A stretch of DNA of 64,000 bases from Kineosporia corallincola (GTDB taxonomy: Bacteria > Actinomycetota > Actinomycetes > Actinomycetales > Kineosporiaceae). The DNA lies in contig NZ_JAHBAY010000002.1 in the NCBI RefSeq assembly GCF_018499875.1, positions 186,001 through 250,000 of the forward strand. The letters are read 5' to 3'. Under the pieces are notes generated by a model. It was not told the origin of the DNA and made no database searches. It was given only the letters and a program-made list of their open reading frames with translations. Made by a program: the position numbers and the translations under genes. This document shows, in pieces, positions 1 through 64,000 of the stretch; position 1 is the first letter of the stretch, and the number at the start of each line of letters is the position of its first letter.

Positions 1-1484
1 ACGACCGCCGGGATGCGGCCGAGCCACTCGGCGCGCACGTCGTGGTCGAAGAGCATGTACGGGTCGGGGGTGCCGGGGCTGAAGATGTCGGGGGCGTACT
101 CCTCCAGGCAGATCGGGGCCACGGGCCGGTAGGGCTCGCGTTTCTTCACCTGGTTCAGGGTGTCCTTCATCGCCGGGTCGGTGGCCGTGGCCACGATGCT
201 GCGCCCGCCCAGGGCCCGCGGGCCGAGCTCGGCGCGCCCGCTCAGGAGCACCACCGGCTCACCGCTCTCGTGCAGCTGCTGGGCGAGTTCCTTGATGGTG
301 CAAGGGGTTACGGTCCAGCCTGCGGCGGTGTACTGCTGCCGGACGCTCTCCGGCATCGCCGTCAGGGCGGGGCCCAGGCGCACGTTCCAGTCCAGTCTGC
401 GGGTGCCGTCCGTCAGGTACGCGGCGATGGCGGCGTTGCCCAGGGCCGAGCCGGCGTCGTTGGGGAAGGGCGGCACCCACAGCGAGGCCACGCCGGGCTC
501 GGCGCGCAGGCGGCTGTTCCACTTGATGTTCAGCGCGCAGCCACCGACGAAGGCCAGGTGCCAGGGGCCGGGTCCGAGGTGGCGGCGCAGGGCGGCGGAG
601 GTCCGGGTCACCAGATAGTCCTCGAGGAACTCGTGCACGGTGGCCAGCACGTCCTCGTCGCGGGCGGTGCCGCGGGCCTCCACCCGGGCGCGCAGTTCGG
701 CGAAGTAGTCGTGGAAGAAGCGGTGGGACGGCTCGGCCGTGCTGCCGATGCCCCTGATCTGCCGGCGGTAGGCCACGGCCCGTTCGCCGTCGCCGTCGAA
801 GTGCTCCAGGGTGAGCTCGGCGAGGTCCTGGTACACGCCCTCGTCGCGGCGGCCCAGCGCGATGTAGGCCATCAGCTTGCCGGCCACGGACAGGTCGTCG
901 TTGCTGGTGGACTGCTCGGCGCGGCGGTAGGGGCCGAAGTGGTGGGCGGCCATCGCGTAGCAGTGCCCGATCAGGTGGCCCACCGGGCCGAGCGGGCGCA
1001 CCCGGCCCTGCGCGTCGGCCGCGTACAGGCGGGGGAACAGGCCACCGTCCCAGACCAGCACGGCGCTCGCCTGGTCGGCGGGCAACGGTGAGGTGGCCAG
1101 CGCCGAGTACACGTGCCCGGCGATGTGCGGGTGGCTGGTGACCTCGAACGTGCGGCCCGCCAGGGTGAGCGGGTCACGCCGGGCGCCGGCCAGCAGATCG
1201 TCCTGGCCGTCCGGCTCGGCGTAGCCGTTGAGGGGCACGGTGGCGCCGTCCAGCTGCGCGGACGACGACTCCAGGCCGTCCCATCCGTCGACGACGACGG
1301 ATTCCACGTCGTGAATGGTGAATCCGTGATCGGCGAGCATCCGGATGATCAGTTCGCTGCTCGGCAGCGCGCTGTAGCGGGGGCGGTTGCCGAGTTTCTC
1401 CACCTCGGTGGAGAACAGCAGCTCCCCGTCCTGGACGGCGGCCACGCCACCGTCGTGGGTCAACTTCAGGCCGATCCTCAGCAT
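1..1484 (-). CDS. NodU/CmcH-family carbamoyltransferase (C-terminus cut by window edge)
   Basis: About 494 codons are visible and the C-terminus lies outside the window. Family enzymes transfer a carbamoyl group from carbamoyl phosphate, through a carbamoyl-adenylate, onto a hydroxyl of a secondary metabolite. The start of the protein (MLRIGLKLTHDGGVAAV) is the typical ASKHA-type N-terminus. Further along I read VWDGGLFPRLYA, the His-containing SHPHIAGHVYSAL, FVGGCALNIKWNSRL, and the YrdC-like-domain block GRAELGPRALGGRSIV followed by KKREPYRPVAPI. I start at ATG 1484 because GGAG lies about 10 nt upstream and the protein then matches the family start; an in-frame ATG at 1499 lacks a ribosome site. 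It is divergent from the ATP-grasp/MFS/acyltransferase operon, so a role in the same small-molecule pathway is likely but inferred. Confidence 0.9.
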   Translation of the reverse strand, partial: MLRIGLKLTHDGGVAAVQDGELLFSTEVEKLGNRPRYSALPSSELIIRMLADHGFTIHDVESVVVDGWDGLESSSAQLDGATVPLNGYAEPDGQDDLLAGARRDPLTLAGRTFEVTSHPHIAGHVYSALATSPLPADQASAVLVWDGGLFPRLYAADAQGRVRPLGPVGHLIGHCYAMAAHHFGPYRRAEQSTSNDDLSVAGKLMAYIALGRRDEGVYQDLAELTLEHFDGDGERAVAYRRQIRGIGSTAEPSHRFFHDYFAELRARVEARGTARDEDVLATVHEFLEDYLVTRTSAALRRHLGPGPWHLAFVGGCALNIKWNSRLRAEPGVASLWVPPFPNDAGSALGNAAIAAYLTDGTRRLDWNVRLGPALTAMPESVRQQYTAAGWTVTPCTIKELAQQLHESGEPVVLLSGRAELGPRALGGRSIVATATDPAMKDTLNQVKKREPYRPVAPICLEEYAPDIFSPGTPDPYMLFDHDVRAEWLGRIPAV

Positions 1485-1949
1485 GACCGTTGTCTCCATC
1501 GGTGATTGAGGCAGCTCAGACTCCTGCTGACGCGGGAAACGCTGCCCGAACGGGAAAACCCGGATGTCCGAAGCCGTACCCTTCTCGTTCTCCGGCCGCG
1601 ACGAGATCCGCACGCCAGACGAAGATCGTTGACGTGCGGCAGCTTTGACGCAGCCGGAAAGGAGAGGTGGGGGCCGGGCAGGGCCACCCGCCGATGACTG
1701 AACGGCGTCGCCCAGTGACACTAAGCTGTGAATGGACGTTGTGGCAACCGTTACGGACAATCGGGCAGTTTCGACGGTAACCCGACGGGAATTCGTCGGG
1801 AAAAAGATGCGGCCCGGTTCCGCCGCACCAGTACGGTGATGGTGTGACCCGGAACGCGATCCGTCGTGCCACCGGTGGTTTCGTTGGTCCCGCAACGAAA
1901 TTCGGATTACCGTCAAGTCTGTGCAGGACTGCGCTAGGAGGCACATCCG
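1485..1949. promoter_or_regulatory. 465-bp divergent intergenic region
   Basis: This gap separates the carbamoyltransferase gene (leftward) from the ATP-grasp operon (rightward). It is less GC-rich than its neighbours and no reading frame in it looks coding, although several short open frames cross it. It holds a perfect dyad (listed separately) and a strong AGGAGG Shine-Dalgarno at 1936-1941, 8 nt before the ATP-grasp ATG. I infer back-to-back promoters and shared control of the two arms. Confidence 0.6.
1781..1800. promoter_or_regulatory. Perfect 7-bp inverted repeat, candidate operator
   Basis: The arms are CCCGACG and CGTCGGG around a 6-nt GGAATT spacer, followed by five A residues. It lies midway between two divergent genes and no T-tract follows it in either direction. 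A regulator binding site is therefore more likely than a terminator. The cognate regulator is unknown. Confidence 0.45.
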
Positions 1950-3284
1950 ATGCGGCGAAGGGCCGTCGTCTTCCTCACCGGCTTCGGTGTACTGGGACGC
2001 AACCACGACTACATCACCGACACCCGCCGCCGGGGCCTGGTGCCCCTGCTCGTCACCCCGGAGAGCTTCCGCGAGTCGGTCGCGGCGGCACGCGCCCACC
2101 CCGGCCACGTGGTGCACCGGATCGAGGAGATCCGTTTCGTGACGGGCCGTCTCGACTCGCCGGAGAGCTTCACCGGCGAGGTCGCGGCGGTGGTCTCGGC
2201 CTGGGAGCGTGATTACGAGTTCGTCGGGGTGTGCGCCGTTGGCGAGGTGCTGGTCGAGCAGGCCGGCCTGGTCGCCGACCGCTACGGCCTGCCCGGCCCC
2301 GGGCTGCGGGCCTCCCGGGTGTGCCGCAGCAAGGTGCTGCAACGCTGGTACCTGCCGCAGTACGCACCCGGTCACCAGGTCGTCCCGCCGGGGGCCCGGG
2401 CCGTGGCCCGGCTCGACGGTCTGCGGTATCCGGTGGTGGTGAAACCCGTTTCCCGGCACTCCAGCTCGGGTGTCGTCGAGGTGGCCGACCCGGCGGCGTG
2501 CCGCGAACTGCTGGCCGGCTACCCGGCGCACGAGACCCTGCTGGTCGAGGAGCGCGTGAGCGGGCCCGAGTTCTCGGTCGAGGCCCTGGTGCAGAACGGC
2601 GAGGTGGTGTTCGCCTCCGCCACCGCCAAACGCACCACCGAGAGCACCGGCGGCGGCTTCACCGAGCTCGGCCACAGCCTGCCCTACCACGGGGAGCACG
2701 AGAAGGTCCTGATCTCGGCCACCCACGACCTGCTCCAGGCCCTGGACTTCCGCGACGGCATGGCCCACGCCGAGTGGCGGGTGGCGCACGACGACGGCCG
2801 GCCGGTCCTGATGGAGGTCGCGGCCCGCACCCCCGGAGACGCCCTGCTACTGCTCTACCGGCTGGCCACCGGGCGCTCGATGGAGGAGGCGGTCCTGCGG
2901 ATCAGCCTGGGCGAGCCCGCGGACTACCCGCTGCCGCGGCGCAGCGCCCGGCAGGTCTACGTCGAGCACCCGGCCGGGGCGGTCCTGCGCGACGTCACCT
3001 ACGACGGCCCGGCCGATGAGCCGGTGCGGCAGCCGGTCTGGCTGGCCGACGCCGGGGGCCAGTGGCCGCAGCTGCCGGCCGCCTCGGGTCTGCGGGCGGT
3101 GTTCGTGCTGGTCGGGCGCGGCACCACGCTGCGGGCGATCGGCAGCAGCGACGACCGCGCCGTCACCTTCGTCGTCGACGGTGCCGACGAGGCCGAGCTC
3201 GACGCCCACGAGGCCGCCGTCACCGCCGGCCTGCACGTCGGCTACCAGCCCGCCGGTTCCCCCGAGGCGGTCGGCGCCCCGTGA
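1950..3284 (+). CDS. ATP-grasp ligase
   Basis: A 444-aa protein with the ATP-grasp layout. An N-terminal alpha/beta region is followed by the small ATP-binding subdomain (YPVVVKPVSRHSSSGVVEV, about residues 160-178), then EERVSGPEFSVEALV and the metal-binding strand VLMEVAARTPGD (about 290-301). ATP-grasp enzymes of this type join a carboxylate to an amine through an acylphosphate, often making dipeptides or amino-acid amides. The C-terminal 130 residues resemble the extra lid domain of such ligases. AGGAGG lies 8 nt before the ATG. The stop overlaps the start of the next gene (GTGA), so the two are translationally coupled. The substrates cannot be told from sequence. Confidence 0.88.
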   Translation: MRRRAVVFLTGFGVLGRNHDYITDTRRRGLVPLLVTPESFRESVAAARAHPGHVVHRIEEIRFVTGRLDSPESFTGEVAAVVSAWERDYEFVGVCAVGEVLVEQAGLVADRYGLPGPGLRASRVCRSKVLQRWYLPQYAPGHQVVPPGARAVARLDGLRYPVVVKPVSRHSSSGVVEVADPAACRELLAGYPAHETLLVEERVSGPEFSVEALVQNGEVVFASATAKRTTESTGGGFTELGHSLPYHGEHEKVLISATHDLLQALDFRDGMAHAEWRVAHDDGRPVLMEVAARTPGDALLLLYRLATGRSMEEAVLRISLGEPADYPLPRRSARQVYVEHPAGAVLRDVTYDGPADEPVRQPVWLADAGGQWPQLPAASGLRAVFVLVGRGTTLRAIGSSDDRAVTFVVDGADEAELDAHEAAVTAGLHVGYQPAGSPEAVGAP

Positions 3285-4519
3285 GAACCGGCGTCCTGCT
3301 GCGGATCTGGGCCGGTGACACCGGGGCACGCACCGGTTTCCAGATCTTCCAGTTCCTCCTGCCGGTGGTGGCCGTCACCTCCACCACCGCCACCGCGACC
3401 GAGGTGGGGCTGCTGGGCGCCGTGCAGTTCCTGCCGGTCGTGTTGTTCTCCCTGGCCGCGGGCAGCCTGGTGACCCGCTTCGACGCCATGCTCCTGCTGC
3501 TGGTCAGCAATGTGCTGCGGCTGGCGGCGGTCGGCTACCTGACCGTGGCCGCGCTGGCCGGATCGCTCGGGCTGGGCGACCTCATGCTGGCCGGGTTCGT
3601 CGTGGGCACCGCCACCATCGTCTACGACGTCACGTTCCAGTCCACGGTGCCCCGGGTCGTCGGCCCGCAGTCCCTCCAGAGGGTCAACGGCCTCTTGCAG
3701 GGCAGCATCTCGGTGGTGCAGATGGGGGCGCCGGCCCTGGCCGGGTTCCTCGTCGCCGGGCTCGGCGGAGCCGGTTCGTTCGCCGTCCTCACCGGTGTCT
3801 TCTTTCTGGTGGCGGCTGGTTTCGCCACCCGGACGGTGAACACCGGCGGCATCGTGACCACCCCGGTGTCGGTCGTCGAGGGCCTGAGATACACCTGGCG
3901 CGACCGGTACGTGCGGGCGATCTGCACGCAGTCGGCCGTCTTCAACCTGCACGAGCAGGCCTTCATGACGGTGTTTCTGGTGTACGGGCTGCGCGAGGTG
4001 GGCCTGGGCAGCGGCGCGATCGGGTTCGCCGTCGGCGCGTCCAGCCTCGGCTCCCTGCTGGGTGCCCTGGTGGCCGGCCGCCTGGCCCGGGTGTTCCACT
4101 TCGGCCGGGTGGTGTCGTTCTCGCTGCCGGCCGCGGCCCTCGCCCTGCTGCTGGCCTCGCTGCTGCCGGCCGGGTACGTGCTGCCCGCCTTCGCCGTCGC
4201 CCTGGCGGTCAACGGGTTCGCCCTCGGCCTCTACAACGTCAATGCCGTGTCGCTGCGCCAGATCACGCCCCCGCCCGAGTTCCTCGGTCCGGTGACGGCG
4301 GCCTACCGCATGCTGTCGTTCGGCACCATCCCGCTGGGCGCGCTGATCGGGGGCATCCTGCTGGACCTGGTGCCCGGCCGGGTCGCCCTCACCGTCGTGG
4401 CCGTCTCCCTGCTCGTGCTGACCTGCCAGATCTTCGCCACCCCGGTGAGGTCGCTGGCGTTACTGCCCTCGCCGGCGGTCCCGCCCGGCGAGCCGATGAC
4501 GGAGGCCGTCGATGGCTGA
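3281..4519 (+). CDS. MFS transporter (MFS_3/EntS-like exporter)
   Basis: 412 aa starting at GTG 3281, which overlaps the ATP-grasp stop. It has about 11-12 hydrophobic segments in two halves. The N-terminal block LRIWAGDTGARTGFQIFQF and the loop after TM2 (GSLVTRFD) resemble the siderophore/macrolide efflux branch of the major facilitator superfamily. Longer in-frame extensions exist but would run deep into the ATP-grasp gene. Its place between a ligase and an acyltransferase suggests export of, or self-resistance to, the product of this locus; the direction of transport is inferred. Confidence 0.88.
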   Translation: MRTGVLLRIWAGDTGARTGFQIFQFLLPVVAVTSTTATATEVGLLGAVQFLPVVLFSLAAGSLVTRFDAMLLLLVSNVLRLAAVGYLTVAALAGSLGLGDLMLAGFVVGTATIVYDVTFQSTVPRVVGPQSLQRVNGLLQGSISVVQMGAPALAGFLVAGLGGAGSFAVLTGVFFLVAAGFATRTVNTGGIVTTPVSVVEGLRYTWRDRYVRAICTQSAVFNLHEQAFMTVFLVYGLREVGLGSGAIGFAVGASSLGSLLGALVAGRLARVFHFGRVVSFSLPAAALALLLASLLPAGYVLPAFAVALAVNGFALGLYNVNAVSLRQITPPPEFLGPVTAAYRMLSFGTIPLGALIGGILLDLVPGRVALTVVAVSLLVLTCQIFATPVRSLALLPSPAVPPGEPMTEAVDG

Positions 4520-5774
4520 GGTCCACTGGTTTCCCTCCGTCGCACAGGTCCCCGAGCGGTGGTGGGACGACGACGCGGCCGTGCCGATCGACCGGCGCAG
4601 GCGCTTCCGCCGGTTCCGGGACGTCGTCGAGGGCGAGCACACCTTCGTGCTCTCCGTCGGGTCGCCGGGCGATCCGGTGATCACCTGCGGCCACGTCAGC
4701 TCGCCGGCCTCGGGGCTGTTCAGCGACCCGTGGAAGCTCTGGAGCAGCGACCAGTTCCTGCGCCTGGACGGCGTCGCGCCGGACGAGGCGGCGGCGATCA
4801 CCGCCCACCGCGACGCGCTGCTGGCCCGCCTGACCGGTGGCGACGCCGGCGTCGTCGCCGGGGGAGCGGGTGTCCTGCACGAGCGGCTGGGTGGCGCTCT
4901 CGTGGTGCGCGGCCTGGACTCCAGCGAGGTGCTGCACGCCGGTGGTGCGCCGGCGTCCTCCACGGAGGCCGCCACGACGCTGCGCGAACTCCAGCGCAGA
5001 GCCTCGGACAGCGACCTCGGGGTGGCTTTTCCGTATGTCGACCGCGCCGACGCCGGGCTGCTCGCCGCCCTGTCCGAGACCGGCTTCGGGCTGGGCTCGG
5101 TGACGGCCACCAACATCTTCGACCTGCCGCCGCGCGACTCCTTCGACGATCTGCTGGGCCCGTTGCCCGGCCGGGTCCGTTACCGGTTCCGTAAGGAGTG
5201 GAAGGACTTTCACGCCCAGGGCCTGACCCTGGAGGAACTCGGCATGGAAGAGCACGTGCACGACGTGGTCGCGCTGGAGACCGGCAACCGGGTCAAGCAC
5301 GGCGGCACCGCCGACCAGCAGCGGCTGATCGGCGTGCGCCTGGCCATGGCCCGCCTGCTCGGCGGCAATCTGCGGGTCAAGGGCGTGCGCGACGACCGGG
5401 GCGAGCTGATCGCGTGCAGCATCGACCTGGTCGACGCGGACCGGCACCTCGGCATGGTGTTCGGCCAGCACGAGACCCGCAGCAGCGAGCTGGTCTACCC
5501 CACGCTGGTGTACGCCTGGCCGCTGCGGCAGGCCGTCGCGGCGGGGGCGACGCAGGTGCGCATGGGATTCGAGGCGTTCGCTCCCAAGACGTTGCGCGGA
5601 AGCCGTCTGGAACGGCGGGTCTTCGCGTTCTGGCACCCCCGGCCGGCCGTGCGTGCGGCCGCCGGCGAACTGCTGTCGTTGCTGGACGAGCGGCTGTCGC
5701 GGGGTGTCCTGGACGGTGCCCGCACCACCGAGAGCGCGGGCCGGCACTGGTCCTTCGCCGGTGCGAAGGCCTGA
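4512..5774 (+). CDS. FemAB/GNAT-like acyltransferase
   Basis: A 420-aa protein whose start overlaps the MFS stop by 8 nt. The C-terminal half has features of the large GNAT-fold acyltransferases (Acetyltransf_6/FemAB-like): RVRYRFRKEWKDF near residue 220, MVFGQHETRSSELVYPTLVYAWPLRQAVAAGA near 315-345, then MGFEAFAPKTLRGSRLERR. The N-terminal half probably forms a second, degenerate GNAT domain. Such enzymes move acyl or aminoacyl groups onto amines. As the last gene of a ligase/exporter operon it may tailor the same metabolite. The acyl donor and acceptor are unknown. Confidence 0.75.
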   Translation: MAEVHWFPSVAQVPERWWDDDAAVPIDRRRRFRRFRDVVEGEHTFVLSVGSPGDPVITCGHVSSPASGLFSDPWKLWSSDQFLRLDGVAPDEAAAITAHRDALLARLTGGDAGVVAGGAGVLHERLGGALVVRGLDSSEVLHAGGAPASSTEAATTLRELQRRASDSDLGVAFPYVDRADAGLLAALSETGFGLGSVTATNIFDLPPRDSFDDLLGPLPGRVRYRFRKEWKDFHAQGLTLEELGMEEHVHDVVALETGNRVKHGGTADQQRLIGVRLAMARLLGGNLRVKGVRDDRGELIACSIDLVDADRHLGMVFGQHETRSSELVYPTLVYAWPLRQAVAAGATQVRMGFEAFAPKTLRGSRLERRVFAFWHPRPAVRAAAGELLSLLDERLSRGVLDGARTTESAGRHWSFAGAKA

Positions 5775-5791
5775 GAACGGATCAGCTGCGG

Positions 5792-6835
5792 TCAGATCCG
5801 GGGGTCGAGCAGCACCTTGGCGTGCTCGGTACGACCGGAGTCCAGCTCGTCGAGCATCGCGGACAGCTGACCCAGGCCGATCGTGCCGGTGTGCAGGTCC
5901 GAGACCCGCACCGAGCCGTCGGCGATGGCGCGCTGGGCGCCCAGGAAATCGTCCCTGGTGTAGGCCAGCGACCCGATCACGGTGAGTTCACGGATCTGCC
6001 AGTCGCCGTAGCTGACGGTGGAGTCGGTCATCGGGAACCCGAGCAGCGACAGCGTCCCGCCCCGGCGTACCAGTTCGGCGGAGGGCTGGAGAAGCGCTGC
6101 CGCACCGGTGCATTCGTACAGGACGTCGGCGCCCAGGCCGTCCGTCAGCTCCAGCACGTGTGCCCTCGCCGCCTCACCGGGGGCGATGACGTCGGTGAAC
6201 CCGAGCTTGGTGGCGGCCTGGCGGCGCTGCTCGTTGGGCTCGATCACCAGCACGTGCCCGGCCCCGGCGTGCCGGGCGTGCTGGGCGGCCAGCAGCCCGA
6301 TCGGCCCGGCGCCCTGCACCACGACGATCGCGCCGAGCGGCTGGTGGGTGCGGCGCACCGCGTGGAAGGTGACGGCGGTGGGCTCGACCAGCGCGGCCTC
6401 GATGTCGCTGAGGCCCTCCAGCACCGGCATCACCCGGCGGGCGGAGACCACCATCGACTGGGCGAACGCGCCGTGCGCCGGTGAGCCCGGGGCCACGCCG
6501 TTGGCCTCGGCGAAGGCCAGGTCGCAGTGGCCGGGGTGGCCGGCCTGGCACTGGGCGCAGACCCCGCACGCCGCACCGACGCTCGCGATCACCCGGGTGC
6601 CCACGGGCAGGCCGGTGACGTCGTCGGCGGTGGCCGCGATCACGCCGGTCCACTCGTGGCCGAACACCGAGGCCGGGATCTGCCCGCCGCTGGTGTAGTT
6701 GTGCGTGTCGGTGGCGCAGATCCCGCAGTAGGTGATGCTCACCTCGACCATGCCCGGATCCAGCGCGGCGGGCGCCTCCTCCTGGCGGATCGTGAGACTG
6801 GAGACACCGTTGACCTGGGCGAACGAGGTAGTCAC
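5792..6835 (-). CDS. Zinc-dependent medium-chain alcohol dehydrogenase
   Basis: 347 aa. The catalytic-zinc ligands sit in CGICATDTH and GHEWTGVI, and the structural-zinc Cys cluster is CGVCAQCQAGHPGHC. The NAD(P) Rossmann motif is VVVQGAGPIGLLAAQHA. This matches the threonine/sorbitol dehydrogenase branch of the MDR superfamily. The frame is open far upstream, but GTG 6835 (MTTSFAQVNGV) gives the usual family N-terminus; no clear Shine-Dalgarno precedes it. It converges on the acyltransferase gene (17-bp gap) and lies downstream of the TetR gene on the same strand, 83 bp away. Confidence 0.88.
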   Translation of the reverse strand: MTTSFAQVNGVSSLTIRQEEAPAALDPGMVEVSITYCGICATDTHNYTSGGQIPASVFGHEWTGVIAATADDVTGLPVGTRVIASVGAACGVCAQCQAGHPGHCDLAFAEANGVAPGSPAHGAFAQSMVVSARRVMPVLEGLSDIEAALVEPTAVTFHAVRRTHQPLGAIVVVQGAGPIGLLAAQHARHAGAGHVLVIEPNEQRRQAATKLGFTDVIAPGEAARAHVLELTDGLGADVLYECTGAAALLQPSAELVRRGGTLSLLGFPMTDSTVSYGDWQIRELTVIGSLAYTRDDFLGAQRAIADGSVRVSDLHTGTIGLGQLSAMLDELDSGRTEHAKVLLDPRI

Positions 6836-6918
6836 GATCGCAGCATATGCCTGCGCCCGGCATTTGTGCGACAGGTGTCGATTTACCCCCGACCTGCTGC
6901 CGGCCTGATGTGGGGGGC

Positions 6919-7536
6919 TCACATCGTGATCGCGGCCTCCACCTCGCGCTCGAACAACCGCGCCGGGTCCAGGTCGAGATAGGTGAGCGAGCCGGTCAGC
7001 TCCAGGCTGAGCACGCCGTGCATGCGCGTCCACATCACGACGGCCCGCTCCAGGGGGGTGTCCTCCTGCCGGGCGGTGCGGGTGGTGCGGGTGGGCAGCT
7101 CGGCGACGACGGCCGCGATGAGCTCCAGCGAGTGCAGGGCGGTTTCGGTGGTGTCGGCCGGGGCCCGGTAGCCCGGCACCGGCGTGCCGAAAAGCAGCAG
7201 GTAGCGCTGTGGTTCGGCGAGGGCCCAGTCGCGGAAGGCCGCCGCCATGGTGTGCAGGCGCCGGGCCGGCGGTAGTGAGGCGCCGTCCTCGGTGGTCCGG
7301 GTGAGGGTCTGGGCCAGGTCGGTGTAGCCGTCGCGGATCAGGGCGGTGAGCAGGGCGTCGCGGCCGGCGAAGTAGCGGTAGAGGGCCGGGCCGCTCATGC
7401 CCATCTGCCGGGCGATCGCGTTCAGGGAGATGCCGGTGGTCCCGGACTCGGCGAGCTGCCGCATGGCCAGCTGCTTGATCTCGTCGATCGCCTCGCGGCG
7501 GTGGCGCTCGCGTCGTCCGCCCGCCGCGGCTGGCAT
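6919..7536 (-). CDS. TetR/AcrR-family transcriptional regulator
   Basis: 205 aa. An N-terminal helix-turn-helix of TetR type (residues about 15-60, with TTGISLNAIARQMGMSGPALYRYFAGRDAL) is followed by an all-helical ligand-binding domain of the WHG/TetR_C type (block WALAEPQRYLLLFGTPVPGY). A GAGGGAG ribosome site precedes the ATG. It is divergent from the epimerase gene, with a 12-bp-arm dyad between them, so it probably represses itself and the epimerase, and possibly the alcohol dehydrogenase downstream. The inducer is unknown. Confidence 0.92.
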   Translation of the reverse strand: MPAAAGGRRERHRREAIDEIKQLAMRQLAESGTTGISLNAIARQMGMSGPALYRYFAGRDALLTALIRDGYTDLAQTLTRTTEDGASLPPARRLHTMAAAFRDWALAEPQRYLLLFGTPVPGYRAPADTTETALHSLELIAAVVAELPTRTTRTARQEDTPLERAVVMWTRMHGVLSLELTGSLTYLDLDPARLFEREVEAAITM

Positions 7537-7585
7537 CGGTCTCCCTCGGAAGTTCGCCCTTCGTGTGCCGGGCCATCGTATCTTT

Positions 7586-7619
7586 GTTATACCCTCTAAC
7601 TAATGCGAGAGGTCGTAAC
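7586..7619. promoter_or_regulatory. Candidate TetR operator (interrupted dyad)
   Basis: The arms GTTATACCCTCT (7586-7597) and AGAGGTCGTAAC (7608-7619) are inverted repeats with 9 of 12 positions matching, separated by 10 bp. The site lies in the 97-bp gap between the divergent TetR and epimerase genes, in a local AT-rich patch where both promoters would be expected. Binding here would block both directions. Confidence 0.65.
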
Positions 7620-7633
7620 CGAGGAGGCTCGTC

Positions 7634-8563
7634 GTGAGTGATCATGTGGTGGTGCTGGGGGCCGGGAGTGGGCTGGGGGCCGTGATCGCCCGGCGCCTGG
7701 TCGCGGAGGGGCGCCGGGTGACGGGGGTGACCCGTTCCGGCAGAGGGGTTCCCGGCGGGGTCGTGAGCCGCCGGGCCGACGTGCTGGACCGGGCGTCCCT
7801 CGTCGAGGTCTGCGAGGGGGCCTCCGTGGTCCACCTGGCCACGAACGTCCCCTACCCGGACTGGGCCGCCCGGTTCCCGGTGATGGTCGACAATGCGATC
7901 GCCGCCGCCGAGAGGTCGGGTGCGAAACTGGTTTTCGCCGACAACCTGTACGCCTACGGCCCGGTCGACGGGGTGATCACCGAAGCCACCCCCGAGCGTC
8001 CGGCGGGCCCGAAGGAGAAGCTGCGCGCGCGGCTGCGGCAGACGTTGCTGGGGGCTCACGCGTCAGGACGGGCCCGGGTGACGATCGCGGGCATCAGCGA
8101 CTACTACGGCCCGGACGCGCACAACACGCTGCCGAACGAGCTGCTGCTGGCACCGCTGGTGCGCGGGCGCAACCCGGTCTGGTTCGGCCCGCGCGAGCTG
8201 CCGCACACCTTCGGGTACGCGCCCGACACGGCGCGCGCCCTGATCGTGCTGGGTGACGACGCCCGCGCCGACGGCCGGGTCTGGAACACACCCGCCGCCC
8301 CGACACTGCCGGTCTCGCGGTTCGCGGCACTCGCGGGGCAGGTGGCCGGGCGTGAGCGCCGGCTGCTGCGGATGCCGGCCGCCACCGTCACCCTGATGTC
8401 CCTGTTCGACCGGCGCCTGCGGGGTTACGGCGAGCTGAACCATCAGCGCACCCGGCCGTGGGTCGTCGACCACTCGGCCTTCGAGCAGGCCTTCGGGCCC
8501 TTCCGGGTGACCGGGCACGAGGAGGCACTGCACGACACGATCGGGTGGTACCGGGCCCGGTAG
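7634..8563 (+). CDS. NAD-dependent epimerase/dehydratase-type SDR protein
   Basis: 309 aa, GTG start with GAGGAGG 6-7 nt upstream. The N-terminal Rossmann motif is VVLGAGSGLGAVIARRL. The active-site region reads FADNLYAYGPVDG; the usual YxxxK lysine is not in its standard position, which suggests an atypical (NmrA/epimerase-like) member. The C-terminal part includes RMPAATVTLMSLFDRRLRGY, seen in actinobacterial NAD-dependent epimerase-like proteins. Probably controlled by the divergent TetR regulator. The substrate is unknown. Confidence 0.85.
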   Translation: MSDHVVVLGAGSGLGAVIARRLVAEGRRVTGVTRSGRGVPGGVVSRRADVLDRASLVEVCEGASVVHLATNVPYPDWAARFPVMVDNAIAAAERSGAKLVFADNLYAYGPVDGVITEATPERPAGPKEKLRARLRQTLLGAHASGRARVTIAGISDYYGPDAHNTLPNELLLAPLVRGRNPVWFGPRELPHTFGYAPDTARALIVLGDDARADGRVWNTPAAPTLPVSRFAALAGQVAGRERRLLRMPAATVTLMSLFDRRLRGYGELNHQRTRPWVVDHSAFEQAFGPFRVTGHEEALHDTIGWYRAR

Positions 8564-8596
8564 AGGTTAGTCTGGGCCCGCGGTGAGGGGGCGAAC

Positions 8597-9568
8597 ATGG
8601 TCGAAGGGGACCGCTACCTGCGGTGGCTGTGGGACGAGCAGAGCCGGTGGTCGCAGCGCGCCGACGAGCTGAAGGCCGGGGTCAACCGGAACCGGCGGGA
8701 CGTCCTCGTACTGGTGGTCGCGGCCGCGGTGCTGGTCACGGCCTCCGGGCCGCTGGCCGAGGTCTCTCCGTGGATCAGCCGGATCGCCGTCGGGGCCGCC
8801 CTGGTCTGCGGTTCTGCCGCTGCCCGCAAGCGGATGAGCCTCGGGCGCGACCGGCTGGCGGCCTGGACGAGAACACGCTCGGTGTCCGAGAGCCTGAAAT
8901 CGCTGACGTACACCTACCTGGCCGGCGTCGGTCCCTACCGCGGGGACGGCGCCGACGAGACGCTGAAGTCGGCTGTGTCCGAGTTGCTGCGGTCCGGCAG
9001 CGATCTGGCTGCCGGGGCCAGCACCCAGGCAGCCGTACCGCGTGACCTCCCGGCTGTGTGGGATGTCGCCTCCTACGTGACGCAGCGGGTCGATCGGCAG
9101 CGCGACGGGTACTACGAGAAGCAGTCCCGTGTCATGGGGGACCGGGCGGACCGGTTCAGCCGGATGGAGAGTCTGTTCTTCTACATCGGCGCCGTGTTGT
9201 CGGCGGTGATCCTGATCTTTCCCGGCCCCTGGCTGGCCCCGTGGGTCGCGGTGCTCACCACCGTGAGCGGAGCGGTCGCGGCCCACGCGGCGGTGCAACG
9301 GTACGGTGCCCTCCAGCTCGAATACGCACAGGCCGCGCATGAGCTGGAGCGGCTGGTCAGCTCCCGGCGGGCTCTCGGCGGCCTGACGGCCGAGCAGCTG
9401 GCCGCCGAGGACGACGGGTTCGTGGCCGCGGCCGAGAGCGTGATCTCGAACCAGAACGAGGCCTGGATGGTCAGCAGCCTGGACGCAGCCCAGACCTCCG
9501 AGAAGAAGACCAGGGAAGCGGTGACCACGGTGACGCAGCAGGCGCAGTCGGCAGCCAGGAAGGCGTGA
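8597..9568 (+). CDS. DUF4231/SLATT-like membrane protein with two 2TM units
   Basis: 323 aa. It holds two similar modules, each an amphipathic helix with charged and aromatic residues followed by a hairpin of two membrane segments. Module one has YLRWLWDEQSRWSQRADELK and TMs at about residues 35-80. Module two has YYEKQSRVMGDRADRFSRMES and TMs at about 197-240. This looks like the SLATT_3 plus SLATT_1 (DUF4231) arrangement; SLATT proteins are predicted pore-forming effectors in nucleotide-signal conflict systems. A GAGGGGG ribosome site precedes the ATG. It converges on the STAND NTPase gene (6-bp gap). I assign the family by pattern, not by search. Confidence 0.65.
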   Translation: MVEGDRYLRWLWDEQSRWSQRADELKAGVNRNRRDVLVLVVAAAVLVTASGPLAEVSPWISRIAVGAALVCGSAAARKRMSLGRDRLAAWTRTRSVSESLKSLTYTYLAGVGPYRGDGADETLKSAVSELLRSGSDLAAGASTQAAVPRDLPAVWDVASYVTQRVDRQRDGYYEKQSRVMGDRADRFSRMESLFFYIGAVLSAVILIFPGPWLAPWVAVLTTVSGAVAAHAAVQRYGALQLEYAQAAHELERLVSSRRALGGLTAEQLAAEDDGFVAAAESVISNQNEAWMVSSLDAAQTSEKKTREAVTTVTQQAQSAARKA

Positions 9569-9574
9569 CGCCGA

Positions 9575-12500
9575 TCAGCCCCACCACCCGTCCTCCGGCC
9601 GCATCCGGAACAGCACGTGGTTGCCGCCCTGGTCGCCGGCGACCAGCAGACCCGTGGGCCGGTGCACCTGTGCCCAGGCCGCGTCGAACTCCATGGGCAG
9701 CAGGCCGATCTGGCGCCCGCCGGCCCAGATCCGCACGGTCTTGTCGTCGGCGGCGGAGACCAGTAGATCCGCGCCGGCGGGGTGGGCGCATCGCACCGGC
9801 CCGGCGTGCCCTTCGAGCCAGCGCACCTGCCCGCCGGAGGTACCCCACTGGCCGATGCGGCCGTCCCATCCGGCCGAGGTGATCGGCCGGTCGGCCGGAC
9901 CGCCGGCCAGCCGGAGCACCTGGGCCCCGTGCCTCCCGTCCTGCTCGATCGCCGCGCCCCAGCCCTGCCGGAACCACCAGGTCAGCACCCGGCCGTCGGC
10001 CGTGCCGATCGCCGCGACGTGTGCGTCCCCCACCCGTTCCAGATGCGCGGCGGTCGTGGTGCACGGTTCCGGGAGCTCCAGCCGGTGCGCTCTCCCGGTC
10101 CCGGTGTCGAACAGATCGAGATGGGCGGACCCGGCCACCAGCAGCAGGCCGTCCGCCCCGGCCAGACGGACACGGCCGGGGCCGGCGGCGAGACGATGGC
10201 GCGGGCGGCCGGTGCGGACGTCCCAGACGACGACCTGACCGTCGGGGGCATCCGTCGCCACCTGGTCCGCGCCCACCGCGCAACAGTGCTCGGCCCCCGG
10301 ATGCAGCATGTCCGGAAGCGGCTGCGGTTCGCCATGATTCATCAGGTGGCGGTGAATCGTGCCGCCGTTCTCCAGCGTCACGATCACGTCGCCGACCCGG
10401 GTGGCGTCCATGCAGATGTCCCTGGCGGTCAGTACCGTGCCTCGTCTCCGGCCGGTCTCCGCCTCCACGGTGTGCAGGTAGCCGTAGGCGTCCAGCACGA
10501 CGACGGTCCGGGCGTCGTCGAAGAACTCGATCAGCTGGACGGCGTGGGAGTAGGTGTCTTCCGGTTCTGCGACGGCATCGGGTTGCGGTCGCCACACCAG
10601 CGCGACACCGTTCTGGCCGATGGAGGCCGCGAGCCTGCCGTCCGGGCTGATCGTCACGCCCTCGGTGGCGAGCCCGTGCCGCTTGGAGGCCGCGACGAGT
10701 GAACGTTCCCGCAGATCGTAGACCAGAACGATGCCGTTCATCAGGCCCGCCACGGCGATCCTGAAGTCGTCGTCCACCGCCAGGGACAAGAGCCCGATGG
10801 CGGTTTCCGTGTCGAAGCGCGGTAGCGACGGCCCGTCGGGGCGCAGATCCTCGGTCCACAGCTGCATCTCACCGCCCCGGCCGCCGGTGAGAACCCGCCG
10901 TCCCTCGGAATCGACCGCGCAGTGCCGGATCTCGTACGCCTGCTGGTGCGGGGCCCGAACCTGGGTGCCGTCGGCGAGGTCGTACCGGTGGAGCCGGCCG
11001 TCCAGGGTGCCGACCACGACCGTGGGCGATGACCTGGCTACCGAACAGGCCTGCGCCAGAACGGTCCCGGGTAGCGCGCGGGTCTCCTCCCAGCCGGGTC
11101 GCCACAGGTGGCAGGCATGGCCGTCGGTCACGGCCACCGTCTCGCCGTGGCCGAACGAGGTGTTCTGCACCCGGCCGGCCAGGGGGAGACGGACCTGGTC
11201 CAGCGCCACGGCCCGCAGCCCGTCCCACCGCCGGCGCCGGATCACGCCGTCCCGTTCCACGGTGACGATCGCCGGGGCATCGGGATCTCCGGTCACCGCG
11301 CAGCCGGACACCCGGGATCCGTGCCGGCCGAGCGAGGCCAGCCAGGTGCCGTTGCGCGCGTCCCACAGGTGGGCGGAGTTCTCGTAGGAGCCGGTCACCA
11401 GCAGCTTCGCGTCCTCGGACAGGCCGCAGCTGCTGCCGCGAGGGTGAGCCCGCAGCATCTGCTCGAGCCCCCGGGGTTCCCGGTGCGCGACGACCGGCTC
11501 CAGCCAGCGCTCGCCGTTGCCCGCCCGGCGTTCCTCCTCCTTCTTCACCCATTCCACGGCGGCCGGTGGCCCGAACCGCATGCGGCCGGCGATCTGCTGC
11601 CAGAACAGGCCCGGCCGTAACTCCAGCAGGTCCGTCTCGGCCCGTAGGGCGTCCGCGAGGTCCACCGGCAGCCCGGAGGTGTTCCCCCGGGCCCGGTTCA
11701 GTTCTGCGAGCCGGCCGGCGCACGTGCGGACCCCGCCGAACCGTCGAAAGCCCTGGTCGTCGGCCGCCTCACTGACCCCGACGGCCTCGGCCGCGCACTC
11801 CAGGTACTGCGGGTCGGTGAGCACCTCGGTCTGCCGGTCGTCCTGCCCGGAGGCGATCAGGTGCACCACGATCTGCTGGAGGGCGCGCGGGTCACCGGTC
11901 TGCCAGGTCCCGCCGGGCCGGGCCCGGCGCCAGAACATCTCGGCCAGCGACGCGTGCACCAGCGACGGGTCCTCCGCGTACGGCCGGGTTCGCGCGGCCT
12001 GATCGGTCAGCTCGCGGTGGAAGAACGACAGCAGCCCCAGGCCGTCGTCGTCGCGGGTGGTCAGGTAGGCCTGGAGGTCCGAGCGCAACAGGGCCCACAG
12101 CACCGTGGGTACCTGCGGTGGCTGCTCGTCGATCTCCTCCTGCCACCGCGCATGGCTGCGCGATCTCGCCTCGCCCATCACGGTCGCGTCGTGGGAGAGA
12201 GCGTCGAGCATCTCCTGCTCGGTCAGGCCGGCGCCGGAGGCGGCGAGCAGCCCCAGAGCCCGGCCGACGAGCGCGGGCCCGTGCGCCTTCGCCGCCGAAA
12301 GCCGCTCGTACAGGCGGGTGATCAGGGCATCCAGCTGTGGGGGAAGCCCCGCGGGAACCTGCTGTGAGGTCCAGGTGCCGGCCTCCTGCACGGCCAGACG
12401 CATCCACAACGGACGGCCCTCGACCGCGAACGCGTCCAGAAGTGGGCCGGCCTGCCCGGGCTGGAGGGTCCGGCCGGTCTCACCGAGCCACCGGCGCAGC

Positions 12501-13852
12501 AACCGAGCGCCGTCGGACCGCGACAGTCCGGTCAGTCGCAGGTGCTGGTGCTGGCGCGACGAGCCGCGCAGAGATCGGGCGTCGCGGGTGCTGAGCACGA
12601 TCCGGACGTGGCGGGGCAGCGGGTCGGGAAGCCAGAGCAGGTCGTGCGGACGGTGGACGTCCGACAGCTGGTCCAGAGCGTCGATGTACAGGCGGACCGG
12701 GCGGTCCGCCTGCTCCAGCAGCTCGTGGAAGGCCTCGACCGTCTTGTCGTAGGTCACCAGCGGTCGGCTCTTCCCGCCGAGGCCGACGGCGAGCTCGTGC
12801 ACCAGATCCTTCAGCACACTCAGCAGGTCACTGGTGCGCGGGCCGGTCCCCAGCAGGCGCAGGACGGTCAGGGTGCCCGGTGACCGCGAGCTCGCGCACG
12901 CAGCCGTGATCAGCGCGGTCTTACCCGTGCCCGCCTCGCCGTCCACCGTCATCAGACCGGGGCCCGGCTCGTCGGCGAACGCGGCCAGCCGGGCGAGCTC
13001 CCGGCCGCGGGCGACCAGGTCCGGGCCGGTGCCGGGGCCGGTGCCGGGCACGGCGACGAGGGCGGGAACGGTGGCCCCGGTCGCGAGCGTGTGCTCGATG
13101 CGCTCGAGGAACCAGGTGTGGACGATACCGGCGACCGCTTCGGGGGTGGTCGCCGGGTCTCTGTCGAAGACCTGACCGGGGTCCACCCGAGCGCGCACGT
13201 ACTCGTCGAGCTCCCAGGCAGGGGCGTCGCCGGCGGCGTTCATCACGGCGAACATCCCCGGTGCCGGGCCCTCGGCGGGCAGGGCGGCATCGACCTCCTG
13301 CTCGGTCGCCGAACGCCGGTAACGGCCGCGGTCGCGCGGATCCAGGTTCTGCGAGGCGTGTGCGAAGGCCTGGTGCAGCGTCTCTTCCGTCTGCCGCCAG
13401 GCCTCCCGGTTCTGCTCAGGGCCGGTGCGTGGCATCAGCCGGTAGGCGTGAGGCAGTGCGTTGAGGTCCAGCTGGTACCAGCGGTCCACCAGCAGACGTT
13501 CGTGGCCGGTGAAGTGCCCGCGCAACCGCTCCATGTCGGCGTGCGGCACCGTGGTGGGGACCGGGAGCCAGCCGCGACGGCGGGCACCGAGGTAGAGGAA
13601 GTTCAGTTCCGGTGACGCCTGGCGGCACCGCTCCACCTCGCCGAGGCAGACATCCATGGTGCGCTGGTCGTGCGATGCCTGCGGGCTGATGCCCCAGCGC
13701 AGGTCGACCGGCTGGAAGTGCACACCCCGCCGGGCGCATTCGCGGGCCAGGGGATCGAAGGCCAGACGGCGCAGCTGCCGGCGTTCGGCCGCGATCTGCT
13801 CGGTGAAGGGGGAACTGACGAACACCCGGAACGTGCGGGCCAGCATGGGCAC
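9575..13852 (-). CDS. STAND-type NTPase: DUF4062-like N-terminus, P-loop domain, WD40 C-terminus
   Basis: 1425 aa. The start is GTG 13852, supported by GGAGGAG 8 nt upstream. Residues about 7-100 (TFRVFVSSPFTEQIAAERRQ, DLRWGIS, CLGEVERC) match the DUF4062 domain found at the head of NACHT/WD proteins such as TEP1 and NWD1. Walker A GEAGTGKT is at about 305-312 and Walker B LYIDALDQL at about 388-396, followed by helical winged-helix-like regions. From about residue 860 on there are WD40-like blades, e.g. LLVTGSYENSAHLWD, RRVLTGGRGGEMQLW, LLVSAADDKTVRIW. Such proteins oligomerise on sensing a ligand. No catalytic effector domain is recognisable, so the output may come from the DUF4062 region or a partner. 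Confidence 0.85.
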   Translation of the reverse strand: MPMLARTFRVFVSSPFTEQIAAERRQLRRLAFDPLARECARRGVHFQPVDLRWGISPQASHDQRTMDVCLGEVERCRQASPELNFLYLGARRRGWLPVPTTVPHADMERLRGHFTGHERLLVDRWYQLDLNALPHAYRLMPRTGPEQNREAWRQTEETLHQAFAHASQNLDPRDRGRYRRSATEQEVDAALPAEGPAPGMFAVMNAAGDAPAWELDEYVRARVDPGQVFDRDPATTPEAVAGIVHTWFLERIEHTLATGATVPALVAVPGTGPGTGPDLVARGRELARLAAFADEPGPGLMTVDGEAGTGKTALITAACASSRSPGTLTVLRLLGTGPRTSDLLSVLKDLVHELAVGLGGKSRPLVTYDKTVEAFHELLEQADRPVRLYIDALDQLSDVHRPHDLLWLPDPLPRHVRIVLSTRDARSLRGSSRQHQHLRLTGLSRSDGARLLRRWLGETGRTLQPGQAGPLLDAFAVEGRPLWMRLAVQEAGTWTSQQVPAGLPPQLDALITRLYERLSAAKAHGPALVGRALGLLAASGAGLTEQEMLDALSHDATVMGEARSRSHARWQEEIDEQPPQVPTVLWALLRSDLQAYLTTRDDDGLGLLSFFHRELTDQAARTRPYAEDPSLVHASLAEMFWRRARPGGTWQTGDPRALQQIVVHLIASGQDDRQTEVLTDPQYLECAAEAVGVSEAADDQGFRRFGGVRTCAGRLAELNRARGNTSGLPVDLADALRAETDLLELRPGLFWQQIAGRMRFGPPAAVEWVKKEEERRAGNGERWLEPVVAHREPRGLEQMLRAHPRGSSCGLSEDAKLLVTGSYENSAHLWDARNGTWLASLGRHGSRVSGCAVTGDPDAPAIVTVERDGVIRRRRWDGLRAVALDQVRLPLAGRVQNTSFGHGETVAVTDGHACHLWRPGWEETRALPGTVLAQACSVARSSPTVVVGTLDGRLHRYDLADGTQVRAPHQQAYEIRHCAVDSEGRRVLTGGRGGEMQLWTEDLRPDGPSLPRFDTETAIGLLSLAVDDDFRIAVAGLMNGIVLVYDLRERSLVAASKRHGLATEGVTISPDGRLAASIGQNGVALVWRPQPDAVAEPEDTYSHAVQLIEFFDDARTVVVLDAYGYLHTVEAETGRRRGTVLTARDICMDATRVGDVIVTLENGGTIHRHLMNHGEPQPLPDMLHPGAEHCCAVGADQVATDAPDGQVVVWDVRTGRPRHRLAAGPGRVRLAGADGLLLVAGSAHLDLFDTGTGRAHRLELPEPCTTTAAHLERVGDAHVAAIGTADGRVLTWWFRQGWGAAIEQDGRHGAQVLRLAGGPADRPITSAGWDGRIGQWGTSGGQVRWLEGHAGPVRCAHPAGADLLVSAADDKTVRIWAGGRQIGLLPMEFDAAWAQVHRPTGLLVAGDQGGNHVLFRMRPEDGWWG

Positions 13853-13966
13853 GGGGCGAACTCCTCCGTCGGTGACCGGGCTCCCGGAACCTTCCGGTCG
13901 CCTGATCCGAACGGTACGTCGAGGATGTCGCGGTCGCGCTGCCGGAGGGTCGTGGACGAGGGGTTC

Positions 13967-14245
13967 TCAGTCCACCGGGCGAAGGACGCCCAGGCCGAGC
14001 ACGGTGGGAAGATCAGGGAGCTCGGGAAGGTCGGAAGGGCGCACGCGGCGGCGGAAGAGCTTGCGGAGGCGGCCCTTCCTGCCCTCCACGGTGGGGGAGA
14101 GGGCCGAGAGGATCTCGCGGTCGACGGCGGTTGGTCCGGTGGGAAATTCCTGCTCGATGTAAGCCTCTACCAGCCGCCAGCTCTCGCGGGTGGAGGCCAT
14201 GGCGGTCAGGCGGTGTGCCGCCGGGCCCGGAAGGTGTTCCTGCAT
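13967..14245 (-). CDS. Small hypothetical protein upstream of the STAND gene
   Basis: 92 aa, same strand as the STAND NTPase and 114 bp ahead of it. The codons show the strong G/C third-position bias of the genome, which supports real coding. The centre reads AYIEQEFPTGPTAVDREIL and is followed by a basic stretch GRKGRLRKLFRRRVRPS and a Pro/Leu-rich tail. No membrane segment or known motif is visible, and no convincing ribosome site precedes the ATG. A second in-frame ATG lies at codon 16. Possibly an accessory to the STAND protein; function unknown. Confidence 0.55.
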   Translation of the reverse strand: MQEHLPGPAAHRLTAMASTRESWRLVEAYIEQEFPTGPTAVDREILSALSPTVEGRKGRLRKLFRRRVRPSDLPELPDLPTVLGLGVLRPVD

Positions 14246-14371
14246 GGAAAAAAGTCTGCCGGAGAGGTTTGAAACTCGGGCAGGAATGGAAAAGTAATGG
14301 GTCCCCTCTTCTGGGGGTGACCTGGCAGAACCCGGCGACCGGGTGCGTCACCGGGCCCTGCCGGGCCGGGA

Positions 14372-14671
14372 TCAGCGAGCCTCGCAGGCCACGCCGTCCT
14401 TGTCGCGGTCGAGCTTGGTGTTGGCGTTGTAGATCTTGGTGCGGACCGGGATCAGCCTGGTGGCGACCGGGGCGGTCTTACCGCGCACCTTGTCCTTGGC
14501 GCCCTTCTTGCGCAGGCCGTGCTCGTAGTCCTGGTGCAGGGCGGTGCAGTTCTTGTACTTCTTCGCCGCCGCCGCGGGGGCGATGGTTCCGGCCTCGGCG
14601 GCACTCGCGCCGGCCAGGCCGAGCATGCTCAGGCACAGAGCGGTGACACTGATTGTTGCAATGCGCTTCAT
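14372..14671 (-). CDS. Secreted excalibur calcium-binding domain protein
   Basis: 99 aa. A signal peptide (MKRIATISVTALCLSMLGLAG, cleavage near ASA-AEA) is followed by a short mature protein with YKNCTALHQDYEHGL and the terminal DRDKDGVACEA motif. The DxDxDGxxCE signature is the excalibur domain, thought to bind calcium at the cell surface. The frame is open further upstream, but only ATG 14671 gives the signal peptide. It is divergent from the sensor kinase gene, 116 bp apart. Confidence 0.9.
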   Translation of the reverse strand: MKRIATISVTALCLSMLGLAGASAAEAGTIAPAAAAKKYKNCTALHQDYEHGLRKKGAKDKVRGKTAPVATRLIPVRTKIYNANTKLDRDKDGVACEAR

Positions 14672-14730
14672 GGCGGTGACAGTAGGGCAACCTCGCGCGC
14701 CCGCGGGGGCGAACGGGAAAGTCGTGACCA

Positions 14731-14747
14731 GGGTCCTGGGTGGACCC
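14731..14747. promoter_or_regulatory. Inverted repeat upstream of sensor kinase
   Basis: GGGTCC and GGACCC arms around a 5-nt spacer, located about 30-45 bp before the -10-like element of the kinase gene and between two divergent genes. The position fits a regulator site, possibly for the downstream response regulator. Six-base arms can occur by chance in GC-rich DNA. Confidence 0.35.
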
Positions 14748-14775
14748 GCACGGGACACAACCGCCCACCGTCCCC

Positions 14776-14781
14776 TACCGT
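14776..14781 (+). promoter_or_regulatory. -10 element TACCGT of a leaderless sensor-kinase transcript
   Basis: TACCGT ends 6 nt before the GTG at 14788 and there is no Shine-Dalgarno. A GGGACA hexamer lies about 18 bp upstream of it as a weak -35. The spacing predicts transcription starting at or next to the GTG. Confidence 0.5.
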
Positions 14782-14787
14782 CCTGCC

Positions 14788-16059
14788 GTGAGCACACCGG
14801 ACGGCCGCCGGCCCGATCTCAAGCTGTCCGGCCGGCTGGCCCTCGACCGCGCCGTCGCCGCCCTGGAACAGCTGATCGGCGGGATCACCACCGGCTCGCT
14901 CGCGCTCCTGGTGTCGTTCCTGGTCCTGGTCACGGCCGTGCTCTGCGTGGCCGGCGTGGGACTCCTGCTGGCCCCCGTCGTCCTCCAGTTCGTGCACCAG
15001 GTGGCCGGCCGGGAACGCGCCCGGCTGACCCGGTGGGGCGCACCCGTTCTCGGCCCGGGCGAGCAGATCGTGGACCTGCGCGCCGCACTGGCCGACCCGA
15101 CCACCCGCCGCGAGCTGGCCTGGCTTCCGGTGCACGCCTCGCTCGGCCTGCTGCTCGGCCTCGTCGGTCTGCTGCTGCCGCTGTTCGCGGTGCGCGACGC
15201 CACTTTTCCGCTGTACTACCCCCTGCTGCCCGAGGGCTACGCCGGGGCCTCGGTGTCGATCGGCGAGCTCGCCGACATCCGGACCTGGCCGATGGTGCTC
15301 GTCGTGTTCATGATGGGCCTGGGCTGGACCGCGGTCATCATCGGCCTGACCCCCGCGATGGCCCGCCTCCAGGCCCGCCCGGGACGCCGGCTGCTGGCCC
15401 CGCCACCCGGCACCGACCTGACCGGCCGGATCGCCGAGCTCACCTCCTCGCGCGCGGCCGCCCTCGACGCCCACGCCACCGAGCTGCGCCGCATCGAGCG
15501 CTCGCTGCACGACGGCACACAGAACCGCATCGTCGCCGTCACCATGCTGCTCGGCACCGCCCGCCGTGCCCTGGCCCGCGACGACCGGGCCGCCGCCGAG
15601 CAGGTTCTCGCCCAGGCCCAGGACGCCGCCGAGGACGCGCTCGCCGAGCTGCGGGGCGTGGTGCGCAGCATCCTGCCGCCGGTGATCGAGGACCGCGGCC
15701 TGGCCGGTGCGCTGTCGGGACTGGCCGCCAACTGCGGGGTTCCGACGGCGGTGGACGTCGACGTGCCCGGGCGCTGCCCCGCCTCCACCGAGGCCACGGC
15801 CTACTTCGTGGTGGCCGAGGCACTGACCAACGTGGCCAGGCATTCTGGGGCCGGTTCGGCCACTGTTAGGCTGCGCCGCCGTGACGCGCGACTGCTGATC
15901 GAGATCACCGACGACGGCCGCGGCGGGGCCGACGAGTCCAACGGCTCCGGGCTGGCGGGCCTGCGCCGGCGGGTCGAGGCCCACGACGGCAGCGTGGTGG
16001 TGAGCAGTCCCGCGGGTGGACCTACGGTGCTGAAAGTGGAGTTGCTGTGCGGATCGTGA
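14788..16059 (+). CDS. NarL-type two-component sensor histidine kinase
   Basis: 423 aa from GTG 14788. Four membrane helices lie at about residues 35-70, 115-135 and 168-190 (the first region holds a pair), then a HisKA_3 dimerisation domain with ELRRIERSLHDGTQNRI (phospho-acceptor His about 241) and a HATPase_c domain with VVAEALTNVARHSGA and the G-box DDGRGG. The family autophosphorylates on His and passes phosphate to a LuxR-type regulator. It overlaps the next gene, its probable partner, by 13 nt. The short extracellular loops suggest sensing in or near the membrane. The longer frame (ATG 14740) would include the promoter-like sequence, so I prefer 14788. Confidence 0.9.
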   Translation: MSTPDGRRPDLKLSGRLALDRAVAALEQLIGGITTGSLALLVSFLVLVTAVLCVAGVGLLLAPVVLQFVHQVAGRERARLTRWGAPVLGPGEQIVDLRAALADPTTRRELAWLPVHASLGLLLGLVGLLLPLFAVRDATFPLYYPLLPEGYAGASVSIGELADIRTWPMVLVVFMMGLGWTAVIIGLTPAMARLQARPGRRLLAPPPGTDLTGRIAELTSSRAAALDAHATELRRIERSLHDGTQNRIVAVTMLLGTARRALARDDRAAAEQVLAQAQDAAEDALAELRGVVRSILPPVIEDRGLAGALSGLAANCGVPTAVDVDVPGRCPASTEATAYFVVAEALTNVARHSGAGSATVRLRRRDARLLIEITDDGRGGADESNGSGLAGLRRRVEAHDGSVVVSSPAGGPTVLKVELLCGS

Positions 16060-16703
16060 TCGCCGAGGACGACGCCCTGCTGCGCGAGGGCCTGGCGTCG
16101 TTGCTGCGGGCGGAAGGCCTGGACGTGGTCGCCACGGCGCCCGGGCCGGAACAGTTCCTGACCGCGGTGGACGAGCAGCGACCGGACGTGGCCATCGTCG
16201 ACGTGCGGATGCCGCCGACCCACACCGACGAGGGCATCGTCGCGGCGGTCGAGGCCCGTCGCCGGCACCCGGACCTGGCGGTGCTGGTGCTGTCGGCCTA
16301 CGTGGAGCAGTCGTTCGCCACCGACCTGCTGGCCGGCGGCGCGCACCGGCTGGGCTACCTGCTGAAGGAGCGGGTCGGCCGGGTGGAGGAGTTCCTGGAG
16401 GCGCTCGGCCGGGTGGCCGAGGGCGGCACGGCCATCGACCCGGAGGTGGTGGCCCAGCTGATGACCCGGCACCGGTCCGATCCGGGGATGGAGCGGCTCA
16501 GCCCCCGCGAGCGCGAGGTGCTGGCGCTGATGGCCGAGGGCCTGGGCAACACCGCGATCGCGGCGAAGCTCGTGGTCACCGACGGGGCCGTGCACAAGCA
16601 CATCCGCAGCATCTTCGCCAAGCTCGACCTGGCGCCCACGGACCACACGGACCGCCGGGTGGTCGCCGTCCTCAAATATCTGGAGAACGGCGACCGGCGC
16701 TGA
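16047..16703 (+). CDS. NarL/LuxR-type response regulator
   Basis: 218 aa. The receiver domain has acidic residues in IVIAEDDALL and the phospho-acceptor Asp in AIVDVRMPP (about residue 52), with the switch lysine in YLLKERVGR. The C-terminal LuxR helix-turn-helix is LSPREREVLALMAEGLGNTAIAAKL. The start overlaps the kinase gene by 13 nt, so the two form a coupled pair. Targets are unknown; the divergent excalibur gene and the following sigma gene are candidates. Confidence 0.93.
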   Translation: MRIVIAEDDALLREGLASLLRAEGLDVVATAPGPEQFLTAVDEQRPDVAIVDVRMPPTHTDEGIVAAVEARRRHPDLAVLVLSAYVEQSFATDLLAGGAHRLGYLLKERVGRVEEFLEALGRVAEGGTAIDPEVVAQLMTRHRSDPGMERLSPREREVLALMAEGLGNTAIAAKLVVTDGAVHKHIRSIFAKLDLAPTDHTDRRVVAVLKYLENGDRR

Positions 16704-16729
16704 ACTTTCTGTCATCCGGGTGCCCGGCG

Positions 16730-16769
16730 TTCCGTCGTCGTCCGTGAGGCACAACCATGGACGACGGAA
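16730..16769 (+). promoter_or_regulatory. 10-bp perfect inverted repeat overlapping the sigma-gene ribosome site
   Basis: TTCCGTCGTC (16730-16739) and GACGACGGAA (16760-16769) are perfect inverted arms with a 20-nt spacer, ending 10 nt before the ATG at 16780. The right arm contains the GGAA of the likely Shine-Dalgarno. In RNA the hairpin could hide the ribosome site; as DNA it could be an operator. Confidence 0.5.
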
Positions 16770-16779
16770 GCGGTACGAG

Positions 16780-18711
16780 ATGACGACGCAGGCCGGTGCA
16801 CCCGACCGGACGCAGCTGGCGGCGCGGGTGCGGCGTGCCCAGAACGGTGACCGGCAGGCCCTGTCCGAGCTGGTCGGCGACCACCTGGACATGCTCTACA
16901 ACGTGACCGGCCGGGCCCTGGACGGTCACGCCGACGTGGACGACGTGGTGCAGAACGTCCTGGTCAGCGTGGTGGAGAAACTGCCGTCGGTGCGTGAGCC
17001 GGAACGTTTCTCCGGGTGGGTGCTGGCGATCGCCCGGCGCGAGATCACCGACCAGCTGCGGCGCCGGCAGACCGCCCGCCGGCGTGGGCCCGAGCCGGAG
17101 GACGCGCCCGAGCGGGCGGATCCGGCCTCGGACTTCACCGACCTGACCATCCTGCGGCTGGGACTCAGCGGGCAGCGCCGTCAGGTGGCGCGGGCCGCCC
17201 GCTGGATGGATCCCGACGCCCGGTTCACGCTGTCGCTGTGGTGGCTGGAGCTGCTCGGCGAGATCACCCGTGCCGACCTGGCCACCGCGACGGCCGAGGC
17301 GACCGGCACCGACCCCGCCCACGCGGCGGTGCGGGTGAAACGGATGCGCGAGCAGCTGGAGCTGTGCCGGCGGATCGAGGCCGCGCTCGCCGCCCGCCCC
17401 GGATGTGCCGGCCTGGCAGGGATTCTCGACGACTGGGACGGGGCACCCGGCCCGGTCTGGCGCAAGCGGATCGCCCGGCACCTGCGGGACTGCCGGCACT
17501 GCGGTCCGCCGCTGCTGATCGCGCCGGAACGCCTGCTCAGCGGGATGGTCATGCTGCCGGCGACGTTGTCGCTGCCCGGGTTGCTGCCCGGGTTGCTGCC
17601 GTCGTCGGGCGCGGCCCTGGCGTCCGGTGCGGGGACGTCGGGCGCGGCTCTCGGTGCGGGTTCCGGTGCGGGTTCCGGTGCGGGGGCGGCCGGCGGGGTG
17701 GCCGGGGCGGCTGCCGCGGGTTCCGGCGCGGGAGCGTCTGCTTCGGCGGGTGCGGGTGCGGGTGCGGGTGCGGGTGCGGGTGCGGGCGGCTGGCTGGGCG
17801 GGGCCGTCACCGGCAAGACGCTGGCCGGGGTGGCCGCGGCGGTGGTGGCCGCGGGGGCGGTCGCCGCAGGCACGGTGGTGGTGGCCGGGAACGGGCGGCC
17901 CGGAAGGAATCCCGAGGTGCCGGCCGCGGTCGCGGTGACACCGGCGTCCACCGTTGAGGCCACGGTGCCGCACAGCGAGTCGGCCACCACGAGCGTCACC
18001 CCGCAGCCGGTGCACACCACGAAGGCCCGCACGACGATGACCCCGGCGGCGGTGCGGTACGGCAGCACCGTCGACACCGCGGACACCGCACCCCCCGCCG
18101 GCCGCCGGCCGGCCCCGCTGCCGGCCCGGCCGGAAGGCACGCTGGGGATCGCGGACTCGGCCGACAACGATCCGCGCGCCGACGTGGTCTCACTGATCCA
18201 CCGGGACGAGTGGGTGAGGTTCAGCGGCCGGGGATACGTGCGGATCGAGTGGTCGATGGCGATCACCGAGCGGGTCGGCACGGTGACCATGCCGTCCTGG
18301 ACCGGCTTGCGGGGGAAGATCTTTCACGTCGCGTCCGGCGGCGGGTACCGGCTGGACGACCAGAGACCGGGACAGCCCGGCGGATCCACCTGGATGGGCG
18401 ACGCCGGCACCGGCGAGGCGGTGCTGCCGGACGGCACCCAGCAGATGTGGGCGTCCGAGTACTACTACGTCGACGGCGAGGTCACCCTCACCTCCAACGA
18501 GAGAGGCGCCGACTACAACCTCTACGTGCACCTGCTCGACCGGGCGGCGATCGACGACGACCTGCTGACCGCCCCCGACCTCACCGCCGGCCGGGTGCGC
18601 TACGGCGTGAACCGCGACCGCGGCACCGACGCGTCGCCGGTGCCGCAGTACGTCACCCGTTCCCGGCCGGACGACCCGGCCACGGTGCCCCGCCGCAGCC
18701 GCGTCGGCTGA
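16780..18711 (+). CDS. ECF-like sigma factor fused to zinc-finger-like motif, membrane helix and extracytoplasmic domain
   Basis: 643 aa from ATG 16780 (GGAAG about 9 nt upstream). Residues about 10-95 are sigma-70 region 2 (DRQALSELVGDHLDMLYNVTGRAL, DVDDVVQNVLVSVVEKLP, FSGWVLAIARREITDQLRRRQ). A helical region with DPAHAAVRVKRMREQLEL follows where region 4 would be. RHLRDCRHC near residue 247 has the HxxxCxxC shape of anti-sigma zinc fingers. A Gly/Ala/Ser repeat linker (about 280-350) leads to a membrane helix (TLAGVAAAVVAAGAVAAGTVVVAG), a Thr/Ser/Pro-rich stalk and a C-terminal domain of about 180 residues with no family I recognise. The whole looks like a sigma factor with its own anchoring and sensing parts. 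Confidence 0.78.
   Translation: MTTQAGAPDRTQLAARVRRAQNGDRQALSELVGDHLDMLYNVTGRALDGHADVDDVVQNVLVSVVEKLPSVREPERFSGWVLAIARREITDQLRRRQTARRRGPEPEDAPERADPASDFTDLTILRLGLSGQRRQVARAARWMDPDARFTLSLWWLELLGEITRADLATATAEATGTDPAHAAVRVKRMREQLELCRRIEAALAARPGCAGLAGILDDWDGAPGPVWRKRIARHLRDCRHCGPPLLIAPERLLSGMVMLPATLSLPGLLPGLLPSSGAALASGAGTSGAALGAGSGAGSGAGAAGGVAGAAAAGSGAGASASAGAGAGAGAGAGAGGWLGGAVTGKTLAGVAAAVVAAGAVAAGTVVVAGNGRPGRNPEVPAAVAVTPASTVEATVPHSESATTSVTPQPVHTTKARTTMTPAAVRYGSTVDTADTAPPAGRRPAPLPARPEGTLGIADSADNDPRADVVSLIHRDEWVRFSGRGYVRIEWSMAITERVGTVTMPSWTGLRGKIFHVASGGGYRLDDQRPGQPGGSTWMGDAGTGEAVLPDGTQQMWASEYYYVDGEVTLTSNERGADYNLYVHLLDRAAIDDDLLTAPDLTAGRVRYGVNRDRGTDASPVPQYVTRSRPDDPATVPRRSRVG
17749..17784 (+). repeat. 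Hexanucleotide tandem repeat (GGTGCG)x6
   Basis: Six perfect GGTGCG units encode the alternating Gly-Ala run in the linker of the sigma/membrane fusion protein. Related GGTGCGGGTTCC units lie at about 17659-17686. Units are in frame, so gain or loss by slippage changes linker length without breaking the frame. Confidence 0.9.
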
Positions 18712-18806
18712 CAGCGGGCGACGGGGCGCCACCCTCCGGACCGGCCGAGGGCCCGGACCCGCTGTCGTGCTCGGGGTGCTGGTCGCTGGGCACAGGGATG
18801 CCCTTT

Positions 18807-18848
18807 TCGTTTTGACACCGGCCTGGCGCCGACGGTGGTGTCAAAAAG
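18807..18848. terminator. Inverted repeat between convergent genes, possible bidirectional terminator
   Basis: TTTTGACACC pairs with GGTGTCAAAA across a GC-rich loop that holds GGCGCC. Outer CCCTT and AAGGG tracts extend the pairing with mismatches. It lies between the converging sigma and alginate-lyase-like genes. The T and A tracts form the base of the stem rather than a free U-tail on one side, so terminator function is likely from context but not canonical. Confidence 0.5.
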
Positions 18849-18896
18849 AAGAAGGGGCACCCTGCCCTGGCCCACCGCGTGAGCGGCGGGCACGGT

Positions 18897-20120
18897 TCAG
18901 CGGGTGAACATCAGGGTGCCGAAACCGAGCTGGTCGAAGCCGCCGCCCGTGCCGTAGTCCCCACCACCACCCTCGGCGCGCTGCTTCCTGGTGATCGCGG
19001 CGACGTTCGGGGCGGACAGGCCGCGCCGCTTGACGTAGTGCGCGTAGACCATCTCCCACACCGGGCGCACCTGGCCGCGGAAGGCGTCGGAGACGACGGT
19101 CTGGGAGCGGGGCGCGCAGGTGGTGCCGTTGCCCCACGCGTAGGTGGTGAACGGCACCGGCCTGCCGAGGTTGTAACGCGCCACGTACTCGGCGCCCTTG
19201 AGGAAGCGGTTGTCGTCGTAGCCGTACAGGTCAACGCCCTGGTTCCAGGCCATCTCGCAGATCGTGCCGAGCATGCCGACACCCATCAGGCTGTGGGCCT
19301 GGTCGCGGCCGCTCTCCTGCCACTGGCCCAGCTTCCCGTGCAGGAACGGGATGGCGTGCGGGATGGAGCCGTTGCCCGGCCCGTTCTTGACATACCGCAC
19401 CGCCCGGCGGAACAGGGCACGCTCGTCGCACAGAATGCCGATGGCCATCACCGAGGCCAGGGTGCACAGGTCCCAGTTGGCCCAGTAGTTCGTGATGCAG
19501 GCGCCGTTGTGGTCGGTGAGGAACTGGTCGTTGAGCGGGTAGAACACGGTGCGCAGCAGGTGCTGGGCGGCGGGCAGGTCGAAACCTGGGTACTCGCGCA
19601 GCAGTTCGGCGGCGTTGGCCAGCTGGTAGCCGTAGATGCCGGCGGCCAGGAACCGGTCGGCGTTGCCGGTGACCTCGGTCAGGGTGGACGACCAGGCGTT
19701 CAGGACGCCCGCGGCGGCCCGCGCGTGTTCCTCCTGGCCGGTGATCCGCCAGCGCAGGGCGTTCTGGTAGGCGGCGTGCACGTCGATGTAGAACTGGGCG
19801 CAGTTGTCGCCGGTGCCGCCGCGCACCACGGTGGCCAGGGGCCGCGGCGTCCAGGTGGCGTGCGAGCGGCCGTTGGCCACCAGGCGGCGCCATCCGGCGG
19901 TCGCCACCGGTGCGCCGGCCGCGACCCGGCGGCCCACCCGGGCCAGGTCACGGTCGGTGTGCAGCATGCCCGGGTGCACGAAGGGCTTCGCCGCGGCCTG
20001 GCCGGCCGTGGGCCGTACCGCCGCGGCCGGGTGGACGGCGACGCCGACGGCGGCCACGGCGCCGAGGGCTCCCGCCCCGGTGAGCAGCTGGCGGCGGTTG
20101 ACGGTTCGCGGTGAGCGCAT
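18897..20120 (-). CDS. Alginate-lyase-family polysaccharide lyase, Tat-exported
   Basis: 407 aa. A Tat signal (VNRRQLLTGAGALGAVAAVGVAV) ends near residue 34. The mature part is an alpha/alpha-toroid of alginate_lyase type: FYIDVHAAYQNALRWRITG, the substrate-cleft block ITNYWANWDLCTLASVMAIGIL (Asn-Tyr-Trp and Trp-Asp), and a later DQAHSLMGVGMLGTICEMAW. Lyases of this fold cleave uronic-acid polymers by beta-elimination; members in actinomycetes are usually annotated as alginate lyases without proof of substrate. The gene is alone and converges on the sigma gene. No strong ribosome site precedes the ATG. Confidence 0.85.
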   Translation of the reverse strand: MRSPRTVNRRQLLTGAGALGAVAAVGVAVHPAAAVRPTAGQAAAKPFVHPGMLHTDRDLARVGRRVAAGAPVATAGWRRLVANGRSHATWTPRPLATVVRGGTGDNCAQFYIDVHAAYQNALRWRITGQEEHARAAAGVLNAWSSTLTEVTGNADRFLAAGIYGYQLANAAELLREYPGFDLPAAQHLLRTVFYPLNDQFLTDHNGACITNYWANWDLCTLASVMAIGILCDERALFRRAVRYVKNGPGNGSIPHAIPFLHGKLGQWQESGRDQAHSLMGVGMLGTICEMAWNQGVDLYGYDDNRFLKGAEYVARYNLGRPVPFTTYAWGNGTTCAPRSQTVVSDAFRGQVRPVWEMVYAHYVKRRGLSAPNVAAITRKQRAEGGGGDYGTGGGFDQLGFGTLMFTR

Positions 20121-20254
20121 GGGAGTTCAGCTTTCGGACGGCCGGTCATGGTCACCTGGTACGACGGTGCCGGACCGCGCGGATGACAGAAATCCGACGC
20201 GCAGGCCCCCGCACATCCGCCGTGAAGATCACCCTGAAGCCGATCACCCGCGGC

Positions 20255-20260
20255 TAGCCT
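20255..20260 (+). promoter_or_regulatory. -10 element TAGCCT of TPR gene
   Basis: TAGCCT is followed by six G residues and then the ATG at 20267. The spacing fits a leaderless transcript, although the G-run could also act as a very close Shine-Dalgarno. Confidence 0.5.
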
Positions 20261-20266
20261 GGGGGG

Positions 20267-21157
20267 ATGGGAGACACGGCTGAGATCCTGCGCATCCACC
20301 AGGGTGCGGCGTCCACGCTGCCCCGCGCGGTCGCGGTGCTGCTGCTGGACGTCTGGGACGCCGCCGACGAACGGCCCCTGACCTCACGCGTCCTGGTCGA
20401 GGTGCACGAGCCCGGCCTGCCCGCCCACCCCCGCGTGGTGCTGCGCGGCAACGGCGTGGCCTTCGCCATGTTCCTGCGCCAGGACGGCTCCCGGGTGCGC
20501 TCGCTGGCCGCCCGCGCCGTCGCCCTCACCGAGCAGGCCGTGGGCGCCGAGCACCCCTACGCCGCCACCCAGCTCGGGCACCTGGCCGTGGCCCTGACCC
20601 GGGTCGGCGAATGGTCCGAGGCGGCCGAGCTGCTGGAACGCGCCCTGGGCGTGACCCTCGCCGCGGCCGGGCGCTCCGACCTGCGGGTGGCCCGGCACAT
20701 GAACAACCTGGGCCTGGTGCGCCTGCGGCTGGAGGAGACCGAGGCCGGGCTGTCCATGCTGGAACGCGCCCGGTCCATCGCCGAGCAGGAGAACTCCGCC
20801 GGCCCGGAACTGGCCGCCGTGCTGAGCAACCTGGCCAGGGCGCGGCTGCTGGCCGGCGACGCCGACGGCGCCCGGCAGATCCTGTCCCGGGCCACGCAGC
20901 TGGCCGAGCGGCTCGACCGGGTGCGCCGCCCGGAGTCGGCGGCCTACACCAACAACCTCGCGGTGCTGCTGTCGGCGCACCTCGACCTGCCGATCGCCGC
21001 CCGCCCCCTGGCCCGCGAGGCGCTGCGGCTGGGGGAGAGCAGCGGGCACGGCGTCATCGACACCTACCTGCGCAACCTGGCCGTGGTGATGCGGGCCCTC
21101 GGCGAGGAGGAGACCGCCCGCGACCTGGAAGCCCGTGCGGTGCGCCAGATCTCGTAG
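20267..21157 (+). CDS. Tetratricopeptide-repeat protein
   Basis: 296 aa. From about residue 75 on it is all-helical with TPR-like pairs: HPYAATQLGHLAVALTRVGEWSEAAELLERAL, LRVARHMNNLGLVRLRLEETEAGLSMLERAR, GPELAAVLSNLARARLLAGDADGARQILSRA, and ESAAYTNNLAVLLSAHLDLPIAARPLAREAL. The asparagine-rich helix A (NNLGLVRLRL) is typical of TPR_10/TPR_12 repeats in STAND-associated proteins, but no NTPase domain is attached. The first 70 residues are unassigned. It probably acts as a protein-binding scaffold. It converges on the sensor kinase gene with a 2-bp gap. Confidence 0.8.
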   Translation: MGDTAEILRIHQGAASTLPRAVAVLLLDVWDAADERPLTSRVLVEVHEPGLPAHPRVVLRGNGVAFAMFLRQDGSRVRSLAARAVALTEQAVGAEHPYAATQLGHLAVALTRVGEWSEAAELLERALGVTLAAAGRSDLRVARHMNNLGLVRLRLEETEAGLSMLERARSIAEQENSAGPELAAVLSNLARARLLAGDADGARQILSRATQLAERLDRVRRPESAAYTNNLAVLLSAHLDLPIAARPLAREALRLGESSGHGVIDTYLRNLAVVMRALGEEETARDLEARAVRQIS

Positions 21158-21159
21158 CC

Positions 21160-22047
21160 TCAGGCGACCGGCCGGTCGGTGCCCGGGATCCGCAGCGTCA
21201 CCAGCGTCCCCCCGCCCTCCGGCGTCGTCCAGGTCAGCCGGGCGCCCAGCGAGTCGGCCCGCTCACGCATCCCGATCCGCCCGAACGACGTGCCCGCCGG
21301 GTCCACCGGCTCGTCGTCGCCGATGCCCACCCCGTCGTCCCGCACCGTGACCACGATGTGCTGGCCCTCGCGCCCCGCCCGCACCACCACCGTGCGGCAC
21401 GCCGCGTGGTGCAGCGCGTTGGCCAGCGCCTCCTGCACGATCCGGTAGATCGCCACCTGGGTGTCGGGCGGCAGGTCGGCGGGCAGGCCGGCGACGTCGT
21501 GAGTGACCGTGACGCCGGTGGTCCCGTCCGGTGTGCCCGGCACCTGACTGCGCCGGGCCAGGTCCTGCACCGCGGCCGTCAGGCCCAGCGCGTCCAGGGC
21601 CAGCGGCCGCATCTGGGTGATCAGGTGCCGCAGCACCCCGATCTGCTCGTGCACCATGTCCCGCGCGTCCTGCACTCCGGCGGCCAGCTTCTCCGGGTCC
21701 TGCGTGCGCGAGAGCCCGGCCAGCCACAGCTCCAGCGCGGCCAGGTCCTGCAACGTCTGGTCGTGCAGTTCCTGTGCCCAGTGCCGCCGTTCGGCCTCCT
21801 GCCCCTGGAACCGCGCCCGCAGCTGCCGCACCCGCCGCGCGTCGGTGGCCAGCCCGGCCTCCCGGATCGCCAGCGCCGCCGTGACCAGCAACAGCACCGA
21901 CGGCACCAGCAACAGCAGCAGCACCGGCTGGTCGCGGCCGGTCACGTGCCACAGACCCAGCACCGCCGGCACCGCCCCGAGCCCGGCCGCCCCCAGCAGC
22001 CAGGCCCGCACCGTGCGCCGCGTGTCCGGTTCCACCCGCGTCCTCAC
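21160..22047 (-). CDS. NarL-type sensor histidine kinase
   Basis: 295 aa, GTG start overlapping the response-regulator stop (GTGA). Two N-terminal membrane helices at about residues 14-60 have a very short outer loop. The HisKA_3 box is WAQELHDQTLQDLAALELWL with the phospho-acceptor His at about 95. HATPase_c has IVQEALANALHHA and DDGVGIGDD. A protein with almost no extracellular domain suggests membrane or cytoplasmic sensing. It is the second gene of a regulator-kinase pair. Confidence 0.92.
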   Translation of the reverse strand: MRTRVEPDTRRTVRAWLLGAAGLGAVPAVLGLWHVTGRDQPVLLLLLVPSVLLLVTAALAIREAGLATDARRVRQLRARFQGQEAERRHWAQELHDQTLQDLAALELWLAGLSRTQDPEKLAAGVQDARDMVHEQIGVLRHLITQMRPLALDALGLTAAVQDLARRSQVPGTPDGTTGVTVTHDVAGLPADLPPDTQVAIYRIVQEALANALHHAACRTVVVRAGREGQHIVVTVRDDGVGIGDDEPVDPAGTSFGRIGMRERADSLGARLTWTTPEGGGTLVTLRIPGTDRPVA

Positions 22048-22673
22048 GTCAGCAACCCCAGACGCCGTGCGGCGTCCACCAGTTCGGACCGGTGGTGCGC
22101 GCCCAGCCGCGCCCGCAGACCCGCCCGGTGCGCCTCCACCGTGCGCAGGCTGATGAACAGCTCGTGCGCGATCTCCGCGTTCGTGTGCCCCCGCGCCAGC
22201 AACCGCAGCACGTCACGCTCGCGCTCGCTGAGCCCCCCGGCGACCGGCTCGGCCCGCAGCAGCTGCGCGCCCAGCTGCGGCTGGAGGTAGGTGTCGCCGG
22301 CCATCACCACCTCGATCGCCCGGATCAGCTCGGCCGCCGCGGCGTCTTTCAGCAGGTAGCCGTGTGCGCCCCGGCCCAGCGCCTCGCGGGCGAAACCGGG
22401 ATCGTCGTGCATGGTGAGCACCAGGATGCGCGGCGCCGACGGCAGCCCGAGCAGGGTCGGCACGGCGTCCAGGCCGTTCTCCCGGCCCAGCGCGATGTCG
22501 AGCACCACCAGGTCGGGTGAGGCCCCCACCACCGTGCCCGCCACCTTGTCCAGGTTGCCGCACTCACCCACGACGTGGCAACGCGGATCGGCCTCCAGCA
22601 GTGCCCTCAGGCCGGTGCGCACCATCGTGTGGTCGTCCGCGAGCACGATGCGCCAGGCCGGGGCTTCACTCAT
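22044..22673 (-). CDS. NarL/LuxR-type response regulator
   Basis: 209 aa. Receiver domain with IVLADDHTMVRTGL and phospho-acceptor Asp in LVVLDIALG (about residue 59), switch lysine in YLLKDAAAA, and LuxR helix-turn-helix LSERERDVLRLLARGHTNAEIAHEL. The frame is open upstream, but ATG 22673 gives the family start and lies 6 nt after TACGCT, which fits a leaderless message. A perfect 8-bp dyad lies just upstream and may be its own binding site. It is co-transcribed with the kinase gene that follows. Confidence 0.93.
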   Translation of the reverse strand: MSEAPAWRIVLADDHTMVRTGLRALLEADPRCHVVGECGNLDKVAGTVVGASPDLVVLDIALGRENGLDAVPTLLGLPSAPRILVLTMHDDPGFAREALGRGAHGYLLKDAAAAELIRAIEVVMAGDTYLQPQLGAQLLRAEPVAGGLSERERDVLRLLARGHTNAEIAHELFISLRTVEAHRAGLRARLGAHHRSELVDAARRLGLLT

Positions 22674-22679
22674 CCCGCC

Positions 22680-22685
22680 AGCGTA
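22680..22685 (-). promoter_or_regulatory. -10 element TACGCT of response-regulator operon
   Basis: Read on the minus strand, TACGCT is followed by GGCGGG and the ATG at 22673. This is the same TANNNT plus 6 nt layout seen at other genes in the window and predicts a leaderless transcript. Confidence 0.5.
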
Positions 22686-22703
22686 GATCCAGGTCTGCGG
22701 CAA

Positions 22704-22723
22704 ACCCGCAACACCTTGCGGGT
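22704..22723. promoter_or_regulatory. Perfect 8-bp inverted repeat, candidate regulator site
   Basis: ACCCGCAA and TTGCGGGT arms around a 4-nt spacer lie 19-38 bp upstream of the -10-like element of the response-regulator operon. This is where an activator or autoregulator would bind. NarL-type regulators bind short inverted repeats, so autoregulation is a reasonable guess. Confidence 0.55.
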
Positions 22724-22867
22724 CAATGGCGAGGGCAACGCGACCGGCGCGGCCGATGATCGGAGGGCGTCTTCGCAGCTGAGTCCCGGGAGGCGCCTGG
22801 ACGGCCGGAATCGGCCGACCGCACAACGGGGTACGGGTACGGGACTCCCCGGCACCGGAGGAACACC

Positions 22868-23266
22868 ATGAGCCACCGTCACCAGCCTGCCACCACCACC
22901 CACACCCTCGAACTCGACCAGGTGCGTGAGATCGCCCGGCGTCTGGGCCGGCCCGGCCACGCGCCGGTCACCGCGGGCACGCTCGGCCTCGCCGGGGCGC
23001 CCGCCGGCGTCCCCCTGGCCTTCGCCACCACCATGTTCGGGCTGGGCACCCCGCACGGCACCACCCTCGGCGCACAGGCCGTGCTGCGCTCGATCACGGC
23101 CGAGGGATCACCCGAGTTCCCCTACGTGCAGGGGCATTTCCTGGACGACGGGCAAGAACGCGTGATCGAGCTGCACTCCCAGGTCCTGCACCAGCTGTGC
23201 CTGCGGATGGGCCTGAGCCAGTGCTGGGGCACCGACGCCGTGCTGACCGGCAGCAGTATCCGCTGA
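22868..23266 (+). CDS. Hypothetical protein, 132 aa
   Basis: I do not recognise a family. GGAGGA sits 5-6 nt before the ATG, so translation is well supported. The N-terminus is His/Thr-rich (SHRHQPATTTHTLELDQV). A central Gly/Ala-rich stretch (TAGTLGLAGAPAGVPLAF) is followed by an acidic segment and a C-terminal part with two Cys (LCLRMGLSQCWGTDAVLTG). There is no signal peptide or membrane helix. It is divergent from the response-regulator operon, sharing the 194-bp gap with the ACCCGCAA dyad, so it may be a target of that system. Confidence 0.7.
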   Translation: MSHRHQPATTTHTLELDQVREIARRLGRPGHAPVTAGTLGLAGAPAGVPLAFATTMFGLGTPHGTTLGAQAVLRSITAEGSPEFPYVQGHFLDDGQERVIELHSQVLHQLCLRMGLSQCWGTDAVLTGSSIR

Positions 23267-23284
23267 CGTCCCCGCTCCTGCCGG

Positions 23285-24238
23285 TCAGGGGAGCCGGCGG
23301 AAGTCGTGCCCGGCGGCCAGCCGGCGTTCCAGCAGTTCCCGTAGGGACATGCTCTCGCCGTCGCGGGCGCCCCGGCCCACCGCCAGAGGTGGTGGTGTCG
23401 GGGCGATCCGCACCCCGCGCAGCCGTGCCGTCAGCCCGGCCGGGGCGATGAGCAGGTAGAACTCGCCGTCCTCGCCCACCGCCTGCGGACCGCGGGCCTG
23501 GAGGTACCAGCCGCTCAGCCCGGTGCGGTAGCCGCCGGACCCGTTGTACGCCCGGGCCTTCAGCGGTTCGGGCGGCAGTCCCAGCTCGCGCGCCCGGGCC
23601 AGGAACCCGGCCACCAGTTCCCGCGCCCGCTGCGACTCCGCGGCCTCGCTGCGCCGGCGGGCCCGGTCGTGCGCCTCGAAGGCCTCGCGGCGGCGGGCGG
23701 GCCAGTCGGTGGCGGTGTCGACGGGCTTGGAGTCGGGGCTGGTTCCGGCAGCAGGGTCGGAGCTGTGGCCGTGGCTGGGGACAGGGCTGGTGCTGGAACC
23801 GGCGTCGGAGTGGGTGCTGGGGTCCGTGCCCAGGTGCGTGCCGGCCTCGGAGTTGGTGCCGGCGGCGTGGTCGGTGCCCGGGCCGAGGTGGGGATCGGAG
23901 TCGGTGCCCGTGCTGGAGCCGCCCGGGGTGCCGGCGATGGAGTCCGGGCCGATGTCCGTGCTGGTGCTGGTTTCGGGGGCGGAATCGGCGGCCGGTTCCG
24001 GTGGGGTTGATTCCAGTGAGGCCGGTTCCCGGGCGGCTGTTTGCAGCGAGACCGGTTCCAGCGAGACCGGTTCCAGCGAGACCGGTTCCGGTGAGGCTGG
24101 TTCTGGTGAAACTGTTTCTGGTGAGGCTGGTTCCGGGGTGGCTGAGGTGGGCGGGGCCGGTTCCGGAGTGGTCTGGCCGGTGGCGGTGATGCGCGGTGTG
24201 GGTGCGGGTGCAGGCCGGTCCTCGTCGTCCGTGTGCAT
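23285..24238 (-). CDS. Hypothetical protein with repeat-rich acidic N-terminus
   Basis: 317 aa. Residues 1 to about 175 are low-complexity and rich in Pro, Glu, Ser, Thr and Ala, with pentapeptide repeats of PEPAS/PEPVS/LEPVS type encoded by 15-bp DNA repeats. A charged helix (WPARRREAFEAHDRARRRSEA) leads to a compact C-terminal region of about 110 residues (ELVAGFLARARELG, SGWYLQARGPQAVGEDGEFYLLIAP). The C-terminal part looks folded but matches no family I know. ATG 24238 lies 6 nt after TACGGT, again suggesting a leaderless message. No membrane segment is present. Confidence 0.65.
   Translation of the reverse strand: MHTDDEDRPAPAPTPRITATGQTTPEPAPPTSATPEPASPETVSPEPASPEPVSLEPVSLEPVSLQTAAREPASLESTPPEPAADSAPETSTSTDIGPDSIAGTPGGSSTGTDSDPHLGPGTDHAAGTNSEAGTHLGTDPSTHSDAGSSTSPVPSHGHSSDPAAGTSPDSKPVDTATDWPARRREAFEAHDRARRRSEAAESQRARELVAGFLARARELGLPPEPLKARAYNGSGGYRTGLSGWYLQARGPQAVGEDGEFYLLIAPAGLTARLRGVRIAPTPPPLAVGRGARDGESMSLRELLERRLAAGHDFRRLP
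24014..24133 (-). repeat. Eight degenerate 15-bp tandem repeats inside a coding region
   Basis: Units of the form CAGCGAGACCGGTTC run in register. Three are identical at 24044-24088, flanked by diverged copies. They encode the PE/LE-(P/T)-(A/V)-S pentapeptides of the hypothetical protein. The identical central copies suggest recent expansion. Confidence 0.85.
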
Positions 24239-24623
24239 GGGGGCACCGTACGACTCGCCGGGCCGATGGCGTGAGGCGGCGTCCCACCCCGCACTCCGGG
24301 TCTGGACTTCCCACCGGCACCTCCTCGTTCGTCATGTCCCCACCGAACCTGAGTCCACTCCAGCGTGTGCCCATCAATGTGGCCATCAACCTGGCCCGCC
24401 AGACCTGGCCCGCCCCACGCCTGGCCCGCCCCACGCCTGGCCCGCCAGATCCGGCCCGCCCGGCGCGCATTCGCTCGGCCGGGCCGGATCACCGCGTCGT
24501 CCACCGTAAGTTTCTTTCTGGTTACGTCCTGCGGTATTTGCCCCGCTTGGATGCGCTGAGTGCCAATGATTGCACTCTGAGTTCCATGGGGTGCGGGATC
24601 TGGGACGGCATGCGGGGGCAACG
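24239..24623. other. 385-bp intergenic region with GC tandem repeat
   Basis: This gap separates the divergent hypothetical gene and NTPase gene. It contains TACGGT at 24245-24250 on the minus strand as a -10 for the leftward gene, a cluster of CCTGGCCCGCC repeats (listed separately), and a less GC-rich stretch at about 24500-24580 that may carry the NTPase promoter. Short open frames here do not look coding. Confidence 0.5.
24390..24449. repeat. Short GC-rich direct repeats (CCTGGCCCGCC)
   Basis: CCTGGCCCGCC occurs at 24390, 24404, 24420 and 24436. The two middle copies form a perfect 16-bp tandem (CCTGGCCCGCCCCACG). There is no spacer pattern like a CRISPR array. It may bind a protein or be slippage-derived. 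Confidence 0.7.
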
Positions 24624-26681
24624 ATGGGAGACCGGACGGCGCTGGAGCGGCGCCAGGGCACGTTCAGGCTGCTCGACGCCCTGATCGGGCTGCCGGTGGT
24701 GCGGGGTCGTCGCACGCCGGTGTCACCGCCGGTCCTGGTGGTGAGCGACTGGCGCGGGGGCGGCAAGACGGCGGTCCTTGAGTGGCTGTCCGAGGTGCTG
24801 GAGGCACGCCGGATTCCTTTCGCACAGCTGGATCTCGCGCGCAACCGGCCGGCCACGGAGCGGGAGATCGTGTTCGCGGCGGCCTACCAGGTCAGCCGGG
24901 ACTGGGGGCGTCCCTACCGGAACATCGGGTTCGCCCGGCTCGGCACCGTGCGCCAGGTGATGGACATGACCCTGAGCGTCGACCCGCAGGCCGACCGCAA
25001 GGGCGCCCGCGGCGAGATCGAGCGCAAGCTCCAGAGCAACCGCCTGCCGATGAGCGTGCTGCGGGGCGAGTTCGCCGACGCGGCGGGGGCTCTGGTCGGC
25101 AAGGCGGTGCGGGGGCTGGGGCCGCTGGGCCCGTTCGCCGACCTGATCATGGCCGTCGCCCGTCTGGTGCCGGAATGGCTGCTGGGCCGGCTGCGCGGGT
25201 TCCGGCTGGGCCGTCAGGTCGTGCTCGGCCGGCGCTACACCTGGTTCGACGCGCGCACGGCCGGCCGCGGGCCGGGCCATCCCGCGGACGTGCTCGTCGA
25301 CCTCTACCAGCGCACCCGGCCCGCGGTGCGCAACCGCACCGACAACGTCGAGCACGTGGACAAGCTGGTGCGCGAGGCCTTCCTGGCCGACCTGACCGAG
25401 CACTTCTCCGGCCGCCGGGCCCGCCGCCTGCTGGCCTACGGCTGCGTGCTGATGCTCGACAACGCCGACGACCTCACCGGCCGTCGGTTCGTCACCGACC
25501 TGGCCGAGACGCTGAGCGCCTCGACGCCGCTGACCCCGCTGACGGTCGTGGTCACCGACCACGGTGAGAACGCCTACGGCGAGGGCGTGATCGACCTCGG
25601 GTCGGACGCCGACGAGAAGCCGTGGCAGCCGCGGCCCACCCGCCCGCAGGACCCGGACACGCGGATCGGGCTGCGGCGGCTGGCCGCGCTGGAGCGGCCG
25701 GACGTCGGGGTGGTCCTGGAGCAGGAGGGCGTGCCCGGCGGCGGTACCCGGGTGACCCACCGGCTGATGCACGAGCTGACGGACGGGCACCCGCTCGGCA
25801 CCCGCCGGGTGGCCGAGGCGCTGCACCGGGCCTCGGCCCGCGACGGCGGCGGCTCCTGGGACCCGGAACATCTGGGATGGCCGCGGCGCATCCTGGCGCT
25901 GCCGGTGCACGACGGTGCCGGGCAGGGCGAGTCACTGCGTGACTGGCTGCTGGGGGAGCTGACCTCCGACCTGACCCCCGACGGCACCGGGACCCGGCGC
26001 CCGGCGCACGACCTGGACACCCTGGTGACCTGGGCGCCGGCCGCCGACCGGTCCGAGGTGGAGGCCCTGGCGGCGCTGATCGGCCGGCGGGAGTCCTACC
26101 TCCTCGACTACCGGGACAAGGTGCTGGGCCCCGGCCGGGGCGTCACGGCCGCCGTGGCCCGGCGGGTTCTGCTGGAACGGCTGGCCACCCGGGACGCGAG
26201 ACGGAACGACAGCTGGGACAGCGTCTTCCGGGCCCTCGCGCGAGCAGGACGGCGGACGCCGGAACGCGAGGTCGCGTGCCGGGTGTCGCTCGGCGAGGTG
26301 CGGCCGGCGGCCACGTACCTGGCCGGCCGGCTGGGCGCCGACCCGCCGGCCGACTGGCTGGCCCGGCTGCACCGGATCGCCGCGGCGCCGCACCGGCCCC
26401 TCACCCCGGAGGTGCCGCCGATCGAGGAGTTCCACCGGCGCAGCGAGATGTTCGACGAGGAGCTCGGGCAGGACCAGGGACCGCCCCTGCTGCGGGTGGC
26501 CGGGATCTGGCTCATCGCCCTGTGGATCGCCCAGGACCGGCTGGCGGGTGCGCACCGCAGGTACCTCTACGACCAGATGATCCGTCAGCTGGCCGCCGTG
26601 CGCATCGATTCTCGCACCGACAACACGCCTTTCGACAGGGAAGAGAACCGCTACAAGGAGGAGAGGGACTTCTGGCCATGA
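24624..26681 (+). CDS. P-loop (STAND/AAA-like) NTPase
   Basis: 685 aa from ATG 24624, chosen because GGGGG lies 5 nt upstream; an in-frame ATG at 24570 lacks this. Walker A is SDWRGGGKTAVL (about residues 41-52) and Walker B is CVLMLDNADDL (about 274-284), followed by a sensor-like strand LTVVVTDHGEN. Between them is a hydrophobic helix pair (PLGPFADLIMAVARLVPEWLLG, about 167-188) that could touch the membrane. The C-terminal 350 residues are helical and unassigned, with LHRIAAAPHRPL and VAGIWLIALWIAQDRL. It overlaps the next gene by ATGA. I infer a cytoplasmic signalling or regulatory ATPase that works with the tethered binding protein. Confidence 0.72.
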   Translation: MGDRTALERRQGTFRLLDALIGLPVVRGRRTPVSPPVLVVSDWRGGGKTAVLEWLSEVLEARRIPFAQLDLARNRPATEREIVFAAAYQVSRDWGRPYRNIGFARLGTVRQVMDMTLSVDPQADRKGARGEIERKLQSNRLPMSVLRGEFADAAGALVGKAVRGLGPLGPFADLIMAVARLVPEWLLGRLRGFRLGRQVVLGRRYTWFDARTAGRGPGHPADVLVDLYQRTRPAVRNRTDNVEHVDKLVREAFLADLTEHFSGRRARRLLAYGCVLMLDNADDLTGRRFVTDLAETLSASTPLTPLTVVVTDHGENAYGEGVIDLGSDADEKPWQPRPTRPQDPDTRIGLRRLAALERPDVGVVLEQEGVPGGGTRVTHRLMHELTDGHPLGTRRVAEALHRASARDGGGSWDPEHLGWPRRILALPVHDGAGQGESLRDWLLGELTSDLTPDGTGTRRPAHDLDTLVTWAPAADRSEVEALAALIGRRESYLLDYRDKVLGPGRGVTAAVARRVLLERLATRDARRNDSWDSVFRALARAGRRTPEREVACRVSLGEVRPAATYLAGRLGADPPADWLARLHRIAAAPHRPLTPEVPPIEEFHRRSEMFDEELGQDQGPPLLRVAGIWLIALWIAQDRLAGAHRRYLYDQMIRQLAAVRIDSRTDNTPFDREENRYKEERDFWP

Positions 26682-28180
26682 GCCACTGGACCGCGCTGGA
26701 GCAGGCGGACACCGAGGGACTGTTCCAGCTGCCCTCGGGACGCCGCCGTCGTGTCGTCGTCCTGCTGCTGGTGGCCGCGCTGGTGCTGGCCCTGGGCGGC
26801 TGGGGGATCGCCACGGTGGTGCGCGCCTGCGGCGGCCTGGGGTCGGGGGTGACCTCGGTGGGTGGCGAGTGCGTCGGTGTCAGTGACAGTTTCGTGTTCG
26901 ACGAGGACGAGTACGCCGGGGTGATGTCGCGGATCACGGCGGAGAACGCCTCGATCGGGCAGGGTTCGGCGGTCACCGTGGCCGTGCTCGGGTCGTTCAC
27001 CACCGACGACACCAGCGCGGTGTCGAAGGCGGAGATGCGCCGCCAGCTGGCCGGGGCCTACGTGGCGCAGCGCCGGCACAACACCAGTGGCACCGGCGTG
27101 CGGATGAAGCTGGTGGTGGCGAACTGGGGCAGCCACGAGCAGGAGTGGTCGCGGGTGGTGGACGGTCTGGTGGAACGGGTGGACGACGAAGACCCGCTGG
27201 TGGCGGTCACCGGCATGGGCGTGAGCGTCACCCAGACCCGGGACGCCGCCCGGCGGCTGTCGCAGGCCGGCATCCCGATGGTCGGCACGATCACCACCGC
27301 CGACGAGCTCACCGCCGTCGACGGGTACTTCCGGGTGTCGCCGCCCAACCGCGAGTACGTCTCCAGCCTGCGCAGTTACGTGCAGCGCACGAAGGGACTG
27401 AAGCGGGCGGTGCTGATGGCCGACCAGGGACCGGCGTCCAACGACCTGTTCACCGCCAACCTGGCCGAGGACATGAGGACGGCGTTCGCCCGGGAGATCG
27501 GCCTGACCCCGATCATCCAGTTCACCGGCACCCAGGACCCGCAGGGTGTGCAGCCCAACTCCTTCGCCGTGAAGGCCGTGGAGGCCTGCCGCGACGACAA
27601 CGACCTGCTGCTGTACGCCGGCCGCTCGAACGACCTGGCCCAGCTCCTGAACATCCTGGTCGAGCGCTGCGGCCACCGGAAGCTGACGGTGATGACCGGC
27701 GGCTCGGACGACCTCGGCCGCTTCCGCGACCTGTCCGCCGACCTGGCCGCCGCCAACATCACCCTGGTCTACGCCAGCGGTGCGGACGCCGTGGGCTGGC
27801 TCGCCGGGCAGGACACGCCGGCCGCGTTCGGCGACTTCCACAAGTATTTCGCCGACGCCGGTCTCGGCGACGACACCGAGCTCGACGACGGCGCGGTGAT
27901 GTCGGCCCACGACTCCGTGCGGGTGGTCTCCACCGCGCTCGAGCTGGCTCTGGAAGAGGGGGTGACCCCGGGCGAGAACACCCGCCACGACGTCATGCAG
28001 GCGATGAGCAGCCTGAACGGCGACTTCGAGGTGCAGGGCGCCACCGGCGACTTCAGTTTCCAGGTGCGGCCCCCGGCCACGGGCGACCCGGTGGGCAAAC
28101 CGGTGCCGGTGGTGAGTATCCCGCAGGCCCGGCAGCAGGGGCCCACCTACCGCACCGAGCCCGGGCTCATCCGGCGGTGA
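26678..28180 (+). CDS. Membrane-anchored type-1 periplasmic-binding-fold protein
   Basis: 500 aa. An arginine-rich cytoplasmic start (LPSGRRRRVVVLLLVAALVLALGG) leads to one membrane helix at about residues 25-48, so the rest lies outside. The outer domain resembles the Leu/Ile/Val-binding (receptor-family ligand-binding) fold: VTVAVLGSFTTDD, VAVTGMGVSVTQTRDAARRLSQAGIPMVGTITTADEL, YFRVSPPNREYVSSL, RAVLMADQGPASNDLF, and a C-terminal ALELALEEG block. There is no lipobox and no permease or ABC ATPase nearby, so it looks like a receptor rather than a transporter part. AAGGAGGAG precedes the ATG, which overlaps the NTPase stop. Confidence 0.8.
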   Translation: MSHWTALEQADTEGLFQLPSGRRRRVVVLLLVAALVLALGGWGIATVVRACGGLGSGVTSVGGECVGVSDSFVFDEDEYAGVMSRITAENASIGQGSAVTVAVLGSFTTDDTSAVSKAEMRRQLAGAYVAQRRHNTSGTGVRMKLVVANWGSHEQEWSRVVDGLVERVDDEDPLVAVTGMGVSVTQTRDAARRLSQAGIPMVGTITTADELTAVDGYFRVSPPNREYVSSLRSYVQRTKGLKRAVLMADQGPASNDLFTANLAEDMRTAFAREIGLTPIIQFTGTQDPQGVQPNSFAVKAVEACRDDNDLLLYAGRSNDLAQLLNILVERCGHRKLTVMTGGSDDLGRFRDLSADLAAANITLVYASGADAVGWLAGQDTPAAFGDFHKYFADAGLGDDTELDDGAVMSAHDSVRVVSTALELALEEGVTPGENTRHDVMQAMSSLNGDFEVQGATGDFSFQVRPPATGDPVGKPVPVVSIPQARQQGPTYRTEPGLIRR

Positions 28181-28312
28181 CGGGGAGCCCGGCCACCAGG
28201 ATCCCGTCACAACTTGCCATCGCTTCGGTCGCATTCCGCTCCCGGACCGCCACGCAACAGAATCGTCCTCTAAGTTGCACGACGTGCATGGAAGCCGCTG
28301 GGCGCAGGACGC

Positions 28313-29119
28313 ATGAGCGACAACAGGAGCGGTGCCACCGGCCGCGGGCGGCGGATCCTGGTCCGGGCCGGGTTCTGGCTGGCCGGGGCCGCGCTCGCGG
28401 CGGTCTTCTTCCTGGCGCCCGCCCGGCTGGGCGAGTGGATCGGGCGGCGGGTCACCGGCGAGGACACCTCGCAGCTGGGCACGGTGCTGAGCTGGTCGCT
28501 GGAGGCCGGCTGGATCACCTTCCTGGTGCTGCTGGCCGCCGGGCTGGTGCGCCAGGCCCGGGACGGCCGCCGCGACCGCGACCGCCGGGCCGGCTGGGAG
28601 GCCGTCGCCCGCGAGCAGGCCGCGGTGCGCCGCCAGAAGCACCAGTACACCGAGGCGCTGGCGAATCTCCAGACGCTGCGCCGTCTTCTGCTGCTCGGCG
28701 ACGGCCTGACCGGTATGACCCGGCTGACGTTCGCGGACTGCGCCCTGGTGGAACCGCGGGCCGCGCACCGTAACGGGCCGCGGGTGCCGACCGTGGTGGA
28801 CACCGGCGGGCGGGTCGAGATCAGCCACGACGCCATCGTGTACCGCGGCGCCGAACGGCAGGAGACCTGGGAGTTCGACCACCTCCAGCAGGTGATGCAC
28901 GCCGCCGACCACGTGGCGATCGCCGTCGGCAACCGCAAGAGCGTCAGCGGGGTGCTGCTGCCGCCCGCCTTCCGGGCGGTGTTCACCTTCGCGGTGGACG
29001 CCCGCCGGCACGGCCTGACCTGGACCGACCAGGTCAGCCGCCGGTTCAACGCGATCGAGACCGAGCTGGTGCGGGGCCTGGAGGCCTCCCGCGGCCAGGA
29101 GAGCGGTGTCCCGGTCTGA
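28313..29119 (+). CDS. Two-helix membrane protein with cytoplasmic domain
   Basis: 268 aa. Two membrane helices lie at about residues 16-37 (AGFWLAGAALAAVFFLAP) and 60-80 (WSLEAGWITFLVLLAAGLV). A charged helix (RQARDGRRDRDRRAGWEAVAREQAAVRRQKHQY) follows and then a cytoplasmic beta-rich domain (about 140-250). I do not recognise the family. It follows the tethered binding protein by 132 bp on the same strand and may belong to the same unit. The end converges on the oxidase gene with a 4-bp gap. Confidence 0.68.
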   Translation: MSDNRSGATGRGRRILVRAGFWLAGAALAAVFFLAPARLGEWIGRRVTGEDTSQLGTVLSWSLEAGWITFLVLLAAGLVRQARDGRRDRDRRAGWEAVAREQAAVRRQKHQYTEALANLQTLRRLLLLGDGLTGMTRLTFADCALVEPRAAHRNGPRVPTVVDTGGRVEISHDAIVYRGAERQETWEFDHLQQVMHAADHVAIAVGNRKSVSGVLLPPAFRAVFTFAVDARRHGLTWTDQVSRRFNAIETELVRGLEASRGQESGVPV

Positions 29120-29123
29120 CCTC

Positions 29124-30176
29124 TCAGTCGATGGACGACGGAACCACCCCGTCCAGCACCGCCCCGGCCAGCTGCTCCCCGATCAGTGGCGCGAACTTGA
29201 ACAGGTTTTCGCCGTACACCGCGATCGTGCGGTCCCGGCGCAGGTAGTGGATGCCGTCGTCGAGGTCCGCGTACGGCGTGCAGTAGATCTCGTCGACGAT
29301 CCGCGGTTCCACGTGCTCCAGCTCGGCGCGCACGTAGTCGAGGGTCGCGGCCCGGGCCGCCTCCAGCGCGGCCGTCCGGCCGACCTCCCAGCGGGTGGCC
29401 GAGGCGCCCAGCTCCAGGCCGACGGCCCAGTGCCCGGGCGTACTGGAGTGCTGGTAGGTGGACAGGCCGCCGGCGGTGCGGGTGATCCAGGCGGGCGGCC
29501 CGGCGGGTGCTTGCTCCCGCAGCGGGAACGTGAACCGGGCGTGATGGGTCAGCGCGGCCGGGGCGTCCAGGCCCACCTGCGCGGCCAGCGCCGAGGTGCC
29601 CGCCCCGGCGGCCAGGACCACGGTCTCGAAACGCCCGCCGCAGTCACCGTCGCGGGTACGCACCAGCACGCCGTCCGACGTCTCCTCCAGGCCGCTCACC
29701 GCCGCGGTGCGCACGGCCGGCGCGCAGATCCTGGACAGGAACTCCCGGACCCGGTCCACGCGGATCACCCCGCCGGCCGGGTCGGCCAGGAAGTGTTCCG
29801 GGAGCCGGGCCGCGGGCAGCCGGGGCCTGTCGTCGTCCTCGAACGAAACGGTGAACGGCGCCCCCGCGGAGGCCATGGCCCGCGCCCAGGGCAGCACGTC
29901 CTGCTCGGTGGGACCGCTGATCACGGTGCCGGCCGGCTCCACGAGCTGCCGCCCGGCCCGCCTCTCCCACCCGGTGAACAGCCGGCGGGAGTGCCCGGCG
30001 GCGATGACCAGCTCGGGCGCCCGGTGGGCGTAGCGGAAGATCCGCGAGTCCCCGGCCGAGCGCTCGCCCATCACCGCCGCACCCTGCTCGTAGCAGACCA
30101 CGTCGGCCCCGCGTTCCAGCAGCGCGGCCGTGGTGGCCAGCCCGACGACTCCGGCACCGATCACAGCAACTGACAT
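29124..30176 (-). CDS. FAD-dependent amino-acid oxidase (DAO family)
   Basis: 350 aa. The N-terminal FAD-binding motif is VAVIGAGVVGLATTAALLERGADVVCYEQ. Mid-protein is ETVVLAAGAGTSALAAQVG and the C-terminal FAD contact is IAVYGENLFKFAPLIGEQLAGAVLDG, as in the sarcosine/N-methyltryptophan oxidase and D-amino-acid oxidase branch. These enzymes oxidise secondary or D-amino acids to imino acids with release of hydrogen peroxide. The frame extends upstream, but ATG 30176 gives the correct flavin-binding N-terminus. It is divergent from the PLP enzyme gene (81-bp gap), which suggests a joint role in D-amino-acid use. Confidence 0.88.
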   Translation of the reverse strand: MSVAVIGAGVVGLATTAALLERGADVVCYEQGAAVMGERSAGDSRIFRYAHRAPELVIAAGHSRRLFTGWERRAGRQLVEPAGTVISGPTEQDVLPWARAMASAGAPFTVSFEDDDRPRLPAARLPEHFLADPAGGVIRVDRVREFLSRICAPAVRTAAVSGLEETSDGVLVRTRDGDCGGRFETVVLAAGAGTSALAAQVGLDAPAALTHHARFTFPLREQAPAGPPAWITRTAGGLSTYQHSSTPGHWAVGLELGASATRWEVGRTAALEAARAATLDYVRAELEHVEPRIVDEIYCTPYADLDDGIHYLRRDRTIAVYGENLFKFAPLIGEQLAGAVLDGVVPSSID

Positions 30177-30257
30177 CGCACCATCATCACCCCTGGCGTG
30201 CGCCCGAAATCGTGGTGTTGACTCGAGCGGCAGCAGGAGAAACGACACGAACAGCGG

Positions 30258-31589
30258 GTGGCCTCAGACGTGGGCAACAACAGCAGCAACGATGTGAACG
30301 GCGAAAGACTCCGGGCCAAGGCCCTGGACGAGCTGGCCGACCTGCCGGTGGCGGTGACCGAGAAGGGCTGGGGCAGCGTGGTGAGCCGGGGCGTGGTGAC
30401 GGCCCGGTCGCTGCGGGCCAACGCGCTCGGCCTGCACGACGGCGACTTCACCTTCCCCCTGGCCGTTCTCGACCGGTCGGCACTGGCGGGCAACATCACG
30501 GCGATGGCCCGGTGGTGCGAGCAGCACGGGGTGCGGCTGGCACCGCACGGCAAGACGTACATGTCGCCGGAGATCGCGCACCAGCAGCTGGCGGCCGGGG
30601 CCTGGGCGATCACCGTGGCCGGCATCGCGCAGCTACAGGCCTACCACGCCTACGGCGTGCGCCGGTTCGTGGTGGCCAACCAGCTGGCCGACCGGGCCGG
30701 CGTGGGCTGGCTGGCCCGGCAGCTGGCGGTGGACGCCGACCTGCGGGTCTGGGTGAACGTGGACTCGGTGGCCGGGGTGGAGTTCCTGGCGGCGGAGCTG
30801 TCGCGGGCGGGGGCCCGCCGGCCGCTGGAGGTGCTGGTCGAGCTGGGGCACCCGGGCGGGCGCACCGGCGCCCGCTCGGTGGAGACGGCCCGGGCGGTGG
30901 CGGTGGCGGTGGCCGCGTGCCCGGACCTGAACCTGGCCGGGGTCAGCGGCTACGAGGGCACGCTGGGGCATCACGGGCTGCCGGAGGAGAACGAGCGGGT
31001 GGCGGCCTGGGCGGCCGGGCTGGCCCGGCTCGGCGACGACCTGTTCAGCGCCGGTCTGCTGGCGCCCGGCTACGTGGTGTCGGCGGGCGGCAGCGCGTTC
31101 CCCGACGTGGTCACGCACACGCTGAAACTGTGGGCGTACGGCGGGGATCCGGTGATCGTGCTGCGCAGCGGCGCCTACGCGGTGCACGACGACGGCTACT
31201 ACGCCTCGGTGACGCCGAGCGGCCGGCAGGCCGACGGGCCGGTGCTGCGCCCGGCGCTGTCGGTGTGGGCGCCGGTGCTCTCGCGCCCGGAGCCGGAGCT
31301 GGCCCTGCTGCTGCTCGGCCGCCGCGACGCCGGTTTCGACGAGGGCCTGCCGGTGCCGCGCGAGGTGCGCCACCGGGACGGGCTGCGGGTGCCGGCCCAG
31401 GACATGGAGGTGACCGCGCTCAACGACCAGCACGGCTTCCTGCGGGTGCCGGCCGGCAGCGCCCTGGGCCCGGGAGACCTGGTGCACGTGGGCATCTCCC
31501 ACCCCTGCACCACGCTCGACAAGTGGCGCGTCATCGCGGTGGTCGACGAGGACGAGCAGGTGGTCGACCTGGTGCACACGTTCTTCTGA
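30258..31589 (+). CDS. D-serine dehydratase/D-threonine aldolase-like PLP enzyme
   Basis: 443 aa. It has an alanine-racemase-type barrel with the PLP lysine in LAPHGKTYMSPEI (Lys about 99), VVANQLADRAGV, VLVELGHPGGRTGARS and VSGYEGTLGHHG. The C-terminal metal-site domain contains ALNDQHGFLRVP and GISHPCTTLDKW. It fits the fold-III D-serine dehydratase-like (amino acid deaminase) group. I keep the longest GTG start (30258); a second GTG at 30270 is possible and the ribosome site is unclear. The neighbours, a D-amino-acid-type oxidase and an amidohydrolase remnant, support D-amino-acid catabolism. Confidence 0.85.
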   Translation: MASDVGNNSSNDVNGERLRAKALDELADLPVAVTEKGWGSVVSRGVVTARSLRANALGLHDGDFTFPLAVLDRSALAGNITAMARWCEQHGVRLAPHGKTYMSPEIAHQQLAAGAWAITVAGIAQLQAYHAYGVRRFVVANQLADRAGVGWLARQLAVDADLRVWVNVDSVAGVEFLAAELSRAGARRPLEVLVELGHPGGRTGARSVETARAVAVAVAACPDLNLAGVSGYEGTLGHHGLPEENERVAAWAAGLARLGDDLFSAGLLAPGYVVSAGGSAFPDVVTHTLKLWAYGGDPVIVLRSGAYAVHDDGYYASVTPSGRQADGPVLRPALSVWAPVLSRPEPELALLLLGRRDAGFDEGLPVPREVRHRDGLRVPAQDMEVTALNDQHGFLRVPAGSALGPGDLVHVGISHPCTTLDKWRVIAVVDEDEQVVDLVHTFF

Positions 31590-31628
31590 GGAGCCGGGCT
31601 GCGCACCACCGACCTCGCACAGGCTGAC

Positions 31629-32006
31629 GTGAAGCACATCCCGCAGCCGGCCGGCGAAGAGGCGATCATCGACGCCCACCAGCACGTGTGGGACCTGGAC
31701 CGGGCGCCGTACCCGTGGCTGGGCCCGGCCACGCCGCTGTGGAACCGGACCTTCACCCTGGCCGAGCTGCTGCCGCACCTGGAACGCCACGGCATCGCCC
31801 GCACCGTGCTGGTGCAGTCGGCCGACAACGCCCAGGACACCGATCACATGCTGGCCGTCGCCGACGAGTACCCGCAGGTGCTGGCCGGGATCGTGGTGCA
31901 CGTGCCGCTGGGGCGTCCGCGGGAGGCGCACGAGCGGCTGACGCGCCTGCGGCACGACCGGCGGGTGGTCGGCAGATCCGGCCCCTGTCTGCCCTCAGGG
32001 CCGTGA
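31629..32006 (+). pseudogene. Truncated amidohydrolase (N-terminal fragment)
   Basis: 125 aa that begin like a full amidohydrolase_2 barrel: IIDAHQHVWDLDRAPYPWLGPATPLWNR with the first metal-binding HxH, then VLVQSADNAQDTDHML and LAGIVVHVPL. Family members run to about 280 residues with further His and Asp ligands. Here similarity stops after the segment RLRHDRRVVG at about 31970, and ten unrelated residues lead to a stop. The remaining two thirds, with the other metal ligands, are absent before the glycosyltransferase gene at 32077. I infer an inactive remnant of a deletion. Confidence 0.75.
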
Positions 32007-32076
32007 CTTTGGCCACGAAGGCCGGGGGCGGTGGCGGGCCGGAAAACGCGGTTTCAGCCGTTATCGTCATCCAACC

Positions 32077-33357
32077 ATGAACGATGACGGGTCGGGGCGG
32101 GCACTGCGGATCGCGCTGCTGTCGTACCGCAGCAAGCCGCACAGCGGGGGTCAGGGCGTCTACGTCCGCAACCTGTCCCGCGAGCTGGTCGCGCTCGGGC
32201 ACCGGGTCGAGGTGTTCTCCTCCCCGCCGCTGCCCAAGCTCGACCCGGGGGTGCGGCTGACCCACATCCGCAACCTCGACCTGTACCGCGAGCCGGACCC
32301 GTTCCGCACGCCGCACCGCTCGGAGTTCCGCTCGCCGGTGGACGTCCTGGAGTGGGGGCTGATGTGCACGGCCGCCTTCCCCGAGCCGCTGACGTTCTCG
32401 CTGCGCGCCTGGCATCACCTGCGCTCGCGCCTGGCGGATTTCGACGTCGTGCACGACAACCAGTCCCTCGGCTACGGTCTGCTCGGGCTGGGCGGTGAGC
32501 TGCGGCGGCGGGGTGTGCCGCTGGTGGCGACCGTGCACCACCCGATCACCGTGGACCGCGACCTGGAGCTGGCGGCCGCGGCCGGAGACCGCGGGCGGCA
32601 GCTGTCGCTGCGCCGCTGGTACGCGTTCTGCCGCATGCAGGGCCGGGTCTCGCGGCGTCTGCCGTGGCTGACCACGGTCTCGGCGGCCTCGCGCGACGAG
32701 ATCGTGAAGGCGTTCGGGGTGCGCCCGCAGCGCCTGCGGGTGATCGGGGCCGGGGTGGACGAGGAGGGGTTCGCACCGCGCCCCGGAGCCCGGCGGGTGC
32801 CGGGCCGGGTGGTGACCGTGGCCAGTGCCGACGTGCCGCTCAAGGGGCTGGGCGACCTGATCGAGGCGGTCGCGAAGGTGGCCGCGGAGCGCCCGGTCGA
32901 GCTGGTGGTGGTCGGCTCGGCCCGCCCGGGCGGCCCGGCCGAGCGCTCGATCAGCCGCCTCGGCCTGGAGGGCGTGGTGCGGTTCGAGCACGGGCTGCCG
33001 GACGAGGCGCTGGCCGGGCTGTTCCGCAGCGCCGAGGTGGCGGTGGTTCCCTCGCGCTACGAGGGGTTCTCGCTGCCGGCGGTGGAGGCGATGGCCTGCG
33101 CCGTCCCCCTGGTCGTCACCACGGCCGGGGCACTGCCCGAGGTGACCGGCCCGGACGGGCTGGCCGCGCTGCACGTGCCCTCCGGCGACGTGGATGCCCT
33201 GGCCCGCTCGATCGGGCGCCTGCTGGACGACCCGGGCCTGCGCGAACGGCTCGGCGCCGCCGGCCGGGCCCGGGTGCTGGAGCGGTTCACCTGGCGGCTG
33301 ACCGCCAGCCGCACCGCACAGTGGTACCACGACGCCATCGAGGAGCTGAACAGGTGA
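32077..33357 (+). CDS. GT4-family glycosyltransferase
   Basis: 426 aa with the two Rossmann-like domains of GT-B enzymes. The N-terminal loop is SYRSKPHSGGQGVYVRNLSRELVALGH and the nucleotide-sugar site is PSRYEGFSLPAVEAMACAVP (E-x7-E motif, about residue 325). Other core blocks are VIGAGVDEEGF and VTVASADVPLKGL. It starts an operon with a methyltransferase and a prenyltransferase-fold protein, suggesting glycan or glycolipid assembly at the membrane. The acceptor is unknown. Confidence 0.92.
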   Translation: MNDDGSGRALRIALLSYRSKPHSGGQGVYVRNLSRELVALGHRVEVFSSPPLPKLDPGVRLTHIRNLDLYREPDPFRTPHRSEFRSPVDVLEWGLMCTAAFPEPLTFSLRAWHHLRSRLADFDVVHDNQSLGYGLLGLGGELRRRGVPLVATVHHPITVDRDLELAAAAGDRGRQLSLRRWYAFCRMQGRVSRRLPWLTTVSAASRDEIVKAFGVRPQRLRVIGAGVDEEGFAPRPGARRVPGRVVTVASADVPLKGLGDLIEAVAKVAAERPVELVVVGSARPGGPAERSISRLGLEGVVRFEHGLPDEALAGLFRSAEVAVVPSRYEGFSLPAVEAMACAVPLVVTTAGALPEVTGPDGLAALHVPSGDVDALARSIGRLLDDPGLRERLGAAGRARVLERFTWRLTASRTAQWYHDAIEELNR

Positions 33358-33364
33358 CAATCGC

Positions 33365-34072
33365 GTGCTGACGCTGGATTACGACCGTCTCGACGTGCGG
33401 GCCGGCACACAGCTGCTCGACCTCGGCTGCGGGGAGGGCCGGCACACGTTCGAGGCCTACCGGCGGGGCGCGCACGTGGTCTCGCTCGACCTGAGCCACG
33501 CCGACCTGGCCACCACCCGCACCTGGACCGGGGCGATGGACCTGGCGGGCGAGCCGCCGGCCGGCACCCGGACCGCGCCGGTGGTGGGTGATCTGCGGGC
33601 ACTGCCGCTGCCCGACGCGTCGTTCGACCGGGTGATCGCCTCCGAGGTGCTGGAACACATTGTGGACGACGCGAGCGCGGTGGCCGAGATCGCCCGCGTG
33701 CTGAAACCCGGCGGCCTGGCGGCGATCACCGTGCCGCGCTGGCTGCCGGAGCGGATCTGCTGGGCCCTGTCCGACACCTACCACGCCAACGAGGGCGGGC
33801 ACGTGCGCATCTACCGGGCCTCGGAGCTGGCCGGGCTGTGCCGCGACGCCGGGCTGGAGCACACCGGCACCGGCCACGCACACGCCCTGCACAGCGTGTA
33901 CTGGTGGCTGAAGTGCTTCTTCGGGATGGAGGACACCCCGATCGTGCGGGCCTGGCACCGCCTGCTGGTGTGGGACATCGTGAAGAAGCCCCGGGCCACC
34001 CGGCTGGCCGAGCGGGCGCTGAACCCGCTGATCGGCAAGAGCGTGGTGCTGTACCTGCGTAAACCCGCGTGA
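33365..34072 (+). CDS. Class I SAM-dependent methyltransferase
   Basis: 235 aa. Motif I LLDLGCGEGRHTFEAYRRGA, post-I acidic VVSLDLSHADL, and VIASEVLEHIVDDASAVAEIARVLKPGGLAAITVPRW are all present, as in the ubiE/Methyltransf_11 group. The C-terminal region has a Trp/Phe-rich patch (VYWWLKCFFGMED) that may bind a lipid-like substrate. Its GTG start follows the glycosyltransferase stop by 7 nt and its stop overlaps the next start (GTGA). Confidence 0.92.
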   Translation: MLTLDYDRLDVRAGTQLLDLGCGEGRHTFEAYRRGAHVVSLDLSHADLATTRTWTGAMDLAGEPPAGTRTAPVVGDLRALPLPDASFDRVIASEVLEHIVDDASAVAEIARVLKPGGLAAITVPRWLPERICWALSDTYHANEGGHVRIYRASELAGLCRDAGLEHTGTGHAHALHSVYWWLKCFFGMEDTPIVRAWHRLLVWDIVKKPRATRLAERALNPLIGKSVVLYLRKPA

Positions 34073-35208
34073 GCGGCGCCGTTCCGGAACACCCCGGGCT
34101 GCTGAGCGGGGCGCAGGTGCTGGCCACGGCGCGCAGCATCGCCGCCGCCCAGCACGGCGACGGCGCGGTGCCCTGGGAGGCCGGGGCGCACGTGGACGCC
34201 TGGGACCACGTGGAGTGCCTGATGGCCCTCGACGTGGCCGGGCTGCGTGGGCAGGCCCGGGCCGGGTACGAGTGGCTGCGGCGCACGCAGCGTGCCGACG
34301 GCAGCTGGGCCTCGCGCTACGCCGCCGACGGCACGGTGACCGACGCGACCGGGGAGAGCAACCACGCCGCCTACGTCGCCGTCGGGGTGCTGCACCACTG
34401 GCTGGGCGCCGGTGGGGCCGACGGCGAGGAGTTCCTCGCCCGGATGTGGCCGACCGTGCGCCGGGCCCTGGGATTCGTTCTGGGACTGGCCAATCCGGAC
34501 GGCAGCATCGGCTGGGCGCGCTCGCCGCAGGGGCAGGCGGACCCGACGGCGCTGCTGACCGGCTGCTCCAGCATCCACCACGCCCTGCGCTGCGGGGTGA
34601 TCCTGGCCCGGCTGACCGGGCGGGACGGCCCGGCCGCGGAGTGGGAGCGGGCCGCCGGCCGGCTGGCGGGGGTGATCGGGGCGCACTGCGAGAGCGCGCC
34701 GGGCTCAACGGGTCTGCCGGGCGCGGGCGTCGGGACGACGGCAGAGCGGGCCGGTCTCTCGTCGTCCACCATTTTTGCTGACCGGGGCCGCTTCTCGATG
34801 GACTGGTACTACCCGGTGCTCGGCGGGGCCCTGAGCGGTGCCGCCGCCGGCGCGCGGCTGGCCACGCGGCGCGAGGTGTTCGTCGTGGCCGGTTCGGGGA
34901 TCCGCTGCGTGGCCGACCGGCCCTGGGTGACCGGCGCCGAGACCTGCGAACTGGCGCTCGCGCACACGGTTCTCGGCGAGAACGAGACGGCGGCGCAGCT
35001 GGTGGCCGCGATGCAGCACCTGCGTCACGACGACGGCTCGTACTGGACCGGTCTGGTGACGGACGACGGGGTGCGCTGGCCGGTGGAACGCAGCACCTGG
35101 ACCGGTGCGGCGGTGGTCCTGGCCGTGGACGCCCTGGCCGGGAACACCGCGCGCAGCCTGATCTTCCGGCCCTGGGAGCTGGCGGAGGACCTGCGGATCG
35201 CCTCCTGA
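34069..35208 (+). CDS. Prenyltransferase/squalene-cyclase-fold protein
   Basis: 379 aa, GTG start overlapping the methyltransferase stop. It is an alpha/alpha-barrel with QW-type repeats: LRRTQRADGSWASRYAADG, VLGLANPDGSIGWARSP and MQHLRHDDGSYWTGLV, plus WDHVECLMALDVAG. The repeats (Q/x-xx-DGSW) are those of the prenyltransferase/terpenoid cyclase superfamily, but no DxDD or DDxxD catalytic motif stands out. It may be a non-catalytic or unusual member that handles a polyprenyl or glycolipid substrate made with the glycosyltransferase. Confidence 0.78.
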   Translation: MSGAVPEHPGLLSGAQVLATARSIAAAQHGDGAVPWEAGAHVDAWDHVECLMALDVAGLRGQARAGYEWLRRTQRADGSWASRYAADGTVTDATGESNHAAYVAVGVLHHWLGAGGADGEEFLARMWPTVRRALGFVLGLANPDGSIGWARSPQGQADPTALLTGCSSIHHALRCGVILARLTGRDGPAAEWERAAGRLAGVIGAHCESAPGSTGLPGAGVGTTAERAGLSSSTIFADRGRFSMDWYYPVLGGALSGAAAGARLATRREVFVVAGSGIRCVADRPWVTGAETCELALAHTVLGENETAAQLVAAMQHLRHDDGSYWTGLVTDDGVRWPVERSTWTGAAVVLAVDALAGNTARSLIFRPWELAEDLRIAS

Positions 35209-35216
35209 GCCGGATC

Positions 35217-35903
35217 TCAGGTGCCGGGGCGCACCCGGCGCAGCAGCCGCAGCGAGTTCGTGCCGGGCAGCTCCTCGTAGTCGCCGGTGTCCAGGGCCGC
35301 GCGGTACATCCGGTACGGGGCCTGGCCGCCGTCGGCCGGGTCGGGGAACACGTCGTGGACGGCCAGGGTGCCGCCGACGGCCAGGTGCGGCGCCCAGCAC
35401 CGCAGGTCACGCTGCGCGGACTCGTCGGTGTGGCTGCCGTCGACGAACAGGAACGCCAGCGGCGTGCCCCAGATCGCGGCCAGGGTCTGGCCGGCGGCGA
35501 CCACCGCGACCACCACGTCCTCCGCCCCGGCCCCGGCGATCGTGCGGCGGAACGCGGGCAGCGTGTCGATCCGGCCGGTGGCCTCGTCCACCAGGGACGG
35601 GTCGTGGTACTCCCAGCCGGGCTGGTGCTCCTCCGAGCCGCGGTGGTGGTCGACCGTGACCACCTGCCGGCCGTTGCGCACGGCCGCCGCGGCCAGGTAG
35701 AGCGCGGACTTGCCCATCCAGCTGCCGACCTCCAGCAGCGGGCCGGGCACTCCCTGCTCCGGGGAGGTGGCGGCCAGCGCCGCCCGGTACAGGGCCGTGC
35801 CCTCGTCGGGCGGCATGAAACCGGGGGCCGCGGCGGCCGAGGCCAGCAGGTCTGTGGAAGTCGGTGTGGAGACCGGTGCGGAAGTCGGTGTGGGAGTCGG
35901 CAC
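35217..35903 (-). CDS. Class I SAM-dependent methyltransferase (Methyltransf_24-like)
   Basis: 228 aa from GTG 35903. Motif I is LLEVGSWMGKSALYLAAAA, the acidic strand is VVTVDHHRGSEEH, and motif II is LFVDGSHTDESAQRDLRCW with VGGTLAVHDVF. This is the Methyltransf_24/macrocin-O-methyltransferase-like shape. A longer frame (ATG 35999) adds only low-complexity residues, whereas the chosen GTG lies 7 nt after TAGGCT on the minus strand, a leaderless arrangement. It converges on the prenyltransferase-fold gene with an 8-bp gap and may act in the same pathway. Confidence 0.85.
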   Translation of the reverse strand: MPTPTPTSAPVSTPTSTDLLASAAAAPGFMPPDEGTALYRAALAATSPEQGVPGPLLEVGSWMGKSALYLAAAAVRNGRQVVTVDHHRGSEEHQPGWEYHDPSLVDEATGRIDTLPAFRRTIAGAGAEDVVVAVVAAGQTLAAIWGTPLAFLFVDGSHTDESAQRDLRCWAPHLAVGGTLAVHDVFPDPADGGQAPYRMYRAALDTGDYEELPGTNSLRLLRRVRPGT

Positions 35904-35910
35904 GCGGGTG

Positions 35911-35916
35911 AGCCTA
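35911..35916 (-). promoter_or_regulatory. -10 element TAGGCT of methyltransferase gene
   Basis: On the minus strand TAGGCT is followed by 7 nt and the GTG at 35903, with no ribosome site. The same hexamer, also at leaderless spacing, precedes the divergent aminopeptidase gene. Confidence 0.5.
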
Positions 35917-36033
35917 GTGCGACGGGCCGGCCCGCCCTGGCCGGGTTTCCCCCTGCCCGCGGCCGTCGTGAGCGGGTCGAGAGGGTATGAATCGGGCAAT
36001 TAGGGGGTCGCGCGAATTGTCGGACCCGGCGCA

Positions 36034-36039
36034 TAGGCT
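36034..36039 (+). promoter_or_regulatory. -10 element TAGGCT of aminopeptidase gene
   Basis: TAGGCT, a 6-nt spacer (TCGGCC) and the ATG at 36046, with no Shine-Dalgarno. Predicts transcription starting at the initiator codon. Confidence 0.55.
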
Positions 36040-36045
36040 TCGGCC

Positions 36046-38574
36046 ATGGCTGGGAACCTGACCCGAGACGAGGCCGCGCAGCGCAGCCGGTTGCTCACCG
36101 TCCATTCGTACACCGTCGAGCTCGACCTGACCACGGGCGCGGACACGTTCCGCTCCACCACCGTGGTCCGGTTCGACTGCACCCAGCCCGGGGCGTCCAC
36201 GTTCGCCGAGATCGCCGAGGCCACCTGCCACGAGATCGACCTGAACGGCACCCCGCTGGCCGCCGACCCGCACGGGCGCATCCCGCTGCCCGGCCTGGCG
36301 GCGCACAACACCCTGCGCGTGGTCGCCGACGTCGCCTACTCCACCACCGGCCAGGGCCTGCACCGCTTCACCGACCCGGTCGACGACCGGGTGTACCTGC
36401 ACAGCCAGTTCGCCACGGCCGACGCGCAGCGCATGTTCGCCTGCTTCGACCAGCCCGACCTGAAGTCGCGCTACGAGTTCACCGTCACCGCCCCCGCCGA
36501 CTGGGAGGTGGTCTCCAACAGCAGCCCCGTCACGGTCGAGACGGCCGACGGGGCACGGCGCTGGCAGTTCGCCCCCACCCCGGTGCTGTCCACCTACCTC
36601 ACCGCCGTGGTCGCCGGCCCCTACCACGTGGTGGCGGACGAGTACCGCGGCACGGTCGACGGCGAGGAGGTGGTCATCCCAATGCGCGCCCTGTGCCGGC
36701 AGTCGCTGGCCCCGCACTTCGACGCCGAGGAGATTCTCGACGTCACCCGCCGCGGCCTCGACTTCTTCCAGGCCGCGTTCGGCATGGCCTACCCGTTCGG
36801 CAAGTACGACCAGGCGTTCGTGCCCGAGTTCAACCTCGGCGCCATGGAGAACCCCGGCTGCGTCACCTTCACCGAGACCTACGTGTTCCGCTCGCGGGTC
36901 ACCGACGCCGAGCACGAGCGCCGGGCCTCCACCGTCCTGCACGAGATGTCGCACATGTGGTTCGGCGACCTGGTCACCATGAGCTGGTGGGACGACCTGT
37001 GGCTGAACGAGTCGTTCGCCACCTACGCCGCCGCCCTGGCCCAGAGCAGCGCCACCCGCTGGGCCGACGCCTGGGCCACCTTCGCCGACGCGGCCAAGGC
37101 CCGCGCCTGCCGCCAGGACCAGCTCTCCACCACGCACCCGATCGCCGCCGACATCGTCGACATCCGCTCGATGGAGGTGAACTTCGACGCGATCACCTAC
37201 CAGAAGGGCGCGTCGGTGCTGAAGCAGCTGGTCGCCACGATCGGCACCGACACCTTCCTGGCCGCGCTGCGCCGCTACTTCGTGCGGCACGCCTGGGGCG
37301 TCGCCACCCTGGCCGACCTGCTCGCCGCCCTCACCGAGCAGACCGGCCGCGACATGACGGACTGGTCGGCGCAGTGGCTGGAGACCACCGGCCCGAACAC
37401 CCTGCGGGCCGAGTTCACCCTCGACGAGTCCGGCGCGTTCAGCAGTTTCGCCGTCGTGCAGGGCGCCGACCCGCAGCACCCCACGCTGCGCTCGCACCGG
37501 ATCGCCATCGGCCTGTACGACGAGAAGGCCGGTGAACTGGTGCGCCGGCACCGCGTCGAACTCGACGTGGCCGGGCCCCGCACCGAGGTGCCCGAGCTGC
37601 TCGGCCAGGCCCGCGGCGACCTGGTGCTGGTGAACGACGACGACCTGACCTACGCCAAGGTCCGGCTCGACGAGGCCTCGCTGCACACCGTGCTCACCGG
37701 CATCGGCCGCATCGGCGACCCGCTGGCCCAGGCCGTGTGCTGGGGCATCGCCTGGGACATGCTGCGCGACGGCGAGCTGCCCCCGGCCCGCTACGCCCAG
37801 CTGGTGCTGGCCGGCGTGAACACGGTGGCCAGCGCGGCCATCCGGCGCAACCTGCTCGACCAGGCGGTCGCGGCCACCCGGCACTACCTGCCCGCCGGCC
37901 GGCGCGAGGCCGGGCTCACCGCCCTGGCCGCCGGGCTGCTCGACCTGGCCGGCACGGCCGCGCCCGGCTCACACGAACAGCTCGCCTACGTGCGGGCGTT
38001 CGCCTCCGGCGCCGCCTCGCCCGAGCAGCTGGCGGTGCTCGAGGGACTGCTGTCCGGCACGGCCAACCTGCCCGGGCTGGTCGTCGACACCGACCTGCGC
38101 TGGAGCCTGCTGCGTCGGCTGGTCACCACCGGCCGCGGCACCCAGCAGCAGATCGACGCCGAGCTGCGCCGCGACCCCACCGACAAGGGCCGCTCACAGG
38201 CCGCCGCCTGCGCCGCGGCGATTCCCACGCCCGAGGCGAAAACCGCTGCCTGGCATGCCTTCGTCGCCGGTGAACAGCCGCTCGGCACGCTCGGCTCGGC
38301 GCTCGCGGGCTTCCACGCCCCCGAGCACGCACAGCTCACCGAGGGCTGGGCGCAGGCCTACTTCGACGTGCTCACCAACGTGGCCGACACCTGGCCGAGC
38401 GAGCGCACCCAGACCTTCGCCAAGGGCGCCTACCCGCCCGCGCAGGCCCGGGCCGACCTGCCCGCGCTGACCGAGCAGTACCTGGCCGAGGCTCAGCCCC
38501 CGGCCTGGCTGGCGCGGCTGGTGCGTGAGGGGCGCGACGAGGTGGTGCGGGCGCGGCACATTCTGGCCGGGTGA
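36046..38574 (+). CDS. pepN: Aminopeptidase N (M1 zinc metallopeptidase)
   Basis: 842 aa, normal length for actinobacterial PepN. The exopeptidase motif GAMENPG lies near residue 265. The zinc site HEMSHMWFGDLVTMSWWDDLWLNESFA lies near 299-325, with the HExxH and the downstream Glu. A catalytic Tyr is expected in DAITYQKGASVLKQL. The C-terminal ERAP1-like helical domain runs from about 520. It removes N-terminal residues from peptides in the cytoplasm; there is no signal peptide. It is a single gene with a leaderless-type start. Confidence 0.96.
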   Translation: MAGNLTRDEAAQRSRLLTVHSYTVELDLTTGADTFRSTTVVRFDCTQPGASTFAEIAEATCHEIDLNGTPLAADPHGRIPLPGLAAHNTLRVVADVAYSTTGQGLHRFTDPVDDRVYLHSQFATADAQRMFACFDQPDLKSRYEFTVTAPADWEVVSNSSPVTVETADGARRWQFAPTPVLSTYLTAVVAGPYHVVADEYRGTVDGEEVVIPMRALCRQSLAPHFDAEEILDVTRRGLDFFQAAFGMAYPFGKYDQAFVPEFNLGAMENPGCVTFTETYVFRSRVTDAEHERRASTVLHEMSHMWFGDLVTMSWWDDLWLNESFATYAAALAQSSATRWADAWATFADAAKARACRQDQLSTTHPIAADIVDIRSMEVNFDAITYQKGASVLKQLVATIGTDTFLAALRRYFVRHAWGVATLADLLAALTEQTGRDMTDWSAQWLETTGPNTLRAEFTLDESGAFSSFAVVQGADPQHPTLRSHRIAIGLYDEKAGELVRRHRVELDVAGPRTEVPELLGQARGDLVLVNDDDLTYAKVRLDEASLHTVLTGIGRIGDPLAQAVCWGIAWDMLRDGELPPARYAQLVLAGVNTVASAAIRRNLLDQAVAATRHYLPAGRREAGLTALAAGLLDLAGTAAPGSHEQLAYVRAFASGAASPEQLAVLEGLLSGTANLPGLVVDTDLRWSLLRRLVTTGRGTQQQIDAELRRDPTDKGRSQAAACAAAIPTPEAKTAAWHAFVAGEQPLGTLGSALAGFHAPEHAQLTEGWAQAYFDVLTNVADTWPSERTQTFAKGAYPPAQARADLPALTEQYLAEAQPPAWLARLVREGRDEVVRARHILAG

Positions 38575-38612
38575 GTGGCCGGGTGAGTGGCCGGCTGAGT
38601 GGCTGGGTAGGC
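38565..38612. repeat. 12-bp tandem repeat at the pepN stop codon
   Basis: Four degenerate copies of GGCCGGGTGAGT. The pepN TGA stop lies in the first copy and the rest fill the start of the gap to the amylase gene. In frame, each perfect copy carries another TGA, so repeat changes would not extend the protein. Probably slippage-derived. Confidence 0.75.
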
Positions 38613-38690
38613 CGCCGGCGGAAGACTGTTCTCGCTTCGTGATTTCGGGATTACTCTTCGTGGGGTCAACGTCGACCCCGGGGGAGTTGC

Positions 38691-40526
38691 ATGTCTGCCC
38701 AACGTCCCACCCATCGGTCCGCCCAGCAGTCCACCCAGCAGTCCGCCGGGCACGCCACGCCGTCGTCCGCGCGCCCGGCCACACCGTCGGCCGGTCACCT
38801 GCCCGGGTCCTCGCCCGGGTACGCGGCCGGATCCCCGCCGAGTCACTCGCCCGGGAACGCGCCCGGGAACTCACCTGGGCATTCGGCTGGGCGTTCACCC
38901 GGGCATTCGGCCACGCGAAGGTCCACGCAGGGGTCCGGCCAGGCGCCCGACGGTCACCCGGCGCAGCGTCCCGGGCGCCGGGCGTCCCGGGCCGCCCGCC
39001 CGGTGCTGGCCGCGCTGGCCGTGGTCGCGGCGGTCGGCCTGTCGGTGGCCGGGGTCTCGGCCGTGGACGGGCTGGGCGGCACCCGCGAGCCCGGGATCAC
39101 GCCGCTGAAGGCGTCGGGACGCTCGGACGTGATGGCGAATCTGTTCGAGTGGAACTGGAACTCGGTGGCGTCGGAGTGCACGCGGGTACTGGGCCCGGCC
39201 GGGTACGCCGGGGTGCAGGTGTCGCAGCCGGCCGACTCGCTCAGGCGCACGGCGCTGGGCGACGGCAGCGACACCGTGCTGCATCCGTGGTGGGAGATCT
39301 ATCAGCCGGTCTCCTACGAGCTGACCAGCCGGATGGGCACCGAGGCCGAGTTCCGCGCGATGGTGCGGACCTGCCGCGCGGCGGGCGTGAAGGTGTACGT
39401 CGACGCGGTGGTCAATCACATGACCGGGCAGGGGTCGGTGTCGTACGGGGGCACCGAGTACAGCCACTTCGCCTACGACGGGCTGTACGACGCGGCGGAC
39501 TTCCACCACCGGGGTGAGGAGTGTTCGTCGTCCACCGGTGGGATCGAGGACTTCAACAACCTGCGGCAGGTGCGTTACTGCGAGCTGGTCGGGCTGGCCG
39601 ACCTGGACACCTCCGACCCGCACGTGCGCGACACCCTGGCGGCCTACCTGAACAAGCTTCTGGGCTACGGGGTCTCGGGGTTCCGGGTGGACGCCGCCAA
39701 GCACGTCGGGCAGGACGACCTGATCGCCCTGCGCAAGAAGCTGCACCGCACCGTCGACGGCGACCGGCCCTACGTGGCGCTGGAGGTGTTCGGCGGGGGA
39801 CCGGGGTCGCTGTCGCCGCAGGCGTTCACCGAGGCCGGGTCGGCGGTGCTCGGGCTGGACGCCGACATCCAGATCAAGAACGCGTTCAAGAGCTACCCGG
39901 CCGACGGCACCGGAAGCCTGGCCACCCTGCGCGACTTCGGCGAGGGCTCGGGACTGACCCCGGGGGACAAGACGCTGAGCTTCGTGCAGAACCACGACAC
40001 CGAGCGCAACGGCGACTCGCTCAACTACAAGGACGGCGCCACCAACCTGCTCGCCCAGCAGTTCCTGCTCGCCTACGGCTACGGAACCCCGCAGGTCTAC
40101 AGCAGTTTCGCCTGGGAGACCACGGACGCCTCCCCACCGTCCGGCAAGGACGGCCTGATCACCGACACCGACTGCTCGGACGCCGCCTGGGTGTGCGTGC
40201 ACGCCGACGCGGCGGTCACCGGGATGGTCGGGTTCCACAACCGGGTGGGCGACGCCGCGGTGCGCAACTGGTGGGACGACGGTGGGAACCTGATCGCGTT
40301 CGGTCGCGGCCGGGCGGGCTGGGTGGCGCTGAACAACGACCGGGCCGCGCACACCCGCACGTTCTCCACCGGCCTGCCCGCCGGGACGTACTGCAACGTG
40401 ACCACCGGTGTGGCCCGGGGCGGCCGCTGCTCGGGCCCGACGGTGCGGGTGGCCGGCGACGGCACGGCCGAGGTGACCGTGCCGGCCAAGGGCGCGGTGG
40501 CGTTCACCCGGGCCGACCGGGTCTGA
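38691..40526 (+). CDS. Secreted or membrane-anchored GH13 alpha-amylase
   Basis: 611 aa. A strong GGGGGAG site precedes the ATG. Residues 1 to about 100 are low-complexity (Ser, Pro, Gly, His, Gln) with SPGH/SPGN repeats. A hydrophobic helix at about 103-124 follows, then the GH13 barrel of the GH13_32 type: MANLFEWNWNSVASEC, VYVDAVVNHM, GFRVDAAKHV (nucleophile Asp about 334), YVALEVFGG (acid Glu about 365) and FVQNHDTERN (Asp about 436). A small C-terminal beta domain ends the protein. It hydrolyses alpha-1,4 glucans outside the cell. The 100-residue cytoplasmic-side extension is unusual; no later start fits, so it may be a type II membrane anchor. Confidence 0.9.
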   Translation: MSAQRPTHRSAQQSTQQSAGHATPSSARPATPSAGHLPGSSPGYAAGSPPSHSPGNAPGNSPGHSAGRSPGHSATRRSTQGSGQAPDGHPAQRPGRRASRAARPVLAALAVVAAVGLSVAGVSAVDGLGGTREPGITPLKASGRSDVMANLFEWNWNSVASECTRVLGPAGYAGVQVSQPADSLRRTALGDGSDTVLHPWWEIYQPVSYELTSRMGTEAEFRAMVRTCRAAGVKVYVDAVVNHMTGQGSVSYGGTEYSHFAYDGLYDAADFHHRGEECSSSTGGIEDFNNLRQVRYCELVGLADLDTSDPHVRDTLAAYLNKLLGYGVSGFRVDAAKHVGQDDLIALRKKLHRTVDGDRPYVALEVFGGGPGSLSPQAFTEAGSAVLGLDADIQIKNAFKSYPADGTGSLATLRDFGEGSGLTPGDKTLSFVQNHDTERNGDSLNYKDGATNLLAQQFLLAYGYGTPQVYSSFAWETTDASPPSGKDGLITDTDCSDAAWVCVHADAAVTGMVGFHNRVGDAAVRNWWDDGGNLIAFGRGRAGWVALNNDRAAHTRTFSTGLPAGTYCNVTTGVARGGRCSGPTVRVAGDGTAEVTVPAKGAVAFTRADRV

Positions 40527-40807
40527 CAGCGCCAGAAAGTGGGGACGCGCGGGATCCGGCCCTGAGTGCCGGGTCTCGCGCCTGCCACACGGGTTCCGTG
40601 GCCCGGCCTCCCATGTCCTCACCTGCTCCGTTCGCCAGACCCCGTGCAGATCCCGTGCAGATCCCGGGCCAACGGCTGGGTTTGCCGCACGCGTCCCGTC
40701 GTCATCTGTTTGGCTCCCGCGACACGCCGCGTTAATTACCTCTCTGTAATTCCAGAGTTACCTAGAGTCACCCATGCTGCAATGGGGAAATCTGGGGGAA
40801 CTGACGA

Positions 40808-43800
40808 ATGCGCGCGTGGGTCAACAGGCTCGGCGATAACAGGCTGGTAGCGAAATGGCGGGGAACGGCGTCCGCCGACCTGACGCAAGGAGCCGGGCAT
40901 TCACCCGCCGACCAGCGTCCCCCCGCTGGCGACGGTTCCCCGGCAGGCACCTCTCCAGCGGGCAACCGTTCACCAGGCAACCGCCCAGCAGCCACCGGCC
41001 GCCCCGTGCGTACCGCCACGGCCCGCGGCCTGGTCGGCCTGCTGATGGCCGGGGTGCTGATCCCGGCCGGCGCGCAGAGCGGCTCGGCGTTCAGCGGCAC
41101 CGTCATCTCCAACGCCAACGTGCTCAACGGCAGCGTGAAACTCCTCGCCGCGGCCACGGTGAACATCACCAGCGTGGTGAAGTCCGAGTATCCCGGCACC
41201 CCCTCCAACCAGGCCGCCAACCTCTCCGGCCTGGGCATCGACACCGTGGCCTCGGCCGGCCTGGTCAACAGCGCCGCCACCGCCGACCCGCTCTACGACC
41301 GGGCCAACTCCAGCGCCGACCTGGCCAGCCTGAACGTCGCCAGCGGCCTGATCTCCCTGGGCCCGACGCACTCGCAGTGCGCCGCCACCGGCAGCGGGGT
41401 GACCGGCTCGTCCACCGTCACCGGCCTGTCGCTGGGCGGCGGCCTGAGCCTGGGCGCGGCCGTCCCGACCGGCGTCATCCCCGCCAACTACACCATCCCG
41501 CTGACCCTGGCGGGACTGACCGCCGGGTCGCTGATCCTCAACTACCAGGACTCCACCAACCAGGGCTCCGGGCAGTACGCGAAGAAGGTCATCGCCGTGC
41601 GCGCCGTGATCAGCGCCGCCGGCCTGGCCAACGTCAACCTCGACATCGGCACCAGCGAGTGCGGCACCTCGGTGCCCACCACTCCCGCGGTCAGCGCCAT
41701 CACCCCGGTCAAGGGCGGTGAGCCGGGCGGCACCAGCGTCACCGTGACCGGCACCGGCTTCCTCGGCACCACCGACGTGAAGTTCGGCGCCACCAGTGCC
41801 ACCAGCTACACCATCAACTCGCTGACCAGCATCACGGCCATCGCCCCGGCCGGCACCGGCACCGTCGACGTGCGCGTGGTGAACCCGGCCGGCACCTCGG
41901 CCAACACCGCCGCCGACGACTTCACCTATGTGCCGAAACCGGTGATCACCTCGATCACCCCGGTCCGCGGCCCCACCGCCGGCGGCACCACCGTCACGAT
42001 CACCGGCACCAGCCTGGCCAACGCCACCGCCGTCAGCTTCGGCGGCACCGCGGCCACCAGCTTCAGCGCGGACAGCGCCACCCAGGTCACCGCCGTCGCC
42101 CCGGCCGGGTCGGCCGGCCAGATCGACGTACGCGTCACCACCGCCGGCGGCCAGTCCGACGTGGTCACCGCCGACCAGTACACCTACGTCGCGGCACCGG
42201 CCGTCACCAGCATCTCCCCGGCCGTCGGCGCGCTCGCGGGCGGCACCGTCGTGACCGTCACCGGCACCGGCCTGGCCAACGCGACGTCGGTGAAGTTCGG
42301 CACCGCGACCGGCACGATCACCGCCAACACCGGCACGAGCATCACCGTCACCTCCCCGGCCGGCAGCGCGGGCACGGTCGACCTCACGGTCACCACCGCC
42401 GGCGGTACCTCGGCCAACACCGCGAACGACGACTTCACCTACATCGGCCAGCCCACCGTCACCGCGGTCAGCCCGGGCACCGGCCCGGCCGCCGGTGGCA
42501 CCTCCGTCACGATCACCGGCACCGGTTTCGCCGGGCTCTCGGGCGCCTCGGCGGTGCAGTTCGGTGGCACGAATGCGACCGGCTACACGGTGAACTCGGC
42601 CACGAGCATCACCGCGACCGCCCCGGCGGGCAGCGCCGGCACGGTCGACGTGACCGTGACCAACCCGGCCGGCACGTCCGCGGCCTCGGCCGCCGACCAG
42701 TTCACCTACATCGCCCTGCCCACGGTGAGCGGGGTCAGCCCGGCCACCGGCCCGACCGCGGGCGGCAACACCGTGACCGTCACCGGCACCGGCTTCACCG
42801 GCGCCACCCAGGTGGCGTTCGGGGCGAACAACGGCTCGGGACTCAGCGTGGTCAACGCGACCACCCTGACCGTCACCGTGCCGGCCGGCACCGGGACGGC
42901 GGACGTGCGGGTCACCACCCCCGGCGGCACCTCGGCGAACACCGCGGCCGACAACTACGTCTACGCGGGATCGCCCACGGTGACCGGGATCTCGCCGTCC
43001 GCGGGCCCGGTCGCGGGCGGCACCAGCGTCGTCCTCACCGGCACCAACCTGACCGGGACCACGGCCGTGAGCTTCGGGGGGACGCCCGCGGCCGGCTTCA
43101 CCGTGAACAGCGCCACCCAGATCACCGCGACCACGCCCGCGGGCAGCGCGGGCCCGGCGGCCGTGGCCGTCACCACCCCCGGCGGCAGTTTCACCACCAC
43201 CGGCGCCAACCGGTTCACCTACACCGCCGCCCCGGTGATCACGTCGCTGTCACCCAGTAGCGTGCCCGCCGCCGGCGGACTGGCGATGACGATCAGCGGC
43301 TCCAACTTCACCGGGATGACGTCGGTGAGGATCGACGGCCAGAGCGTCGTCGGGGTCCTGGTCAACGACTCCACGATCACTGTGGCCCTGATCCCCGCGC
43401 ACGCGGTCGGCCCGGCCGACGTCACCGTGACCACCACCAACGGCGGAACCAGCGCGGCCACCTCGGCCGCGGTGCTCACCTACGTCGGGCAGCCCACGCT
43501 GACGTCGGTCTCGCCGAACTCCGGCCCGATGGCCGGCGGTAACACCGTGACGCTGACCGGCGCCGGGTTCACCAACGTGGACAGCGTGAACTTCGGCGCC
43601 CAGGGCGCCACGTTCACCAAGGTCTCGGACACCCAGATCACCGCGACCGTGCCCAGCAGCCTGGCCGGGCAGACGGTCAACGTGAGCGTGACCAGCCTGG
43701 CCTACGGGATCTCCGGCACCCGGCCCTACACCTACGTCGCCGCGCCGGTCGTCACGGGCCTGAGCCCGAACTCCGGCCCGGAGGCCGGCGGGCGCACCGT

Positions 43801-46800
43801 GACGATCAGCGGCAGCGGCTTCACCGGTGCCACCGGGGTGTCGTTCGGCGGCACCCCGGTCCCGGTCGGCCAGCTGACGGTCAGCAGCGACAGCAGCATC
43901 ACCGTGACCGCCCCGCCCGGAACGGCCGGCACCGTGGTGGTCACGGTCACCGCCCCGGGCGGCACCTCCGGGAACGTGCTGGGTGCCAGCAACTTCACCT
44001 ACGTCGCGGCTCCGGTGGTCAGCGGGATCAGCCCGAACACCGGCGCCACCGCCGGCGACCCGCTGACCGGGATCACCATCTCCGGCTCCGGTTTCAGCGG
44101 CGCCACCAGCGTGGACTTCGGCGGCACCGCCGTCACCCCGCTGTCGGTCACGAACACCCAGATCACGCTGCTCGGGTTCCCGGCTCATGCCACCGGCCCG
44201 GTGTACGTGCGGGTGACCACGCCCAACGGCGGTACCAGCGCGCAGACCGCGTCGTCGGTGTTCACCTACGTCGGCACCCCGACCCTCACGTCCATCACCC
44301 CGGACACCGGCCCGGTCGGCGGCGGTGGTGACGTGGTGCTCACCGGAACCGGTTTCACCAACGCCACCTCCGTGCAGTTCGGCGCGACGGCGGGCACCAA
44401 CCTGCGCAAGGACTCCGACACCCAGATCACCGTGCAGGTCCCGTCCGGCGTCACGGCCGGCACCCGCAACGTCACCGTGGTCTCCAGCTACGGCACCTCG
44501 AACGCACAGACCTACACCTACGCGGCCCTGCCGGTGCTGACGTCGCTCACCCCGGGCACCGGCACGATCGCCGGCGGCACCACGGTCACGCTGACCGGTA
44601 CCGGGTTCACCGGGGCGACCGACGTCAGATTCGGGACGACGTCAGCACCGGGACCGATCACCGTGAGCGGGCCCACCAGCATCACCGTGACCACCCCCGC
44701 GCACGCGGCGGGCACGGTACCGGTCACCGTGACCGGCCCCGGCGGCACGTCGGTGACGGTCCCGGTCGCGGGTGACTTCACCTTCGTCGCCCAGCCGGTG
44801 GTCACCGCGGTCAGCCCGGCCGCCGGCCCGACCACCGGGGGCACCTCCGTCACCGTCACCGGCAGCGGATTCCTGACCGCGAGCGGGGCGGCCGCGGTGA
44901 AGTTCGGCGGCACCGACGCCACCAGCTACACCGTGGTCGGCGACACCACGATCACCGCCGTCACCCCGGCCCACGGGGCGGGCGCCGCCGATGTCACGGT
45001 GACCACCGCCGACGGCGGAACCAGCGCCGCCGGAACGGTCTTCACCTATCTCGGTGCCCCGGCCGTGACCGGCCTGAGCCCGTCGAGCGGGTCGGTGACC
45101 GGCAACAACACGGTCACCGTCACCGGCGCCGGGTTCACCCCGGGCAGCACCGTGGCCTTCGGCGCCATCCCGGCGACCGTGGTGGCGGTGAACGGCACGA
45201 CCGGGATCACGGTCACCGCGCCGGCCGGCACCGGAACGGTGGACGTCCGGGTCACCACGGCGGGCGGTGTCTCACCGAACACGGGTGCGGACGACTACAC
45301 CTACGTGGGCACCCCGGTGGTCTCCGGCCTGTCCCCGATCGCGGGCGACGCCGGTGGCGGTGAGCAGGTCAGCATCACCGGCTCCGGGTTCATCGGGGTG
45401 ACCGGCGTCGACTTCGGCGGCACCGCGGCCACCACGGTGGACCGGCGCAGCGACACGCTGATCGTGGCGACCACCCCGGCGCACGCGGCCGGAGCCGTCA
45501 ACGTGCACGTCACCACCACCCTCGGCGGCACCTCGGCCGACGCCCCGGCCAACCGGTACACGTTCGTGGCCGGCCCGGCCGTCACCGGCATCGCCCCGTC
45601 CTCCGGCAGCACTGCCGGCGGAACCCTGGTCACGGTCAGCGGTTCCGGGTTCACCGGCGCCACCGGGGTGCGGTTCGGCAACCTGGCCGCGGGCAGCCCG
45701 ACCGTGGTCAACGACAACCAGATCACGGCGGTGGCCCCGGCCGGCGCGGCCGGCACCGTGCACGTCACGGTGACCGGCGTGTACGCCACCTCGCCGGCCG
45801 TCAGCGCCGACCAGTTCACCTACCTGGCCGGGCCCACCGTCACCGGTGTCGCCCCCGACTCCGGCCCGGCCGGCGGCGCGACCCTGGTGACGATCAGCGG
45901 CACCGGCTTCACCGCCGGCTCCACCGTGGCGTTCGGCGCCAACGCCGGCACCGGCGTGCAGTTCGTCAGTGACACCCAGCTGCGCGTCACCTCACCGGCC
46001 GGCGGCGCCGGGGTGGTGGACGTCGCGGTCACCACCCCGGGCGGCACCTCCGACGTCTCGGGCACCCGGGACGACTTCCGGTACGTGGGGACGCCGACGG
46101 TCACCTCCGTGGCACCGGTTTCCGGGGCGGTGGCCGGGGGCGACACGGTCGTCGTCACCGGCACCCAGTTCTACGACGTCACCGGCGTGACCTTCGGTGG
46201 CGCGGCGGCCACCGGTGTCACCCGGGACAGTGCCACCCAGCTGACCGTGACCACCCCGGCGCACGCCGCCGGGGCGGTGGACGTGGAGGTCACCACGGCC
46301 TCGGGCGGCACCTCGGCCCCGGCCTCCTTCACCTACGAGCCGCTGCCGACCGTCACCGCGGTCAGCCCGGACACCGGCGGCACCGGCGGCGGCACCGTCG
46401 TCACCCTCACCGGCAGCGGCCTGACCAACGCCACGCAGGTGTACTTCGGCACCGTGGCGGCGCAGTCCTTCACCGTGGACTCGGACAGCCAGATCACCGC
46501 CACCAGCCCGGCGATGGGCATGCCCGGCACGTTCCACGTCACCGTCGAGGGCCCGTTCGGCACCTCCGCGGCGACCGCGACGGACGGGTTCACCTACGCC
46601 GGCGCGCCGACGCTCACCTCGCTCAACCCGGCCCGCGGCGCGCTCGGCGGCGGCACCGTGGTCACGGTGATCGGCCAGGGCTTCACCAGCGCCTCGGAGA
46701 TCCTGATCGACGGGACGCCGGTGGCGGCCTCGGCGGTCACCTTCGTCAGCGCCACGCAGCTGCGGCTGACCACCCCGGCGCACGCGGCCGGCTCGGTGCA

Positions 46801-49800
46801 GGTGGCGGTGCGCACCGCCTCCGGCACCTCGGGGACCACACCGTTCGTCTTCGTCGACATCCCCTCGATCACGTCGGTGACCCCGGACCGGGGCGGCGAG
46901 CGCGGCGGCACGGCCGTGGTGGTGCGGGGCACCGGGTTCGACTCGGCCACCGGGGTCAGCTTCGGCCCGGACACCGCGTCGTTCGCGATCGTCAGCCCGA
47001 CCGAGATCCACACCACGTCGCCGGGCGGTACCGGCACGGTGAGCGTGCGGATCACGAACGACGGCGGGACCTCGCAGTCCACCGCGCAGACGGCGTTCCA
47101 GTACCTGCCCGCGCCGGCCGTCACCGGTCTCTCGCCGTCCGTGGGTGCCCTGACCGGAGGCGCTCAGGTGACCATCGACGGCACCGGGTTCACCAGCGAC
47201 GCGAGCGTGAAGTTCGGTGCGCTCAGCGCGGCCGTGACGTTCGTGAGCACCACCCGGCTGACGGCGACGGTGCCGGTGGCCACCTCGTCCGGCTCCGTCG
47301 ACGTGGTGGTGACCACGCCCAACGGTGACTCGGCCACGGCCGGCACGGTGAACGACTTCACCTATGTGACAACGCCTTCCGTCACCGGGTTGAGCCCGGC
47401 CAGCGGCCCGTCCGGCGGCGGCACGGTGGTGACGGTCAGCGGCAGCGACTTCACCGGCGCCACGGCCGTGTTCTTCGGCACGGTGGCGGCCGCGAGCTTC
47501 ACGGTGAGCAGCGACGGCAGCATCACGGCGACCGCCCCGGCGGGTGCGGCGGGCCCGGTCGACGTGACGGTGACCGGCCCGGCGGGCACCTCGGCCACCT
47601 CGCCGTCCTCGCGGTTCAGCTACCTGGCCACGCCGGTGGTGGGCGGGGTCTCGCCGTCCAGCGGTGCGGTGGCCGGTGGCACGCTGGTGACGCTCAGCGG
47701 CAGCGGTTTCACCGGGGCGACGGCCGTGTTCTTCGGCGCGGTCGCGGCGACGGGCTTCACGGTGAACTCGGACGGCAGCATCACGGCCACGGCCCCGGCG
47801 GGTGCGGCGGGCACGGTCGACGTGACGGTGACCGGCCCGGCGGGCACCTCGGCCACCTCGCCGTCGTCCCGTTTCCAGTACGTGGCCGCGGCGCCGGTGC
47901 CCACGGTGGGCGGTGTCTCGCCGTCCACCGGCTCGTCGGGCGGCGGCACCCAGGTGACGATCAGCGGCAGCGGGTTCAGCGGTGCCACGGCCGTGTTCTT
48001 CGGCTCGGTGGCGGCGACGGGCTTCACGGTGAACTCGGACGGCAGCATCACGGCGACCGCCCCGGCGGGCACCGTGGGCACGGTCGACGTCACCGTGGTC
48101 ACCCCGGGCGGCACCTCGGCCACCTCGTCGTCGGCGCGGTTCCAGTACGTGTCGGCGCCGCCGGTCCCGGCGGTCAGCGGGATCTCGCCGGCCACCGGCC
48201 CGGCCGGCACGGTGGTGACGATCAGCGGCAGCGGGTTCACCGGCGCCACCACCGTGTACTTCGGCACGGTCGCGGTGACGGCGTTCACGGTGAACCCGGA
48301 CGGCACGATCACGGTGACCGCCCCGACCGGGGTCACCGGCACGGCCGACATCACCGTGACCGGCCCGGGCGGCACCTCGGCGCCCTCGCCGTCGGCACGG
48401 TTCCAGTACACGAGCGCGCCGCTGGCCCCGGCGGTCACCGGTCTCTCACCGGACAACGGCCCGGTGGCCGGCGGCACCACGGTGACGATCACCGGCACCG
48501 GGTTCACCGGCGCCACCCAGGTGACGTTCGGGGGCACGGCGGCGGCGAGCTTCACCGTGGTCGACGACACCACGATCACCGCGCTCACCCCGGCCGGGCA
48601 GGCCGGTGACCGCGCGGTGCGGGTGGTCACGCCGGTCGGCACGTCGCCGGTCAGCGCGGCCGCGACCTACACCTACACGGCGGCGCCGGGCGTCACCGCG
48701 GTGTCGCCCTACGCCGGCACCACCGCCGGCGGCACCCGGGTGACGATCACCGGCACCCGGCTGACCGGGGCCACCGCGGTGACGTTCGACGGCATCACGG
48801 TGGCGCCGACGGTGACCGATGACACCACCCTGACCGCCGTCACCCCGGCGCACGCGGCCGGCCCGGTCGACGTCACGGTGACCGGGCCCACCGGCACCGG
48901 CACCCTGACCCAGGGCTACCGCTACGTGGCGCCAGGCTCGGCGCCGGTGCTCACGGCGGTGACGCCCTCGCGCGGCCCGGCCGCCGGGGGTGACACGGTG
49001 ACCCTGAGCGGCGTCGGGCTGACCGGTGCGAGTGCGGTGACGCTGGGTGGCACGAGCGTGTCGTTCACCGTGGTCAGCGACACCGAGATCACCCTCACCG
49101 TGCCGATCAACGGCACCGGCACAGCGGTTTTCCGGGTCACCACGGCCAACGGCACGAGCACGGACGACGTCAGTTACACCTATGTGCCGCTGACCGAGCT
49201 GCCGCAGATCACGTCGATCACCCCGGAGGTGGGGCCGGTCGCGGGCGGCACCGTGCTGACGATCAGCGGGTCGAACTTCGACGAGCAGACCACGGTCGCG
49301 TTCGACGGGGTGCCGGGTGAGGGCGTCACCCTCGGCCCGGACGTCGGCGGGGCGGGCCTGCGCGGTGCGGCGGTGCCGGCCGGGATCCGGGCGGCGTACT
49401 CGAACACGCTGACCGTGCTCTCACCGGCCCACGCCCAGGGCCCGGTCACCGTGACGGTGACCAACGCGGCCGGGACGATCAGCTTCGTGCAGGCCTTCAC
49501 GTTCATCCCGCAGCCGTCGGCGGCCGCGTTCACGGTGGAGGTGGTCACCGGGTCGACGTCGGTGATCGCGCCGCGCGGCCCGGAGTACGCCGGGCTGACG
49601 GTGGACGCCTGCGGCAGCCCGACCGGGCCGGGCACCGTGACGGTCGGCGCCCGCAGCCTGTCGTGCGTGTACACCGCGCCCGACGCGGTGGGTACCGACA
49701 GTTTCACGATCACCGCCACCGACGTGCTCGGGCAGTCGGTCACCCAGACCGCCCAGGTGACGATCGTGGCCGCCGACGGCGGCGGCGGTACCGGGACCGG

Positions 49801-50167
49801 TGGTGAGGGTGGCAACGACTCCGGTGACGGCGACGGCGGCGGGGGCACGGGGACCGGTGGTGAGGGTGGCAACGACTCCGGTGACGGCGACGGCGACGGC
49901 GACGGCGGCGGGGGCACGGGGACCGGTGGTGAGGGCGGCAACGACTCCGGTGACGGTGCCGGGTCGGGTGCCGGGGCGGGTTCCGGCTCGGGCGACGGCG
50001 GGCTGGCTTTCACCGGGACGCCGTACTTCCTGGTGCCGGCGATCGGGCTGGGCTTCCTGCTGATCATGGCGGGCACCGGCCTGGTGAGCGTCGACGCGCT
50101 GCGTCGCACCGAGCAGACCGGGCGTGCCGGGCGTGCCGGGCGCGGGGAGCGCGGGCACCGGGGGTGA
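40808..50167 (+). CDS. Giant cell-wall surface protein: 30 IPT/TIG repeats and LAFTG sorting signal
   Basis: 3119 aa. A long N-terminal region rich in Pro, Gly and Ser precedes a signal-peptide-like segment (ARGLVGLLMAGVLIPAGAQSG, about residues 72-92). GTG 41006 would give a normal short signal peptide but lacks a ribosome site, while GGGGGAA supports ATG 40808. A domain of about 200 residues with two Cys follows. Then come 30 immunoglobulin-like IPT/TIG units of 80-90 aa, each opening like P-x-V-T-x-x-x-P-x-x-G-x-x-x-G-G-T. A short Ig-like domain, an acidic Gly/Asp linker and LAFTG (residues 3066-3070) with a hydrophobic helix and basic tail form a class E sortase (LAxTG) signal. A stalk-like adhesin or wall protein is likely. 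Confidence 0.92.
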   Translation: MRAWVNRLGDNRLVAKWRGTASADLTQGAGHSPADQRPPAGDGSPAGTSPAGNRSPGNRPAATGRPVRTATARGLVGLLMAGVLIPAGAQSGSAFSGTVISNANVLNGSVKLLAAATVNITSVVKSEYPGTPSNQAANLSGLGIDTVASAGLVNSAATADPLYDRANSSADLASLNVASGLISLGPTHSQCAATGSGVTGSSTVTGLSLGGGLSLGAAVPTGVIPANYTIPLTLAGLTAGSLILNYQDSTNQGSGQYAKKVIAVRAVISAAGLANVNLDIGTSECGTSVPTTPAVSAITPVKGGEPGGTSVTVTGTGFLGTTDVKFGATSATSYTINSLTSITAIAPAGTGTVDVRVVNPAGTSANTAADDFTYVPKPVITSITPVRGPTAGGTTVTITGTSLANATAVSFGGTAATSFSADSATQVTAVAPAGSAGQIDVRVTTAGGQSDVVTADQYTYVAAPAVTSISPAVGALAGGTVVTVTGTGLANATSVKFGTATGTITANTGTSITVTSPAGSAGTVDLTVTTAGGTSANTANDDFTYIGQPTVTAVSPGTGPAAGGTSVTITGTGFAGLSGASAVQFGGTNATGYTVNSATSITATAPAGSAGTVDVTVTNPAGTSAASAADQFTYIALPTVSGVSPATGPTAGGNTVTVTGTGFTGATQVAFGANNGSGLSVVNATTLTVTVPAGTGTADVRVTTPGGTSANTAADNYVYAGSPTVTGISPSAGPVAGGTSVVLTGTNLTGTTAVSFGGTPAAGFTVNSATQITATTPAGSAGPAAVAVTTPGGSFTTTGANRFTYTAAPVITSLSPSSVPAAGGLAMTISGSNFTGMTSVRIDGQSVVGVLVNDSTITVALIPAHAVGPADVTVTTTNGGTSAATSAAVLTYVGQPTLTSVSPNSGPMAGGNTVTLTGAGFTNVDSVNFGAQGATFTKVSDTQITATVPSSLAGQTVNVSVTSLAYGISGTRPYTYVAAPVVTGLSPNSGPEAGGRTVTISGSGFTGATGVSFGGTPVPVGQLTVSSDSSITVTAPPGTAGTVVVTVTAPGGTSGNVLGASNFTYVAAPVVSGISPNTGATAGDPLTGITISGSGFSGATSVDFGGTAVTPLSVTNTQITLLGFPAHATGPVYVRVTTPNGGTSAQTASSVFTYVGTPTLTSITPDTGPVGGGGDVVLTGTGFTNATSVQFGATAGTNLRKDSDTQITVQVPSGVTAGTRNVTVVSSYGTSNAQTYTYAALPVLTSLTPGTGTIAGGTTVTLTGTGFTGATDVRFGTTSAPGPITVSGPTSITVTTPAHAAGTVPVTVTGPGGTSVTVPVAGDFTFVAQPVVTAVSPAAGPTTGGTSVTVTGSGFLTASGAAAVKFGGTDATSYTVVGDTTITAVTPAHGAGAADVTVTTADGGTSAAGTVFTYLGAPAVTGLSPSSGSVTGNNTVTVTGAGFTPGSTVAFGAIPATVVAVNGTTGITVTAPAGTGTVDVRVTTAGGVSPNTGADDYTYVGTPVVSGLSPIAGDAGGGEQVSITGSGFIGVTGVDFGGTAATTVDRRSDTLIVATTPAHAAGAVNVHVTTTLGGTSADAPANRYTFVAGPAVTGIAPSSGSTAGGTLVTVSGSGFTGATGVRFGNLAAGSPTVVNDNQITAVAPAGAAGTVHVTVTGVYATSPAVSADQFTYLAGPTVTGVAPDSGPAGGATLVTISGTGFTAGSTVAFGANAGTGVQFVSDTQLRVTSPAGGAGVVDVAVTTPGGTSDVSGTRDDFRYVGTPTVTSVAPVSGAVAGGDTVVVTGTQFYDVTGVTFGGAAATGVTRDSATQLTVTTPAHAAGAVDVEVTTASGGTSAPASFTYEPLPTVTAVSPDTGGTGGGTVVTLTGSGLTNATQVYFGTVAAQSFTVDSDSQITATSPAMGMPGTFHVTVEGPFGTSAATATDGFTYAGAPTLTSLNPARGALGGGTVVTVIGQGFTSASEILIDGTPVAASAVTFVSATQLRLTTPAHAAGSVQVAVRTASGTSGTTPFVFVDIPSITSVTPDRGGERGGTAVVVRGTGFDSATGVSFGPDTASFAIVSPTEIHTTSPGGTGTVSVRITNDGGTSQSTAQTAFQYLPAPAVTGLSPSVGALTGGAQVTIDGTGFTSDASVKFGALSAAVTFVSTTRLTATVPVATSSGSVDVVVTTPNGDSATAGTVNDFTYVTTPSVTGLSPASGPSGGGTVVTVSGSDFTGATAVFFGTVAAASFTVSSDGSITATAPAGAAGPVDVTVTGPAGTSATSPSSRFSYLATPVVGGVSPSSGAVAGGTLVTLSGSGFTGATAVFFGAVAATGFTVNSDGSITATAPAGAAGTVDVTVTGPAGTSATSPSSRFQYVAAAPVPTVGGVSPSTGSSGGGTQVTISGSGFSGATAVFFGSVAATGFTVNSDGSITATAPAGTVGTVDVTVVTPGGTSATSSSARFQYVSAPPVPAVSGISPATGPAGTVVTISGSGFTGATTVYFGTVAVTAFTVNPDGTITVTAPTGVTGTADITVTGPGGTSAPSPSARFQYTSAPLAPAVTGLSPDNGPVAGGTTVTITGTGFTGATQVTFGGTAAASFTVVDDTTITALTPAGQAGDRAVRVVTPVGTSPVSAAATYTYTAAPGVTAVSPYAGTTAGGTRVTITGTRLTGATAVTFDGITVAPTVTDDTTLTAVTPAHAAGPVDVTVTGPTGTGTLTQGYRYVAPGSAPVLTAVTPSRGPAAGGDTVTLSGVGLTGASAVTLGGTSVSFTVVSDTEITLTVPINGTGTAVFRVTTANGTSTDDVSYTYVPLTELPQITSITPEVGPVAGGTVLTISGSNFDEQTTVAFDGVPGEGVTLGPDVGGAGLRGAAVPAGIRAAYSNTLTVLSPAHAQGPVTVTVTNAAGTISFVQAFTFIPQPSAAAFTVEVVTGSTSVIAPRGPEYAGLTVDACGSPTGPGTVTVGARSLSCVYTAPDAVGTDSFTITATDVLGQSVTQTAQVTIVAADGGGGTGTGGEGGNDSGDGDGGGGTGTGGEGGNDSGDGDGDGDGGGGTGTGGEGGNDSGDGAGSGAGAGSGSGDGGLAFTGTPYFLVPAIGLGFLLIMAGTGLVSVDALRRTEQTGRAGRAGRGERGHRG
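41676..49520 (+). repeat. Array of 30 IPT/TIG-encoding units (about 255 bp each)
   Basis: I count thirty starts of the P-x-x-x-x-(S/T/A)P-x-x-G-x-x-x-G-G motif across the array. Most units differ by 40% or more in protein, but three in a row (about 47374-48150) are nearly the same, sharing TGATAVFFG-type and SDGSITATAPAG tracts. This indicates recent duplication or gene conversion within that part. Confidence 0.9.
49778..49990 (+). repeat. Acidic Gly/Asp linker repeats before the sorting signal
   Basis: A 42-bp core encoding GTGGEGGNDSGDGD occurs at 49793, 49850 and 49919. The last gap is 12 bp longer because of an extra GGCGACGGCGAC. The linker probably spans the cell wall between the repeats and the sortase anchor and may bind cations. 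In-frame expansion is likely. Confidence 0.85.
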
Positions 50168-50402
50168 TCCGGAAGGGGACGGCAGTCCGGCCGCGAGGCC
50201 GGGCCGCCGCCTGTCCCGGCACTCGCGCTGCCCGGCCGCTGCCCGGCCCGGCCGCTGCTCGGTGCGGGCCGGCGACGGTCTCCGCGTCCGGCCTGGCAGT
50301 GACCCGCTGACCCGCTGAGCTGAATCTGGAGACCGATCCGACGGTGGTCGTCCCGGAACCGATCTCCGTCCTGAGACGGATGTCGGGGCCGGTCCGCCTG
50401 CC

Positions 50403-50408
50403 TAGGGT
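50403..50408 (+). promoter_or_regulatory. -10 element TAGGGT of the third two-component operon
   Basis: TAGGGT is followed by 7 nt and an in-frame GTG at 50416. This supports a leaderless start there rather than the longer open frame from 50344. Confidence 0.45.
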
Positions 50409-50415
50409 GGCCGAC

Positions 50416-51771
50416 GTGGCAGGGCGAATGTGGGGACGGCGACGACGGCGGCAGGCACCACGGCCACCTGCATGGTTGTCGTCCTGGACACCCACCTGGC
50501 CGGAGCGGCTCCGGCCAGGGCTGCGGTGGCCTCGTGCGCGGCGTCCTGAGGGCTCGTGGCCCGGCCGCCCGTCGCGTCCGGCGGGGCCGGCTCGGGTGAC
50601 TCGGGCGGTCGGCGCTGGGCTGAATGCCGCCGTGCCTGCGCTGATCGTCTTGTTCACCGTGGGCGTGGTGCTCGACAGCACGGACCGGGGACCGCTGCGC
50701 TGGTGCGGGTTGCTGGCCGGGTCGGCGGCCGGGATGTCGCTGTACCGGCGGCACCGGAATCCGGAACGGGTGCTGGTCCTGAACCTACTGCTGGGCGCCG
50801 TGAGCCAGGTGATCGCGCCGGAGGCGCTGTTTCCCTATGCCGCGCTGGTGGCCCTGTGGACGCTGACCGCCCGTCGTCCCGTCGTCCGGTCGCTACCCGC
50901 GCTCGCCGGGGTGATGGGACTGACGTTGCTGGTGCTGCCCTCGCACGTGCACGTGCGTGCCAATGTGGAGTTCGCCGTCGTGGTGGCGGCGACGGTGTGG
51001 GCTCTGGCCTTCGCGCTACGCAGCCATCGGCTGATGATCGAGCAGGCCGCCGCGCGCAGTGCGGTGGAGGAGCAGTCCCGCCTGGCCCGCGACGTCCACG
51101 ACGTGATCGCCCACGGGGTCTCGGTGATCGTGGTGCAGGCCGCCGCTGCGGACGACGTCTTCGACACCCACCCCGACCGTGCCCGTCAGGCCCTGCGCTC
51201 GATCGAGGCCACTGGCCGGGACGCCCTCACCGAACTCCGCACCCTCCTGTCTCGCGACAACAGGTTGAAAAGCGAAGCGGATGCGGCGAACACCACTCCA
51301 CAACCGACGCTGGAGCGCCTCGGTCCCGACGTGATCGGCCCCCTGGAGGCGGCGGGTCTGCGGGTCGCGGTGCAGGTGCAGGGTGACCCGTCGAGCCTGC
51401 CGCCGGGGGTCCAGCTGAGTGCGTTCCGGATCATCCAGGAGTCGCTGACCAACGTGCTGCGGCACGGCGCCGGTGCTCCGGCCCGGGTGCGGGTGACGGT
51501 GGGCGAGCGAGGGCTGGAGCTGCTGGTGGACAACGTGTGGGTGCGGGACGGCGTGGTCGACGGCGCGGTGGAGGGCGAGTCGGTGGGGGGCGCAACGGTG
51601 GACGCCGGACGCGCGGGTGCTGGTTCGGTCCCGGGCCGGGGGATCGCCGGGATGCGGGAGCGGGCCGCCCTGGTCGGGGGCGTGCTGGAGGCGGGCCCGG
51701 TGGAGGCCGGGCCCGGGTGGCCGGGCGGTTTCCGGGTCAGCGCGCGGCTTCCGGTGCGGGGGCGGGTCTGA
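50416..51771 (+). CDS. NarL-type sensor histidine kinase
   Basis: 451 aa from GTG 50416; ATG 50428, with AGGG close upstream, is an alternative. A basic, Pro/Arg-rich leader precedes four to five membrane helices (about residues 67-200). The HisKA_3 box SRLARDVHDVIAHGVSVIVVQ has the phospho-acceptor His at about 228. HATPase_c has IIQESLTNVLRHGAG and a G-box split by an unusual Gly/Val/Asp insertion (DGVVDGAVEGESVGGATVDAG) before PGRGIAGMRERA. The stop overlaps the next start (TGATG). This resembles DesK/LiaS-type kinases. Confidence 0.9.
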   Translation: MAGRMWGRRRRRQAPRPPAWLSSWTPTWPERLRPGLRWPRARRPEGSWPGRPSRPAGPARVTRAVGAGLNAAVPALIVLFTVGVVLDSTDRGPLRWCGLLAGSAAGMSLYRRHRNPERVLVLNLLLGAVSQVIAPEALFPYAALVALWTLTARRPVVRSLPALAGVMGLTLLVLPSHVHVRANVEFAVVVAATVWALAFALRSHRLMIEQAAARSAVEEQSRLARDVHDVIAHGVSVIVVQAAAADDVFDTHPDRARQALRSIEATGRDALTELRTLLSRDNRLKSEADAANTTPQPTLERLGPDVIGPLEAAGLRVAVQVQGDPSSLPPGVQLSAFRIIQESLTNVLRHGAGAPARVRVTVGERGLELLVDNVWVRDGVVDGAVEGESVGGATVDAGRAGAGSVPGRGIAGMRERAALVGGVLEAGPVEAGPGWPGGFRVSARLPVRGRV

Positions 51772-52442
51772 TGACGGCCGCGGCTGGGCGTCCGGTGCGG
51801 GTGCTGGTGGCCGACGACCAGGAGCTGGTACGAAGCGGCTTCGGGATGGTGCTCGACGCCCGGCCTGATCTGGAGGTCGTGGGCGAGGCGGCGGACGGGG
51901 CCCAGGCGGTCCGGCTGGCGGGCGCGCTGAAGCCGGACGTCGTCCTCATGGACGTGCGGATGCCGGTGATGGACGGTCTGGAGGCCACCCGCCGCATCGT
52001 CGCGGCCGGACCGGGCCCGCGAGTGCTCGTGCTGACCACCTACGACGTGGACGACGCGGTGCACGCCGCGCTGCGGGCCGGCGCGAGCGGGTTCCTGCTG
52101 AAGGACGTGCGCCCGGCCGACCTTGCCGAGGCGATCCGGGTGGTGGTGCGGGGGGACTCGCTGCTGGCGCCGTCGGTCACCCGGCGCCTGATCGACGAAT
52201 TCACGGCGCTGTCGCCCGGCGGCCCGCGGCCCGATCTGAAGGTGCTGACCGGGCGCGAGGTGGAGATCCTGCGGCTGGTGGCGCTGGCCCTGTCGAACGC
52301 TGAGATCGCCGGGCGGTTGTGGATCACCGAGGCCACGGTGAAGTCCCACGTGTCGGCGGTGCTGCGCAAGCTCGGTCTGCGCGACCGGGTGCACGCCGTG
52401 GTCGCCGCCTACGACGCCGGCCTGGTGCACCCGAAACGCTGA
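51771..52442 (+). CDS. NarL/LuxR-type response regulator
   Basis: 223 aa. Receiver with VLVADDQELVRSGF, phospho-acceptor Asp in VVLMDVRMPVMDG (about residue 61), switch lysine in FLLKDVRPADL, and a LuxR helix-turn-helix LTGREVEILRLVALALSNAEIAGRL. Its ATG shares a base with the kinase stop, so the pair is tightly coupled. Longer open frames upstream lie within the kinase gene and are not used. Confidence 0.94.
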   Translation: MTAAAGRPVRVLVADDQELVRSGFGMVLDARPDLEVVGEAADGAQAVRLAGALKPDVVLMDVRMPVMDGLEATRRIVAAGPGPRVLVLTTYDVDDAVHAALRAGASGFLLKDVRPADLAEAIRVVVRGDSLLAPSVTRRLIDEFTALSPGGPRPDLKVLTGREVEILRLVALALSNAEIAGRLWITEATVKSHVSAVLRKLGLRDRVHAVVAAYDAGLVHPKR

Positions 52443-52549
52443 GACCCCGGGAAGAGCGAGACGCCGGGAAGAGGCGGACGCGGGAACGGGTTCGCACGGG
52501 GGGGCCGGACAGTGGCGGGATACACCGGGAACGACGGGGAGCCAAGGGC

Positions 52550-53587
52550 GTGAAGGCGATTGTGTACACCGAGGCCGGGGACTCCGGGGTGCTGGCGGTA
52601 CGGGAACGGCCGGTCCCGGAACCGGGTGCCGGGCAGGTCCGGGTGCGGGTGGTGGTGTCGGGCGTGAACCCGACGGACTGGAAGAGCCGCAGGGGGTCCA
52701 GCACCCGGGAGCGCACCGCGCGTGAGTCGGTGCCCAACCAGGACGGCGCCGGCATCGTCGACGCCGTCGGCCCGGACGTGCGTGACCTGGCCGTGGGCGA
52801 CCGGGTGTGGATCTACCTGGCCGCCCCCGACTACGGCGTCACCGGCACCGCGCAGGAGTACACCGTGCAACCGGCCGGGCACGTGGTGAAGCTGCCGCAC
52901 GACGCGTCCTTCGACCTGGGCGCCTCGCTCGGCGTGCCGGCGCTGACGGCCCACCGGGCGCTGACGGTCGCCGAGGACGGCCCGTCCGCCCTCGCACCGG
53001 GCGCGCTGGCCGGACGGGTGGTGCTGGTCGCGGGCGGGGCCGGGGCGGTGGGGCACGCCGCGATCCAGCTGGCCCGCTGGGCGGGCGCCACCGTGATCAC
53101 CACGGTCAGCGGCCCGCACAAGGCCGCACTGGCCCGGGCCGCGGGGGCCGGGCACGTGATCAACTACCGCGAGGAGGACGTCGCCGCGCGGGTGCGGCAG
53201 ATCGCCCCCGACGGGGTGGACGTGGTGGTCGAGGTGGCGCTCGCGGCGAACTGGGCGATCGACCTGGCGGTGCTGAAACCGCGCGGCACGGTGGCCGTGT
53301 ACGCCAACGACGGCGGTGACGCCGTGCGGCTGGGCATCGGTGCGGGGCTGGTCGCCAACGCGCGTCTTCAGTTCATCCTGCTGTACACGGTGGGTGCCCG
53401 GGTGCTGGCGGACGCCGCGCGGGACGTGGCGGCCGCGGTCGCCGACAGGGCGCTGCCGGTGGGGCAGGAGCACGGTCTGCCGCTGCTGCGGTTCGGCCTC
53501 CACGACCTGGCCGCCGCCCACGACGCGGTGGAGAGCGGGGCGGTCGGGAAGGTGCTGGTGGACGTGGCGACCGAGCCCGAAGGGTGA
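52550..53587 (+). CDS. NADPH:quinone reductase-like MDR oxidoreductase
   Basis: 345 aa. GTG 52550 gives MKAIVYTEAGDSGVLAVRE, the usual start, with GGGGAG 8 nt upstream; the frame is open earlier but reads as Arg-rich noise. There are no zinc-ligand cysteines. The NADPH motif is VVLVAGGAGAVGHAAIQLARWAGATVI and substrate-site blocks are SGVNPTDWKSRRG and NQDGAGIVDAVG. Enzymes of this zinc-free branch reduce quinones or enones. The first diguanylate cyclase gene follows after 6 nt. Confidence 0.88.
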   Translation: MKAIVYTEAGDSGVLAVRERPVPEPGAGQVRVRVVVSGVNPTDWKSRRGSSTRERTARESVPNQDGAGIVDAVGPDVRDLAVGDRVWIYLAAPDYGVTGTAQEYTVQPAGHVVKLPHDASFDLGASLGVPALTAHRALTVAEDGPSALAPGALAGRVVLVAGGAGAVGHAAIQLARWAGATVITTVSGPHKAALARAAGAGHVINYREEDVAARVRQIAPDGVDVVVEVALAANWAIDLAVLKPRGTVAVYANDGGDAVRLGIGAGLVANARLQFILLYTVGARVLADAARDVAAAVADRALPVGQEHGLPLLRFGLHDLAAAHDAVESGAVGKVLVDVATEPEG

Positions 53588-53593
53588 CGCACC

Positions 53594-55144
53594 GTGCCGG
53601 CGGGCTGGGCCGGACGGGTCGACCTCGCCGGTGATGCTGTCGTCCCGGTGACGGGCGACGACCGGTGGGTCATGGTGAAGCCCGAGGCGCGGAGCCCGGG
53701 CCTGGTGGGCCTGGGAGTGCTGACGGCCGTCTCGGTGCCGCTGGCCACGCTGCCCTCGTTCTCCGAGAAGGTCTCGGCCGTCACCTACTTCGTGTCGTTC
53801 TGCCTGTGCCAGGTGCTGACGGTCGCGGCCGTGCGGCGGATCCCGGCGGCGCAGCGCGGCCCGTGGAGCCTGATGCTGGTGACGGCGTCGATGTGGATGC
53901 TCGGCGAGATCTGGGCGCTGGTCGCGACCTGGCGGCAGAGTGACGCCTACCCCACACCGGCCGACATCGGCTACGTGGTGGGCTACGCGGTGCTGGCGCT
54001 GGCCGTGCTGCGCCTGGACCGGCGGGACGCGACCACGCTGCGGGCCGGGCCGCTGCTGGACGCGGCGATCGTGACGCTCAGCGTGGCCACACTGACCGTG
54101 GTGTTCGTGATCCGGCCGATGGTGACGGACGCGTCGGAATCGCTTCTGGTACGGACGGTCTCCAGCCTGTACCCGCTCATCGACGTGCTGCTGGTGTACC
54201 TGGTGGCGCGGCTGCTGGGCAGCGGCCGCACCCGCAGCCGGTCCCTGATCTGGCTGGCGGCGGCGATGCTGTGCACGTTCGTGGCCGACACCGTGATGAA
54301 CGTGCAGGCCGTGGCGGGCCACTACTTCCACTACCCGCCGCTGCTGAACCTGCTGTGGCTGCTGTTCTACCTGTTCATGGGGTTCGCGGCGCTGGAGGCC
54401 GGGCGTCCCCGTCAGGCCTCCCGCCCGGTGCGCTGCGACCGCGGTGACGGCGACCTGAACGTGCCCCGGCTGGTGGTACTGGCCGTGGCGGCCATGCTGC
54501 CGTCGCTCGTGGTGGTCAGCTACGGCTGGTGGACGCAGGCCGACCTGATCACGAGCGCCCAGCTGGGTGCCGGGTCGGCGGTGCTGATCGCCCTGGTCGC
54601 CGCCCGCATCTGGGGCCTGATCACGCAGTTGCAGGCGCAGGCCCGCCAGCTCGACCGGCTGGCCGCCCTCGACCCGCTGACCGGAGTGGCCAACCGCCGC
54701 ACCTGGGACGCCGAGCTGCCCCGCTTCATGGCACCGGAGGTCCGCGCCGGGGAGGAGACGGTGCTGGTCGCGCTGCTGGACCTGGACCACTTCAAGCGGT
54801 TCAACGACACCCGCGGCCACCAGGCGGGCGACGAGCTGCTGCGCGCGGCGGCCGCGGCCTGGCGCGACGCCCTGGGCGAGGACGGGCTGCTGGCCCGCTG
54901 GGGCGGCGAGGAGTTCGCGGTGGTGCTGCGCGCCGAGGACGAGAACTCCGGCCTGAAGCGTCTGGACGGACTGCGCGCGGTGGTGCCGCAGCAGCAGACG
55001 GTGTCGATCGGCGTGGCCCGCTGGGACGGGCAGATGCCCGCCGACGAGCTGATCCGCGTGGTCGACCAGGCGCTGTACGAGGCCAAGGCGCACGGGCGCA
55101 ACCTGATGTGCCGGGCCGAACGCGACCAGCTGCGCGCGGCCTGA
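53594..55144 (+). CDS. Membrane diguanylate cyclase (paralog 1)
   Basis: 516 aa from GTG 53594; ATG 53672 is a plausible later start. About eight membrane helices (residues 35-345) contain the conserved loop YPTPADIGYVVGY. The C-terminal GGDEF domain has DPLTGVANRRTWDAEL, LLDLDHFKRFNDTRGHQAGDELL and the active-site RWGGEEF (about 435-441), so it should make cyclic di-GMP from two GTP. The residues where an inhibitory I-site RxxD would lie read GEDG, so product feedback inhibition is probably absent. It is first of four paralogs in this region. Confidence 0.92.
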   Translation: MPAGWAGRVDLAGDAVVPVTGDDRWVMVKPEARSPGLVGLGVLTAVSVPLATLPSFSEKVSAVTYFVSFCLCQVLTVAAVRRIPAAQRGPWSLMLVTASMWMLGEIWALVATWRQSDAYPTPADIGYVVGYAVLALAVLRLDRRDATTLRAGPLLDAAIVTLSVATLTVVFVIRPMVTDASESLLVRTVSSLYPLIDVLLVYLVARLLGSGRTRSRSLIWLAAAMLCTFVADTVMNVQAVAGHYFHYPPLLNLLWLLFYLFMGFAALEAGRPRQASRPVRCDRGDGDLNVPRLVVLAVAAMLPSLVVVSYGWWTQADLITSAQLGAGSAVLIALVAARIWGLITQLQAQARQLDRLAALDPLTGVANRRTWDAELPRFMAPEVRAGEETVLVALLDLDHFKRFNDTRGHQAGDELLRAAAAAWRDALGEDGLLARWGGEEFAVVLRAEDENSGLKRLDGLRAVVPQQQTVSIGVARWDGQMPADELIRVVDQALYEAKAHGRNLMCRAERDQLRAA

Positions 55145-55157
55145 ACCGGGACCTCAC

Positions 55158-56660
55158 TCAGGCGTTGCGCACGTTCTGCCGGAAGTCCAGGACGCCGGAG
55201 GGGTCGTACTTCTTCACGACCTTCTTCAGCCGCGCCAGGTTCTTGCCGTAGTAGGCGCTCGCCCAGTCCTGCTGCCCGTCGTTGAGGTAGTTCACGTAGG
55301 AGCCCGGGCCGGTGAGCGGGGTCAGGGCCTGCTGCACCGCGAGCACGGCCGGATCACCGCTCGCGCCGGAGGTGTAGATCTGCACCGAGGCCAGGGCCTT
55401 GCGGTGCACGAAAGCCGTGTCCGTGGGCGCCAGATCGGCCACCTCGCCGCCCAGGGAGTCGAACAGCAGCACCAGGCCGCGCCGCTGCGTCATCAGGTCG
55501 GTCACCTGCTGGGCGTTCGCCTCGGTCAGGGTGCCCTTCAGCACGCGGGAGGCGGCCCGGAAGCGCTCGCGGCCGGTGCTGGTCCCGGCGAAGTACCGCA
55601 TCGCGTCCAGATAGGTGTAGCTGCGGCTGCGGTTGACGGTGGGCTTGCTGCCGACGGCCGCGATCAGGGTGGTCAGGTGCGGGGGCAGCTTCGCCGGGGT
55701 GCCCACGAAGGTGCCGACGATGCGGTGGGTGGGCAGCGGATCGGTGGACGACGCGCTGTTGACGTGGCACACCGAGGTGATGGCCTTCGGGGCGCTGTCG
55801 ATCCACCGGGTCCACGCGGCCAGGGCCGCGACGGTGGCCTCGGGCGGGAAGGCCAGGGAGAACACGGTGACGGTGGGCGCCGCCACGGTGCTGAAGGTCA
55901 GGTCGGTGACCACGCCGGTCTGACCGCCGCCGCCCCCGCGCAACGCCCAGTACAGGTCGTCGTGGTGCCGGGCGTCGGCCAGCACCAGCTCCCCGTCGCC
56001 GGTGACCACGTGCGCGGACCGCAGATGGTCGCAGGTCAGGCCGTAGGGGCGGGACAGCACGCCGATGCCCCCGCCGAGGGTGAGGCCGGCGACACCGACG
56101 GTGGGGCAGGAGCCGGTGGGCAGGGCCCGCCCGTGCGCGGCCACGGCCGCCTGCACGTCGGACAGTCGCGCACCCGCCCCCACCTGGACCGTCCCGTCGT
56201 CCTTGACCAGGATCCTCCTGGCCCGGCTGACGTCGATCACCAGCCCGCCGTCGGGGGTGGAGTACCCGGCGTAGCTGTGGCCGCCGGAGCGGGCGGCGAC
56301 CGGGATGCCGTGCCCGCCGGCCCGGGTGATGCAGCGCTTCACGTCGGCGCGCCCGGTGACCCGGGCGATCGCGGCCGGGGCGCGGGTGCCGAGGGCGGCG
56401 TTGAATGGCAGCGCGGCCTCGGCGTAGCCGGCGTCACCGGGCAGCAGGAGCGGCCCGTCCAGTGCCCGGCGCAGCGCCGTCCAGTCCACGGCGTCCCCGC
56501 CCGTGCCGGCCCGGGCGGTACGGGCGAGCGCCGACATCAGCCCGGCGGCCCCGGCCACAGCCATCAGCGTGCGCCGGGTGACCGGCCGGCCCCACCCCGC
56601 GGCCGCGCTGCCCGCACCGTTCGAGCCGTCCGGTGTCTGCTGTCCTGACTGCGTCTGCAT
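55158..56660 (-). CDS. Tat-exported FAD-linked oxidase (BBE/PCMH type)
   Basis: 500 aa with GGGGAGAAG just before the ATG. A Tat signal (VTRRTLMAVAGAAGLMSAL) ends near residue 51. The FAD_binding_4 domain has the flavin-linking histidine block AARSGGHSYAGYSTPDGG and PTVGVAGLTLGGGIGVLSRPYGL. The C-terminal berberine-bridge-type segment is YVNYLNDGQQDWASAYYGKNLARLKKVVKKYDPSGVLDF. A second covalent Cys is not obvious. Such enzymes oxidise sugars or alkaloid-like substrates with oxygen. It is on the opposite strand to the cyclase genes and splits their array. Confidence 0.9.
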   Translation of the reverse strand: MQTQSGQQTPDGSNGAGSAAAGWGRPVTRRTLMAVAGAAGLMSALARTARAGTGGDAVDWTALRRALDGPLLLPGDAGYAEAALPFNAALGTRAPAAIARVTGRADVKRCITRAGGHGIPVAARSGGHSYAGYSTPDGGLVIDVSRARRILVKDDGTVQVGAGARLSDVQAAVAAHGRALPTGSCPTVGVAGLTLGGGIGVLSRPYGLTCDHLRSAHVVTGDGELVLADARHHDDLYWALRGGGGGQTGVVTDLTFSTVAAPTVTVFSLAFPPEATVAALAAWTRWIDSAPKAITSVCHVNSASSTDPLPTHRIVGTFVGTPAKLPPHLTTLIAAVGSKPTVNRSRSYTYLDAMRYFAGTSTGRERFRAASRVLKGTLTEANAQQVTDLMTQRRGLVLLFDSLGGEVADLAPTDTAFVHRKALASVQIYTSGASGDPAVLAVQQALTPLTGPGSYVNYLNDGQQDWASAYYGKNLARLKKVVKKYDPSGVLDFRQNVRNA

Positions 56661-56840
56661 GGCTTCTCCCCGCCACTGCCCGGTCCCGAGTGGTCCCTTC
56701 CTGCCTCAGAGACGTTCGATGCCGTGGACCACGGAAAAGTTCGACGAAATTCTGCCCCAGGGTGCGCGGGAATGTCCGCACGACACCACGGCGTCAGCGA
56801 TTGCGCCGCACGGATGACGCCCACGGGTTCACCTGTCGCT

Positions 56841-58340
56841 GTGAGTGATGGCGCCGACACGTGGGGTGTGGGAAATGTGCGTCAGCTACCGCCGTCCGTG
56901 CGGATCGTGGCCGGCCTCGCCGGCGCCGCCGTGCCGCTCGCCGCGCTGCCCGCCGTCGGCACCGCCGCCTCCGCGACGCTCGACGTGCTCGCCGTCGCCC
57001 TCGCCGCCCTGCTGACCGTGCTGGCCCTGCCCTCGATCCCGGCACCCGCCCGCCCCGCCTGGCGGATGCTCGCCGCCTCGCTGCTGATCTCGCTGGTCGC
57101 CGAGGTCCTCTTCCGCTGGTTCCAGTTCCTCGACTCGACCCGCTGGCCCACCCCCGCCGACATCCTCTACTGCGTCTCCTACGTGCCGCTGATGCTGGGA
57201 CTGCTGCGCCTGGACCGCCAGCGCGGGCGCCGCCTGCGCCTGGGCGGCCTGCTCGACACCCTGATCGTGACCGTCAGCACCGCGGCCATGGCCACGGTCT
57301 TCCTGATCCTGCCGATGATCTCGGCCGGCCTGGTCAACCGCGCCGGGCAACTCGTCAGCACCGTCTACGTGCTCTACGACGTGGTGATCGTGTTCCTCGC
57401 ACTGCGTCTGCTCGGCGCCGGGACCACGGCCGTTCGGCTGCTGGTGACCGGCCTGCTCTGCCTGTTCGCGGGCGACGTGGCGGAACAGGTGATGGCCGCC
57501 CGCACGTCGTCCATCATGTTCCCGCGCTGGATCAACCTGCTGTGGCTGCTGTTCTACCTGGGCATCGCGCTCGCCGCCGTGTCGGCCGCCCGCACCCGCC
57601 CGGCCCGGACACCGGCCCGCACCCCCGACCTGCCCGCGCTGGAGGGCATGCAGGTCAGCCTCCGGCGGCTGCTGGCGATGACGGTGGCCGCCGGGCTGCC
57701 GACGGTGATCTTCCTGCTGCCCGGCGAGCGCACCGCGGTGGAGGGCATGGCACTGGGGACGGCGGCGACCATCCTGCTGGGCCTGGTGCTGACCCGGTTC
57801 TGGGACCTGCACCGCCGGCTCGACCGGCAGACCCGCGCACTGGCCGCGATGGCCGCGACCGACCCGCTGACCGGCGTGGCCAACCGCCGCACCTGGGACG
57901 CCGAGCTGGCCCGGCTGCTGAGCTCCCCCACAGGCTCGGGAACAGGCTCGGGGACAGGTGGGAACGTGCTGATCGCCGTCCTCGATCTGGACCACTTCAA
58001 GCGGTACAACGACACGCACGGGCACGGCGCCGGTGACGACCTGCTGCGGGAGACGGCCTGCGCCTGGGCCGGGGAGATCGGGGCGCGTGGCGTGCTGGCC
58101 CGCTGGGGCGGCGAGGAGTTCCTGGTCGCGCTGACCTGCCGCGACCTGGACGAGGGACAACGCGTGCTGGAACGGTTGCGGCCGCTGGTGCCGGACGGGC
58201 AGACGGTGTCGATCGGGGTGGCGCTCTGGGACGGCGCCGAGGGTGCGGCCTCGGTGCTGCGCCGGGCCGACGGCGCGCTGTACGAGGCCAAGCAGCGCGG
58301 CCGGGACCGGATGGTCGTGGCCGGCCTGGTCGCCGCCTGA
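56841..58340 (+). CDS. Membrane diguanylate cyclase (paralog 2)
   Basis: 499 aa if GTG 56841 is used; GTG 56877 is also possible, and the longer frame to 56724 reads poorly. Membrane helices fill about residues 15-330 and carry RWPTPADILYCVSYVPLMLGLLRLDRQRG, shared with its neighbours. The GGDEF domain has DPLTGVANRRTWDAEL, LDLDHFKRYNDTHGHGAGDDLL and RWGGEEF. A Gly/Ser/Thr insert (SPTGSGTGSGTGG) lies after the first GGDEF helix. The I-site position reads GARG, so no RxxD is present. Confidence 0.9.
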   Translation: MSDGADTWGVGNVRQLPPSVRIVAGLAGAAVPLAALPAVGTAASATLDVLAVALAALLTVLALPSIPAPARPAWRMLAASLLISLVAEVLFRWFQFLDSTRWPTPADILYCVSYVPLMLGLLRLDRQRGRRLRLGGLLDTLIVTVSTAAMATVFLILPMISAGLVNRAGQLVSTVYVLYDVVIVFLALRLLGAGTTAVRLLVTGLLCLFAGDVAEQVMAARTSSIMFPRWINLLWLLFYLGIALAAVSAARTRPARTPARTPDLPALEGMQVSLRRLLAMTVAAGLPTVIFLLPGERTAVEGMALGTAATILLGLVLTRFWDLHRRLDRQTRALAAMAATDPLTGVANRRTWDAELARLLSSPTGSGTGSGTGGNVLIAVLDLDHFKRYNDTHGHGAGDDLLRETACAWAGEIGARGVLARWGGEEFLVALTCRDLDEGQRVLERLRPLVPDGQTVSIGVALWDGAEGAASVLRRADGALYEAKQRGRDRMVVAGLVAA

Positions 58341-58409
58341 GCATGCCCTCACCGTGCGTGATGCCGCGCGGGGCGAACTGATCCGAACCGGTTCTGCTGG
58401 GCGGGATCC

Positions 58410-60062
58410 GTGCGTGCCCGGCCGGTCGCGGCCGAGGAACCGGGAGTGACCGCCCAGCCCTCGCGCACGCCCCCGGGCGAGCCCGCGCACGAGGGACCCT
58501 GGGCGCGGGCGACGCTCCGGGCCGCCGGGCTGCTGGCCACCGCCGTGACCGTGCTCGCCGTCGCCGGGCCGCTCCTGCTGGCGGCGGGCCCGGACGCGCT
58601 GCTGCTGGGCGGCGTGGTGTCGGCCGGCTGCTGCGCGGTGTTCCAGCTGCTGGCCGTGCGGCGCCTGCCGGCACACCGCCGGGCGCCGTGGCAGTGGCTG
58701 CTGGCCGCGTGCGGGCTGACCCAGCTGGCCGGGGTGACGGCGCTGCTGCACCGGCTGGGCGGTGAGAGCGGCTGGCCGGCACTGGTGGACGTGTTCCTGG
58801 TGCCCGCCTACCTGGCCACCGCCTGGGGCGTGCTGGGCGTGGACGCGCAACGGCACCGCCGCCCGCCCCTGGGGGTGCTGCTCGACGTGGTGGTCGTGGT
58901 GGCCGGCGTCGGGGTGCTCAGCCTGACCTTCGTGGTGCTGCCCCTGGCCTCCGACACCACCCGGCCCCCGGCCGCCCGCGCCGTCGCCCTGATCTACCCG
59001 GTGCTCGACCTGCTGCTGCTGTTCGTGCTCGCCCGGATGCTGGCCGCGGGCCGTCCCGGCCGGGTGGCCGGGTGGCTGGCCGTGGCGCTGCTGTGCGCGG
59101 TCGGGACCGACACCGCCCGCAACGTGACCGACCTGACCGATCTGGCCGGCCCGGCCCAGCTGACCAGTTCCGGACCGGTGGCCTGGGCGGCCGTGGCCCG
59201 CTCGGCGACGGGCCTGTTCACCGGGTTCGCCGCCGTCGGCGCGCTGCACGACGACGGCCCGGCGGCACCGCGCCGCGACCTGGGCCTGACCGTGACCCGG
59301 CTGGTCGTGCTGGCCCTGGCCGCGGGCCTGCCCTCGGTGGTCCTGATCGTGCGCAGCGCCACCGGCCAGTACACCGGCTCGGTGCTGCTCGGCGTCGGTT
59401 CGCTGGCCCTGCTCGGGCTGGTGGTGGCGCGGATCTGGGACCTGCTCCAGCAACTGCGGCGGCAGTCCGACGAGATGGCGCGGATGGCCCGCACCGACCC
59501 GCTGACCGGCGTCGCCAACCGCCGCTCGTGGGACTTCGAGCTGGCCCGCGCGATGGCCGCCGCGCTGCGCGAGCGCTCGGTGCTGCTGGTCGGGCTGCTC
59601 GACCTGGACCACTTCAAGCGCTACAACGACACCCAGGGCCACCAGGCCGGCGACGACCTGCTGCGCGAGGCCGCCCGGCAGTGGAGCCTGGGCCTGGCCG
59701 GCCACGGCCGGGTGGCGCGCTGGGGCGGGGAGGAGTTCGCCGTCCTCGTGCACGCCCGCGACCCGGACACCGGCCTGGCCACACTGGACGGTCTGCGTGC
59801 CCTGGTGCCGTTCGGCGAGACCTGCTCGATCGGCGTGGCCCGCTGGGACGGCACCGAGGATCCCGCGGTGCTGCTGCGCCGGGCGGACGAGGCGCTGTAC
59901 GCGGCGAAGAACGCCGGGCGCGACCGCACGGTGCTGGCCGCCGACGTGACGAACGACGAGGCGAACGGCGCGACCACGAACGGCACGATCACGAACGGCA
60001 CAACCATGGACGACGAAGCCCCGGACCGGGCACCCGTCGCCGGTCGCGGGGGGCCGCCATGA
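58410..60062 (+). CDS. Membrane diguanylate cyclase (paralog 3)
   Basis: 550 aa from GTG 58410; GTG 58446 has a better ribosome site (GAGGAA) and may be the true start. The membrane domain is diverged at the shared loop (GWPALVDVFLVPAYLATAWGVLGV in place of WPTPAD). The GGDEF domain is intact: DPLTGVANRRSWDFEL, LLDLDHFKRYNDTQGHQAGDDLLREAA and RWGGEEF. No I-site RxxD is present. A C-terminal tail of about 35 residues is rich in Asn/Thr/Gly (NGATTNGTITNGTT). The stop overlaps the next paralog (ATGA). Confidence 0.92.
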   Translation: MRARPVAAEEPGVTAQPSRTPPGEPAHEGPWARATLRAAGLLATAVTVLAVAGPLLLAAGPDALLLGGVVSAGCCAVFQLLAVRRLPAHRRAPWQWLLAACGLTQLAGVTALLHRLGGESGWPALVDVFLVPAYLATAWGVLGVDAQRHRRPPLGVLLDVVVVVAGVGVLSLTFVVLPLASDTTRPPAARAVALIYPVLDLLLLFVLARMLAAGRPGRVAGWLAVALLCAVGTDTARNVTDLTDLAGPAQLTSSGPVAWAAVARSATGLFTGFAAVGALHDDGPAAPRRDLGLTVTRLVVLALAAGLPSVVLIVRSATGQYTGSVLLGVGSLALLGLVVARIWDLLQQLRRQSDEMARMARTDPLTGVANRRSWDFELARAMAAALRERSVLLVGLLDLDHFKRYNDTQGHQAGDDLLREAARQWSLGLAGHGRVARWGGEEFAVLVHARDPDTGLATLDGLRALVPFGETCSIGVARWDGTEDPAVLLRRADEALYAAKNAGRDRTVLAADVTNDEANGATTNGTITNGTTMDDEAPDRAPVAGRGGPP

Positions 60063-61600
60063 CCTGGGAAGGAACTCCCGAGCACGTACGCCGCATCGGC
60101 CTGGCCATCCTCGGCGGCATGGCCACGCTGACCGTGCTGTCGCTGTTCTGGGAACGTGAGGGCAGCGACGCGATGGCTCGCACCTACCTCGTCTCCACCG
60201 CCGTGAGCTCCCTGTTCCTGCTGCTGGCCGTGCTGCGCGTGCCCCGCCCCCGCCGCGGGCCCTGGCTGTGGATCATGGCCAACATGGCCCTGTGCCTGAC
60301 CGGCGAACTCGTGCTCGGCTACTACCAGCTCACCGGCGACGACCGCTGGCCCACCCCGGCGGACGCGTTCTTCCTGACCGCCTACCTGGCCACCGCCATC
60401 GGCGTACTGGGGCTCAACCGGCAGCGCGGCGGCCGCCCGGCCTTCGGGGCGGTGCTGGACGCCCTGATCGTCGCCGTCGGCGTGGGCGTCCTGGCCCTGG
60501 TCTTCGTCGTCCTCCCCCTGGCCTGGGACACCGCCCAGCCCCTGGTGGCCCGCACCGTCGGCACCCTGTACCCCCTGCTCGACGTCATGCTGCTGTTCCT
60601 GCTGCTGCGGATCTTCGCGCACGGCCGGCCCGGCGCCGCCGTGTCCTGGGTGGCGGCCTCGATGCTGTGCACCCTGGTCGCCGACACCGCGCAGAACCTG
60701 GTCGAGCTGACCAGCGGCGGCAACGAGTTCGCCGTCTGGATGAACGTGGTCTGGGCCTGCGCCTACCTGTTCATGGGCTTCGCCGCCGCGGCCTCCCGCC
60801 GCGACCCCGGCCCCCGCCCCGCACCCGACCCGGCCACGACGGCCGAGGCCGGGCTGACCGCGCCCCGCCTCGGCCTGCTCGCGTTCGGCGCCGGACTGCC
60901 CTCGGTGGTGGTGATCGGCCGCGCGGCCAACGGCGTGCACGACGGCGCCACCTGGCTGGGCCTGGGCTCCCTGCTGTTGCTGGCCATGGTCGTCACCCGC
61001 ATCGCCGGCCTGCTCGCCCAGCTGCGCCGGCGCTCCGAGGAGATGGCGCTCATGGCCCGCACCGACCCGCTGACCGGCGTCGCCAACCGCCGCTCCTGGG
61101 ACTTCGACCTGGACCGCGCGATGGGCGCCACCCGCACCGGCGGCGGCCACCTGCTGGTCGCGCTGCTCGACCTGGACCACTTCAAGCGCTACAACGACAC
61201 CCAGGGCCACCAGGCCGGCGACGACCTGCTGCGCGAGGCCGCCGGCCGCTGGCACGACGCCCTCGGGCCGCACCCGGTGATCGCCCGCTGGGGCGGCGAG
61301 GAGTTCGTGGCCCTGGTGCACTGCGCCGACCCGGAGCAGGGACGCCACCGCCTGGACTCCCTGCGCCGGGTCGTCCCGCACGGGCAGACCGTCTCGCTGG
61401 GCATCGCCCGCTGGGACGGCCAGGAGGACGCGACCGGCCTGCTGCGCCGGGCCGACACCGCCCTGTACCTGGCCAAGGAACAGGGCCGCGACCGCAGCGT
61501 CAGCGCCCCGCAGCCGGCTGCCGCACCGGCCCTGGACACCCGGGGGCCCGGCCGATTACGGGAGGGGATGGCCACCGTGAGAGGGTCTGCCGGTGATTAG
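60059..61600 (+). CDS. Membrane diguanylate cyclase (paralog 4)
   Basis: 513 aa. The ATG overlaps the stop of paralog 3; the frame is open far upstream inside that gene but is not used there. Eight membrane helices carry RWPTPADAFFLTAYLATAIGVLGLNRQRG. The GGDEF domain has DPLTGVANRRSWDFDL, LLDLDHFKRYNDTQGHQAGDDLLREAA (the same as in paralog 3) and RWGGEEF. The I-site position reads GPHP. The close match of GGDEF domains 3 and 4 indicates a recent tandem duplication. The stop overlaps the acetyltransferase gene by 8 nt. Confidence 0.93.
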   Translation: MTWEGTPEHVRRIGLAILGGMATLTVLSLFWEREGSDAMARTYLVSTAVSSLFLLLAVLRVPRPRRGPWLWIMANMALCLTGELVLGYYQLTGDDRWPTPADAFFLTAYLATAIGVLGLNRQRGGRPAFGAVLDALIVAVGVGVLALVFVVLPLAWDTAQPLVARTVGTLYPLLDVMLLFLLLRIFAHGRPGAAVSWVAASMLCTLVADTAQNLVELTSGGNEFAVWMNVVWACAYLFMGFAAAASRRDPGPRPAPDPATTAEAGLTAPRLGLLAFGAGLPSVVVIGRAANGVHDGATWLGLGSLLLLAMVVTRIAGLLAQLRRRSEEMALMARTDPLTGVANRRSWDFDLDRAMGATRTGGGHLLVALLDLDHFKRYNDTQGHQAGDDLLREAAGRWHDALGPHPVIARWGGEEFVALVHCADPEQGRHRLDSLRRVVPHGQTVSLGIARWDGQEDATGLLRRADTALYLAKEQGRDRSVSAPQPAAAPALDTRGPGRLREGMATVRGSAGD

Positions 61601-62105
61601 GACGATCGATGCGGGTATGACCGACGGCCGCGACCGGCCGGTGACCCTGCGCGGGGTGGGCGACGAGAACTGGCGCGACATCGCGGACGTCGTGCCGCGC
61701 GACGACCAGCGGGACTGGGTGGCCACCTCGGCGGCCCGCTACCTGCTGCTCAGCCTGCGCGAGGGGGTGTGGACGTCGCTCGGCGTCTACGCCGGCGACC
61801 AGGTGGTGGGCCACATCATGTGGGCCTACGACGAGGACGACGACCGTAACTGGATCGGCGGCATGCTCGTCGACGAGCAGGAGCAGGGCACCGGCGTGGG
61901 CCGCGCCGCCCTGCTCACCCTGATCGGCTACCTGCGGGAACTGCCCGAACCGCACGACATCCGGCTGTCGGTGCACGACGACAACACCGCCGCCCGCAAG
62001 CTGTACGCCTCGGCCGGGTTCGTGGAACTCGACCGGGACGAGGACGGCGACTGGACCGCCGAGCTCGTCCTGTCGCCGCCGGAGGGCGGCCCGCACGAGG
62101 ACTGA
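61593..62105 (+). CDS. GNAT-family N-acetyltransferase
   Basis: 170 aa from GTG 61593, or 162 from ATG 61617. It shows the GNAT order: WRDIADVVPRDDQRDWVA near the start, GHIMWAYDEDDDRNWIGGMLVDEQEQGTGVGRAALLTLI (the acetyl-CoA pyrophosphate loop QGTGVGRA), and a closing LSVHDDNTAARKLYASAGFVEL. The pattern is closest to SpeG/diamine-acetyltransferase-like members. It overlaps the last cyclase gene and may be co-transcribed, but a functional link is not evident. Confidence 0.9.
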   Translation: MIRTIDAGMTDGRDRPVTLRGVGDENWRDIADVVPRDDQRDWVATSAARYLLLSLREGVWTSLGVYAGDQVVGHIMWAYDEDDDRNWIGGMLVDEQEQGTGVGRAALLTLIGYLRELPEPHDIRLSVHDDNTAARKLYASAGFVELDRDEDGDWTAELVLSPPEGGPHED

Positions 62106-62202
62106 GCCACGAGCGCGCCGCTCGTGGCCTCGCCCCGTGCGGCCTGCGGGGGAGGGGCTGCTCACTCCCCGAGCGCCGACCTGATCGGACTGATCGGCCG
62201 GC

Positions 62203-62670
62203 TCAGCTGCGGGCGGCCTCTTCGCCCAGTCGCCGCAGCAGGTCGCGGGAGCCCTGCTCGGCCCCGAAATCCTCCACGTGGCGGCGCTTCTCCTCGGCCG
62301 AGGGGAAGTACGCGGTGAGCGTGATGCGGGTGTGCGGGCCCCGCGGTTCGCAGTGCAGCACCGAGCGGAACGGTGCCAGCCCGAACTCCTGCGAGCCGGT
62401 GCTGGTCCAGATCACCCGGGTGGGGCGGGTCAGCTCGTCGAAGACGTAGAGGTTGGGGTAGTCGGTGCCGTCGGGGCCGTGCATGACCACCTCGAAGCGG
62501 CCGCCCTCGGTGAAGTCGAACTCCCGCACGGTGCTGCGGAATCCGGACGGCCCCCACCACTCGTGCACGCGGGCCCAGGCGTCCCACAGGGCGGCGGGGG
62601 AGGCGGGCGCGTCGTGGGTGGTGCTCAGCGTGTGCTGCGCCGCGGGGGAGGGCGCGTCCGTCGAGGTCAC
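62203..62670 (-). CDS. SRPBCC/AHSA1-family protein
   Basis: 155 aa from GTG 62670. The START-like fold of the AHSA1 group is visible: TLSTTHDAPASPAALWDAWARVHEWWGPSGFRS, VREFDFTEGGRFEVVMHGPDGTDYPN, and late THTRITLTAYFPSAEEKRR-type residues before a C-terminal helix. Members bind hydrophobic ligands or act as co-chaperones. The GTG lies 6 nt after TAGACT and lacks a ribosome site, suggesting a leaderless message. It converges on the acetyltransferase gene. Confidence 0.9.
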   Translation of the reverse strand: MTSTDAPSPAAQHTLSTTHDAPASPAALWDAWARVHEWWGPSGFRSTVREFDFTEGGRFEVVMHGPDGTDYPNLYVFDELTRPTRVIWTSTGSQEFGLAPFRSVLHCEPRGPHTRITLTAYFPSAEEKRRHVEDFGAEQGSRDLLRRLGEEAARS

Positions 62671-62676
62671 GGAGCG

Positions 62677-62682
62677 AGTCTA
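62677..62682 (-). promoter_or_regulatory. -10 element TAGACT of SRPBCC gene
   Basis: On the minus strand TAGACT, then CGCTCC, then the GTG at 62670. Leaderless-type spacing. Confidence 0.55.
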
Positions 62683-62714
62683 ATCGAGAGCACTCGGTGA
62701 TCAAGAGACGGCAC

Positions 62715-62739
62715 AGCCTGTCCAATTCGATAACAGGCT
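62715..62739. promoter_or_regulatory. 7-bp inverted repeat in divergent promoter region
   Basis: AGCCTGT and ACAGGCT arms with an 11-nt AT-rich spacer, between the SRPBCC gene and the last gene. It lies about 33 bp upstream of the SRPBCC -10-like site and in a patch with lower GC than its surroundings. Candidate operator; a transcription terminator is unlikely because the flanking genes diverge. Confidence 0.5.
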
Positions 62740-62845
62740 AGAAGCAACCTCAGAATTCACCTCAACGAATCGCCTGGACCGCAACACCCCTTCGGCCCGG
62801 AACGTCACGATGGCGACAGGTTCTCGGTGTCTGAGGGGAGTGGAC

Positions 62846-64000
62846 GTGCGAATCTTCGGACGGCGCGGAAGACGGTGGTACCGGCGGCGGGGTCGCGGTC
62901 ACGACGGTTACGGTTACGACGGGTACGGCTCGGGCGGTGCCGTGGCCGGCACGGTGGTGTGGCTCGTGGTGGTCGCACTGGTGCTGGCGTTCTGCTGGTG
63001 GGCATTCCACGGCACGTTCTACGCGGTGCTGCGCACGGTGTGGGCCTCCACGATGTGGAAGGTCCTGATCCTCGGGAGCGTCGGTGCCTTCGGGCTCGCG
63101 GTGGTCGGGTCCCGGCGCCGCGACTACGGGGGCGGTGATGCCTGGGCGCTGTTCCTGGTGGTCTTGTTACTGAGCCCGTTCCTGGGGGTCTGGGGCGGGT
63201 ACCACCGGGCGCAGCAGCTGTCGGAGTCGATCGAGATCACCGGGGGTGCGCAGCCGGAGTACGAGTGGCGCACCCCGTGGGTGGTGGCGGCCAACTCGGT
63301 GGTCAGCCGGGCCGGCAGTGTGGTGGGCACGTTCGACGAGGACGCCACCACGTTCCTGCCCGCCACCGGCGCCTACGTGACCCCGGTGCGGGCGCGTGGC
63401 TGGATCAAGGGATTCAACCAGATCGTGGTGCAGACGCCCGGTGAGAACACCGTGGGCACCTGCGACTTCGACGCGCAGGTGCCGGTCGCCCGGGGCTGGT
63501 TCCAGTACAACCTGCGTCGCGCGCTGTCGTTCGTCGGGGGCGACCTGATGGCCGACCCGCAGGACGTGTGGGCGTACTGCGACGGCGACAAGGGAGTGAT
63601 GGTGGTGCCGGTCACCCGGTACGCCGGTTTCCCCGAGCAGCATCCGGTGCCCGGCGGTGTGGTGCTGTTCGACGGTCACAGCGCGGTGCTGCACAAGGAC
63701 GTGAAGGCCGGCGAGCTGCCCGGCCCGGTGTACCCGATCTCGCTGGCGGCCCGGCAGCGGGAGGCCTCGCACGCGCTGAACGGCTATCTGGACCGGCTGT
63801 TCCGGCGCAGTGGTTACGAGACCGTGGAGTCGGCGGACGGCCCGGACTCCGGCAACGAGTCCGAGTTGCTGTTGCGGCGCACGGACGGCTCGGGCTGGGA
63901 CTACGTGACGGCGCTGACGCCGCGCGGGACGTCGAAGTCGGTGGTGGCGGTGGCCACGATCGCGGCGGACGAGGTGCACGCCGGTGACCTGAACCGGCTG
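62846..64000 (+). CDS. Membrane protein of unknown function (cut by window end)
   Basis: 385 codons visible, open at the window edge. GTG 62846 follows GAGGGGAG by 5-6 nt. The start is Arg/Gly/Tyr-rich (MRIFGRRGRRWYRRRGRGHD). Three membrane helices follow at about residues 32-52, 66-84 and 98-115. The rest is a large domain with TPWVVAANSVVSRAGSVVGTFDEDATTF, DVWAYCDGDKGVMVVPVTRYAG and SHALNGYLDRLFRRSGYETVE. I do not recognise the family. Two cysteines lie in the outer domain (GTCDFD and AYCDGD). Function unknown. Confidence 0.75.
   Translation, partial: MRIFGRRGRRWYRRRGRGHDGYGYDGYGSGGAVAGTVVWLVVVALVLAFCWWAFHGTFYAVLRTVWASTMWKVLILGSVGAFGLAVVGSRRRDYGGGDAWALFLVVLLLSPFLGVWGGYHRAQQLSESIEITGGAQPEYEWRTPWVVAANSVVSRAGSVVGTFDEDATTFLPATGAYVTPVRARGWIKGFNQIVVQTPGENTVGTCDFDAQVPVARGWFQYNLRRALSFVGGDLMADPQDVWAYCDGDKGVMVVPVTRYAGFPEQHPVPGGVVLFDGHSAVLHKDVKAGELPGPVYPISLAARQREASHALNGYLDRLFRRSGYETVESADGPDSGNESELLLRRTDGSGWDYVTALTPRGTSKSVVAVATIAADEVHAGDLNRL

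Follow-up and report, generated by a model that had tools for sequence, protein, structure and literature searches.

A predicted STAND-class NTPase paired with a membrane-anchored Venus-flytrap protein in Kineosporia corallincola: a candidate transmembrane receptor conserved as a gene pair across actinomycetes

The window, i.e. the whole stretch of 64,000 nucleotides that was analysed (Kineosporia corallincola, contig NZ_JAHBAY010000002.1, positions 186,001 to 250,000), contains three consecutive genes, P0001, P0002 and P0003, which an earlier note had proposed to form a one-operon sensory or conflict system. The features considered here, in coordinates of the window, are the following.

24624-26681, + strand: P0001, predicted STAND/AAA_16-like P-loop NTPase, 685 residues, without membrane segment
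24747-24770, + strand: Walker A-like D-W-R-G-G-G-K-T of P0001, residues 42-49 (sequence and alignment column counts)
25452-25469, + strand: Walker B-like M-L-D-N-A-D of P0001, residues 277-282 (alignment column counts)
26678-28180, + strand: P0002, membrane-anchored protein with a predicted Venus-flytrap (type-1 periplasmic-binding-protein) ectodomain, 500 residues
26753-26809, + strand: predicted membrane helix of P0002, residues 26-44 (hydrophobic segment, AlphaFold2, and a charge bias of the family indicating N-in/C-out)
26828-26887, + strand: post-helix signature C51...GECVGV of P0002, residues 51-70 (family alignment)
27224-27298, + strand: residues 183-207 of P0002, including S183 and T207 (alignment with amino-acid-binding relatives)
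28313-29119, + strand: P0003, a 268-residue protein with two hydrophobic segments (residues 15-33 and 61-79), considered a bystander

The reading frames were as the earlier note had described them: a P-loop protein with STAND-like motifs, a gene overlapping it through the ATGA at 26678-26681, and a protein with two membrane segments downstream. The profile search that it had suggested was informative for the relatives only, as none of the three proteins matched Pfam, NCBIfam or PADLOC at E <= 1. A scan of the locus for promoters and terminators gave nothing above chance. The host genome holds a second copy of the NTPase and binding-protein pair, without a second P0003.

P0001 consists of an NTPase part (about residues 1-430) and a mostly helical C-terminal part. 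The Walker A-like GGGKT occupies residues 45-49. Residue 48 is K in 23 and R in 5 of the 28 aligned NTPases, and it is replaced by A in two other NTPases, L051 and L053; residue 42 is D in P0001, at a position where 26/28 carry G. Because of D42 in P0001 and the replacement of the Walker A lysine by R or A elsewhere, some members of the family may be able to do without NTP hydrolysis. The aspartate of the Walker B-like LMLDN (D279) was found in all 28 sequences. Residues 388-390 read GHP (G388 in 28/28, P390 in 25/28), which we take to be the GxP motif that follows the NTPase core of STAND proteins. Among the 28 relatives, Pfam recognised AAA_22 in 19, AAA_16 in 18, nSTAND5 in 3 and nSTAND6 in 2, and the top Foldseek match of P0001 was a STAND protein, albeit a weak one (E 2e-3, TM 0.15). 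By its Walker A, Walker B and GxP motifs, P0001 is thus predicted to be a STAND-class NTPase. Pfam recognised no effector domain in it, and a comparison with plasmids gave no match.

P0002 has one hydrophobic segment, residues 26-44, preceded by RRRR. AlphaFold2 (pLDDT 87.6) placed a helix at residues 20-50, followed by a two-lobed fold whose best solved match was 4n0q, a Leu-bound binding protein (E 2.4e-15; TM 0.77 of the target and 0.55 of the query). The model also matched the ectodomains of mGluR, GABA-B and natriuretic-peptide receptors, and among 31 relatives Pfam recognised ANF_receptor in 11 and Peripla_BP_6 in 9. These results bear out the single N-terminal helix and the outer Leu/Ile/Val-binding (LIV)-type domain that had been claimed for P0002, and its outer part is predicted to adopt the type-1 periplasmic-binding-protein, or Venus-flytrap, fold. 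C65 was present in 31/31 binding proteins, each with another cysteine at most 30 residues before it. S183 was found in 29/31 and T207 in 27/31, the remaining 4 having S at the latter position; both residues align with a Ser and a Thr of amino-acid-binding relatives, which presumably contact the ligand there. The ligand of P0002 would probably be amino-acid-like. With regard to the anchor, K and R were counted on both sides of the helix in 73 ORFs (identical loci included): the N-terminal side had more of them in 62, as many in 9 and fewer in 2. By inspection, the sequence leading up to C51 (VRAC) does not resemble a lipobox, and the helix is internal in fused relatives.

A survey of gene neighbourhoods confirmed that the NTPase and the binding protein stay together across actinomycetes. 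Among 74 distinct loci found through the P0002 family, 47 had the NTPase gene as the immediate upstream neighbour, in the same orientation, and in 7 it was fused to the binding domain in one ORF; no other order of the two was seen. The gap between the genes, as measured with a home-made gene caller, had a median of 13 nt, and 22 of the 45 gaps did not exceed 10 nt. In the fusions the NTPase is N-terminal and is followed by the membrane helix and the C-terminal binding domain. In the reverse search, a binding protein adjoined 29 of 30 full-length NTPases, the window's own pair being one of the 29 and another being assigned by its coordinates. This search depended on the forward one: its profile derived from NTPases that adjoin binding proteins, and 25 of its 30 places were already among the loci read; of the 5 new ones, four were paired and one was unpaired. 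The unpaired NTPase (L144) sits at a chromosomal position that it shares with five paired ones, and there the NTPase and its flanks are kept and the binding-protein gene is gone. Conversely, the NTPase is missing beside the binding protein at three Nocardiopsis-group loci (L045, L047, L087). The comparison of loci revealed no conserved output gene. The NTPase and the binding protein are a one-operon unit conserved as a pair across actinomycetes, and this part of the earlier proposal stood.

As to the counts, 78 binding-protein places were listed, of which 64 fell within the regions read (the window, its paralogue and 60 further regions) and 14 outside. L080, L083 and L084 were dropped as identical to L037, L041 and L042. 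L109, whose binding-protein gene is broken up into three ORFs, was counted among the loci with separate genes and omitted from the tree and the structure alignments; no binding-protein gene was called in L162. In the structure-prediction alignments A4 and A5, the protein of the window was accompanied by 30 of 34 and 27 of 31 listed stretches. The binding-protein family occurred in 64 of 394 sampled genomes of the class, and the NTPase profile matched in 31; named carriers include Streptomyces, Nocardiopsis, Salinispora and Micromonospora. The presence of the binding protein is sporadic: at E <= 1e-10 it was found in 1 of 13 genomes of the host's family, namely the window's own. A single-protein scan of genome contigs gave 0 relatives among 130 pattern matches.

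We considered the possibility that P0002 is an ordinary binding protein of an ABC importer, with its permease encoded elsewhere and the NTPase beside it by chance. The fold would fit such a role, a distant relative (H5, 25% identity) is annotated as an ABC transporter substrate-binding protein, and importer permeases (BPD_transp_2, among the matches listed) were present elsewhere in 27/27 genomes checked. Yet the pairing with the NTPase holds in both search directions and extends to fusions, in which the helix is internal. Pfam found no ABC gene among the ten neighbours in the window, in line with the earlier note, nor were ABC permeases regularly seen beside homologs of the binding protein: BPD_transp_2 occurred in at most 2 of the 117 neighbours of 32 loci (it lies outside the 25 commonest of 127 families), and a motif search found only 7 ABC-ATPase-like genes in the flanks of 57 loci. 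At two Nocardiopsis-type loci (L082 was tested) an ABC ATPase or ABC-2 membrane gene does lie just downstream, of exporter type. The importer reading was rejected, as no ABC permease or ATPase regularly accompanies the family; it is largely refuted already, and we consider it very improbable. At L107 and L108, the genes that follow the pair match Esterase_PHB and are not importer parts.

The earlier note had counted P0003 as a third member of the system. P0003 does lie on the same strand, 132 nt downstream of the pair, and a simple scan found no terminator in the gap. However, a tblastn search of the remaining 76 loci detected no relative of it, nor was one found elsewhere in the host, and a sister genome (G009) has P0003 (53%) and six other neighbours in the same order, while P0001 and P0002 are absent from the syntenic 20-kb region and P0002 from the whole genome. 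P0003 was consequently rejected as a member, and a three-gene system is very unlikely.

In relatives of P0002, the part inside the cell appears to be exchangeable. In 10 of the 20 loci with neither the standard pair nor a fusion of it, the binding domain is fused to a relative of the NTPase that lacks Walker A, GK[ST] being absent from all 10 N-termini. As a class these matched the NTPase by hhalign with a probability of 98.1 (E 1.4e-13); singly, 8/10 matched the NTPase profile at a probability of at least 82.6, L068 and L075 reaching 25.1 and 11.5. The profile of this class was matched by 15 of 20 further proteins. In L049 and L050, two more of these 20 loci, TIR_2 and Pkinase (Ser/Thr kinase) domains take the place of the NTPase behind the same outer domain. 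Such swapping of the modules inside, with the outer domain kept, is the pattern of a receptor family. The N-terminus of L054 looked helix-turn-helix-like by eye, without Pfam support.

The pairing, the fixed order, the fusions, the fold, the NTPase motifs, the charge bias and the module exchange together suggest that P0001 and P0002 are two halves of one transmembrane receptor, a reading to which we assign a probability of about 0.74. P0002 would be anchored by its single helix and display the Venus-flytrap domain outside the cell, and P0001, in the cytoplasm, would dock at the inner face of this helix. In the fused relatives the NTPase is the N-terminal part of the same chain as the helix and the outer domain, and because of these natural fusions a coupling of outer sensing to the inner NTPase is the natural reading. 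Binding of a small, probably amino-acid-like ligand would close or re-pair the outer domains, the helix would relay this change to the NTPase and alter its nucleotide state or its assembly, and the switched NTPase would use its helical C-terminal part to engage an output partner. In this scheme we infer the contact between P0001 and P0002, the ligand class, the direction of signalling and the nucleotide switch.

In the usual view, STAND NTPases sense what is inside the cell and LIV-type binding proteins belong to importers. P0001 resembles STAND NTPases (AAA_16-like; NACHT, NB-ARC) in its Walker A, hhhhD-N and GHP motifs and its mostly helical C-terminus, but sensing would probably fall to an extracellular domain across the membrane, encoded separately or fused, and no N-terminal effector domain was recognised. 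P0002 shares the type-1 fold and the aligned Ser/Thr with Leu/Ile/Val-binding proteins and class C receptor ectodomains; unlike these, it has a single N-terminal helix, the C...GECVGV signature and an NTPase rather than an ABC permease as partner. A literature search outside subscription titles found no description of the pair. A STAND NTPase wired to a LIV-type domain across the membrane would, if true, be a receptor outside the two-component and ABC schemes; the pair is frequent enough for study, and the type of ectodomain allows direct screening of ligands.

Such a receptor might serve in conflict or immunity: the ectodomain would detect a cue of attack (phage, competitor or envelope damage), and the NTPase would recruit effectors and thereby set off defence or suicide of the cell. 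The STAND class of the NTPase and the sporadic distribution of the binding protein would fit this role, as would L049 and L050, in which the kinase part is similar to defence-library kinases (PD-T4-6, 2.5e-68 for L050). Furthermore, six Streptomyces-group loci have an NNH1-NACHT gene immediately upstream, in the same orientation. In the tree, however, these six make up a single 6-row clade, and the association probably goes back to one event; the NACHT gene was therefore rejected as a general partner. A conserved setting is shared by six Streptomyces-group loci, which is more like that of a long-resident gene, and the two NACHT proteins tested had no PADLOC match at 1e-4. Among the 28 NTPases, PADLOC gave only weak matches to five families, each in no more than 2 of the NTPases (best E 0.00023). 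P0001 itself lacks a recognised effector domain, and Pfam found no NACHT, TIR, caspase or Ser/Thr kinase among the ten window neighbours. The case for a conflict role of the pair, made by TIR and kinase domains in two loci and NACHT in one Streptomyces lineage, is circumstantial, and we regard this role as doubtful. Similarly doubtful is a new class of bacterial transmembrane receptor, an outward-turned "membrane NLR", in which an extracellular Venus-flytrap domain would directly control a cytoplasmic STAND NTPase, with exchangeable inner modules (active NTPase, Walker-A-less NTPase, or TIR and kinase), for outward immune or kin recognition in multicellular actinomycetes. As a published counterpart, passages of Kaur et al. 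2020 (PMC7159879) describe System 4 (EACC1 and caspase), which is actinobacterial and membrane-associated and has instances with a transmembrane segment and an extracellular periplasmic-binding-protein domain in variable position. In these passages that domain is one of up to 50 variable ones, whereas it is the constant part of the P0002 family; System 4 is moreover defined by EACC1 and caspase, and no caspase was among the 25 commonest of the 127 families in the 117 neighbours.

Alternatively, the receptor could report an outer amino-acid-like ligand to a regulatory NTPase in nutrition, development or quorum sensing. The LIV-type fold and the conserved Ser/Thr of amino-acid-binding relatives argue for this role, while its sporadic presence among close relatives argues against it, and no regulator family occurred in more than 4 of the 117 neighbours (TetR_N, 4). 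We consider it plausible, at somewhat less than even odds. There is an actinobacterial precedent for control of a kinase by a binding protein: according to passages of PMC6069109 and PMC9769921, GlnH and GlnX report to PknG in mycobacteria and corynebacteria, the binding protein signalling to a cytoplasmic enzyme. The binding protein, membrane protein and kinase are separate in that system, whereas P0002 combines anchor and binding domain and has an NTPase as partner. Within the P0002 family, a kinase fusion was seen only in L049 and L050.

The three open reading frames were confirmed, by checking their coordinates, at the positions that the earlier note had reported:

24624-26681, plus strand: P0001, a P-loop NTPase of 685 aa
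26678-28180, plus strand: P0002, a binding protein of 500 aa
28313-29119, plus strand: P0003, a 2TM protein of 268 aa

An ATGA is common to the end of P0001 (26681) and the start of P0002 (26678). P0002 has a single hydrophobic helix (residues 26-44), preceded by RRRR, and P0003 two hydrophobic segments. None of the three matched Pfam, NCBIfam or PADLOC at E ≤ 1; P0001 and P0002 could nevertheless be placed because their relatives match Pfam families, namely AAA_22 (19/28 rows) and AAA_16 (18/28 rows) for P0001, and ANF_receptor (11/31 rows) and Peripla_BP_6 (9/31 rows) for P0002.

In the NTPase alignment, the column of K48 holds K in 23 and R in 5 of 28 rows, D279 and G388 are present in all 28 and P390 in 25; residue 42 of P0001 is D, in a column that is G in 26/28 rows. 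The AlphaFold2 model of P0001 (28 rows; pLDDT 82.7, pTM 0.83) gave the TPR-bearing STAND protein 6mfv as its top Foldseek match, other near-top matches being mainly AAA+ and ORC proteins. This match was weak (E 2e-3, TM 0.15), and none of 694 reached E 0.001, so that the family is assigned to the STAND class mainly on its motifs. The model of P0002 (31 rows; pLDDT 87.6, pTM 0.86) shows a helix (20-50) followed by a two-lobed fold, best matched by the Leu-bound binding protein 4n0q (E 2.4e-15), then by other LIV-type proteins and by the ectodomains of mGluR5, GABA-B and natriuretic-peptide receptors.

Counted over 73 ORFs, identical loci included, the K and R residues before the helix exceed those after it in 62, equal them in 9 and fall below them in 2; by the positive-inside rule this places the binding domain outside. 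All 31 P0002-family rows carry C65, C304 and C331. C51 is found in all 20 rows of alignment A1, yet is aligned in just 13/31 rows of A4, where every row has a Cys at most 30 residues ahead of C65; paired cysteines would fit an oxidising exterior. By profile alignment, T207 of P0002 corresponds to the Thr of the LivJ/mGluR5 motif and S183 to a Ser of mGluR5, and both are kept in the family (S183 column: S 29/31, G 1, T 1; T207 column: T 27/31, S 4). We take these Ser/Thr positions to be amino-acid contacts in LivJ and mGluR. Since they align and are kept, an amino-acid-like ligand is a first guess. A nutrient or developmental role, a reading that overlaps the receptor model, is possible, at somewhat under even odds.

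The earlier note's pairing of NTPase and binding protein was borne out across actinomycetes. P0002 was searched against 394 genomes of its class (E ≤ 1e-10, three candidates per genome scored), and its family was found in 64 genomes and 20/138 genera, at 78 places. Forty of these regions, with the window and its paralogue, formed a first set of 42 loci, 25 of which have the NTPase. For a second, named set, a conserved 9-residue pattern was scanned across an 84,980-species genome collection; 70 stretches matched, and the 35 encoding P0002 relatives, all labelled as actinomycetes, comprised 25 with a separate NTPase gene, 7 fusions and 3 with neither. With three identical loci shared by the two sets counted once, 74 distinct loci remain: 47 are split, the NTPase being a separate same-strand gene upstream, in 7 the two parts are fused, and 20 have no NTPase recognised by a profile built from 24 first-set NTPases, of which the named set is independent save for the three shared loci. 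The fusions occur in Micromonospora (2, one truncated by a contig end), Actinophytocola, Actinokineospora, Saccharothrix, Actinosynnema and Allokutzneria. At L109:7767-9387 the binding-protein gene is spread over three ORFs, with a full-length NTPase ORF alongside. The host carries a second copy of the pair (L007:7572-11107, on G000 contig C10; binding protein 51%, NTPase 38% over most of the length), preceded by a 518-aa one-TM protein.

In the reverse direction, a profile of 17 NTPases had matches in 31/394 genomes; 30 of the matching places are full-length (>250 bits) and 4 are weak. The binding protein adjoins 29 of the 30: by profile in 27 of the 28 loci fetched, in the window, and by coordinates in G321 C142. 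This control is weaker than it appears, because the profile derives from paired NTPases, three candidates per genome were scored and just 5/30 places (four paired, one not) lay outside loci already read. The exception, L144 in genome G085, keeps the NTPase and the flanking genes that are common to five paired loci (L052, L055, L056, L057, L059; mostly 50-97% identity), with the binding-protein gene absent; it looks like a loss.

L144:8687-10774: lone NTPase gene, at the site of the pair in five other genomes

A multi-TM cluster beside it resembles cytochrome c biogenesis genes by eye.

We put the probability that P0001 and P0002 form one receptor unit at about 0.74. No paper describing such a pair was found in the open-licence PMC literature, which is weak evidence of absence since only these papers were covered, with broad terms. 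In the parts available, Kaur et al. 2020 (PMC7159879) describes a caspase system with TM and an extracellular PBP in variable position, the main text of PMC8195603 lacks the terms periplasmic, PBP and solute-binding, and PMC9602780 treats binding proteins that stimulate receptors without the term NTPase.

P0003, proposed earlier as a third member, does not belong to the unit. A tblastn search (E 0.01) of the DNA of the 76 remaining forward-set loci detected no relative, nor was there one elsewhere in the host genome. P0003 occurs in 1/12 other genomes of the host's taxonomic family (53% identical), flanked there by relatives of six further window genes in the same order:

14788-16059
16047-16703
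20267-21157
23285-24238
29124-30164
30258-31589

The 20-kb P0003 region of that genome has no match to P0001 or P0002, so P0003 belongs to an older neighbourhood, into which the pair came or from which it was lost.

Within two genes of 32 named units lie 117 genes; among the 25 most frequent of 127 families (the other 102 having at most 2 members each), NACHT (6) and NNH1 (5) lead, with ABC_tran 3, ABC2_membrane 2 and Peripla_BP_6 2. The NACHT genes (~1070 aa, same strand) lie directly upstream of the pair, and all six products match both NNH1 (E ≤ 6.2e-39) and NACHT (E ≤ 5.6e-25). Their loci are one 6-row clade of the binding-domain tree.

L088:2289-5507: NNH1-NACHT gene, with counterparts in L058, L091, L094, L096 and L098; one Streptomyces lineage

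Two NACHT proteins searched against PADLOC gave no match at 1e-4. A conflict role, also overlapping the receptor model, is possible too, at somewhat lower odds than the nutrient or developmental one. By Pfam, NACHT/NNH1- and ABC-type families are absent from ten window neighbours. These include a D-serine-dehydratase-type gene, a DAO oxidoreductase and, on the minus strand at 21163-22673, some 2 kb upstream of the pair, a histidine kinase (HisKA_3 and HATPase_c) and a LuxR-type response regulator.

In ten of the 20 loci without a recognised NTPase, the gene product is a long protein whose N-terminal part lacks a Walker A motif and in most cases contains one or two additional predicted membrane segments; a helix and the binding domain come after it. 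GK[ST] occurs in none of the ten. Taken as a class, this N-terminal part is homologous to the NTPase by hhalign (probability 98.1, E 1.4e-13, 15% identity). Compared singly with the NTPase profile, 8/10 reached a probability of at least 82.6, with L068 at 25.1 and L075 at 11.5; the start of L068 is probably called too late. Profiles of the remaining nine matched left-out L068 at 62.9 bits and L075 at 38.9 bits. Among 20 further weak-hit proteins, from 19/20 loci, 15 match the class profile.

L062, L063, L068, L070-L076 and 15 proteins in L145-L164: Walker-A-less fused class, many with inserted membrane segments
L049:7528-11037 and L050:9165-12212: single protein with TIR_2, Ser/Thr kinase, membrane helix and pair-type Venus-flytrap ectodomain

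In the latter, TIR_2 (L049 5.7e-25, L050 2.5e-24) and Pkinase (1.5e-47, 1.4e-45) precede the helix; this TIR-kinase receptor merits separate study. L054 has an N-terminus of another kind, and four more loci of the 20 are L064, L065, L105 (similar to the Walker-A-less class by eye) and L110.

On the tree of 74 binding domains, the fused label changes 2 times versus 6.8 when shuffled, and the split label 6 versus 22.1. Six fusions form one clade, and the seventh (L111) falls among the Walker-A-less class, on a long branch. Architecture tracks descent, with a few module replacements. Relative to the earlier three-gene proposal, the finding is richer, in fusions and module exchange, and narrower, with two genes instead of three. 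In the last three of the 20 loci, from the Nocardiopsis group (L045, L047, L087), the family binding protein has no NTPase neighbour; in L045 and L047 the gene after it is M3 peptidase-like by eye.
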